Below, piece by piece: positions 1 through 39,708 of a stretch of 39,708 nt of DNA. The translations under genes and the position numbers were made by a program. The notes beneath the pieces are model-generated. The model searched no databases and was not told the origin of the DNA. It saw only the letters and a list, made by a program, of their open reading frames with translations. The first letter of the stretch is position 1, and each line of letters begins with the position of its first letter. Origin of the DNA: an uncultured Pseudomonadota bacterium. Lineage in GTDB: Bacteria > Myxococcota_A > UBA796 > SXON01. The DNA is taken from positions 1 to 39,708 of the forward strand of contig CAJBVW010000548.1 of NCBI GenBank assembly GCA_903959175.1. The letters are read 5' to 3'.

Positions 1-24
1 CGCCGCGAGCCCGGAGGACACCCG

Positions 25-48
25 CCCCGGCCGGTCCGCCGGCCGGGG
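25..48. terminator. GC hairpin, possible terminator
   Basis: Perfect 10-bp inverted repeat (25-34 with 39-48) closing a TCCG loop, a member of the UNCG tetraloop class. There is no T tract, so termination is inferred from stem strength only. It may end a gene lying left of the window. I support no gene in 1-290 on either strand; the open frames there look like GC-rich shadows. Confidence 0.35.
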
Positions 49-239
49 GGCGCCCACATGGCGCGCTCGCTGCGCCGTGACTGCGGTCGCAAACGCTGCC
101 GTCAGACCAGCCTATGGCCCTGTCGCCCGCGCCCCACCTCTCCGGTGACGTTGTGCGGCCCCCGCGGAGGGCCTCTGGCGCCGTACCCCCCCACGCTGGA
201 TGCGGGGGCCGATGACGCGGGCGGAGCTGAGGCGGGTGA

Positions 240-257
240 GGGGAGGGTAGGGGAGGG
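240..257 (+). other. G-quadruplex motif in the -35 region of the next gene
   Basis: Four G runs (240-243, 245-247, 250-253, 255-257) are separated by loops of 1, 2 and 1 bases on the coding strand. This fits the standard G3+N1-7 rule with very short loops, which usually makes stable quadruplexes. It sits where a -35 element would be for the promoter at 279-284. A regulatory role is inference. Confidence 0.5.
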
Positions 258-278
258 CCGGCCGGAGAGCCTTCGTGA

Positions 279-284
279 TACCCT
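279..284 (+). promoter_or_regulatory. -10 element TACCCT, leaderless promoter
   Basis: TACCCT ends exactly six bases before the ATG at 291, so transcription would begin at or near the A of the start codon. No Shine-Dalgarno and no TTGACA-like -35 is visible. The same spacing is seen at five other genes in the window. Confidence 0.55.
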
Positions 285-290
285 GCCCAA

Positions 291-818
291 ATGTCCGCGT
301 TCCTCTTCATCATTGCTGCGGCGCTCGCGGGAACGACCTGTCCGTGGCAGGGGGAAGGCCGGGATCCCTTCACCGGGACCGACGCGCGCACCCTGTCCGC
401 ACAAATGGTCCTCGAACCTGGCGGGACCTCGCTCGTGGGGCTGGTGTTCCATGTACCGGTAGAGGGGGCCGTGCCGGTGGATGTCACCTTCGACGAAGCG
501 GGGGCCACCGATCGCCGCGTCGCGGCCGAGCTGCTCTACCTGCTGGAGAACGGAGAGGTCGTGTCGGTACGTGTGGACGAAGCCGCGGCGCCCACAACCC
601 ACGTCGTGCCAGGAATCATCGGACCCGGCGTCTACACGTCCCACGTCGCCCGGGGCGCGATCCCGCTCGAAGACGTGCGCCGCCTGGCGAGCGCCGGCAG
701 CATCACGCAGGTGCGCCACACGCTCCTCTCCGGCGGCTCGGTCACCCGCGGCCTGCGCGCGAGGCAGAGCCGGCAGGTCGTCCAGCTCTTTCAGTGCCTC
801 GCCGACGCGGCGCCATAG
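291..818 (+). CDS. Secreted protein of unknown function
   Basis: A 175-residue protein that I do not recognise. Residues 1-16 form a hydrophobic export signal (MSAFLFIIAAALAG...) followed by Cys17, so it is either cleaved near the AG or lipidated at Cys17, although the residues before the Cys are a poor lipobox. A second Cys lies near the C-terminus (FQCLADAAP). The mature part has alternating hydrophobic beta-strand patterns and no membrane segment. The start is supported by the -10 box six bases upstream and by third-position GC bias. The gene stands alone and converges with the zinc-ribbon gene on the other strand. An open frame antisense to it (102-890) lacks sensible composition and was dismissed. 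Confidence 0.7.
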   Translation: MSAFLFIIAAALAGTTCPWQGEGRDPFTGTDARTLSAQMVLEPGGTSLVGLVFHVPVEGAVPVDVTFDEAGATDRRVAAELLYLLENGEVVSVRVDEAAAPTTHVVPGIIGPGVYTSHVARGAIPLEDVRRLASAGSITQVRHTLLSGGSVTRGLRARQSRQVVQLFQCLADAAP

Positions 819-841
819 GCTGAGAACGCCGGGATCAGGCT

Positions 842-868
842 CGCCCGGGCGTCGCCACACGCCGGGCG
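842..868. terminator. Bidirectional hairpin between convergent genes
   Basis: An imperfect inverted repeat (842-852 with 859-868, one bulged G, six-base loop) lies in the 91-bp gap between the convergent genes ending at 818 and 910. The position suits a shared terminator. There is no T run on the plus side. Confidence 0.4.
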
Positions 869-909
869 CTCTTCGGTCGATGCCGCCCACCCAGCCCCCA
901 ACCCCACCC

Positions 910-1545
910 TCAGCCCTTCACCGCCTCCGCAATCAACGGGTTTCGCACGGCCGCCACCAGCTGAAGCGTGCTCAGCACCACGGCGCCCAGGGCGAGCAGC
1001 CAGAGCACGATGCCCACGGGGAAGCAGAAGGCGCCCATCACGAGGCACACCACGGCGCCGAGCCCGTTCACGAGGTGGCCTCCCCAGCTTGCCAGCTTGA
1101 AGGTCCTCGCGCAGCCGCGGCAGCGGTACTCGAAGGTGGTGCCCATCGGGATGCCGCTGGAGCGATGGCGGGTCACGGAGGTGCACGCGGCGACCCCACC
1201 ACACGCCGCGCAGCGCCGGATCGGCTCGACCGTGAGGAAGCGGAGCTCCGGCGCGGGCGCCCCCGGCACCACCGGGTTCCGCAGGTACGGCCAGCCTTGG
1301 TAGGCCAGGACCGGGAGGGTGATCAGGGGGAAGATGCAGGTCCACGAGAGCAGGACGGTGACCGCCGCAGCCACGTAGATGCGCTTCATCGGGCTCAACG
1401 AGAAGCGCGCGCCGCAGGCCTGGCAGGCAAAGTCGCGCGTGCTCGTGCCCGAGGCGAGGCCCATGGTCGTGTGTTGCCACTCGCGATCACAGATGGCGGC
1501 GACGGCCCCGCAGCTTCCGCAACGACGTACTTCGAGAGGTGCCAT
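910..1545 (-). CDS. Double zinc-ribbon membrane protein, unknown function
   Basis: A 211-residue protein built as a tandem duplication. Each half has a CxxC...CxxC zinc ribbon (Cys 9/12 with 41/44; Cys 112/115 with 142/145) followed by hydrophobic membrane stretches (about 55-85 and 158-198). The two ribbons align: CGSCGAVAA with CAACGGVAA, and CQACGARF with CRGCARTF. By family knowledge such ribbons bind one Zn each through four Cys; the ligand of the whole protein is unknown. I chose the ATG at 1545 over an upstream in-frame ATG at 1695, because the added residues look like non-coding sequence and would overlap the neighbouring gene. An AATAAT -10-like sequence lies seven bases before the start. 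Confidence 0.75.
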   Translation of the reverse strand: MAPLEVRRCGSCGAVAAICDREWQHTTMGLASGTSTRDFACQACGARFSLSPMKRIYVAAAVTVLLSWTCIFPLITLPVLAYQGWPYLRNPVVPGAPAPELRFLTVEPIRRCAACGGVAACTSVTRHRSSGIPMGTTFEYRCRGCARTFKLASWGGHLVNGLGAVVCLVMGAFCFPVGIVLWLLALGAVVLSTLQLVAAVRNPLIAEAVKG

Positions 1546-1621
1546 GCGGCCGATTATTCCGCGCCGGTTCGGGCGGCATCCGGAGCGACGCTGGGCCTCG
1601 CGGTCCGCGCCCCCCTCCACG

Positions 1622-3199
1622 CTACGGCTCGGCGCACACGGCGAAGTAGACGACCCACCGCTCCGTCGAGAGGCTCTCCGGACCACACTCGTCAAGCGTG
1701 ACGACGAGGTCGGCCGCGCCGTCTCCGTTCAGGTCGGTGGTGTCCCAGGCGTAGTCTCCGGAGCCGCCGGGTTCGCAGTCGCGGCGGGTGGTGTCCTGCA
1801 CGGTGGGAAACGTGCGGGCGCTCGACGGGAGCTGCCAGAGGCGCGGTGGCTCGGAGAACCCGGCGTCCCCTTGTTCGTAGACCGCCCAGTGGTCCGAGCC
1901 GAGGGTGGCGTCGCACCCGTCGGAGGTGAGGACGAGGTCCGCCGTGCCGTCGTTCGTGAGGTCCCGGACGCTCCACCCGGACGTGCCGGTCGCGCCGCTG
2001 GCGCAGAGGTGCTCGGACGAGCCCTCGAGCGTCGGGAATGGGACCCCATCCTCCCACCCCGAGCCTTCAATCGTCGGCAGGTAGAAGTGTTCGGGGGTGG
2101 CGGCGTAGCCAGCCTCGCTGCCAGCGTGGACGGCCCACTGCGTCGCGCCGATGGTCGGGTCGCAGGCGTCGTAGGTGACGACGAGGTCGAGCCGCGCGTC
2201 GTCGACGAGGTCGGCGAGCGTCCACGTCAAGGCGGCGGACCGCGTGCCGTTGTCGCAGGTGCGGTACGTGGTGGAGCTCGTGTAGGGCCACGGCAGGTCG
2301 TCCCGCCACGCGGTGCCCTGCGCCGCGGGGAGGCCGAGGTACAGGGGCGAGGCGGAGAACCCCCCTGTCTCGCCGGGGTAGATCCGCCACTCCGTGGCGC
2401 CGATCGAGGCGTCACACGCGTCGTAGGGAACGACGAAGTCAGGGCGCCCGTCTCCGGTCAGGTCCAGGGTGTCCCAGTAGAAGGTCTCGTTGCGGCCAGA
2501 GGCGGCACACCTGTGGTTGCTCTCGCCGCCGGTGCCCCCTTGCCACATGTCCTCGTCGGCGGGCAGCCCGTAGGGGGTCGGCGCGGCCGCGAAGCCGGAT
2601 TGTCCCCCCTCGTAGAGCGCCCAGGTCTCCGCCGCCAGCTCGTCGCAGCCGAGGTAGCTGAGGAAGAGGTCCAGCCGCCCATCGCCGGTCAGGTCCATCG
2701 TGTGCCACATGTACCAGGCGCGCTCGCCGTCATCGCAGTAGCGGGCGGCCGATCCCTCGAATGCGCCAAAGGCGGCGTTGTCGTCCCACCGCTCGCCTTC
2801 GATGGTCGGGAGCGCGTAGCCCAGGGCGGTGTCCGAAAAGCCGGTAGGGCCGCCCGGGTAGACCTCCCACCCGCTCGAGGTCGCCTCACTGTGGAACTGG
2901 GCGAAGGTCACCACCAGGTCGGCGTAGCCGTCCTGCGTCAGGTCGTAGAGGGCCCATCGCTCGTCGTTCCACGAATCGCCGTCGTCGCTTGTCCCCGGCC
3001 AGCTCCAGTAGACCCTCGCGGGGAGGTGGTAGTCGAACCCGCTTGGGTCGAAGCCCGTCGCCACACACGGCGCGGGCCCGGCGGCTGTGTCTGGGCGGGT
3101 GTCGCTGCCGCTGTCACCCTCCGCCTTCGGTGCACCCTCGTCCGGCGTCGGAGCGGCGCAGGCGCAGAGCGTGACCGTGAGGAAAAGGGAAGCCTTCAT
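1622..3199 (-). CDS. Lipoprotein with six FG-GAP/VCBS-like repeats
   Basis: A 525-residue protein. The lipoprotein-type signal has Cys12 and Cys14 (TLCACAAP), then an acidic, low-complexity linker. Six units of about 76-84 residues follow, marked by DLTxDGxxDLV-type motifs starting near residues 86, 169, 246, 330, 413 and 489. The Asp-rich loops match Ca-binding FG-GAP/VCBS units that form beta-propellers. Most units add a Cys pair (TYDAC and xxC-x-G), probably disulfides outside the cytoplasm. The fourth unit has DLVDDARLDLV, where the DG is lost. The start is the ATG before the lipoprotein signal; further upstream the frame does not look coding. GAGGAT lies six bases upstream and could be a -10, a ribosome site, or both. 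The likely role is surface adhesion or binding; no enzyme motif is seen. Confidence 0.8.
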   Translation of the reverse strand: MKASLFLTVTLCACAAPTPDEGAPKAEGDSGSDTRPDTAAGPAPCVATGFDPSGFDYHLPARVYWSWPGTSDDGDSWNDERWALYDLTQDGYADLVVTFAQFHSEATSSGWEVYPGGPTGFSDTALGYALPTIEGERWDDNAAFGAFEGSAARYCDDGERAWYMWHTMDLTGDGRLDLFLSYLGCDELAAETWALYEGGQSGFAAAPTPYGLPADEDMWQGGTGGESNHRCAASGRNETFYWDTLDLTGDGRPDFVVPYDACDASIGATEWRIYPGETGGFSASPLYLGLPAAQGTAWRDDLPWPYTSSTTYRTCDNGTRSAALTWTLADLVDDARLDLVVTYDACDPTIGATQWAVHAGSEAGYAATPEHFYLPTIEGSGWEDGVPFPTLEGSSEHLCASGATGTSGWSVRDLTNDGTADLVLTSDGCDATLGSDHWAVYEQGDAGFSEPPRLWQLPSSARTFPTVQDTTRRDCEPGGSGDYAWDTTDLNGDGAADLVVTLDECGPESLSTERWVVYFAVCAEP

Positions 3200-3260
3200 C
3201 CACCTATCCTCACACCGGACCGTCCTCTCCGTCAACTCGGTCGCCCCCGCCGCCCCACCC

Positions 3261-4679
3261 CTACTCCACCTCCAGCTCCACAAGAGAGAGGTACGCATAG
3301 GTCCCCTCCGCAATCGCCACATCGACGAACAGGTGGCCCGCGGCGTCGGGAGCGAGGCCGCGGAAGGTCAGCACGGTGTCATCGTTGGTGAGGACGCCGT
3401 CCGCGCCGGCACCCGCGCCCGAGGTCTGGAGGGTGTCCTCGGCGCGCGCGGCCCCGGTCACGACGTAGCGGGTGACACGGCGCTCGGTGTCCTCGCGCGC
3501 GGCGAAGAGGCGGAGCGTGTACCGGGCGGCGGGGTCGAGCCCGCGGAGGTAGAGCGCGCCGGGCATGTCGGGGCCGGTGACGTACAGGTAGTCGCCGGTG
3601 GCGCTGCCGACGGCGAGATCTCCCAGGCGGGCGGCGTCGGGCCAGAGGAGGCCACCGTTGCTCCGGCCGTTGACTTGGAAGCCGCCGGCGATCACGAGGT
3701 CTACCCCGGTCGCGGCCCCGGTGATGTCGACGAGATCGACGAGCTGCTCACCGGGGAGCACGTCGGCGTCGCCGTCGATGGGGTACCAATTGTTCCAGTG
3801 GTTGCCGAGGTAGTCGGGGGAGGGGGTCGACTCGCCGTCCTCGGCGTTGCTCGGGCCGAGATCGACGCGCAGGCGCGTGCCGGCGGCGAGGGGGAGGGGT
3901 GTAACCTCGGGCGCGGGGGCGGGCGCGCCGATGGCCTCGACGGCCGGGCGGAGGCCCGCGTTCCAGAGCGCGTAGCCGGCGTCGGAGAGGTGCAGGCCGT
4001 CCTCGACGAAGAGGGCGGCGTCGGGCGGGGAGCCGGTGGCGAGGAAGGGGGTGGCGAGGTCGACGTAGACGAGGCCGGCGTCTGCTTCGGCGAGCGTCGC
4101 GACCGCGGTGTTCACGGCGTCCGCCTCGGCCCACTGGGACCAGCGCGCGGGCGTCGGGAGGATGGAGACGAAGAGGACCGGGGTGTCCGCGCCGAGGCCG
4201 ACGCCGACGCGCTGGCGGAGGCAGCGCAGGCGGTCGGTGACGACGGTGGCGGGCACGCCCGCGGCGATGTCGTTGCTCCCCGCGTACACCACGACGGCGC
4301 GGGGGCCGTGGCGCAGGATGAGCTCCTGTGCCGCCCGGGCGATCTCCCCGAGCTGGGCGCCCCCGAAGCCGCGCTGGAGCGGCGCGTAGTCGGTGTACGC
4401 GGCGGCGAGGCCCTCCCACCGACGCACGGTGGAGCTCCCCACGAAGACGACGGGCGCCGCGGGCCAGCCGCCGAGCGCGTCCTGCGCGCCCCACCGCGCG
4501 ATCACGTCGGCGTAGACGGGCGTGAAGGCGTCGACCTCGGCGCAGAGGGTGGGGTCTGTGTCCGCCGACGTGTCGGTGTCGGTGGGCTCGACGGCGGGCG
4601 TGTCGGTGTCCCGCACGTCGAGCGCCGGCCCCGCGCACGCGGCGAGGAGCAGGGCGGCGATCGACGGCCGGAGCGGCAC
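3261..4679 (-). CDS. SGNH/GDSL-hydrolase lipoprotein with lectin-like C-terminal domain
   Basis: A 472-residue protein with lipobox LLLAACAG (Cys15) and an acidic Thr/Asp linker (20-45), so probably outer-membrane anchored. The hydrolase domain (about 50-250) shows the SGNH blocks: VGSSTVRRW with nucleophile Ser82, the Gly block GFGGAQ, AGSNDI with Asn136, and DGLHLS with Asp227 and His230. The family deacylates sugars, lipids or glycans; the substrate is unknown. Residues from about 265 to the end form a beta-rich domain (NHWNNWYP, YTLRLFAARED) resembling malectin/CBM-like carbohydrate-binding modules that accompany acetylesterases. I chose the GTG at 4679, five bases after the stop of the ligase gene; the longer open frame runs through that gene and is not coding. 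A sugar O-acetylesterase is a reasonable guess only. Confidence 0.8.
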   Translation of the reverse strand: MPLRPSIAALLLAACAGPALDVRDTDTPAVEPTDTDTSADTDPTLCAEVDAFTPVYADVIARWGAQDALGGWPAAPVVFVGSSTVRRWEGLAAAYTDYAPLQRGFGGAQLGEIARAAQELILRHGPRAVVVYAGSNDIAAGVPATVVTDRLRCLRQRVGVGLGADTPVLFVSILPTPARWSQWAEADAVNTAVATLAEADAGLVYVDLATPFLATGSPPDAALFVEDGLHLSDAGYALWNAGLRPAVEAIGAPAPAPEVTPLPLAAGTRLRVDLGPSNAEDGESTPSPDYLGNHWNNWYPIDGDADVLPGEQLVDLVDITGAATGVDLVIAGGFQVNGRSNGGLLWPDAARLGDLAVGSATGDYLYVTGPDMPGALYLRGLDPAARYTLRLFAAREDTERRVTRYVVTGAARAEDTLQTSGAGAGADGVLTNDDTVLTFRGLAPDAAGHLFVDVAIAEGTYAYLSLVELEVE

Positions 4680-4684
4680 GCCGG

Positions 4685-5992
4685 TCAGTACGCGACGGAC
4701 TTCAGTACGTTCGCCGGGGACGGATCGCGCTTCCAGGCGTCGAGCACGTCGAGCGCGGGGGAGCGGCCGGCCTCGACCTTCGCGCGGAGCGGGTCGAGCA
4801 GGGCCACGTCCTCGCCGATCTCCGCGAGGCCGGCGGCGGCGATGGTGACGAGCTCCTTGGCCCAGTCGGCGGCGGCGTGCGCGCCGTAGCGGGCGGCGAG
4901 CCCCCCGCGGGCGGCGGCGAGCTGGCGCTCCTCGTTCGTGCCGGGCGTGGCGGCGAAGCGCTGGGCGAGCTCCGTCGCGTCGCTGAGGGCGCGGGGGCCG
5001 TAGAGCAGGCCGGTCCAGAGCGCGATGAACGCGACGGAGAGGTTGATGTCCACCGCGTCCGCTCCGCGGATCTCGATGGTGCGCTTCACCCGCACCTCGG
5101 GGAACACGCTCGTCTGGTGCAGGGTCCAGTCGTCTTCGGTCGGGTACACGCCGTCGATGCCGTGGTCCATCCAGCGGCGGAAGGTCACGCCGTTCGCCGG
5201 CTTCCACTCGCCGGCGGGCTTGTAGAACATCATCGGCGTGTCGAGCAGGTAGTTCACCCACCCGGCGTGCGTGTACCCGGCGCGCACGGCGGCGGGGAAG
5301 CCGGTGCGGGCGGGGTCGGTCTTGGTCCAGACGTAGCCGCGGTAGGACGCGTAGCCGGAGTCCTTGCCCTCTACGAGCGGGGAGTTGGCGAAGATCGCGG
5401 TGTTCAGCGGTCCGAGCGCGAGCGAGACGTGGAACTTGGCCGCGCAGTCGGCCTCATCCGCGAAGTCGAAGTTCGCCTGCACGGAGCAGGTGCCCTTCAT
5501 CATCCAGTGGGCGAGCTCGCCGTGCTGCGGCAGGTACTCGCGCATCACGGCGTAGCGGCCCTTGGGCACGAACTTGATGTCGCGGATGGGGGCGTAGGGG
5601 GTCAGGCCGCAGGAGATCCAGTGGAGGTCGTGGCCCTGTGCGAGGTCGTACAACATCGTGCGGTTCTTCCGCACCTCGGCGTCGAGGTCCGCCAGGCGAC
5701 GGAACGGGGCGCCCGAGAGCTCAACCTGCCCGCCCGGCTCGAGGGTGATGCTCGCGCCGTCGCCCGCGCACTCGATCGGGTACTCGCCCTCGTACTTCTT
5801 CTTCCAGCCCGTGCGTTCGGAGAGCTGCTCGACGATCCACCGGATGCCGTCCGCGTCGTGATAGTCGACGGCGCGGCCGTCGCCACGCACGACGGCTCGC
5901 TCGTACTCTCCGCCCACGAGCCATCTCTCGCGCGGCGCCCCGTAGGAGTGGTAGGCGTTCAGCAGCGCGTCGAAGGAGAGGCGGTCGGACAC
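4685..5992 (-). CDS. gshA: Glutamate-cysteine ligase, plant/proteobacterial type
   Basis: A 435-residue enzyme for the first, ATP-dependent step of glutathione synthesis, joining glutamate to cysteine. It belongs to the GCS2 family (plant and alphaproteobacterial type), not the E. coli GshA type. Signatures are VGGEYERA near residue 27, ITLEPGGQVELSGAPFRRL (about 82-100), KGRYAVMREY, and MKGTCSVQANFDF, where a Cys precedes the substrate pocket. Length fits the family. The GTG at 5992 is the best start: the frame stays open upstream to 6298 but loses coding character and would overlap the divergent gene. The SGNH gene follows within five bases, so the two are probably co-transcribed although their functions look unrelated. 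No gshB is nearby. Confidence 0.9.
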   Translation of the reverse strand: MSDRLSFDALLNAYHSYGAPRERWLVGGEYERAVVRGDGRAVDYHDADGIRWIVEQLSERTGWKKKYEGEYPIECAGDGASITLEPGGQVELSGAPFRRLADLDAEVRKNRTMLYDLAQGHDLHWISCGLTPYAPIRDIKFVPKGRYAVMREYLPQHGELAHWMMKGTCSVQANFDFADEADCAAKFHVSLALGPLNTAIFANSPLVEGKDSGYASYRGYVWTKTDPARTGFPAAVRAGYTHAGWVNYLLDTPMMFYKPAGEWKPANGVTFRRWMDHGIDGVYPTEDDWTLHQTSVFPEVRVKRTIEIRGADAVDINLSVAFIALWTGLLYGPRALSDATELAQRFAATPGTNEERQLAAARGGLAARYGAHAAADWAKELVTIAAAGLAEIGEDVALLDPLRAKVEAGRSPALDVLDAWKRDPSPANVLKSVAY

Positions 5993-6076
5993 TCGATGCT
6001 CGGGATGACCCGCCCCGTCACTCGGCTGCGGGCCCTCGTCAAGCTGGGTTATGGTAGCCCCTGAGGTCACGACGAA

Positions 6077-6655
6077 TTGTTGCTCCTCCTCTCTGCCGTC
6101 GCGTGTGTTCCCGTGCTCACCAGCCCCCCCGGCTCCGTCGAGGAGGAGGGTGACTGGGTCGCGCCCGAGAATTCCTGGGGCATCTGCGAGGAGCCGCCGG
6201 CCTCGCTCGAAGGCGAGGGGCTCGCCGTCGGCGAGGTTGCGCCCGACTTCCGCATGATCGACCAGTACGGCGCCGAGGTGTCGCTCTGGCAGTTCCACGG
6301 CTGCACCGTCGTGCTGGACTTCTCGACGGGCTGGTGCGGCCCCTGCCAGCAGCTCGCGGAGGAGGCCCAGGCCATCGCCGACGAGTACCGGGACGACGGC
6401 GTGCGCTACCTCACCGTCATGCCGCAGGACGTCGAGGGGGACATCCCCGACCAGGACTTCCTGGCGGAGTGGGGCGAGTCCTTCGAGCTCGCCGAGCCCA
6501 TCCTGCAGGACGCCGAGGGCTACACCTACCAGGTGGTCACGGGCGGCCGGGGCTTCCCCGCCGTGCTCGTGATCGACGCCGACAGCGTCGTCACCGAGGA
6601 CATCCTCGAGGTCAGCGACGCCGGCATCCGCGCCGCGATCGAGACCGCGCTCTAA
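6077..6655 (+). CDS. Thioredoxin-fold (TlpA/peroxiredoxin-like) lipoprotein
   Basis: A 192-residue exported protein. A short hydrophobic signal ends at Cys10 (LLSAVAC), a weak lipobox. The thioredoxin-fold domain begins near residue 50 (GEVAPDFRMIDQYG) and carries the redox motif WCGPC (Cys87, Cys90), with the cis-Pro region GFPAVLVIDAD near 155-165. Such proteins reduce or exchange disulfides in periplasmic proteins. The only possible starts are TTG codons at 6077 or 6080, because an in-frame TGA lies at 6062; GAGG at 6063-6066 is a suitable ribosome site. It is divergent from gshA, and the 84-bp gap must hold both promoters. A TATGGT hexamer at 6050-6055 is a possible -10. A link to thiol metabolism is suggested by neighbourhood only. 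Confidence 0.85.
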   Translation: MLLLLSAVACVPVLTSPPGSVEEEGDWVAPENSWGICEEPPASLEGEGLAVGEVAPDFRMIDQYGAEVSLWQFHGCTVVLDFSTGWCGPCQQLAEEAQAIADEYRDDGVRYLTVMPQDVEGDIPDQDFLAEWGESFELAEPILQDAEGYTYQVVTGGRGFPAVLVIDADSVVTEDILEVSDAGIRAAIETAL

Positions 6656-6670
6656 GCCGCCGGCGCGCGC

Positions 6671-7480
6671 CTACTCCGCGCGCTGGAGGATGTGGAAGCC
6701 CCGCGGGGACTCCACCACCGCGCTGGTCGCGCCGATGTCGAGGTCGAACGCCGCGGCGTCGAGCATCGGAGCGAGCTGGCCCGGCCCGAACCAGCCGAGG
6801 TCGCCGCCGTCCTCCTTGAGGGGCCCGTCCGAGTACTTGCGGACGACCTCCGCCCACGGCGTGCCCGCGGCCACCGCCGCCGCGGCCTCCTCGATCCGGG
6901 CCTTCGCTTCGGCCTTGCTGCGCGTGACGCCAGCGGGGGCGCGCTCGGCGTCCGTCCAGGTCACGAGGAGGTGCTTCGCGTGCACCTCGGTGAGGGCGTC
7001 GCGGCGGATGACGTGGAAGCCGAACGGGGTGTCGACGACCTCGGAGACGCCGCCCACGGGGAGCGCCTGCGTGGCCTTCTCGAAGGGCTCCACCATCGTG
7101 CCGGCCATGAAGCCGCCGAGCGAGCCGCCGCGCGGCCCGGTGGAGTCGTCCGAGTACTGCTTGGCCAGCCCGGCGAAGTCGCCGCCGGCGAGCACCTTGG
7201 CGCGGACCTCGTTCGCGCGCGCAATCGCCTCCTCGCGGGACCGCGTGACGTTCGGGAGCGCCTTGAGCGAGCCCGCGTACGCGACGAGGATGTGGCTCGC
7301 GGCCATGCGCGCGCTCGTAGCCGCCGGCACGCGGGGCCCGGCGACGGGGGCCGCGATCGCGCTCATCGGGGCCGCCGGCGTGGCGGGGGGCGGCTCGACC
7401 GGCGGGAGCGTGGGCGTCTCGTCCCCCGAGCAGGCGGCGAGCAGCACGACGACGGCGAAGGCTCGGGGGAAGCGGATCAT
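6671..7480 (-). CDS. Lipoprotein with two parvulin (PpiC) prolyl isomerase domains
   Basis: A 269-residue protein with lipobox LLAACSG (Cys17), a Pro-rich linker (20-55), and two tandem rotamase domains. Domain 1 spans about 60-161 (SHILVAY ... GGSLGGF ... GFHVIRR). Domain 2 spans about 167-269 (KHLLVTW ... GGDLGWF ... GFHILQRAE). Parvulins catalyse cis-trans isomerisation of peptidyl-prolyl bonds and assist folding of exported and outer-membrane proteins, as in SurA and PrsA. The two domains are diverged copies, and the usual SurA N-terminal chaperone domain is missing. Its ATG at 7480 overlaps the TGA of the amidohydrolase gene (ATGA), so translation is probably coupled; it could help fold that Cys- and repeat-rich partner. 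It converges with the thioredoxin gene 15 bases away. Confidence 0.88.
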   Translation of the reverse strand: MIRFPRAFAVVVLLAACSGDETPTLPPVEPPPATPAAPMSAIAAPVAGPRVPAATSARMAASHILVAYAGSLKALPNVTRSREEAIARANEVRAKVLAGGDFAGLAKQYSDDSTGPRGGSLGGFMAGTMVEPFEKATQALPVGGVSEVVDTPFGFHVIRRDALTEVHAKHLLVTWTDAERAPAGVTRSKAEAKARIEEAAAAVAAGTPWAEVVRKYSDGPLKEDGGDLGWFGPGQLAPMLDAAAFDLDIGATSAVVESPRGFHILQRAE

Positions 7481-9876
7481 TCGACGAGGTCCTCGGCGCC
7501 GCGGGGCGCCAGCTTGGAGTTGTCGAACCCGTAGCTGAGCACGCCGGTGACGGACGCCCACCCGGTGCCGAGCGCGGGCTGGTCGAGCGCTTCGTAGAAG
7601 AAGTCGTCCACGCGCAGGCAGTCGCCGACGACGAACTCGTCGAAGTCTTCGGGGTCGTCGGGGTTGATGTCGGTGACGGAGACGGCCTCGACGGTGACGA
7701 GCATGCTCTCGTAGGGCTCGGCGAGGGAGCCGCCGGTGCCGACGTCGCAGGGGTCGACCACGAGGGCGTCGGGGACGGCCGCCGCGCCGGTCACGGTCAC
7801 CGTGGGGGAGGTGAGCTCGGTGAAGCCGTAGTACTCCGCGTAGGTGCCGGACACGCGCACCACGTCACCGACGGCGACGTCGTTGTCGCCCCGGTCGTAC
7901 ACATAGAGACCGCTGTACGCGCCGCCGGACTGCGACTGCACCGCGAAGCCGTGGCTCTCGCGCACGGCGGTGACCACGGCGTCGGTGATCGCGACGAGCG
8001 CGCCCTCCGCGGGGTGGTCGGGGTTGGAGGGGTCGCGGATGGCCTCGATGGTCGTCGTGCACGCGCCGTCGGGGCTCGCCTCCTCCGGGCAGGCGTCGCA
8101 CACGTCGCCGAGGCCGTCGCTGTCGGCGTCCGCCTGGTCGGGGTTGCCCTCGCGCGGGCAGTTGTCGTCGCCGTCGAGGACGCCGTCGCCGTCGATGTCC
8201 CCGGCGGCGGACTCGCACTCGGTCTCGCTGGTGAGCGGGCAGTCGTCGCAGGAGTCGCCCTGGCCGTCGCCGTCCTCGTCCCACTGGTTCGGGTCGTACA
8301 CGCCGGGGCAGAGGTCGGAGTCGTCGGAGACGCCGTCCCCGTCGGCGTCGCCGCTGGTCGGCTCGGAGAGGTTGCAGGTGGTGGCGGCCTCGCAGGCGTA
8401 CAGCTCGTACAGCTCACCGGCGTACTCGTAGCCGGCGGGCATCGAGATCCCCGCGAGCGCGGCGGTCAACGTGGCCTCGACGTCGGCGAGGGTCGCGGCG
8501 TCGTCTCCGCTCGCGCCGTCCGCCACGCAGATAGAGCGGGACTCGCCGCACACGTCGAGGGGCTCGCACCAGTCGGGGGTGTCGGAGAGCGCGGTGACGT
8601 ACTCGGTGAGGCCGTACTTCGCCTGGCCGCCGACGACGACGAGGCGCACGTCCGCGGCCTCGGCGGTGATGATGCCGCGGTAGGGCGTGCGGCTCCAGGT
8701 GAAGACGGCGATGTCGGCCTGCATCCCGGCGGCGAGCTGCCCGAGGACGCCGTCCGCCCCGACGGCGCGCGCGGCGTCGGTCGTGGACTTCTCCCAGAGG
8801 GTCACGTCCGAGATGGGGCTGCCCTTGGAGGCGAGCCAGTCGGCCGCGCAGGCGAGCTCGCCGATGGGGGCCATGGAGCCCGAGGGCGTCCAGTCCGTGC
8901 CGATCGCCCAGGCGACGCCGAGCTTGTCGGCGATCTCGACCGGGGTGGTCGTGCCGTAGAGCGCGAGGTTGGAGCGGGGCGACCAGATGAGGCCGGTGCC
9001 CTCGGACGCCATCTGCGCGAGCTGGCTGGTCGTCGCATCCGAGCTGTGCACGTAGTACTGCCCGGGGCCGACCATGCCGATGTCGAACATGTAGTCGATC
9101 TCGTCGCGCACCGAGCCGTCCTTGCCCTCGGCCACGTGGTAGAGCGCGGCGTCGAGCGAGCCGGAGGCCAGGGCCGACGTGGTGGAGCTGCCGTCGCTCT
9201 CGCTCAGGTTGTCGGTCACGTTGCTGGCGCTGTAGTCGATGTCGTAGCTGGAGAGGCCGCTGGCCTGGCTGCCCTCGTCGAGGTTGCGCACGAGCGCGTC
9301 GATGCAGGCGTCGTCCCCGCTGGAGCCGACCGCCGCCGTGGTGCCGTGGATCAGCTCACGGGCCTCGGCCCACTTCATGATCTCGCACTTGTAGTCGTCC
9401 TTGATCTCGTTGAAGCCCGCCTTGAAGTCGTCGTAGCGGTCGTCGCCCTGCCAGTCGTAGCGGTCCTCGAACTCGGGGCCGACCTGCCAGGGCGGGAGCG
9501 AGTTGTACTGGAGGTGGTTGTGGGCGTCGATGAGGCCGGGGGAGAGCACGCCCTCGGTGCACACCACCTCGGCGCCGCCGGTGTCGCAGTCCGCGCCGAC
9601 GCATGAGATGGTGCCCGTGCCGCGCCCGTAGACGACGTAGCCGGCGACCGGTCCGTCGGGCGTGAGGACCACGCCGGAGAGGGCCACGGAGTCGCCGCTG
9701 CCGGCCGCGGGGGTGCAGGCGGGGAGGTCGGGGCCCTCGACGTCACCCTCGACGGGGAGGTCGGTGTCCTCGGTGATGTCGGTGTCGTCGGTGTCCGCGC
9801 CCGAATCGTCGGCGGCGGAGCCGTCCTTGTCGTTGGTGACGCCGGTGCAGGAAGCGAGGGCCAGCCAGAGGAACAT
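7477..9876 (-). CDS. Secreted amidohydrolase with thrombospondin-3 repeats and OB-fold tail
   Basis: A 799-residue lipoprotein (Cys10 in WLALASCTG) with an acidic Asp/Thr linker (18-50). Residues 65-430 are an amidohydrolase of the AtzA/TrzN-like superfamily: DAHNH (His119, His121), a His near 247, VHSSD (His277), the family motif SPRSNLALYG, and GTDWTP (Asp328). By homology it is a metal-dependent hydrolase, substrate unknown. Residues 510-604 hold three thrombospondin type 3 Ca-binding repeats (DADGDGVSDDSDLCP and relatives). The last 180 residues (from 625) resemble the OB-fold domain found in secreted nucleases (VGDVVRVSGTYAEYYG). Many Cys suggest disulfides. A leader of about 20 bases contains CGGAG ten bases before the ATG. 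The longer upstream frame runs into the divergent promoter and is not coding. Confidence 0.85.
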   Translation of the reverse strand: MFLWLALASCTGVTNDKDGSAADDSGADTDDTDITEDTDLPVEGDVEGPDLPACTPAAGSGDSVALSGVVLTPDGPVAGYVVYGRGTGTISCVGADCDTGGAEVVCTEGVLSPGLIDAHNHLQYNSLPPWQVGPEFEDRYDWQGDDRYDDFKAGFNEIKDDYKCEIMKWAEARELIHGTTAAVGSSGDDACIDALVRNLDEGSQASGLSSYDIDYSASNVTDNLSESDGSSTTSALASGSLDAALYHVAEGKDGSVRDEIDYMFDIGMVGPGQYYVHSSDATTSQLAQMASEGTGLIWSPRSNLALYGTTTPVEIADKLGVAWAIGTDWTPSGSMAPIGELACAADWLASKGSPISDVTLWEKSTTDAARAVGADGVLGQLAAGMQADIAVFTWSRTPYRGIITAEAADVRLVVVGGQAKYGLTEYVTALSDTPDWCEPLDVCGESRSICVADGASGDDAATLADVEATLTAALAGISMPAGYEYAGELYELYACEAATTCNLSEPTSGDADGDGVSDDSDLCPGVYDPNQWDEDGDGQGDSCDDCPLTSETECESAAGDIDGDGVLDGDDNCPREGNPDQADADSDGLGDVCDACPEEASPDGACTTTIEAIRDPSNPDHPAEGALVAITDAVVTAVRESHGFAVQSQSGGAYSGLYVYDRGDNDVAVGDVVRVSGTYAEYYGFTELTSPTVTVTGAAAVPDALVVDPCDVGTGGSLAEPYESMLVTVEAVSVTDINPDDPEDFDEFVVGDCLRVDDFFYEALDQPALGTGWASVTGVLSYGFDNSKLAPRGAEDLVE

Positions 9877-9897
9877 GGGGACTCCGAGGGGGCGCCC

Positions 9898-9905
9898 GTT
9901 AACCT
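9898..9905 (+). promoter_or_regulatory. -10 TAACCT inside a GTTAAC palindrome, leaderless promoter
   Basis: TAACCT (9900-9905) ends six bases before the ATG at 9912. Its TAA is also an in-frame stop, which rules out any earlier start. The hexamer overlaps the GTTAAC palindrome (9898-9903) in the 35-bp gap between divergent genes, so the minus-strand gene may use the same AT-rich patch. Confidence 0.5.
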
Positions 9906-9911
9906 GGGGGA

Positions 9912-10877
9912 ATGCTGGACGTGTGGCTCGATTCGGTGGTGCTGCTGCAGACGGGCCCGTCCCTGTGCGCGGGCGTGGTCCTCGACGCCGCCGATCTCGT
10001 CGACGCCGGCGCGATCGTAGAGGCGCCACCCGCACGGCGCATCGTGGCCACGGCGTATCATTGCGTCGCGACGGGGCTGCGGCCGATGGTGAAGTACCGC
10101 GGCGGCGAGCAGGTGTCGGGCCGGGTGATCGCGCGGGACCCCTCGCACGACCTCGCGCTCGTCGCGGTGGAGGGCGGGCCGGAGGTCGTCGGGTTGCCCC
10201 TCCGCACGGACGACGTCGCCGTCGGGGACACGGTGTACGCCCTCGGGCACCCCTTCGGGCAGGCGACCGGCGGCAAGCTCGCGAACCTCCTCGTGTGGAG
10301 CGCCTCGCGCGGGATGGTCGGCGGCGTGGGCCCCTGGCTCATCCAGACGGACGCCGCGCTCAACCCGGGGAATTCCGGGGGCCCGCTCGTGGATGAGGAG
10401 GGCCGCGTGGTCGGCATCGTCTCCCGCAAGATCAAGTCGGAGGGCATCGGCTTCGCCGCCAAGGCCGACCGCCTCGCGGAGCTGCGCGAGGACCCCGACA
10501 TGGGGCCCTTCCTCGGAGGAACGTGGGGCCTCGGAGCCGGCTTCTTCCAGGGAGAGCGCGCGGAGGTGGGCGGAAACCTGACCTTCGTGTTCCGGGAGCG
10601 CCTCGTGACGCGCGCCTGGCTCGGCGTCGGCCTCGGGGACGCCGCCGGCTTCGGCCTCGTCACCGTCGCGGGGCGGCAGCGGTTCGGGCGCGGCGCCCTC
10701 TCGACCACGCTGGATCTCGGGGGAGGGGGCCGGTACTTCGAGAAGGAGGTCACCCCGTTCCTCCTCGGGCGGGTCTCCGTCGCGTCGATCGGCGTCGGCG
10801 CCCAGCTCGTGCCGGGCACCTGGGAGTGGACCCTCACGCTCGACATCGAGTGGCCAGGGAACCTCGGCGTCTTCTGA
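9912..10877 (+). CDS. Trypsin-like serine protease with beta-rich C-terminal region
   Basis: A 321-residue protein. Residues 1-175 are a chymotrypsin-fold peptidase of the S1C/DegP type with the full triad: His50 (TAYHCV), Asp80 (SHDLALV) and Ser155 (NPGNSGGP). There is no PDZ domain. Residues 180-321 consist of short amphipathic Gly-rich strands (GLGAGFFQG, RAWLGVGLGD, VSVASIGVGAQLV) that look like membrane or barrel strands. No signal peptide is visible, and an in-frame TAA twelve bases upstream excludes a longer N-terminus. It is therefore either cytoplasmic, exported by a route I cannot see, or mis-started. The gene has its own leaderless promoter and is followed by a strong hairpin. Confidence 0.82.
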   Translation: MLDVWLDSVVLLQTGPSLCAGVVLDAADLVDAGAIVEAPPARRIVATAYHCVATGLRPMVKYRGGEQVSGRVIARDPSHDLALVAVEGGPEVVGLPLRTDDVAVGDTVYALGHPFGQATGGKLANLLVWSASRGMVGGVGPWLIQTDAALNPGNSGGPLVDEEGRVVGIVSRKIKSEGIGFAAKADRLAELREDPDMGPFLGGTWGLGAGFFQGERAEVGGNLTFVFRERLVTRAWLGVGLGDAAGFGLVTVAGRQRFGRGALSTTLDLGGGGRYFEKEVTPFLLGRVSVASIGVGAQLVPGTWEWTLTLDIEWPGNLGVF

Positions 10878-10880
10878 TCC

Positions 10881-10911
10881 CGAGCGCCACGGCGACACCC
10901 GTCGGCGCTCG
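10881..10911 (+). terminator. Hairpin after protease gene
   Basis: Arms 10881-10892 and 10899-10911 pair over 12 positions with one bulged C and a six-base loop, just after the stop at 10877. No T tract follows. It probably separates the protease from the receptor gene, whose start lies 24 bases later. Confidence 0.45.
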
Positions 10912-10934
10912 CGCCATGCTACCGGGTTCCGGCC

Positions 10935-13496
10935 GTGCTGCTGCTCCTCCTGTCCCTCCTCCCGCTCGCCGCCGCGCAGGACGCGCCGTCGGCCGCGCCG
11001 CCCGCCGCCCCCGCCGAGGGCGAGCTCCCGCCGCTCCTGAAGGACCCGGCGCTCCTCGACTTCGTGCAGGCGCCGTACCCGCCCGCCGCCGAGGCCGCGG
11101 GCGTCGAGGCGAGCGTCCGCCTCCTCCTCGAGATCGACGCCACCGGCCTCGTCACCGCGGTCGAGGTCGTCACCCCCGCCGGGCAGGGCTTCGACGAGGC
11201 CGCCGTCGAGGCCGCGCGGCAGTTCCGCTTCTCCCCCGCGGAGGACGCCACCGGCCCCGTGCCCGTCGCCGTCGAGTTCGACTACGGTTTCAAGCTCGCC
11301 GTTCAGCCGCCGCCCGCCGAAGAGGCCGCGCCCGCCCTCGCGATCGAGGGCACCCTCCGCGAGATGGCGACGCGCGCGCCCATCCCCGGCGCCGCCGTGC
11401 AGGTGCGCCGCGGCGAGGTCACGATCGCGACCACCACGACCGACGCCGAGGGCAGGTTCGCCCTCTCCGGCATCGACCCCGGCGCGGTCACCCTCGTCGC
11501 CTTCACGCCCGAGCACCAACGCGACGAGCTCGACGTCACCGTCGTCGCCGGCGAGGTCACCGAACTCGGCCTGTGGCTCCGGCGCCTGAGCTACCGCGGC
11601 GCCGGCGTCGTCGGCATCTACGAGAAGGAGCGCCCCCCCGAGGTCACGCGGCGCACGCTCACGATGGCCGAGGTGCGGCGGGTGCCCGGGACCTTCGGCG
11701 ACCCCGTGCGCGTCATCCAGAGCCTCCCCGGCGCGGCGCGCGCACCCTTCGGGACCGGCCTGCTCGTCCTCCGCGGCGCCAACCCGGAGGACAGCAACGT
11801 CTACGTCGACGGGGTGGAGGTGCCGCTGGTGTACCACCTCGGCGGCTTCCGCTCGATCCTCAACCCCGACCTCATCTCCGCCGTCGACTACCTGCCGGGC
11901 ACCTACAGCGCCCGCTACGGGCGTTCGACCGGCGGCGTCATCGACGTGAGCACCACGTCCACCTACCCGGACCAGACCAAGCTGGTGTGGCGGACGGACG
12001 TGCTCGACACCGGCGTGTTCGCCACCGGCAAGGTCGGGAAGAAGGGGAAGGACAAGGTTGGTTTCTCGGTTGGAGCCCGGCGCTCCTACATCGACGCCAT
12101 CCTCGGCGCCGCGCTCGCCAACGCCGAGTTCTACGCCGCGCCCCGCTGGCTCGACTACCAACTCAAGATCGAGGCCCTCGACGCCGGCGACAACGAGCTC
12201 TCCGCGCTCCTCTTCGGCTTCCAGGACGACCTCATCGTCCGCACCGACGCCGGCGAGGCCGACCAGATCGGCGTCCACTACTCCACTCACCGCCTCGTGC
12301 TCCGCTGGGCCCGCCCGCTCTCGGACACCCTGAAGTTCCAGCTCCAACCCGCCTTCGGCATCGACGGCACGCGCGTCGGCTTCGGCAGCGACATCGGCAT
12401 CGAGCTGGACGCCGTACGGGTCGACCTCCGCGGCGAGCTCCGCTGGACCCCCTCCGAGGCCCTCTCCGTGGCCGCCGGCCTCGACAGCGAGGCCGCCCGG
12501 TACGACCTCTCCGTCTACGTCGCCGGCGTGCCGGTGGACGGCGAGGATCCGCTCTCCGAGGAGGAGCCCCTCACCATCGACGGCGGCCGGTGGAACGCCT
12601 ACCCGGACTCCTTCCTCGAGGCGCAGATCCGCCCCTTCGCCGACCGCGATCGCCTGCTCGTGGTCGCCGGCCTGCGCCTCGACGGCATCGTGCGCGACGA
12701 CGAGCCCGTGCAGGTCGCGCCCGACCCGCGCTTCGCCGTGCGCTTCGAGCCCTTCGAGGGCGCCACGATCAAGGCGGGCACGGGGCTCTACCACCAGCCA
12801 CCGCAGAACGCGCAGCTCATCGGGGAGGCCTTCTTCGAGCGCGCCTGGGGCAACGAGCTCGGCTGGGAGCAGAAGTTCAGCCCCGCCATCAGCGCCGACG
12901 CGACGGGCTTCTACCGGTGGATGGACCCCCTCGCGCTCGGCTTCGGCGGGGAAGGGGACACCGGCGTCGGCCGCGCCTACGGCCTCGAGGTGATGGTCCG
13001 GCACGCCCGGATCGACCGCTTCTTCGGGTGGATCTCGTACACGCTCTCCAAGTCCGAGCGCAACGACACCCCCGACGATCCCGAGGCCTGGTACCCCTTC
13101 GACTTCGACCAGACCCACATCCTCACCGGCGTCGCGGGCTACCGGCTCCCGCTCGACTTCGAGGTCTCCGCGCGCGTCCAGTACGTCACGGGCAACCCCT
13201 ACACCCCCTACGACGGGCAGGGGCTCTACCTCATGGACGAGGGGCGCTACCTCGGCTTTCCGAGCGCGGACACCAACAGCGAGCGCCTCTCCGCGTACTA
13301 CGCGGCCGACATCCGCGTCTCGCGGCTCTTCACCTTCAAACACTGGCAGCTCGAGGTCTTCGGGGACGTCCTCAACGTCATCCACGGCGACAACCCCGAG
13401 TTCCAGCTCTACAACTACGACTACACCGAGAGCGCCACGATCAACGGGCTGCCGCTGGTCCCCTCGCTCGGCTTCCAGGTGGAGGTGAACCTGTGA
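10935..13496 (+). CDS. TonB-dependent receptor with its own TonB C-terminal domain
   Basis: An 853-residue outer-membrane protein. Signal peptide 1-14 (LLPLAAAQ). Residues about 45-118 are a TonB_C-type domain (YPPAAEAAGVEASVRLLLEID ending in ARQFRFSPA), normally found on the energy-transducing TonB protein. Residues 135-215 are a carboxypeptidase-regulatory-like beta-sandwich (GRFALSGIDPGAVTL). The plug (about 235-340) has LVLRGANPEDSNVYVDGVEVP and YSARYGRSTGGVIDV, and the rest is a beta-barrel with aromatic girdles. Receptors of this type import nutrients using TonB-ExbB-ExbD energy; the substrate is unknown. The GTG start at 10935 begins the signal peptide. TACCGG nine bases upstream is a possible -10. 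The stop overlaps the start of the following lipoprotein gene. Confidence 0.88.
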   Translation: MLLLLLSLLPLAAAQDAPSAAPPAAPAEGELPPLLKDPALLDFVQAPYPPAAEAAGVEASVRLLLEIDATGLVTAVEVVTPAGQGFDEAAVEAARQFRFSPAEDATGPVPVAVEFDYGFKLAVQPPPAEEAAPALAIEGTLREMATRAPIPGAAVQVRRGEVTIATTTTDAEGRFALSGIDPGAVTLVAFTPEHQRDELDVTVVAGEVTELGLWLRRLSYRGAGVVGIYEKERPPEVTRRTLTMAEVRRVPGTFGDPVRVIQSLPGAARAPFGTGLLVLRGANPEDSNVYVDGVEVPLVYHLGGFRSILNPDLISAVDYLPGTYSARYGRSTGGVIDVSTTSTYPDQTKLVWRTDVLDTGVFATGKVGKKGKDKVGFSVGARRSYIDAILGAALANAEFYAAPRWLDYQLKIEALDAGDNELSALLFGFQDDLIVRTDAGEADQIGVHYSTHRLVLRWARPLSDTLKFQLQPAFGIDGTRVGFGSDIGIELDAVRVDLRGELRWTPSEALSVAAGLDSEAARYDLSVYVAGVPVDGEDPLSEEEPLTIDGGRWNAYPDSFLEAQIRPFADRDRLLVVAGLRLDGIVRDDEPVQVAPDPRFAVRFEPFEGATIKAGTGLYHQPPQNAQLIGEAFFERAWGNELGWEQKFSPAISADATGFYRWMDPLALGFGGEGDTGVGRAYGLEVMVRHARIDRFFGWISYTLSKSERNDTPDDPEAWYPFDFDQTHILTGVAGYRLPLDFEVSARVQYVTGNPYTPYDGQGLYLMDEGRYLGFPSADTNSERLSAYYAADIRVSRLFTFKHWQLEVFGDVLNVIHGDNPEFQLYNYDYTESATINGLPLVPSLGFQVEVNL

Positions 13497-14359
13497 TCCT
13501 CCTCACGCTGCTCGGCTGCCAGTCCATCGACCTCGCCGACGAGTGGGACCTCGACCGCCTCCGCCTCCTCGCCGTCCGCGCCGAGCCGGCCGAGCCGCGC
13601 CCGGGGGACGCCGTCACCTTCACCTCGCTCGCCTACGTGCCGGGCGGCGCCCCATGGTCCGCCATCTGGTTCGCGTGCGTCGCGGGCAGCGAGCTCGGCT
13701 GCTCCTTCGACCCGTCGGTCCTCGAGGGCCTGGACGACATGGGCTCGCTGACCCCCGAGGAACAAGCGGAGCTCTTCGCCACCCTCGCCGCCGCCGGGCT
13801 CATCGGCGTCGAGCCCGGCCTCCCGCCGAGCTGGGTCGTGCCGGCGGACGCCCTCGCGGGCCTCACCGAGGCCGAGGCCCTCGAAGGCACGAGCGCCACC
13901 GTGCAGGTCACGCTCACGACGGCCACCCCCGAGGACGAAGGCGACACCGAGCTCGTCCTGCGCCGGGTGCCGATCAGCCTCGCGCCGACGCCCAACCAGA
14001 ACCCCGACGTCGAGGTCTTCGAGGTCGAGGGCAACGCGCTCGCCGCCGGGGAGGCCCTCCGCGTCGACGCCGGGCGCAGCTACGACCTGAAGGCGACCCT
14101 CGCCGGCGCGCTCGAGGAGTACGCCTACGTCACCACCGAGGGCGTCGAGGAGACCCGCACGGAGGAGCTCGAGTGGCGCTGGTACACCGATGTCGGCACG
14201 CTCGGCGGCGGCATCCCGTCCTTCGAGGAGGACGAGCCCGAGAGCGGCACCGTGACCTGGAACACCCCGAACGACGCCGGCGCGGGCGTCCTCCACGCGG
14301 TCGTGCTCGACGGTCGCGGCGGCATGGGCTGGTGGTCGGTCGCGGTCACCGTCGAGTAG
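13493..14359 (+). CDS. Lipoprotein coupled to TonB-dependent receptor, unknown function
   Basis: A 288-residue lipoprotein with a very short signal and lipobox LTLLGC (Cys9). I recognise no enzyme domain. It has a region similar to bacterial immunoglobulin-like folds, such as GDAVTFTSLAYVPGGAPWS near the N-terminus and WRWYTDVGTLGGG...TVTWNTP near the C-terminus, like repeats that describe extracellular beta-sandwiches. Its GTG overlaps the TGA of the receptor gene (GTGA), so the two are translationally coupled. By analogy with receptor-lipoprotein pairs it may capture ligand at the surface for the receptor; this is inference. The gene ends nine bases before the convergent CotH gene. Confidence 0.78.
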   Translation: MILLTLLGCQSIDLADEWDLDRLRLLAVRAEPAEPRPGDAVTFTSLAYVPGGAPWSAIWFACVAGSELGCSFDPSVLEGLDDMGSLTPEEQAELFATLAAAGLIGVEPGLPPSWVVPADALAGLTEAEALEGTSATVQVTLTTATPEDEGDTELVLRRVPISLAPTPNQNPDVEVFEVEGNALAAGEALRVDAGRSYDLKATLAGALEEYAYVTTEGVEETRTEELEWRWYTDVGTLGGGIPSFEEDEPESGTVTWNTPNDAGAGVLHAVVLDGRGGMGWWSVAVTVE

Positions 14360-14368
14360 GCACCTCGC

Positions 14369-16045
14369 TCACGGGAGCGCGCACACGCTCGGGTGGGATT
14401 CGGCGCACGCGGCGGTCCCGGCGGCGAAGGCCGACTCGTCCCAGGTGGTGCACCGGGTGGTCCCCGTGGCGGTCCACCACGCCTCGCGCACGGGCCAGGT
14501 GTAGAAGAAGTAGGCGTAGTATTCGCCGGTCGTCTGCGGGCCGGTGAGGGTGCCCCCGCGGGTCTGGCAGTTGGCCTCGGCGTCCGCGTTGGTGCGCGGC
14601 CACCGGCAGAACGCGAAGTGGCGGTCGTCCAGGTCGTGGCGGACGCAGTCGTCGCAGGCGCTCTGCCCGTCGACGGAGAGGTCGTCGATCCAGCCGTCGG
14701 CGTCGTCGTCTACGCCGTTGCAGGCCTCGGTGGCGCCGGGGTGTACGGCGGCGTCGTTGTCGTCGGGGTCGTTACACACGGGCGCGCCGTCGCCGTCGGC
14801 GTCGTCGGTGCCGCCGCGTTGGCACGCGACCCAGCTCGCGAGGAACGCGTGCCGGGCCCGCACCCAGAGCCGCATGCGCTCGGTGGCCGCGACGTGCTCC
14901 TCCCAGCCGATGCTCCGGTTGGGGTCGGCCTCGAGCGCGTCGCGGATCTGGGCGTCCCAGGAGTCGATCTCGGCGATGGTGAGGTCCGGGTCGAGCGCGT
15001 CGTTCATCGCTTCGATGGCGTCCACGTAGCGAGGGCCCCACACCGGATCGGCCACCACCGCCCGGAAGTGCGGCTGGGCGAAGAGGCCCATGGCCTCGCC
15101 GGCGGCGTAGCCGGTGACCGGATCGGCGTCGTAGGCCATCACATCGAAGGTGTCGTCGAGGTCCCACGGCAGGAAGAGGATGCCGCGCGAGGGGTGCTCG
15201 TACAGGTAGTAGTTGTGGTTGCAACACCAGTACCCGTCGTCTGAGCCGAGCACGGCCTCGGCCGCCCAGGCGCGGAGCCACTCGTCGAGGTCGCCGAGGG
15301 CGGCGAGTCCCTCCACGTCCGTCGTGTCGTTCATCCGCGCGATCGCGGCCCCGGTGGAGGCCTCCTCGTTGGCGACCGGGTCCGTCCCGTACTTCCAGAG
15401 GGTGCCGGTGGGGTCGTCGTAGCTGCGCTCAAGCCACTCGTGGTCGAGGAACTCGATGTTGGCGTAGAGGCCGTAGTAGGCGCCGTTGATCGTGAGCGTG
15501 GCGCTGTTGGCGCAGGCGAACGGAAGGCTTCCTTCCCGGCGGATCACCTGCCACGCGACGCGGTCGCGGAGCAGCGTCGGCTCGTACCAGGTCGCGTCGA
15601 GCGAGAGCTTGCGCAGGCCGTGGAAGCGCCCGGCCGGGTCGGTCTCGTTGAAGGCGATCACGAATTGCATCTTCTCGATGTACCAGGAGAACCCTGGGTT
15701 CCCCTTGAGGCGGATCTGGGCGTCCTCCACCACCTCGTCCCCGTAGCGGAACACGATCGGGTGGTAGTCCTTCTCGCCGCGCGCGTAGTCGTTCTCGAGC
15801 TCCGCCCACTCCTCGTCGCTGATCTCGACCTCGAAGGCCTGCAGGACGTCGGGATTGTAGAGGGCCTTGCAGCCGTCGGCGTCCTCGGTGTCGGGGTCCT
15901 CCGCGGTGTCGCCGCCGGGCGCGGGGTCGAGCACCTCGACGGTCTGCTCCTCGACGGTCTGCTCCTCGACCACGGGGGGCGACACGGGCGCGTCGGGGGT
16001 CGGCTGGGGGCCCGTGCAGGCGAGGAGCGCGGCGAGGAGCGACAT
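14369..16045 (-). CDS. CotH-kinase-like lipoprotein with MopE and C-type-lectin-like ends
   Basis: A 558-residue lipoprotein (LLAALLACTG, Cys10) with an acidic linker. Residues 65-410 match the CotH family of secreted protein kinases: RLKGNPGFSW (Lys113), LLRDRVAW, a Cys/Asn-rich loop ending NHNYYLY, and PWDLDDTF (Asp295, Asp297). Known CotH enzymes phosphorylate spore-coat and other extracellular proteins; activity here is inferred. Residues 413-455 are a MopE-type metal-binding motif (DADGDGAPVCNDPDDND, then NGVDDDADGWID). Residues 465-558 resemble a C-type lectin fold (FCRWPRTNADAEANCQTRGG ... WWTATG ... HPSVCALP). The linker contains a perfect tandem duplication encoding VEEQT. The start is fixed by TACACT six bases upstream on the minus strand. 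Confidence 0.85.
   Translation of the reverse strand: MSLLAALLACTGPQPTPDAPVSPPVVEEQTVEEQTVEVLDPAPGGDTAEDPDTEDADGCKALYNPDVLQAFEVEISDEEWAELENDYARGEKDYHPIVFRYGDEVVEDAQIRLKGNPGFSWYIEKMQFVIAFNETDPAGRFHGLRKLSLDATWYEPTLLRDRVAWQVIRREGSLPFACANSATLTINGAYYGLYANIEFLDHEWLERSYDDPTGTLWKYGTDPVANEEASTGAAIARMNDTTDVEGLAALGDLDEWLRAWAAEAVLGSDDGYWCCNHNYYLYEHPSRGILFLPWDLDDTFDVMAYDADPVTGYAAGEAMGLFAQPHFRAVVADPVWGPRYVDAIEAMNDALDPDLTIAEIDSWDAQIRDALEADPNRSIGWEEHVAATERMRLWVRARHAFLASWVACQRGGTDDADGDGAPVCNDPDDNDAAVHPGATEACNGVDDDADGWIDDLSVDGQSACDDCVRHDLDDRHFAFCRWPRTNADAEANCQTRGGTLTGPQTTGEYYAYFFYTWPVREAWWTATGTTRCTTWDESAFAAGTAACAESHPSVCALP
15935..15970 (-). repeat. 15-bp tandem duplication in the lipoprotein linker
   Basis: Two identical 15-base units (15935-15949 and 15950-15964) plus six bases of a third. 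On the minus strand they encode VEEQT twice. It is an in-frame expansion in the disordered linker of the CotH-like protein and probably a slippage product. Confidence 0.85.
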
Positions 16046-16051
16046 CCGGGC

Positions 16052-16057
16052 AGTGTA
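16052..16057 (-). promoter_or_regulatory. -10 element TACACT, leaderless promoter
   Basis: Read on the minus strand, TACACT is followed by six bases (GCCCGG) and the ATG ending at 16045. It lies back to back with the promoter of the cyclophilin gene in a 61-bp divergent gap. Confidence 0.55.
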
Positions 16058-16094
16058 CCGGCATCGGGGGTGGCGCCGCGCCCCGTCGGCGAGG

Positions 16095-16100
16095 TATCGG
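16095..16100 (+). promoter_or_regulatory. -10 element TATCGG, leaderless promoter
   Basis: TATCGG ends six bases before the ATG at 16107. The last base departs from the TANNNT consensus, but the spacing equals that of the other leaderless candidates. Confidence 0.4.
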
Positions 16101-16106
16101 CGCCGG

Positions 16107-16682
16107 ATGCGTCTCCTGCTGCTCGCCTTCGTCTCCGCCGCGCTCGCCCGCCCCTGGGGCCCGCCGCCCAACCGCGTCTTCATCGCCACCCTCCAGACCT
16201 CGCTGGGCGACATTCGCTGCATCCTCCGGCACGAGCAGGCGCCCGAGACGGTGCGCAACTTCGTCGAGCTCGCGCAGGGCAAGCGCGCCTGGATCGACCC
16301 GACGACCGGCAAGCCGACGAAGCGGCCGCTGTACACCAACACGATCTTCCACCGCGTGATCCCGGACTTCATGATCCAGGCCGGCGATCCGCTCGGGGAC
16401 GGCTCTGGCGGCCCCGGCTACACCTTCGCGGACGAGGGCGGCGCCGCCAACAAGTTCGAGCGCAGCGGCCTGCTCGCGATGGCGAACCGCGGGCCGGACA
16501 CGAACGGCTCGCAGTTCTTCGTCACCGTCGCGTCCACGCCGCACCTCAACGGCCTGCACACCGTCTTCGGGGACTGCGGGAACCCCGAGGTCGTCGAGGC
16601 CATCGCGGCCACGCCGCGCGACGAGCAGGACCGCCCGGCCACCCCGGTGGTGCTCGAGCGGGTCGTCATCTCCGTCCAGTGA
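16107..16682 (+). CDS. Exported cyclophilin-type peptidyl-prolyl isomerase
   Basis: A 191-residue single-domain cyclophilin with a 14-residue signal peptide (MRLLLLAFVSAALA). Active-site features are FHRVI (Arg83), FMIQAGDP (Phe88, Gln91), and NGSQFFVT (Gln136, Phe137). By homology it isomerises prolyl bonds in the periplasm. Compared with the E. coli type it has an insert after ELAQGKRAWIDPTTGKP. The ATG at 16107 starts the signal peptide; the open frame extends upstream to 15867 antisense to the CotH gene, but that part is not coding. It is the second of three prolyl isomerase genes in the window. Confidence 0.92.
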   Translation: MRLLLLAFVSAALARPWGPPPNRVFIATLQTSLGDIRCILRHEQAPETVRNFVELAQGKRAWIDPTTGKPTKRPLYTNTIFHRVIPDFMIQAGDPLGDGSGGPGYTFADEGGAANKFERSGLLAMANRGPDTNGSQFFVTVASTPHLNGLHTVFGDCGNPEVVEAIAATPRDEQDRPATPVVLERVVISVQ

Positions 16683-16791
16683 CGGGTCAGTGCAGCATGC
16701 GCGAGCGTAGCCAGATGCTCGCCGTGCGGTTGGCCATCATCCCAACGGGGCACCGGTCGCCGCGCCCCCATCCGGATAGGTCCCCGCCCGC

Positions 16792-17469
16792 ATGCCGCCC
16801 GTCGTCGTGATCCCCACCTACAACGAGGCCGAGAACATCGAGCCGCTCGTGTTCGCGATCCGCGTCGCGTTGCCGGGCGCCGTCGTGCTCGTCGTGGATG
16901 ACGCCTCCCCCGACGGCACCGCCGATCGCGCCGCGGCTGCGGGCGCGATCGTGGTGCGGCGAACCGGCCTCCGCGGCCTCGGCCCCGCCTACCGCGACGG
17001 CTTCGCGCGCGCCCTCGCCGGCGGCTTCGACCCCATCGTCCAGATGGACGCCGACCACTCCCACGACCCCGCCGACCTCCCCCGGCTCCTCGCCGCGCTC
17101 GGGGGCGCGGATCTGGTCCTCGGCTCGCGCTGGGTGGCCGGCGGCGGCACCGTCGCGTGGGGCGCGGGGCGGCGCGCGCTCTCCCGCTTCGGCAGCGCCT
17201 ACGCCCGCGCGTGCCTCGGCCTACCCCAGCGGGACCTCACCGGTGGCTTCAAGGCATGGCGCGCGGAGACCCTCGCCGCCATCGAGCCCGCCCACCTCCG
17301 CGCGGACGGCTACGCCTTCCAGGTCGAGGCCACATGGCGCGCGCACGCCGTCGGCGCGCGGATCGTAGAGGTGCCCATCACCTTCACGGAGCGGCGCGCG
17401 GGGGCCTCCAAGATGAGCGGCCGCATCGCGCTCGAGGCCGCGTGGCGCGTGCCGGAGCTGCGGTGGTGA
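16792..17469 (+). CDS. Polyprenyl-phosphate mannose/hexose synthase (GT2, DPM1-like)
   Basis: A 225-residue family 2 glycosyltransferase without membrane segments. It has VVIPTYNEAENI, VDDASPDGTAD, MDADHSHDP (the metal-binding DxD) and, towards the end, the DPM1-type signature DLTGGFKAWR with GASKMSG. The family moves a sugar, usually mannose, from GDP- or UDP-sugar to polyprenyl phosphate on the cytoplasmic face. Its stop overlaps the GTG of a GT39-type enzyme that uses such polyprenyl-phosphate sugars, so the two form a donor-transferase pair. TAGGTC nine bases before the ATG may be the -10. The 109-bp gap upstream holds only a weak 6-bp hairpin. Confidence 0.9.
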   Translation: MPPVVVIPTYNEAENIEPLVFAIRVALPGAVVLVVDDASPDGTADRAAAAGAIVVRRTGLRGLGPAYRDGFARALAGGFDPIVQMDADHSHDPADLPRLLAALGGADLVLGSRWVAGGGTVAWGAGRRALSRFGSAYARACLGLPQRDLTGGFKAWRAETLAAIEPAHLRADGYAFQVEATWRAHAVGARIVEVPITFTERRAGASKMSGRIALEAAWRVPELRW

Positions 17470-18893
17470 CCCCCCACGAGGGCACGCGCCGCGCCGCCGG
17501 CCCGCTCCTCCTCCTGCTCGCGGTGCTCGTCGCCCGCCTCGCCGTGGCCGCCACCACCGGGATCGTTGAGGACGAAGCCTACTATTGGACGTGGTCCCAG
17601 CGCCTCGCCGCCGGCTACTACGACCACCCGCCGGGCATCGCCTGGCTCATCGCCCCCTTCTCCCACCTCTTCGGCGCCACCTCCCTCGGCGTCCGCGCCG
17701 GCCCCGTCCTCGCGGGCACCGCCGCCGTCGCGCTCCTGCTGCCCGCCGTGCGCGATCGGTGGCTCCTCGTCACGATCCTGGCGAGCCTGCCGCTCTACAC
17801 CCTCGGCGGCGTCCTCGCGACGCCCGACGCCCCCATGCTCGCGGGCTGGGCCCTCGCGTTGGCCGGTGCCTACCGGGGCAATTGGTTGGTCGCCGGCCTC
17901 GGCGCCGGCCTCGCCGGGCTCTCCAAGTACACCGGCTGGGGCATCTGGCCGCTCCTGTTCCTCGGGGCCCCGCGGCAGTGGCGCGCCATGCTCCCCGGCG
18001 TGGCCCTCACCCTCGCCCTCCTCGCGCCCAACCTCCTCTGGAACGCCGACCACGACTGGGTCTCCGTGCGCTTCCAGCTCAACCACGGCCTCGGGGAGGG
18101 GGTCACCGGCAGCGCCGGCGCCACCAGCGCCCCCGCCCCCGGGCCCCTCGGCGCCCTCGCGTTCCTGGGCGCGCAGGTCGGCCTCGTCAGCCCCGTCCTC
18201 TTCGGCGCCGCCGTCGCCTTCTGGGCCACCGGGTGGCGCGGCGACACGACGGATCGCCTCTCCTGGTGGGTCAGCTTCCCCGTCCTCGCGTTCTTCACCC
18301 TCGCCGCCACCCTCGCGCAGGGCGAGCCGAACTGGGCCGCGCCCGCCTGGCTCGGCGCCGCCGTCGGCCTCGCGAATTCCTCTGGCCGGGTCCGCCGCGC
18401 CGCGTGGACCGGCGCCGGCTTCGGGGCCGCGCTCTCGCTGCTCGTCGTCGTCCACCTCTACCGGCCGATCCTCGATTTTCCGAAGGACCCCACCGCGCGC
18501 CTCGGCGTCGGGCGGGTCCTCGCGGAGAGCGTCCAGGCCTGGGGGGTCGAGCCGATCTACACCGAGCGCTACCAGGAAGCCGCGTTGATCCAGTATTACG
18601 AGGGTCTCGAGGCCTACGCGCTCCCCGGCGTGGCGCGGGCGGATCAGTACGACCTCTGGCCCACACGATGGGCGGACAACGCCCTCTTCGTGCGGCGCGC
18701 GCGCAGCGGCCCCGGCCTCCCGACCGACCGCTTCTGCCTCGACCGCGGCTCGCCCAACGTCATCAGCGAACGCGACGCCACCGGCGCCCCCATCGAGCGG
18801 TGGCAGGTGGTCGAGGTCGGCGGGTGCGCGGCCACACTCCCGGAAGCGCCTCCCGAAGTCGAGCCCGAACCCTCCGAAGCGGCCGCCCCGTGA
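17466..18893 (+). CDS. GT39/ArnT-like membrane glycosyltransferase
   Basis: A 475-residue integral membrane protein with about ten hydrophobic helices between residues 12 and 340 and a soluble C-terminal part. The acidic loop motif EDEAYYWTW, followed by YYDHPP, is the signature of the PMT/ArnT family, which uses polyprenyl-phosphate sugars to modify lipid A, LPS or proteins on the outer face of the inner membrane. The start GTG at 17466 (or 17463) overlaps the GT2 stop. The C-terminal tail is Pro/Glu-rich (PEAPPEVEPEPSEA). Together with the upstream GT2 and downstream flippase this suggests sugar decoration of a glycolipid; the acceptor is not known. Confidence 0.85.
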   Translation: MTPHEGTRRAAGPLLLLLAVLVARLAVAATTGIVEDEAYYWTWSQRLAAGYYDHPPGIAWLIAPFSHLFGATSLGVRAGPVLAGTAAVALLLPAVRDRWLLVTILASLPLYTLGGVLATPDAPMLAGWALALAGAYRGNWLVAGLGAGLAGLSKYTGWGIWPLLFLGAPRQWRAMLPGVALTLALLAPNLLWNADHDWVSVRFQLNHGLGEGVTGSAGATSAPAPGPLGALAFLGAQVGLVSPVLFGAAVAFWATGWRGDTTDRLSWWVSFPVLAFFTLAATLAQGEPNWAAPAWLGAAVGLANSSGRVRRAAWTGAGFGAALSLLVVVHLYRPILDFPKDPTARLGVGRVLAESVQAWGVEPIYTERYQEAALIQYYEGLEAYALPGVARADQYDLWPTRWADNALFVRRARSGPGLPTDRFCLDRGSPNVISERDATGAPIERWQVVEVGGCAATLPEAPPEVEPEPSEAAAP

Positions 18894-20608
18894 TCGCCCC
18901 CCGCTCCCACACCCGGCGCCTCGTCGCCCTCTTCGCGCCCTTCCGCGCGAAGCTGGCGTTGTCCCTCGTCCTCGTGCTGGTCGCCTCCGCGCTCCCCGGC
19001 GTCCTCGTCTTCCTGATTCAGCGCGTCCTCGACGATGTCCTGGTGAGGAAGGACGCCGGGATGTTGGCCCTCCTCGCGCCGGGCGTCGTCGCGCTCTACG
19101 CCCTCAACGGCCTCGTGAACGTGTCCCGCGGCATGCTGACGCGGTCGATCTCCTGGCGCATCGTGACCGATCTGCGTCAGGCGGCCTTCGATAAATTGCT
19201 GGAGATGGACGTGGGCTGGCACCAGCGCACCCCCTCCGGCGAGCGCACGACGCGCCTGCTCGCCGACATCAACAACCTCCAGTACGCCATGAGCGGCGTC
19301 GTGACCGCGGTGCAGAAGCCGCTCACGTTGATCGGCCTCGTCGCCAGCGCGTTCTGGATGAACCCGCGGCTCGCCGCGGTCGCGGTGGTGCTCCTCCCGC
19401 TCGTGGCCCTCCCCATCGACCGCTTCGGCAAGTGGGTCCGGCGCGCCTCCCGCGACACGCTCGACGGCGGCGCAGCGCTCGCCGGCACCGCCCAGGAGAC
19501 CCTCGCCGGGATCCGCGTCGTGCAGGTCTTCGGCGGGGAAGGGGAGCGCAGCGCCCGATTCGCCACGATCAACGAGGCGCATCACGACGCCCAGCTCCGC
19601 GCCGTCACCGCCCAGCTCCTCCCCGGGCCGGTCGTGGAGTTCATCGCGTCCCTCGGCGTCGGCGCGGTGATCTGGGTGGGCGGAGGCCAGGTCTTCCGCG
19701 GGGAGCTCGCCCCCGGCCAGCTCGTCGCCTTCCTCGTCGCGCTCGGCCTGATGAACGAGCCGCTCAAGGGGCTCACCCTCATCCAGTCGCTCCTCCAGCG
19801 CGCGCTCGCCTCCGCAGAGAGCGTGTTCGGCCTCCTCGACGCGCCGCCCGCCATCGCCGACACCGGCACCATCGTCGCGACCGCCCCGCGCACGATCACC
19901 CTCGACGACGTCGGCTTCGACTACGGCGACGGCAGCGTCATCACCGGGCTCGATCTCACCGTCGAGGCCGGCCAGCGCGTCGCCATCGTGGGTGCGAGCG
20001 GCAGCGGCAAGACGACGCTCCTCTCCCTCCTCCCGCGCCTCCGGGACCCCTCCGTCGGCGCCCTCCGCTGGGACGGCGTGGACGTGCGGACGCTCACCCT
20101 CGCCTCCGTCCGCCGCCAGATCGCCGTCGTGACGCAGGAGCCGTTCCTCTTCGACGACACGGTCGCCGCCAACATCCGCTTCGGTCGTCCGCACGCGACG
20201 GACGCCGAGGTCTTCGCAGCCGCCGAGGCCGCGAACGCCGATGCCTTCATCCGCGCGCTCCCGAGGGGCTACGGCACCCGCATCGACGAGCTCGGCATGC
20301 GATTGTCGGGCGGCCAACGCCAACGCATCTGCATCGCCCGCGCGCTCCTCCGCGGCGCCCCGGTGCTGCTCCTCGACGAGGCCACATCCAACCTCGACGC
20401 CGAGAGCGAGGCCCTCGTCCAGGAGGCCCTGGAGCGCCTCATGAAGGGCCGCACCACCTTCGTCGTCGCGCACCGCCTCTCCACCATCCGCGACGCCGAC
20501 GTCATCGTGGTCCTCGCGGGTGGGCGCGTCGTCGAACGCGGCACACACGCCAGCCTCCTCGCGTCCGGAGGCGAGTACGCACGGCTCGTGATGCGCCAGG
20601 CGGGGTAG
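18890..20608 (+). CDS. msbA: MsbA-type lipid flippase, ABC exporter
   Basis: A 572-residue half-transporter. The membrane domain (about 10-310) has six helices. The ATPase domain has Walker A GASGSGKTT, signature LSGGQRQRI, Walker B VLLLDEATS and the switch His in VAHRLS. As a homodimer, MsbA moves lipid A-core across the inner membrane. Length and the absence of an N-terminal peptidase domain fit MsbA rather than a bacteriocin exporter, but other lipid or peptide exporters share these motifs. The GTG overlaps the previous stop (GTGA). The neighbourhood of lipid A genes at 23071-25976 supports the lipid role. Confidence 0.85.
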   Translation: MIAPRSHTRRLVALFAPFRAKLALSLVLVLVASALPGVLVFLIQRVLDDVLVRKDAGMLALLAPGVVALYALNGLVNVSRGMLTRSISWRIVTDLRQAAFDKLLEMDVGWHQRTPSGERTTRLLADINNLQYAMSGVVTAVQKPLTLIGLVASAFWMNPRLAAVAVVLLPLVALPIDRFGKWVRRASRDTLDGGAALAGTAQETLAGIRVVQVFGGEGERSARFATINEAHHDAQLRAVTAQLLPGPVVEFIASLGVGAVIWVGGGQVFRGELAPGQLVAFLVALGLMNEPLKGLTLIQSLLQRALASAESVFGLLDAPPAIADTGTIVATAPRTITLDDVGFDYGDGSVITGLDLTVEAGQRVAIVGASGSGKTTLLSLLPRLRDPSVGALRWDGVDVRTLTLASVRRQIAVVTQEPFLFDDTVAANIRFGRPHATDAEVFAAAEAANADAFIRALPRGYGTRIDELGMRLSGGQRQRICIARALLRGAPVLLLDEATSNLDAESEALVQEALERLMKGRTTFVVAHRLSTIRDADVIVVLAGGRVVERGTHASLLASGGEYARLVMRQAG

Positions 20609-20692
20609 GGGAGGATCGTCTCCGGGCGACCCCCGACGCCGGCGGTGCCCCGGGTCCGGCCCGCCTCGCGGCGCCCGGCCCCGCCCACCGGC

Positions 20693-20720
20693 GATGCGCC
20701 CCCGGGCCGGTAGGCGCATC
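20693..20720. terminator. 8-bp hairpin between msbA and the DUF455 gene
   Basis: Perfect inverted repeat GATGCGCC (20693-20700) with GGCGCATC (20713-20720) and a 12-base loop. It lies 84 bases after the msbA stop and 11 bases before the next -10. It could be a terminator or an operator covering the promoter; no T tract is present. Confidence 0.4.
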
Positions 20721-20730
20721 CCCGTCGCGT

Positions 20731-20736
20731 TAGATC
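20731..20736 (+). promoter_or_regulatory. -10 element TAGATC, leaderless promoter
   Basis: TAGATC ends six bases before the ATG at 20743. Its TAG is an in-frame stop, so the start cannot lie further upstream. It restarts transcription of the second half of the envelope island. Confidence 0.5.
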
Positions 20737-20742
20737 GCCCCG

Positions 20743-22758
20743 ATGCCGTACACCGCGTGGGCCCGGCGCGTCCTCACGGGGACCACCCTCGCCGACAAGC
20801 TCGCGCCGCCCGTCGCCGCGCGCGAGGGGGACGCGCGCGCCCCCTCCGACGCGCTCCCCGACGTGCCCGGCCGCCCCGCCGGCCTCGCGCTCCCGCCGCG
20901 CGGCGCCACCGTCCGGTCGGCCTTCCCCGCCGAGGCCACCCTCCACCAGCCCGAGTCCCGCGGCCGCGCCCTCCACTTCTTCGCCAACCACGAGCTCCTC
21001 GCGCTCGAGCTGATCGCGCTCGCGCTCGTGCGCTTCCCCGAGGCGCCCGCGGCCTTCCGTCGCGGCCTCGTGAACATCGCCGCCGACGAGCAGCGCCACC
21101 TCGCGAGCTACCTCGCGCGCATGGAGGCCGTGGGCGTCCGCTTCGGAGACCTCCCGGTCAACCGCTACTTCTGGGACGCCCTCGCCGGGGCCGATCCGCT
21201 GCCGCTCGTGGCCGGGCTTTCGCTCACGTTCGAGCAGGCCAACCTGGACTATGCCGCGTACTACGCCGCGGCTTTCCGCCGCGTGGGGGACGACGACACC
21301 GCCGCCGTCCTCGACGAGGTCCTCGCGGACGAGATCCGCCACGTCAAGCACGGCCTCGCGTGGTTCGACACCTGGCGCGACCCCACCGTGTCCCGCTGGG
21401 ACGCGTGGGTCGCCGCGCTCCCGCCCCCGCTCACCCCTGCGCGCGCCAAGGGCATCCGCTTCTTCCGGGAGCCGCGCGTCGCCGCCGGCTTCGACGCGGA
21501 CACGATCACCCGCCTGGAGGGCCACGGCGCGTCCAAGGGGCGGGCGCCGCGCGTGTTCAGCTTCCACCCTGAGGTGGAGGGGGAGGTCGCCGGGCTCCCC
21601 GCCACCCCAACGGGCGCCCGGATCGCTCGTGATCTCGCGTCGTTGATGGTCTTCCTCTCGGGAAAGGATGATGTGGTGCTCGTGCCCCGCGCGCCCACCC
21701 CGCCCTTCCTCGCGGAGCTCGCGCGGGCCGGGTTCCCGCCGCCCGAGGTCGTCGAGGGCGGGCCCGCGGCGCTCCGAGGGCGCCCGATCGCGGAGCTCAA
21801 GCCCTGGGGGTGGAGCCCGGCCGTGGCCGAGGCGCTGGCGCCGCTCGCGGAGGGCGGCGCGCGCTGGGACCCCCGCTGGCGGGCGCTCTACGAGAAGGGC
21901 TGGTCCGCCGCCCGCCTCGCCGAGCGCCCCGATCTGTGTGATCCCGCCGTGGTCGGCGTGGTGTGCCGCTCCCGCGCCGATGTGGACCGCGTCACGACGG
22001 GCGCGAGCGTCTACAAGGCCCCCCTCGGCACGGCCGGCCGTGGCATGCGGCGCGCGTCGGACCCCGGCGCGGCGGCGTGGGCGGAGGCCGTGATCGCGGC
22101 GCAGGGCTCCGTCGTCGTGGAGCCGTGGCTCGACCGCGTGATCGATCTCTCCTTGCAGTTCGACGTGGGCGCGGACGGGCGCGTCACGACGGACGGCTGG
22201 GGCCGCTTCCTCACCGACGCGCGCGGGCGCTACCGCGGCGCCGTGCTCGGCGACGTGTTGCGGGACCAACCGGGAGATGTCAAGCGCCTCCTCGCGGAGC
22301 AGGGGGATCGTCTCGGTTTGGCGGCGAAGCATCTCGGCGCGGCGATGGCGGCGGCGGGCTTCGCGGGCCCCGCGGGGCTCGACGCGCTCGTCTACCGGGC
22401 GCCCGGAGGCGCGCTCGCGCTAAAGCCCATCGTGGAGCTCAACCCCCGCGTCACGATGGGCCGCGTCGCCCGCGCCATCGGGCGCCGCGTGCGGCGGGAC
22501 CGCGTCGGGCTCTGGACCCAGGTCTCCCGCGACGAGGTGCGCGCCGCCGGCTTCGGGGGCCTCGCCGCGTGGGCGGAGAGCGTGGGTGCGCGGGCCCCGC
22601 TCCGCGTCGAGGGCGAGCCCGCGCTCCTCGGCGGCGGCGCGCTCTTCACGACGGACCCCGCGCGCGCCGAGCGCATCGTCACCGTGCTCGTGGTGGGGGA
22701 TTCCCTCGCCGCGTGTCGCGAACGCCTCGGCCTCGACCCTTACGAAGCGTCGGCTTAG
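20743..22758 (+). CDS. DUF455 ferritin-like domain fused to an ATP-grasp ligase domain
   Basis: A 671-residue protein of two parts. Residues about 60-260 are a DUF455 ferritin-like di-iron domain related to MiaE-type hydroxylases: FANHELLALE (Glu84), ADEQRHL (Glu116, His119), LTFEQANLDY (Glu164) and DEIRHVKHG (Glu197, His200, His203). These give a complete two-iron ligand set. Residues about 300-650 show ATP-grasp features: YKAPLGTAGRGM (Lys425), VVVEPWLDR (Glu460), GLDALVYR (Asp547) and VELNPRVTMG (Glu565, Asn567). ATP-grasp enzymes form amide or peptide bonds through acyl phosphates. No export signal, so cytoplasmic. The product is unknown; oxidation and ligation of one small molecule or peptide is a plausible inference. 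It leads the operon with atl, waaA-lpxK and the acyltransferase. Confidence 0.82.
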   Translation: MPYTAWARRVLTGTTLADKLAPPVAAREGDARAPSDALPDVPGRPAGLALPPRGATVRSAFPAEATLHQPESRGRALHFFANHELLALELIALALVRFPEAPAAFRRGLVNIAADEQRHLASYLARMEAVGVRFGDLPVNRYFWDALAGADPLPLVAGLSLTFEQANLDYAAYYAAAFRRVGDDDTAAVLDEVLADEIRHVKHGLAWFDTWRDPTVSRWDAWVAALPPPLTPARAKGIRFFREPRVAAGFDADTITRLEGHGASKGRAPRVFSFHPEVEGEVAGLPATPTGARIARDLASLMVFLSGKDDVVLVPRAPTPPFLAELARAGFPPPEVVEGGPAALRGRPIAELKPWGWSPAVAEALAPLAEGGARWDPRWRALYEKGWSAARLAERPDLCDPAVVGVVCRSRADVDRVTTGASVYKAPLGTAGRGMRRASDPGAAAWAEAVIAAQGSVVVEPWLDRVIDLSLQFDVGADGRVTTDGWGRFLTDARGRYRGAVLGDVLRDQPGDVKRLLAEQGDRLGLAAKHLGAAMAAAGFAGPAGLDALVYRAPGGALALKPIVELNPRVTMGRVARAIGRRVRRDRVGLWTQVSRDEVRAAGFGGLAAWAESVGARAPLRVEGEPALLGGGALFTTDPARAERIVTVLVVGDSLAACRERLGLDPYEASA

Positions 22759-22762
22759 GCCG

Positions 22763-23074
22763 ATGGAGATGCGCTTTCGTGAACGGGTGATGGCCGTGGT
22801 GGAGCAGGTGCCCGCGGGGCGGGTCATGGGGTACGGCCACGTCGGCGCCGCCCTCGGCTCGCCGCGCCTCGCCCGCCAGGTCGGCTGGGCGCTCGCGTCG
22901 CTCCCCGCGGGCACCACCGTCCCGTGGCACCGGATTATCCGCTCCTCCGGCCACGTCGCGCTCCAGGGAGATCCCGCCCGCGGCACGCTCCAGCGCGCGC
23001 TCCTTGAGCAGGAGGGCGTCGTCTTCGAGGGAGACCGCGTGCCGATGCCCGCCTACGGGTGGTCCCCCGCGTGA
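22763..23074 (+). CDS. Alkyltransferase-like protein (ATL), Cys replaced by Trp
   Basis: A 103-residue protein matching the DNA-binding domain of O6-methylguanine methyltransferase (VPAGRVMGYGHVGAALG, RQVGWALASL). The catalytic PCHR motif reads PWHR here (Trp55), the hallmark of ATL proteins such as S. pombe Atl1 and E. coli YbaZ. These bind O6-alkylguanine without repairing it and hand the lesion to nucleotide excision repair. The ATG at 22763 lies four bases after the previous stop; the open frame upstream is a shadow of the DUF455 gene. Its stop overlaps the next GTG, so a DNA repair gene is embedded in a lipid A operon, perhaps only for co-expression. Confidence 0.9.
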   Translation: MEMRFRERVMAVVEQVPAGRVMGYGHVGAALGSPRLARQVGWALASLPAGTTVPWHRIIRSSGHVALQGDPARGTLQRALLEQEGVVFEGDRVPMPAYGWSPA

Positions 23075-25185
23075 TCGTCCTCTACGGCCTCCTCACCACG
23101 CTCCTCGCGCCGCTGATCGCGCTCGCCGTGCTCGTGCACCCGCGGCTGCGCGGCCACGCCCGCGAGCGCCTCGGCTGGCCCTCGCTCGAGATCGAGCCCG
23201 GCGCGGTCTGGATCCACGCGGCCTCCCTCGGCGAGGGGCGCGCGGCCGCGGCCCTCGTCGCCGCGCTGCGCCCGCACGCCGGCGGCGCGCCGATCCTGCG
23301 CACCTGCACCAGCGACCACGCCCGCGACCAGCGCGTCGGCGCCGATCAGACCTGCTTCCTCCCGGTGGACGTGCCCCTCGTCGTCGGGGCGTGGCTCGAT
23401 CGGGTACGCCCCCGCTGCCTCCTCCTCATCGAGGCCGAGCTCTGGCCCGCGCTCCTCGCCGGCTGCCGTCGCCGCGGCATCCCGGTCGTGGTGGTTGGCG
23501 CCCGCGTGGGCCCCGGAATGCGACGCCTCCAGGCCATCCCGGGCCTCTTCGGCGCGCTCACCCGCGGCGTGACGTGGCTCCCGGCCGACGCCGCCGCCGC
23601 CGCGCTCCTCGGCGGCACGCCCCTCGGCGAGCTCAAGCGCGAAGCGCCCGCGCCCGCCCCGGTCCTCACCTGGACCCGGCCGACGATCGTGGCGGGATGT
23701 ACCTGGGAAGGCGAGGAGCTCGCGCTGCTCGACGCGATGCTCGCGCTCGAGCCCCAGCCGCTCCTGGTGCTCGCCCCGCGCGATCCCCAGCGCTTCCCGG
23801 CCGTCGCCGCCCTGCTGGACGCGCGCAGCGAGCGCTGGGCACGGCGCTCGGCCCTCGGCGGCGCCGTGCCCCCGGACATCGACGTCGTGCTGCTCGACAC
23901 CCTCGGCGAGCTCCCGGGGCTCTACGCCGGCGCCACCGCCGCGTTCGTGGGCGGCACCTACGAGGCGCGCACGGGCGGTCACAGCCCCGCCGAGGCGCAG
24001 GCCGCCGGGTGCCCCATCGTGCACGGCCCCTTCACGGAGGGCCACGCCGCCGCCTGGGCGGACGTGGAGAGCTTCCCCGCGCTCTCCCCGGACGACCTCC
24101 CGATGGCCTTCGTGGACGCCTTCGCCGCCCGCCCGAACGTGACACCGCTACCGACGCGCGGGGTGGCGGAACGCGCCGTCGCCGTGCTCGCGCCGCTGCT
24201 CGCGGGGCCCATCCCGCCCGAGCGCCCCCTGCGCCCGTGGCTCTACCCGCTCGTGCCCGTCTGGATGCTCGGCGTGGCGCTCCGCCCCGGCGGCGCGCGC
24301 AAGGCCCCGGTCCCCGTCGTCTCCGTCGGCGCGCTCACCGCCGGCGGCACGGGCAAGACCCCCGTCGCGCGCTGGCTCGCCCAGCACCTCGCTGACCTCG
24401 ATCCCGTCGTCGTCTCCCGCGGGTACGGCCGTCGTAAGGGAGACGACGTGCGGCTGCACGGCGAGGCCGTCGACCTCGGGGACGAGCTCGTGATGCTCGC
24501 CCGCGGCGGCCTCCGCGTCGCCTCCGCCCCGGACCGCCTCGCCGGGGTGCGCGCGGCGGTGGAGCACGGCGCGCGGCTCGCCATCCTCGACGATGCCCTT
24601 CAGTACCGCGCCATCGCGCGGGACCTCGAGGTCGTCGTCGTCGACGCGCGGTGGCCCCACGGCGGCGGCCCGATCCCCGTCGGGACGGCGCGGGTGCCGC
24701 GCTCCTGGCTCGCGAAGGCCGACGTCGTCTGGGTCAACCACGGGCCGTTGCCGCCGCCGCTCGCCCGCCACGTCCGCCCCGGCGCCGTCGTCGTCCAGGC
24801 GCGCTACCGCCCAGTCGGCTGGCTCCACCTCGGCAAGCGCGTCCCGCTCGACGCGCTCCCGCACCTCCCGGCCGCGGCCTTCGCGGGCGTCGCGCGCCCC
24901 GAGGGCTTCTTCCAGGCCGTGCGCGGCCTCGGCGTCGCGCTCGACCGGACGTGGAGCTTCCCGGACCACCACCCCTACGCCTGGGCGGACCTCCAGAACA
25001 TCGAGGCGTGGATGGACGACCACGTCGTCCTCACGACCGAGAAGGACGCCGCGCGCCTGCCGCCGACCTCCGGGGTCTACGCCCTGCTCGTGGACGTCGA
25101 GATCGTGGAGGGGCGGGACGCCCTGGTGGCCCGCCTCGCCCAGCTCGCGGAGCGGGTGCGCCCCGCGGCGCCCGCGAGCGCCTGA
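23071..25185 (+). CDS. waaA-lpxK: Fused Kdo transferase (WaaA) and lipid A 4'-kinase (LpxK)
   Basis: A 704-residue bifunctional enzyme. Residues 1-385 are WaaA/KdtA: an N-terminal membrane helix, HAASLGEG (catalytic Glu55), FLPVD, EAELWP, and GGTYEARTGGHSPAEAQ with PIVHGP. It adds Kdo to lipid IVA. Residues about 386-704 are LpxK: a hydrophobic lead, VSVGALTAGGTGKTP (Walker A, about 418-431), VSRGYGRR, LDDALQY, FPDHHPYAW and VLTTEKDAARL. It phosphorylates the 4' position of the disaccharide precursor. Both halves look complete, and no stop or frameshift separates them. The GTG at 23071 overlaps the ATL stop; GTG 23059 is an alternative. In E. coli LpxK acts before WaaA, so the fusion joins consecutive steps at the inner membrane. 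A lipid A acyltransferase follows. Confidence 0.93.
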   Translation: MIVLYGLLTTLLAPLIALAVLVHPRLRGHARERLGWPSLEIEPGAVWIHAASLGEGRAAAALVAALRPHAGGAPILRTCTSDHARDQRVGADQTCFLPVDVPLVVGAWLDRVRPRCLLLIEAELWPALLAGCRRRGIPVVVVGARVGPGMRRLQAIPGLFGALTRGVTWLPADAAAAALLGGTPLGELKREAPAPAPVLTWTRPTIVAGCTWEGEELALLDAMLALEPQPLLVLAPRDPQRFPAVAALLDARSERWARRSALGGAVPPDIDVVLLDTLGELPGLYAGATAAFVGGTYEARTGGHSPAEAQAAGCPIVHGPFTEGHAAAWADVESFPALSPDDLPMAFVDAFAARPNVTPLPTRGVAERAVAVLAPLLAGPIPPERPLRPWLYPLVPVWMLGVALRPGGARKAPVPVVSVGALTAGGTGKTPVARWLAQHLADLDPVVVSRGYGRRKGDDVRLHGEAVDLGDELVMLARGGLRVASAPDRLAGVRAAVEHGARLAILDDALQYRAIARDLEVVVVDARWPHGGGPIPVGTARVPRSWLAKADVVWVNHGPLPPPLARHVRPGAVVVQARYRPVGWLHLGKRVPLDALPHLPAAAFAGVARPEGFFQAVRGLGVALDRTWSFPDHHPYAWADLQNIEAWMDDHVVLTTEKDAARLPPTSGVYALLVDVEIVEGRDALVARLAQLAERVRPAAPASA

Positions 25186-25976
25186 TGGACCCCCGCGATG
25201 CGCTCGTCGCCGTGCTCGCCCGTCTGCCGCTGCGCCTCGCCGACGTCCTCGCCTGGGGCCTCGCGTGGCTCTGGTGGTGGGTCCTCCCCATCCGTCGCCG
25301 CGAGGCCGTGGACGCCGTGCGCGCCGCGCTCCCCGACGCGCGCCCCCGCGCCGTGCTCGTCCGCATGCTGCACGACCTCGCCCTCGGCTACGTCGAGCTC
25401 CTCCAGTTCGACCGCCTCGTCGTCACCGTCGAGGGCGCCGACGCCGTGCCCCCCGGCTCGCTCGTCCTCGCCGGCCACGGCGGGAGCTGGGACGTCGCGC
25501 TGCTCGCCTGGGCGGACGCCTTCCCGCTCGCCATCTTCCTCCGCACGCCGACCAACGCGTGGGCCCGCCGCTTCCTCGACGCGCACCGGCGCCGCCACGA
25601 CCTCGTCGCGCTCGAGACCGGCGCCACGATGGACGACGCCTACGCCGCGCTCGACGCCGGCCGCTCCGTGCTCTTCATCCAGGATCAACGCCACGCGAAG
25701 GGCATCGCGAGCCCGTTCTTCGGGCGCTCGGCGCGCACCTCCGCCGGCATCGCGGCCGCGCACCTCAAGACGGGGCGGCCGATCTACGCCGCGTGGCAGC
25801 GCCGCGTGGGCGTTGGCCGGCATCACCTCTCCATCGCGCCCCTGCCGCTCCCGCCCCTCACCGGCGACCACACGGCCGACATCCAGGCCCTCACCGACGC
25901 GACGAACGCCTGGTACGAGGGCCAGATCCGTGCCTACCCCCAGGGCTGGCTCTGGCTTCATCGCCGCTGGCGGTAG
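25185..25976 (+). CDS. Lipid A acyltransferase (LpxL/HtrB family)
   Basis: A 263-residue protein with an N-terminal hydrophobic helix (DVLAWGLAWLWWWVLP). It has the catalytic H(x4)D motif GHGGSWD (His98, Asp103), the substrate region FIQDQRHAKG followed by PFFGRSARTSAG, and GRPIYAAWQRR. The family adds secondary acyl chains to Kdo2-lipid IVA on the inner membrane. It is shorter than E. coli LpxL (about 306 residues). The ATG shares one base with the stop of waaA-lpxK (TGATG), giving tight coupling with the enzyme that makes its substrate. LpxL or LpxM specificity cannot be told apart here. Confidence 0.88.
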   Translation: MDPRDALVAVLARLPLRLADVLAWGLAWLWWWVLPIRRREAVDAVRAALPDARPRAVLVRMLHDLALGYVELLQFDRLVVTVEGADAVPPGSLVLAGHGGSWDVALLAWADAFPLAIFLRTPTNAWARRFLDAHRRRHDLVALETGATMDDAYAALDAGRSVLFIQDQRHAKGIASPFFGRSARTSAGIAAAHLKTGRPIYAAWQRRVGVGRHHLSIAPLPLPPLTGDHTADIQALTDATNAWYEGQIRAYPQGWLWLHRRWR

Positions 25977-26021
25977 CGCCCGGGCGCGGGACCGGTGTCC
26001 ATCCCCGCGGAGACTCGAACC

Positions 26022-26549
26022 ATGCTCCTCCTCCTCGCCTCGCTCACCGTCCTCCCGGCGCACGCCGACAGCATCACGCTCGACACGGGCGCCACGATCG
26101 AGGGCGACCTCGCCCGGTACGAGCTCGGCGGCGACTGCCAGCTCTCGGTGACGGAGGGCGAGCTCTCGGGGGTGATCCTCATCGTGCCGTGCCACCGCGT
26201 GCAGAGCTTCATGCGGACGGCCGTGCGCACGCCCGTGCCGATCGGCCTCGAGGAGGAGGCGCTCCAGGTCTCGTCGGCCGGGAGCGACGCGGCCCCGGCC
26301 GTGGTCGACGTGCTGGCCGTGGTCGACGCCCCCGCCGCGTCCGAGCCCGTCGGCGCCGCCGTCGCGGCCGAGGCCTCCCCGAGCGAGGACGACCTCTTCT
26401 ACGACGATGCTCCCACCGCGAGCGCCCCACCCAGCCGCTCCGCTCCCGCGATGGCGCCGACGGCCCCCAACGCCCCCACCGGCCCGCGCATGGCGCCGCG
26501 CATGGACGAGCCCGCCTCGTCCACCGAGCGCCGCTCCGTCAGCTTCTGA
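26022..26549 (+). CDS. Small secreted protein with Pro/Ala-rich tail, unknown function
   Basis: A 175-residue protein with a clean signal peptide (MLLLLASLTVLPAHA, cleavage before DSI). The compact N-terminal part (16-66) reads as a small beta domain (SITLDTGATIEGDLARYELG) with one Cys pair (Cys39, Cys57), similar in feel to SH3-like domains seen in myxobacterial secreted proteins. Residues 80-175 are disordered and rich in Ala, Pro and Ser. I chose the ATG at 26022; a GTG at 25995 in frame would bury the signal. GGAG about ten bases upstream can act as the ribosome site. It sits between the acyltransferase and DUF3108 genes, so an envelope role is likely but unproven. Confidence 0.68.
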   Translation: MLLLLASLTVLPAHADSITLDTGATIEGDLARYELGGDCQLSVTEGELSGVILIVPCHRVQSFMRTAVRTPVPIGLEEEALQVSSAGSDAAPAVVDVLAVVDAPAASEPVGAAVAAEASPSEDDLFYDDAPTASAPPSRSAPAMAPTAPNAPTGPRMAPRMDEPASSTERRSVSF

Positions 26550-26616
26550 CCACGAGCTGTCGTCGTTGCGGAGGGGGTGGCGCGGCGCCGACGGGTCCGC
26601 GCTACGCTCGATCGTG

Positions 26617-27306
26617 ATGTTCGCGCTCCTCGTCTCCGCCGCCCTCGCCGCGCCGATCGTCCACGGCGAGCGGCTGGAGTGGGCCGTCTCCTGGATGGGG
26701 ATCGACGCCGGGAGCGCGTGGTCGACCACCTCCGAGTCCGGCCCCGCCTGGATCTTCGAGGCGGGCGCCCGCAGCGCGGGGTGGCTCGTCTCGCTCTACC
26801 CGATCGACGACCTCCTCCGCTCCGAGTGGACCGCCGGCCTCGGGTCCGCCCGCTACTTCACGCGGTTCCGCGAGGGCCGCTTCCAGCAGGACCAGGACAA
26901 CCGCTTCGGCGCGGACGCCGTCGTCGTGTCGCGCACCCAGCTCCGGGACGAGGTCTGGCAGCCCTCGGAGAGCCGCTACGCCGCCGCCCCCGGCGTGGAG
27001 GACCCCGTCTCCGCGTTCTACCGGATCCGCGAGGAGGCCGGCCCCGTCGGCGAGCGCACCCGGTGGACCGTCTGGACCGGCAAGAACGCCATCCCGATGA
27101 TCGTCCACACCGCCGCCGCCGAGGCCTACGCCGGCCAGGCCGCCCTCCGCGTCGAGGTGCTCGCCGACCACGACACCGACGACGTCGAGCCGAAGCTGAC
27201 CGTCTGGCTCACGGACGACGCCGCGCGCGTGCCCCTCGCGGCCGTGCTCCACACGCGGGCCGGCGCGGTGAAGGCGACGCTCGTGGAGCGGACGGTGGGC
27301 GGGTAG
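26617..27306 (+). CDS. DUF3108 exported protein
   Basis: A 229-residue protein with signal peptide MFALLVSAALAAP. The mature part matches the DUF3108 family pattern: GERLEWAVSWMGIDAGSAW, YPIDDLLRSEW, RYFTRFREGRF, DPVSAFYRIRE and LTVWLTDDAARVPLAA. DUF3108 proteins are predicted beta-barrel-like lipid or outer-membrane associated proteins of unknown function, often near envelope genes. TACGCT (26603-26608) is a likely -10, eight bases before the ATG and five before an in-frame GTG at 26614. The stop TAG shares its G with the GTG of the glycosyltransferase gene, so the two are coupled. Confidence 0.85.
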   Translation: MFALLVSAALAAPIVHGERLEWAVSWMGIDAGSAWSTTSESGPAWIFEAGARSAGWLVSLYPIDDLLRSEWTAGLGSARYFTRFREGRFQQDQDNRFGADAVVVSRTQLRDEVWQPSESRYAAAPGVEDPVSAFYRIREEAGPVGERTRWTVWTGKNAIPMIVHTAAAEAYAGQAALRVEVLADHDTDDVEPKLTVWLTDDAARVPLAAVLHTRAGAVKATLVERTVGG

Positions 27307-28259
27307 TGCGCGTCCTCCACGTGGACACCGCCACCGAGCTCCGGGGCGGCCAGCGTCAGCTCGCGTACCTGTTGGCCGATCGCCCGGACGACGGCTGGGC
27401 CGGTGTTCCCGACGCGCCGCTCGCCGCGCTCGTGGGCCCGCCCGCCGTGGCGCTCCGCCCCGGGCCCGACCTCCGGAACCTCCTCCCGTTGCGCGCCGGC
27501 GCCCGCGCCTACGACCTGGTCGCCGCGCACACCCCGCACGCCCACGGCCTCGCGCTCGCCGCCGGCCGCCCGCTCGTCGTGCACCGCCGCGTCGACTTCC
27601 CGCCGCGCCACCCTTGGAAGTACCGCTCGGCCGCCGCCGTGGTGGCCGTGAGTGAGGCGGTCGCCCGCGTGCTCCGCGCGGCCGGCGTGGATCGTGTCGA
27701 GGTCGTCCACGACGGCGTCGCCGTGCCGATCCTGGAGGCGCCGCTCCCGGGCGCGCTGGACCTGCCCCGCCCGCTCTGGGGGGCCGCCGGGGCGCTCGTG
27801 GCCCACACGGGCCACGCCCACCTCGTCGACGCGATGGCGCAGGCGCCCGGCACGCTGCTGATCGCGGGGGACGGCCCCCTCCGCGCGGCGTTGGAAGCGC
27901 GGGCCGCGGCGCTCGGCGCACGCGTCGTCTTCCTCGGCGCGCTCCCGGCCCTCGGCGGCTTCTTCGCCACGATCGACGCCTTCGTGCACCCGTCCGTCGA
28001 GGAGGGCCTCGGTCAGGTCGTCCTCGAGGCGATGGGCGCCGGGTGCCGCGTCGTCGCGACAACGGCCGGCGGGCTGCCGGAGATCGTTGGCAGCGCGGGA
28101 CTGCTCGTACCGCCGGGAGACGCGCGCGCGCTCGCGACGGCCATGGGCGCGGTCCTGGCCCGGCCGAGGGGGGAGGGGATCGCGGTCGCGGCGCGCTTCT
28201 CGGTGGCGCGCATGGTGGCGGAGACGGGGGCGATCTACGGGATGGTCGGGGCGCGCTGA
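27306..28259 (+). CDS. Family 4 glycosyltransferase, probable LPS or glycan assembly
   Basis: A 317-residue GT-B glycosyltransferase. The N-terminal part (VLHVDTATELRGGQRQLAYL) binds the acceptor, followed by VVAVSEAVARVLRAAG. The C-terminal donor-binding part has LIAGDGPLRAALE, VFLGALPALGGFF and the family signature HPSVEEGLGQVVLEAMGAG (Glu-x7-Glu type), then VATTAGGLPEIVG. It is short for the family: the interdomain linker region is reduced and the usual GRLxxxKG motif is not seen clearly (a gap around residues 150-180). Donor and acceptor are unknown; the lipid A context suggests LPS core. The gene ends one base before the convergent cyclophilin gene. Confidence 0.85.
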   Translation: MRVLHVDTATELRGGQRQLAYLLADRPDDGWAGVPDAPLAALVGPPAVALRPGPDLRNLLPLRAGARAYDLVAAHTPHAHGLALAAGRPLVVHRRVDFPPRHPWKYRSAAAVVAVSEAVARVLRAAGVDRVEVVHDGVAVPILEAPLPGALDLPRPLWGAAGALVAHTGHAHLVDAMAQAPGTLLIAGDGPLRAALEARAAALGARVVFLGALPALGGFFATIDAFVHPSVEEGLGQVVLEAMGAGCRVVATTAGGLPEIVGSAGLLVPPGDARALATAMGAVLARPRGEGIAVAARFSVARMVAETGAIYGMVGAR

Positions 28260-28260
28260 C

Positions 28261-30255
28261 CTACGGCACCCGCTCGATCTCGATCCGCTCGATCGTGTCC
28301 CCTACCTGGATCGCCGAGGCGCTGCGCATCCCGTAGGTGACGTGTCCGAAGGCGGTGTAGGTGCCGTCGAGGTGCGGCTGGGGCGAGAGCGTGATGAACC
28401 ACTGGCTGCCGCCCGTGTCGGGGCCCGAGAGCGCCATGCCCATCACGCCCGTCGTGTACGGCAGGGTGTTGATCTCGTCGGGGATCTCGTAGCCGGGCCC
28501 GCCCCAGCCGTCCCCGCGGGGGTCGCCGGTCTGGATGACGAAGTCGGCCACGACGCGGTGGAAGCGCAGGCCGTCGTAGTACCCGTCCTCCGCGAGGCGC
28601 GCGAAGTTCCACACGGTGTAGGGCGCGGCCTCCGGCGAGAGCGCGACGCGGATCTCGCCTTCGCTCGTGAAGATCCGCGCGGAGCGGATGCGGCGGGCGT
28701 CTTCGAGCAGCGGGAGGCGGCGCGCGGGGTGGCGGTCGCGGGGCGGGGCCACCTGGAGGAGCGCGGCGAGTCGGTCGGCGTCGGCGGCGATGGCGGGGTC
28801 CCGCAGCCAGGGCCGGATCGCGGCGGCGGCGGCGGGGCCCGGCCGGGGGAGGCGGCCGGTGTTGTAGACGGCTACGAGCGCCTTGACGCCCGCGATGGCC
28901 TGCTCCGCGGAGAGGCCGTTGCGCCGGAGGTACGCCAGGAGCGGCGCCTCGGAGGCGGGGTCGGGGTTCTCGCCGAGGGCCTGCGCGGCGGCCTGCGCGA
29001 TCACGGCGTCCCCGCCCTGGAGGAGCTCGATCAGCTCGGCCGGGCGCGGCTTCCCGTCGAGGAGCACCCCGGCCGCGGCGCTCCGGAGCGCGGGTTCGGT
29101 GGCCTTGAGCGCGAAGAAGAGGAGGCGGTTCCTATCCTTGAGCGACTCGACCGCGGCGATGCGCACGATCATCGGCTCGCTCGGGTCGGTCCACTTCGCG
29201 GCGGCCTCGGGCAGCGCGTCCTTCGCGGCGAGGGCGCGGAGTGCGGCGGCGCGCTCCTCGGCGACGGGCGAGGCGAAGCCGCGCGCGAGGAGGCTCTTCG
29301 CGTCCACGCCAGGGGCGGCGCCGACGGCGGTGATGGCCTCGATGCGGACGGAGAGATCGGGGTCCTCGAGGAGCCGCGCGAGCACGGGAGTGAGGCCCGG
29401 CGCGGCGTGTTTGGCGGCGCCGCGGGCCGCGGCGATGCGCACGGCGTTGTCGGGGTCGCGGGCGCCGAGGGTGATGCCGTCCAGCCGCGCCGCCTCGGTC
29501 GCGACGCCGAGCCACGCGCGGAGCGCCCAGGCGCGCACGAGGTGGTCGCCGTCCTCGAGCGCCAACGTGCGCATGCGCATCGCGTTGTCCGCGGAGGCGG
29601 CGGTGAGGCCCATGCGCGCGAGGGCCCAGGCGGCACGGCGGCGCGTGTCCCCGACGGGGAAGGGGGTCGCGTCGAGCAGCGCGGCGACGACGCGATCGGA
29701 GGTGGCGCCGGCCACCTTGCGCATCGCGAGGCGGCCGAGGCCGTCCGCGGCGTCCACCGCGACGGGCCCCGTGAGCGCCGGGAGCAGCATCTCGACGGCC
29801 TCCGGGCCGCCCTGCTTGCCGATGCCGACGGCGATGCGGGCCTGCACGCGCGGATCCGTCTCGACGCTCCAGCGCCGCCCGAGCGGGACGTTCCCGCCGG
29901 GGGTCTGGCCGAGGGCGAAGGCGGCGTTCTCGCGCACGCCCCGCGCCGGATCGTCGAGCAACGTGGCGAGGGGGATGAGCGCGTCGGGGTCGCGCAGGCG
30001 GCCGAGTGCGTCAGCTACGTGGGCGCGCACGTTCGGGTCGATGTGGGCCACCCACAAGGAGAACGTGCTCGGCGGGAGGCGCAGGAGCTCCATCTGCCAC
30101 ATGGCTTGCGCCACGTCCGCCGGGATGCCGTCGATGCGCGCGGCGGGCCCCGCCGTCGCGTCGAGGGTGCCGCTCACCGGCCCCGGGGGCGCCGCCGCCG
30201 CGGCCGGCACGAACGCGAGATCGGCCAGGGCCAAGGCGATGAGGAAGGCGGACAT
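28261..30255 (-). CDS. HEAT-repeat protein with C-terminal cyclophilin domain
   Basis: A 664-residue exported protein. Signal peptide 1-22 (MSAFLIALALADLAFVPAAAAA). Residues about 45-500 form an array of HEAT/PBS-lyase-type helical repeats (VRAHVADALGRLRDPDALIP, VRENAAFALGQ and many relatives, roughly 30 residues each). Residues about 525-664 are a cyclophilin: RFHRVVADFVIQTGDP, NTLPYTTGVMGMALSGPD, GGSQWFITLSPQPHLDGTYTAFG. In place of the usual Phe the motif reads SQWFIT. Cyclophilins isomerise prolyl bonds; the repeat array probably binds client proteins. The ATG at 30255 starts the signal. It is the third isomerase here and is divergent from ftsH. Confidence 0.9.
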   Translation of the reverse strand: MSAFLIALALADLAFVPAAAAAPPGPVSGTLDATAGPAARIDGIPADVAQAMWQMELLRLPPSTFSLWVAHIDPNVRAHVADALGRLRDPDALIPLATLLDDPARGVRENAAFALGQTPGGNVPLGRRWSVETDPRVQARIAVGIGKQGGPEAVEMLLPALTGPVAVDAADGLGRLAMRKVAGATSDRVVAALLDATPFPVGDTRRRAAWALARMGLTAASADNAMRMRTLALEDGDHLVRAWALRAWLGVATEAARLDGITLGARDPDNAVRIAAARGAAKHAAPGLTPVLARLLEDPDLSVRIEAITAVGAAPGVDAKSLLARGFASPVAEERAAALRALAAKDALPEAAAKWTDPSEPMIVRIAAVESLKDRNRLLFFALKATEPALRSAAAGVLLDGKPRPAELIELLQGGDAVIAQAAAQALGENPDPASEAPLLAYLRRNGLSAEQAIAGVKALVAVYNTGRLPRPGPAAAAAIRPWLRDPAIAADADRLAALLQVAPPRDRHPARRLPLLEDARRIRSARIFTSEGEIRVALSPEAAPYTVWNFARLAEDGYYDGLRFHRVVADFVIQTGDPRGDGWGGPGYEIPDEINTLPYTTGVMGMALSGPDTGGSQWFITLSPQPHLDGTYTAFGHVTYGMRSASAIQVGDTIERIEIERVP

Positions 30256-30394
30256 CCCGCAGCGTCACCCGGCGAGGCCTTCGTCCGCAAGGGCGGATGT
30301 ACGAACGCTCACCGACCGCGGGCCGCGACGCACGGCGTTCACCGGCCTGGGAATACCCGATCCTCGCGGGGTGCTCCTTCCGCTCGATGCCCGC

Positions 30395-30415
30395 CCACGA
30401 ACTCGTGGTTTGACG
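30395..30415 (+). promoter_or_regulatory. CCACGA palindrome beside a TTGACG -35-like box, ahead of ftsH
   Basis: CCACGA and TCGTGG (30395-30400, 30403-30408) form an inverted repeat with a two-base spacer, two bases before TTGACG (30410-30415). A good -10 at 17 bases is missing; GCTACC at 19 bases is the best match. The 228-bp divergent gap (30256-30483) contains no gene or tRNA. Operator function is inference. Confidence 0.3.
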
Positions 30416-30483
30416 TCGGGTGGATTCAACGCGCGCTACCGGGTAGGTAAGCGCAGTCTGAAGAGGCGGGGGCTCGTAAGCGA

Positions 30484-32307
<1,824 letters not shown>

Positions 32308-32319
32308 CTGGGACGGTGT

Positions 32320-32339
32320 CCCCGCGGTCCGCCGCGGGG
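32320..32339. terminator. GC hairpin with TCCG loop after ftsH
   Basis: Perfect 8-bp stem (32320-32327 with 32332-32339) closed by a TCCG loop, 13 bases after the ftsH stop. The loop and closing base pair are the same as in the hairpin at 25-48. No T tract. It may attenuate read-through into folP or protect the ftsH mRNA end. Confidence 0.4.
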
Positions 32340-32365
32340 GCCGGCTCGCCCATGAGGTCTCCGAG

Positions 32366-33145
32366 ATGAAGATCATGGGCATCCTCAACGTGACGCCCGA
32401 CTCGTTCTCCGACGGCGGCCGTCACGACGACGTGGCCGCCGCCGTCGCGTTCGGCCGCGCCCTGTTCGCCGAGGGCGCCCACCTCGTCGACGTGGGCGGC
32501 GAGTCGACCCGCCCCGGCGCCGCCGCCGTGAGCGTGGACGAGGAGTGCGCCCGGGTCGTCCCCGTCGTGCGCGCCCTCGCGCCCCACGGCCCGGTCAGCG
32601 TCGACACCCGACGCGCCGCAGTCGCGCGGGCGGCGTTGGACGCAGGCGCCACGCTGATCAACGACGTGAGCGGCGGCGCCGATCCCGACATGCTCCCGCT
32701 CGTCGCGCGGGCCGGATGTGCGATCGTCCTCATGCACATGCGCGGAGAGCCCGACACCATGCAGCGCCTCGCCGTCTACGACGACGTGTGTGCCGAGGTC
32801 TGGGCCGCCCTGGACGAGCGCGCCGTCGCCGCCCGCGCCGCCGGCATCCCGGAGGGCAACATCATCCTCGACCCCGGCATCGGCTTCGCCAAGACCGCCG
32901 CGCACAACCTCGCGCTCCTCCGCGACCTCCCGCGGCGCACCAGCCGCAGCGTCCTCGTCGGCGCCTCCCGCAAGGCCTTCATCGGCGCCCTCACCGGGCA
33001 GGCCCGCGCCGCCGAGCGCCTCGAGGGCTCGCTCGCCGTCGCCCTCCACGCCCAGGACGCCGGCGCTGCCTACGTCCGCGTCCACGACGTCGCCGCGACC
33101 GTCCGCGCGCTCGCCGTGTGGACCGCCATCCGGCCGGCGCCATGA
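32366..33145 (+). CDS. folP: Dihydropteroate synthase
   Basis: A 259-residue TIM-barrel enzyme of folate synthesis that joins p-aminobenzoate to dihydropterin pyrophosphate; it is the sulfonamide target. Motifs in order: MGILNVTPDSFSDGG, VDVGGESTRPGA, SVDTRRAAVA, INDVSGG, ILDPGIGFAKT and LVGASRKAFIGAL. Length is typical. The ATG at 32366 follows a good Shine-Dalgarno (GAGG, 32354-32357, eight-base spacing). Its stop overlaps the start of cdaA (ATGA). The ftsH-folP-cdaA order is common in deltaproteobacterial lineages. Confidence 0.96.
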   Translation: MKIMGILNVTPDSFSDGGRHDDVAAAVAFGRALFAEGAHLVDVGGESTRPGAAAVSVDEECARVVPVVRALAPHGPVSVDTRRAAVARAALDAGATLINDVSGGADPDMLPLVARAGCAIVLMHMRGEPDTMQRLAVYDDVCAEVWAALDERAVAARAAGIPEGNIILDPGIGFAKTAAHNLALLRDLPRRTSRSVLVGASRKAFIGALTGQARAAERLEGSLAVALHAQDAGAAYVRVHDVAATVRALAVWTAIRPAP

Positions 33146-33930
33146 GCCTCTTCGCCACCTACTTCACGAACATCCGCTGGACCGACGTCGTCGACATCGG
33201 CCTGCTGTGGTTCGTGGTCTACCGCGCGCTCATGCTCATGCGCGGCACCCGCGCCTTCCAGAGCCTCCTCGGCCTCCTGCTCGCGGGCGTGCTCTTCGCC
33301 CTCTCCGGCAAGTTCGAGCTCTACGCCCTGCACTGGATGCTCGAGAACTTCTTCGTCTACATCGTCCTCGCCGTCATCATCCTGTTCCAGGCCGACATCA
33401 AGCGCGGGCTCGCCGGGGCCGGCGGCCGCCTTTTCCCGAGCTTCTCCTCCCAGCCCGCCCAGGGCGCGATGGAGGAGATCGTGCGGGCCAGCTTCATCAT
33501 GGCGTCGCGACGCATCGGCGCGCTCCTCGCGCTGGAGCGGGAGGCTTCCCTCGAGGACTACGCGGAGAGCGGCAACCGGCTCGACGCGCGCGCGTCCTCC
33601 GAGCTTTTCCTCGCCATCTTCCACCCCACCAGCCCCCTCCATGACGGCGCGGCCGTGATCCGGAAGGACAAGGTGCTGGCCGCCAAGGTCTTCCTCCCGT
33701 TGTCCCTCTCGAAGGACGTGAGCCGCTTCTACGGTACGCGGCACCGCGCCGCGATCGGCCTCACCGAGGAGACCGACGCCGTCATCGTCATCGTCTCCGA
33801 GGAGCGCGGCACCGTCAGCCTCGTCATCGCCGGCGAGGTGCAGCCGGTGGCCGACCAGAACGAGATGCGCGAGCGCCTGCTCGAGTGCTTCCAGCCCACG
33901 GCGCGCCCGCGCCCGGCGAGGGCCTCGTGA
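33142..33930 (+). CDS. cdaA: Diadenylate cyclase CdaA
   Basis: A 262-residue membrane enzyme making the second messenger c-di-AMP from two ATP. Three helices lie in residues 15-83 (LLWFVVYRALMLM, LLGLLLAGVLFAL, FVYIVLAVIILFQ). The DAC domain has DGA (168-170, SPLHDGAAVI) and GTRHR (198-202), the nucleotide and metal-binding motifs, plus SEERGTVSL. The protein starts four bases inside the folP stop region and ends inside the next GTG, so folP, cdaA and cdaR are coupled. In Firmicutes c-di-AMP controls potassium and osmolyte uptake and wall strength; the role in this lineage is less studied. Confidence 0.95.
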   Translation: MSLFATYFTNIRWTDVVDIGLLWFVVYRALMLMRGTRAFQSLLGLLLAGVLFALSGKFELYALHWMLENFFVYIVLAVIILFQADIKRGLAGAGGRLFPSFSSQPAQGAMEEIVRASFIMASRRIGALLALEREASLEDYAESGNRLDARASSELFLAIFHPTSPLHDGAAVIRKDKVLAAKVFLPLSLSKDVSRFYGTRHRAAIGLTEETDAVIVIVSEERGTVSLVIAGEVQPVADQNEMRERLLECFQPTARPRPARAS

Positions 33931-34892
33931 GCCGCCTGCGCGAGGCCGTGGTGGAGATCCGTGACTTCTTCGCGGGGAACCTGGCGTACAAGGGGTTGGC
34001 CCTCGCGTTCGCCGTGATGATGTGGGTGTGGGTGCAGTCCGAGCAGGTCGTGGAGGAGCGCGCCCGCGTGCGCCTCGACTGGAAGCTGCCGGACGGCCTG
34101 ATGCTGGTCGAGCCGCCGCTCGAGACCGCGACCGTCACCGTGGAGGGCGTGCAGGCCTTCGTCCGTACGGTGCGGCAGAAGGACCTCTCGATCCTCCTCG
34201 ATCTCTCGCGTGCGCGGGAGGGAGAGGTCTCGCTCGATCTCTCCGAGCGCCCGGTCGCCGGCATGGCGAGCCAGGTGCGCGTCGTCTCGGTGTCGCCGAG
34301 CACGCTCAAGGTGCAGCTCGATCGCGTGCTCGAACGCCGCGTGAACGTGGTCGCCGTCATCCAAGGCGAGCCCGCGGACGGCTTCCGAGTCGGCAAGGTC
34401 GTCGTCAAGCCGGAGCGCGTCGCGCTCTCGGGCCCGTCCTCCGTGCTTCGCGGCCTCTCCGAGATCGCGGCGGACGCCGTGGACATCAGCGGCCTCAAGG
34501 AGGACGCCGTCTTCCAGGTCGGCCTCGCCACCCAAGCCGGCCAGCTCGTCCCAACGCTGCCGGCGCGCTTCTCGGTCGAGGTCAAGATCGAGCCCATCGT
34601 CAAGGAGCGGGCGTTCGAGGGCGTACCCGTGCTCCTCCGTGACGGCGAGAGCTTCGTCACGGGCGCCCAGAGCGTCAAGGTCACGCTCGCCGGCCCGGTC
34701 GACCGCCTCAACGCCATCGACCCGGAGGAGGTCAGCGTGCTCGTGCACGTGCCCGACGGGTGGAACGGCAACGCGGGCGAGGCGCGGCGTGGCCGCGGCG
34801 AGGGCTTGAGATACGAGGTGGTGCAGCCCGCGGGGGAGGTCGTGTCCGTCGTCGGCGTGACCCCGGAGCGGATCCCGGTGGAGAGGCGATGA
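33927..34892 (+). CDS. cdaR: CdaR-like YbbR-domain protein
   Basis: A 321-residue protein with one N-terminal membrane helix (about 17-36, GLALAFAVMMWVWVQSE) and a periplasmic part with YbbR-type beta repeats (for example VRVDWKLP-like, VEGVQAFVRTV, LDRVLERRVNVVAVIQGEP, VKVTLAGPVDRLNAI). CdaR binds CdaA and modulates its cyclase activity. The GTG at 33927 overlaps the cdaA stop (GTGA). Its own stop overlaps the glmM start, preserving the cdaA-cdaR-glmM trio known from Firmicutes. Confidence 0.9.
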   Translation: MSRLREAVVEIRDFFAGNLAYKGLALAFAVMMWVWVQSEQVVEERARVRLDWKLPDGLMLVEPPLETATVTVEGVQAFVRTVRQKDLSILLDLSRAREGEVSLDLSERPVAGMASQVRVVSVSPSTLKVQLDRVLERRVNVVAVIQGEPADGFRVGKVVVKPERVALSGPSSVLRGLSEIAADAVDISGLKEDAVFQVGLATQAGQLVPTLPARFSVEVKIEPIVKERAFEGVPVLLRDGESFVTGAQSVKVTLAGPVDRLNAIDPEEVSVLVHVPDGWNGNAGEARRGRGEGLRYEVVQPAGEVVSVVGVTPERIPVERR

Positions 34893-36139
34893 GGAGCTTC
34901 GGGACGGACGGCCTGCGCGGCCGCGCCAACGTGGACATCACGCCGGAGCTGGCGATGGCCCTGGGGAACGCGCTGGTCGGCGTGCTCGGCCCGACGATCG
35001 CCGTCGCGCGCGACACCCGCCCGAGCGGCCCCATGCTCGCCGCCGCGACCGTCGCGGGGATCACCGCCGCCGGGGGCGAGGCCGTCGACCTCGGCGTGCT
35101 CCCCACGGGCGGGCTCTCCGCGCTCGTCCCGCGCCTCGGCCTCTCGGGCGGCGTCATGGTCACCGCGTCCCACAACCCCGCGGCCGACAACGGTCTCAAA
35201 GCGGTGGACAAGACCGGCGCGAAGCTCGACGGCGCGCCGCTCGCCGCGGTGGAGGCCCTCCTCGGCACGCCGCTCGTGCACGCCGACGCGCCCGGGGGCG
35301 TCCGCACCCTCGGGGACGCCGGCGAGCGCTACGTCGCCGCGGTCCTCGACGTCGTCCCGCGCGGGCGTTGGCTCGCGGGCCACACGATCGTCGTGGACAC
35401 CGCGAACGGCGCCGCCATCGGCCTCGCCGGGCGCGTGCTCGGGGCCCTCGGGGCGCGCGTCGTCGCGCTCGGGGACGGCAACGGCGAGCGCATCAACGCC
35501 GGCTGCGGCGCCATGCACCCCGCCGCCCTCGTCGCGGCCGTCGCGGCCCACGGCGCGAGCGCGGGCATCGCCCTCGACGGAGACGGTGACCGCGGCGTCC
35601 TCGTCACCGCGGACGGCCAAGTGCTCGACGGCGACGATCTGCTCTGGCTCTGCGCCCGTGGCGAGGTCGTCGTCGGCACCATCATGAGCAACGGCGGCCT
35701 CGAAGCCGGGCTCGCCGGGCGCGGGATCCGCCTCGTGCGCACCCCGGTAGGGGACGTCCACGTCGCGAGCGCGATGCGCACGGAGGGCGCGTACGTCGGC
35801 GGCGAGCCCTCCGGCCACGTCCTCTTCGCGGACGCGCTCCCCACGGCGGACGGCCTCGTCGCGACCCTCCGTGCCTTGGCCCCCGATCCCGCTGCCCTCG
35901 CGGCGCGCGTGGCGACGCTCCCGAGGTTCGAGCAGGTCAACCTCGCGGTCAAGGTCGGCGCCGCGCGGGTCCCGCACACCGACCCCGTCGCGACGGAGCT
36001 GCGCGCCGTCGGCGCCCGCGTCGTGGTTCGCCCCAGCGGCACCGAGCCGGTCGTGCGCCTGATGGTCGAGCACGCCGACGCCACCGTCGCCCGCGACGGC
36101 CTCGAGCGCCTCCGCGTCGCGTTGATCGGGCCCGCGTAG
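34889..36139 (+). CDS. glmM: Phosphoglucosamine mutase
   Basis: A 416-residue enzyme converting glucosamine-6-phosphate to glucosamine-1-phosphate, which feeds both peptidoglycan and lipid A through UDP-GlcNAc. Motifs: FGTDGLRG at the start, TASHNP with phosphoserine Ser94, metal loop DGDGDR (230-235), sugar loop GEPSGH (305-310) and phosphate loop RPSGTEP (381-387). It is about 30 residues shorter than E. coli GlmM. In Firmicutes GlmM is bound and inhibited by CdaA, matching the gene arrangement. ATGA overlap with cdaR. Confidence 0.95.
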   Translation: MRSFGTDGLRGRANVDITPELAMALGNALVGVLGPTIAVARDTRPSGPMLAAATVAGITAAGGEAVDLGVLPTGGLSALVPRLGLSGGVMVTASHNPAADNGLKAVDKTGAKLDGAPLAAVEALLGTPLVHADAPGGVRTLGDAGERYVAAVLDVVPRGRWLAGHTIVVDTANGAAIGLAGRVLGALGARVVALGDGNGERINAGCGAMHPAALVAAVAAHGASAGIALDGDGDRGVLVTADGQVLDGDDLLWLCARGEVVVGTIMSNGGLEAGLAGRGIRLVRTPVGDVHVASAMRTEGAYVGGEPSGHVLFADALPTADGLVATLRALAPDPAALAARVATLPRFEQVNLAVKVGAARVPHTDPVATELRAVGARVVVRPSGTEPVVRLMVEHADATVARDGLERLRVALIGPA

Positions 36140-36222
36140 AGCCTCCCGGGGCCGCGACGCCCTCAGCGTTCGCTCGCGATCCCGGGGCCGTCCGGATAGA
36201 GGCGGGGTCCTTCGGAGCCCCC

Positions 36223-36936
36223 ATGAGCCGCCTCGGTGTGAACATCGACCACGTCGCCACGCTCCGGCAGGCGCGCCGCGCGAAGTACCCGGACCCCCTC
36301 GCCGCCGCGCTCATCGCGGAGCGCGCCGGTGCCGACCAGATCACCGTCCACCTGCGCGGCGACCGCCGGCACATCCAGGACCACGACCTCTTCCGGCTCC
36401 AGGCCTCGGTCCAGACCTTCCTGAACGTCGAGGCCGCCTGCACGGACGACATGTTCGCCGTGCTCGACCAGGTCCGTCCCCACCGCGTCACCCTCGTCGA
36501 GGAGCGCCCCGGCGAGGTCACGACCGAGGGTGGGCTCGACGTCGTTCGGCACCGCGACGAGGTCGCGGCGTTCTGCGCGCGCCTCCAGGCCATCGGCATC
36601 CGCATCGCCCTCTTCGTCGACCCGGACGACGAGCAGATCGCCCAGTCCTGCCTCCTGCCGGGCGTGGACACCGTCGAGCTGAACACCGCCGCCTACGCCG
36701 AGACCGGCGCCGCGGACGAGCTCGCGCGCCTCGCGAAGGCGTGCCTGCGCGCCCGCGAGATGGACCTGATGGTCGCGGCTGGCCACGGGTTGACCCTCCA
36801 CAACCTCGGGGCGCTCGTGCGCGCCGCGCCGGGCATCGAGGAGTACAACATCGGCCACGCCCTCATCGGGGACGCCGTGTTCCTCGGCCTCGACGAGTCC
36901 GTGCGCCGCTACAAGGCCGCCTGCCGCGGAGCGTGA
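36223..36936 (+). CDS. pdxJ: Pyridoxine 5'-phosphate synthase
   Basis: A 237-residue TIM barrel that condenses 1-deoxy-xylulose-5-phosphate with 3-amino-2-oxopropyl phosphate in the DXP-dependent vitamin B6 pathway. It shows LGVNIDHVATLRQARR, ITVHLRGDRRHI, VTLVEERPGEVTTEGG, VELNTAAYAE and AGHGLTLHN. Length is standard. Ribosome site GGAG at 36214-36217. Just upstream, 36204-36221 can fold (GGGG and TCC against GGA and CCCC, one bulge), which would hide that site. acpS, which usually follows pdxJ in related operons, is missing. Confidence 0.96.
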   Translation: MSRLGVNIDHVATLRQARRAKYPDPLAAALIAERAGADQITVHLRGDRRHIQDHDLFRLQASVQTFLNVEAACTDDMFAVLDQVRPHRVTLVEERPGEVTTEGGLDVVRHRDEVAAFCARLQAIGIRIALFVDPDDEQIAQSCLLPGVDTVELNTAAYAETGAADELARLAKACLRAREMDLMVAAGHGLTLHNLGALVRAAPGIEEYNIGHALIGDAVFLGLDESVRRYKAACRGA

Positions 36937-36961
36937 CCCGGGGCCGTCGCCGTCGCCGCGT

Positions 36962-36967
36962 TAGCCT
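36962..36967 (+). promoter_or_regulatory. -10 element TAGCCT, leaderless promoter
   Basis: TAGCCT ends six bases before the GTG at 36974, and its TAG is an in-frame stop excluding earlier starts. It may give the NAD(P)HX repair gene its own transcript inside the operon. Confidence 0.5.
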
Positions 36968-36973
36968 CGGGGG

Positions 36974-38389
36974 GTGACCCTCCGCACCCGCCCGATCTCC
37001 CGCGCGTCCGTGATCCGGGCGCTCGATCGCCGCTTGATCGACGGCGTCGGCATCCCGAGCCCCGTCCTCATGGAGCACGCGGCGCACCTCGTGGCGGACG
37101 TGGTGCGCGCGCGCTTCCCGCTCGCCCGCCGCGTCGTCGTGTTGTGCGGGCCCGGCAACAACGGCGGAGACGGCTACGCGGTGGCGCGGCACCTCGCCAT
37201 CGCCGGCGTGGACGCGCGGGCCGTGGCGGTGCTCCCGCCCGCCTCGGTGGACTGCCGCCTGCACGCCGGCATCGCGGCGCGGCTGGGGCTCGTCGCCGAG
37301 GGCGTGCCCGCGGCCGACCTCTACGTGGACGCCATCTTCGGCACCGGACAGCGTGCGCCGGTGGTGCTCCCCGCGCTCGCGCTGGAGTCCGGCGTGCCGA
37401 TGGTCGCGCTCGACGTGCCGACCGGCATCGACGCCGACACCGGTGCACGCGTCGGGGACTTCCCGCGCGCGGACCACGTCGTCACGATCGGGCGGTTGAA
37501 GCCGTTCTTGTTCACCGAGCCCGTCGCTTGGGACCTCGTGGACATCGGGCAGGAGCGCGTGGCGGGCGGGCCCTCCGGGGAGGGGGAGCCCGACGGCCTC
37601 GCGGTCCCCGAGGCGGTGCTGGTGGAAGGGCTGGTCTCCACGCCGTTTTCGCGCGGGGAGACGAAGTGGTCGCGCGGGCACGTCGGCGTGTACGCGGGCT
37701 CGCTCGAGCTGGCGGGCGCCGGGGCGCTCGCCGCGCGCGGGGCGCTGCGGGCCGGGGCCGGGCTCGTGACGTTGCTCGTGCCGAAGGAGGCGTGGGGCCG
37801 GCTCGGGAACCTCCCGCCGGAGATCATGGTGCGCGAGCGCACGGACCTCGAGCGGTACGACGCGCTCGTGGTGGGGCCGGGGCTCGGGCGCGCCGCGGAC
37901 GCCGAGGTGCGTCGCATCTGGGCCACGCTCGCCGCGCCCTGCGTGTTCGACGCCGACGGCCTCACCGCGCTGGACGGCACCCCGTCGTCGCACCTGCGCC
38001 TGATCACCCCCCACGCGGGCGAGGCCGCGCGCCTCCTCGGCGTACCCTGGCGGGAATTGGAGGCCGATCGCCTCGCGACAGCGCGTCGCCTGCGCGCGAT
38101 CGCGCCGGCGATCTACAAGGGGGCGTCGCCCATCGTGACCGGCGCTCCGCTGCGGATCGTCGAGGGCGGTCAACCGCAGGTGGCGACAGGCGGCAGCGGC
38201 GACGTGCTGGCGGGCATCTGCGGGGCGCTCCTCGCGCGGCTTCGGCCCCAGGACCGCGACGGCGTCGAGCAGATCGCGCTCCAAGCGGCGTGGCTGCACC
38301 AGCGCGCCGGGGCCCTCGCGGGGCCGGTCGGCATCGGCGCGGCCGACATCGCGGACGCCGTGCCGCGCGCCGCCGCGGAGCAGGGGTAG
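36974..38389 (+). CDS. nnr: Bifunctional NAD(P)HX epimerase and ADP/ATP-dependent dehydratase
   Basis: A 471-residue fused metabolite-repair enzyme. Residues 1-210 are the YjeF_N epimerase: MEHAAHLVAD, LCGPGNNGGDGYAVARHL, DAIFGTG and ALDVPTGIDADTG. Residues 225-470 are the ribokinase-like dehydratase: RGHVGVYAGS, VVGPGLGR, FDADGLTAL, ITPHAGEAARLLG, YKGAS and the catalytic Asp in TGGSGDVLAG. It restores hydrated NADH and NADPH. The GTG start is set by the in-frame stop in the -10 box. Length fits the E. coli fused form (about 515), slightly short in the linker. Confidence 0.94.
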   Translation: MTLRTRPISRASVIRALDRRLIDGVGIPSPVLMEHAAHLVADVVRARFPLARRVVVLCGPGNNGGDGYAVARHLAIAGVDARAVAVLPPASVDCRLHAGIAARLGLVAEGVPAADLYVDAIFGTGQRAPVVLPALALESGVPMVALDVPTGIDADTGARVGDFPRADHVVTIGRLKPFLFTEPVAWDLVDIGQERVAGGPSGEGEPDGLAVPEAVLVEGLVSTPFSRGETKWSRGHVGVYAGSLELAGAGALAARGALRAGAGLVTLLVPKEAWGRLGNLPPEIMVRERTDLERYDALVVGPGLGRAADAEVRRIWATLAAPCVFDADGLTALDGTPSSHLRLITPHAGEAARLLGVPWRELEADRLATARRLRAIAPAIYKGASPIVTGAPLRIVEGGQPQVATGGSGDVLAGICGALLARLRPQDRDGVEQIALQAAWLHQRAGALAGPVGIGAADIADAVPRAAAEQG

Positions 38390-38393
38390 GGCC

Positions 38394-38948
38394 GTGCTGC
38401 CTCCGGGCTTCGCCTACGTCGCGGACGCCGTCGCCGACGCGGACGCGCACCTCGCCGGGCTCGTCGCGGAGGTGCCGTGGGAGGACCACGTCTTCCGCAT
38501 CTTCGGGCGGACGACGCCGATGCCGCGGCGCATCGCCTGGTACGGCGAGGTGCCGTACGGGTACTCGGGGGTCAAGCACCCGGCGCGGCCGTTTTCCGCG
38601 CGGATCGCCGCGATCGCGGCGGCCGTCGAGGCGCGCACCGGCGTCGCCTTCAACACCGTGCTGGTGAACCTCTACCGCGGCGGCGCGGACAGCATGGGGT
38701 GGCACGCGGACGACGACTACCCGCCGGGCGCCACCGCGGCGATCGCGTCCGTGTCGCTCGGCGCGGCGCGGCGCTTCGACCTTCGGGAGCGCGGGGGAGC
38801 CGGGCGCGCGTCGGTGATCCTCGGCCACGGAAGCCTGCTCTGGATGGGGGAGGGGACCCAACCCGCGTGGCAGCACCAGCTCCCGAAGGTGCGCGGCGAC
38901 GTGGGCGTGCGGGTGAACCTGACGTTCCGGAGCCTCGCGGCGCGGTAG
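38394..38948 (+). CDS. AlkB-like 2-oxoglutarate/Fe(II) dioxygenase
   Basis: A 184-residue enzyme of the AlkB/ALKBH2-3 class. It has the HxD iron motif in GWHADDD (His104, Asp106), distal His161 in WQHQLPK, and the 2-oxoglutarate-binding Arg region GVRVNLTFR (Arg173, Arg179). VNLYRGGAD and the AWYG substrate loop are also family typical. These enzymes demethylate 1-methyladenine and 3-methylcytosine in DNA or RNA. The GTG lies four bases after the nnr stop with AGGGG as ribosome site. It is an unusual guest between nnr and tsaE. Together with the ATL gene it makes two alkylation-damage genes in the window. Confidence 0.92.
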   Translation: MLPPGFAYVADAVADADAHLAGLVAEVPWEDHVFRIFGRTTPMPRRIAWYGEVPYGYSGVKHPARPFSARIAAIAAAVEARTGVAFNTVLVNLYRGGADSMGWHADDDYPPGATAAIASVSLGAARRFDLRERGGAGRASVILGHGSLLWMGEGTQPAWQHQLPKVRGDVGVRVNLTFRSLAAR

Positions 38949-39010
38949 GCGTCGGCGTGGGAGCGGTGGGGATCGGGCCCGGTCTCGCGCGCGAAGGTGA
39001 CCGTAGGGCC

Positions 39011-39039
39011 TTGACGCACGGCGTTCCCATGCGCATCTC
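39011..39039 (+). promoter_or_regulatory. Possible -35/-10 promoter for tsaE
   Basis: TTGACG (39011-39016) is followed after 17 bases by CATCTC (39034-39039), and the ATG lies eight bases further on. The -10 is weak. The 99-bp gap has no Shine-Dalgarno for tsaE, so a very short or absent leader is plausible. Confidence 0.35.
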
Positions 39040-39047
39040 AAGCGGCC

Positions 39048-39521
39048 ATGCGGCGCGTCGTCTCTCCCGGACCTGAAGCCACCCTCGCGTTCGGCGCGGC
39101 GCTCGCGCCGCTGTTGTTCGAAGGCGCGGTCGTGCTCCTCTCCGGAGACCTCGGCGCCGGCAAGACCTGCTTCGCCCAGGGTGTCGCCCGGGGCCTCGGG
39201 GTCGAGGGGCCGGTGCAGAGCCCGACCTTCGTGCTCGTGATGGAGTACCCGGAGGCGCGGGTGCCGCTCCGCCACGCCGACCTCTACCGGCTGGACCGCT
39301 ACGAGGAGGCCGCGGGCCTCGGCCTCGAGGAGCGCGTCGGGTACGACGGCGCCTGGCTGATCGAGTGGTCCGAGCGCTTCCCGGACCTCTGGCCGGACGA
39401 CCGGCTGGAGCTCCTGTTCCGTCACACGCCGGACGGCGGCCGGACCATCGAGGCCGTCGCCACCGGATCGCGCCACACCCCCCTCCTCGCGGCGTTCGGC
39501 GCCGAGCCGAGCGGAGCGTGA
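39048..39521 (+). CDS. tsaE: tRNA threonylcarbamoyladenosine synthesis ATPase TsaE
   Basis: A 157-residue P-loop ATPase that works with TsaB and TsaD to make t6A37 of ANN-decoding tRNAs. Walker A GDLGAGKT (33-40), SPTF switch (58-61), HADLYRL (76-82) and EWSER (106-110) are all present. Length is normal. The stop overlaps the GTG of the next gene. TsaE commonly follows nnr; here the AlkB-like gene separates them. Confidence 0.94.
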   Translation: MRRVVSPGPEATLAFGAALAPLLFEGAVVLLSGDLGAGKTCFAQGVARGLGVEGPVQSPTFVLVMEYPEARVPLRHADLYRLDRYEEAAGLGLEERVGYDGAWLIEWSERFPDLWPDDRLELLFRHTPDGGRTIEAVATGSRHTPLLAAFGAEPSGA

Positions 39522-39708
39522 GCGCGGCCCGCGTCGTCGCGATCTCGGCGCGCGCGCCCGAGCCCCTCCGCGCGGTGGCGACCGGGCCGCGGCCCGACCG
39601 CGCCGTGCGGGCCTCGGCGTTCGTGGGGCTCCTCTTCGTCGCCGCGACGCTCCTCGTGCGGCCGGCGCCGGTCGCCGACCGCGTGGTCCAGCTCGTCGGC
39701 GTGCCCGC
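39518..39708 (+). CDS. Membrane protein, unknown, cut by window end
   Basis: The GTG overlaps the tsaE stop (GTGA) and the frame stays open to the last base, giving 63 residues. An Arg/Ala-rich cytoplasmic head of about 30 residues is followed by one hydrophobic helix (SAFVGLLFVAATLLV) and a PAPVADRVV stretch. This looks like a type II anchored protein. I do not recognise a family from this fragment. TsaB, a frequent neighbour of tsaE, does not start this way. Confidence 0.6.
   Translation, partial: MSAARVVAISARAPEPLRAVATGPRPDRAVRASAFVGLLFVAATLLVRPAPVADRVVQLVGVP

Follow-up and report, generated by a model that had tools for sequence, protein, structure and literature searches.

The window, meaning the whole stretch of 39,708 nucleotides analysed here, carries on its forward strand a gene in which a DUF455 domain and a predicted ATP-grasp ligase are joined in one chain. 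The features relevant to this gene and its immediate surroundings are as follows.

20743..22758, plus strand: fusion gene encoding 671 aa, a predicted DUF455 ferritin-like diiron domain plus a predicted ATP-grasp ligase
20743..21534, plus strand: N-terminal domain, residues 1-264, a four-helix ferritin-like bundle as judged by models, conservation and fold match
21547..22755, plus strand: C-terminal domain, residues 269-671, an ATP-grasp fold nearest to 3wvq/3wvr as judged by model, fold match and conservation
22763..23074, plus strand: small ORF with a PWHR motif, its start inferred at an internal ATG; kept beside the fusion only in the genus and placed outside the module
23059..25185, plus strand: WaaA-LpxK fusion, a local neighbour only, also outside the module

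The codon usage of the 20743-22758 ORF agrees with the coding bias of the genome, and a search of the 7.2 Mb assembly returned the fusion gene as a single copy. It starts 134 bp after the frame of an ABC transporter and is followed by the small ORF, which from its PWHR motif presumably resembles alkyltransferase-like proteins, and then directly by the WaaA-LpxK gene. In the latter, WaaA (Kdo transferase) and LpxK share one reading frame, and the length of the LpxK open frames in most relatives (approximately 640-880 aa) suggests that the WaaA-LpxK fusion is order-wide. The AlphaFold model of the whole DUF455-ATP-grasp chain reached a pLDDT of 93 and a pTM of 0.90, the latter suggesting that the halves pack against each other in a defined way.

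The N-terminal half belongs to Pfam family DUF455 (PF04305), which spans residues 35-255 with an E value of 1.4e-43 and a score of 149.7 bits against a gathering cut-off of 34.3. Modelled separately (pLDDT 94.5), it forms a four-helix bundle of the ferritin-like diiron-carboxylate type with ligands in the order E, ExxH, E, ExxH, borne by helices 70-97 (E84), 103-129 (E116/H119), 152-180 (E164) and 184-211 (E197/H200). These six ligands, which had been proposed from the sequence of this one protein, showed no variation among 110 full-length homologues, in which K19, R44, H83, E89, Y123, W144, N167 and D169 were also invariant or nearly so. The nearest solved fold is that of the cyanobacterial aldehyde-deformylating oxygenase 4kvq, a ferritin-like diiron enzyme which, unlike the fusion, has no ligase domain; the match is weak (E 3e-3, TM 0.50-0.57, 16% identity), and bacterioferritins were also matched. 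On the basis of model and ligand set, the N-terminal half is likely a diiron oxygenase.

No Pfam family scored above its cut-off in the C-terminal half: PreAtp-grasp reached 18.8 bits (E 0.0025) against 27.5 bits, and the half was not assigned to the PGM1-type peptide ligases. Likewise, no family was assigned by an NCBIfam search, and a sequence-only PDB search with this one protein as query yielded no informative match. Comparison of the AlphaFold model using Foldseek, in contrast, placed this half among ATP-grasp folds, the alternative of a different fold having been named beforehand as the result that would overturn the assignment. The best match was 3wvq/3wvr (E 2.8e-12), which we take to be PGM1 of pheganomycin biosynthesis, the PDB title giving only 'ATP grasp protein', followed by the Streptomyces peptide ligase 8ynd (1.7e-11), 7r8q (1e-9) and BesA 8yi6 (4e-9), with SAOUHSC_02373 among the enzymes matched; a profile search agreed weakly (7r8p, E 0.0039; 8ynd, E 0.097). 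In the 8ynd alignment, K425, D547, E565, N567 and R569 lie opposite K, D, E, N and R; identity of the C-terminal half to 3wvq/3wvr and 8ynd is just 14-20%. The half thus combines the superfamily fold with two lysines and the D/E/N metal and ATP residues, comprising an E565-x-N567-x-R569 motif together with K385, K425, E460, D468 and D547. K425, D468, D547, E565, N567 and R569 were each found in 110/110 full-length homologues, K385 in 109 and E460 in 105, so that the metal and ATP residues singled out in the first-pass annotation (Lys425, Glu460, Asp547, Glu565 and Asn567) are conserved, Glu460 slightly less strictly than the others. The C-terminal half is, from its modelled fold and these residues, likely an ATP-dependent carboxylate-amine ligase. 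Together, Pfam, fold comparison and residue conservation confirmed the initial reading of a ferritin-like DUF455 and an ATP-grasp domain in a single chain; of the two outcomes named in advance as refuting it, a C-terminal half of another fold and ligands that vary among homologues, neither was seen.

The fusion protein was found in 44 of 58 relatives. Beyond these, a scan of public genomes, from which the best 80 of 423 relatives were kept, returned the fused form in at least six phyla, with records from Myxococcota, Verrucomicrobiota, Latescibacterota, Gemmatimonadota, SAR324, Bdellovibrionota and Planctomycetota, the phyla being taken from the titles of MAG records that are sometimes wrong (one was labelled Klebsiella). 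In a quick maximum-likelihood tree of the N-terminal domain, all 40 sampled fused proteins formed one clade apart from the split forms (SH-aLRT 99, the only support measure used, without bootstrap). Since all sampled fused proteins fall in this single clade, the pattern is most simply explained by fusion having happened once.

The same two domains also occur as separate genes. Among 40 stand-alone DUF455 loci sampled from the phylum of the window, 35 had a homologue of the C-terminal half downstream on the same strand; the gap was at most 165 bp in 33 loci and the gene ends overlapped in 26, by 4 bp in 17 of these, figures that depend on start codons picked by a heuristic. The diiron ligands were retained in all 40 DUF455 proteins, and the 35 split ATP-grasp proteins kept D547, N567 and R569 throughout, E565 in 33, K425 and E460 in 31 each, and D or E at position 468 in every case. 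The five loci with no downstream ATP-grasp gene comprise three members of family f16, L168, and L177, the last of which carries a distant DUF455. In f16 (L163 6325-7671, L175 and L176), DUF455 adjoins an amidohydrolase resembling MTA/SAH deaminases and the ATP-grasp gene lies elsewhere, an unlinked homologue being present in 11 of the 12 genomes searched, whereas G109 gave no more than a marginal hit (E 0.0097). Across 237 genomes, with DUF455 counted as present at E below about 1e-15, both domains occurred in 117, DUF455 only in 9, ATP-grasp only in 7 and neither in 104 (Fisher p 7e-47, a value that ignores relatedness and overstates independence because the genomes share ancestry). Rechecking removed several exceptions, as G210 proved to encode a fusion and G162 ends at a contig edge, while G084, G141 and G176 hold divergent paralogues and the G146 protein is distant. 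Such divergent paralogues in the phylum score about 93-177 bits against the clade profile, compared with more than 300 bits for the clade itself. They and the distant stand-alone DUF455 proteins of Pseudomonadota share the Pfam domain with the fusion; in the plasmid collection, only distant stand-alone forms of this kind were found, and no ATP-grasp gene lay near them in the annotated regions. Together, this evidence shows that DUF455 and ATP-grasp form a stable functional pair, fused or as neighbouring genes across phyla; the two halves very probably catalyse two steps of the same pathway, and the lasting partnership points to one defined, not yet characterised pathway in several of them.

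We consider it fairly probable that the protein is a two-step enzyme combining O2-dependent oxidation and ATP-dependent amide ligation on one small substrate derived from an amine or amino acid. In the ferritin-like half, a pair of irons would be coordinated by two Glu residues and two Glu-x-x-His units, and an organic substrate would be oxidised at the expense of O2 and electrons, while the ATP-grasp half would convert a carboxylate to an acyl phosphate and join it to an amine. Both steps would act on the same small metabolite, probably amine- or amino-acid-derived, which may be why the halves are kept fused or translationally coupled. We infer that both sites are catalytically active and share a substrate, as well as the chemistry of each step and their order, the proposed oxidation and amide formation following from what is typical of the two superfamilies. 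The folds, the invariant residues, the single-origin fusion and the split pairs all speak for the earlier suggestion that one chain combines an oxidase with an amide ligase, and its product may reasonably be supposed to be a small peptide or tailored metabolite. No reductase or ferredoxin gene was found coupled to the pair.

The fusion had been described as heading an operon with lipid A enzymes, and a modified lipid headgroup had been put forward as a product. Tailoring of lipid A or another envelope lipid would fit the arrangement in the window, where waaA-lpxK and an ABC exporter lie close to the fusion; this packing stands, but the linkage is confined to the genus. In two congeners WaaA-LpxK stays beside the fusion, with the ABC homologue already approximately 10 kb away in G001, whereas, wherever both were found in family and order members beyond the genus, lpxK lies on a different contig from the fusion, and no WaaA, LpxK or ABC transporter homologue of at least 60 bits occurs near the fusion outside the genus within this order. 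The neighbours are therefore not always lipid A genes, a lipid A operon was rejected, the headgroup idea found no support, and lipid tailoring appears scarcely credible. More generally, no neighbour besides the partner recurs widely at fused and split loci, those seen at a few loci in other phyla being a purine nucleoside phosphorylase next to the fusion (L046, L048, L070 and L088), an ABC transporter and, in Latescibacterota, an MR_MLE enolase. A RiPP or graspetide system was also rejected, as no precursor-peptide ORF was conserved: within 1.5 kb flanks, any small ORF of 18-75 aa was shared by at most 3 of the 30 fused loci compared. A hydroxamate-type metallophore, in which a PLP decarboxylase would make an amine for N-hydroxylation by the diiron half and acylation by the ATP-grasp half, is brought to mind by group II PLP decarboxylases, which in L162 and L189 (58% identical) are coupled to the pair and in L170 lie beside it. 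Such genes occur at just 3 of the 40 sampled stand-alone loci, however, and with the L170 enzyme only 33% identical to that of L162, chance may account for part of the association. The many matches of the L162 decarboxylase include one from desferrioxamine biosynthesis, but the best of them are decarboxylases that are generic or specific to acidic amino acids, and no receptor or transporter gene recurs near the pair; a metallophore is accordingly very unlikely. Judging by their homologies, the extra genes coupled in sub-clades, these decarboxylases and the deaminase-type amidohydrolase of f16, would handle amines or nitrogen compounds, in agreement with the two-step reading.

Two further explanations concern the enzyme itself. 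The ATP-grasp half may modify a protein or tRNA by attaching an amino acid or small acid, in the manner of RimK on ribosomal protein S6, with the diiron half hydroxylating the same site. The wide distribution, the large fraction of genomes and the lack of a surrounding biosynthetic cluster resemble a cell function more than a specialised pathway, but the nearest folds are small-molecule or peptide ligases and no link to translation genes recurs at fused or split loci, which leaves macromolecule modification unlikely. Many ferritin-like proteins are not oxygenases, and the N-terminal half could instead be a peroxide or oxygen sensor, or a regulator, gating the ligase. This would agree with the distant DUF455 genes that directly follow peroxiredoxin genes on Sinorhizobium and Sphingomonas plasmids (L245 4438-5750 and L246 4423-5699), whereas the invariant six-ligand set and the conserved H83, E89, Y123 and W144 suggest a catalytic pocket, and we regard a sensor as quite improbable.

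A known parallel to the two-step enzyme is the mangotoxin pathway, in which the diiron oxidase MboA and the ATP-grasp ligases MboC and MboD act in one pathway on amino acids (PMC13185094). There too a diiron oxidase is found together with ATP-grasp ligases, but the diiron fold is heme-oxygenase-like and the proteins are separate and encoded in a dedicated cluster (PMC13185094). PGM1, the ligase of the pheganomycin pathway (PMC8939145), differs in having no fused oxygenase and in working within a gene cluster. A search of the open-licence literature found no paper in which DUF455 occurs together with ferritin-like or ATP-grasp terms and no account of this fusion, and no functional study of DUF455 was recognised. 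It is tentatively suggested that the fusion represents a widely conserved, previously undescribed combination of diiron oxidation and amide formation in a single chain, producing a small molecule in many Myxococcota, Verrucomicrobiota, Latescibacterota and other bacteria. Both halves come from known superfamilies, and their partnership offers the DUF455 family a hypothesis that is concrete and can be assayed: the two predicted activities are combined in the single chain, and with the split form the steps can be removed one at a time.

Two other multidomain proteins were noted in the window. The protein encoded at 10935-13496 combines a TonB C-terminal domain, a carboxypeptidase-regulatory domain and a TonB-receptor plug, possibly a TonB fused to its own receptor, and at 28261-30255 a HEAT-repeat domain is joined to a cyclophilin-type prolyl isomerase.
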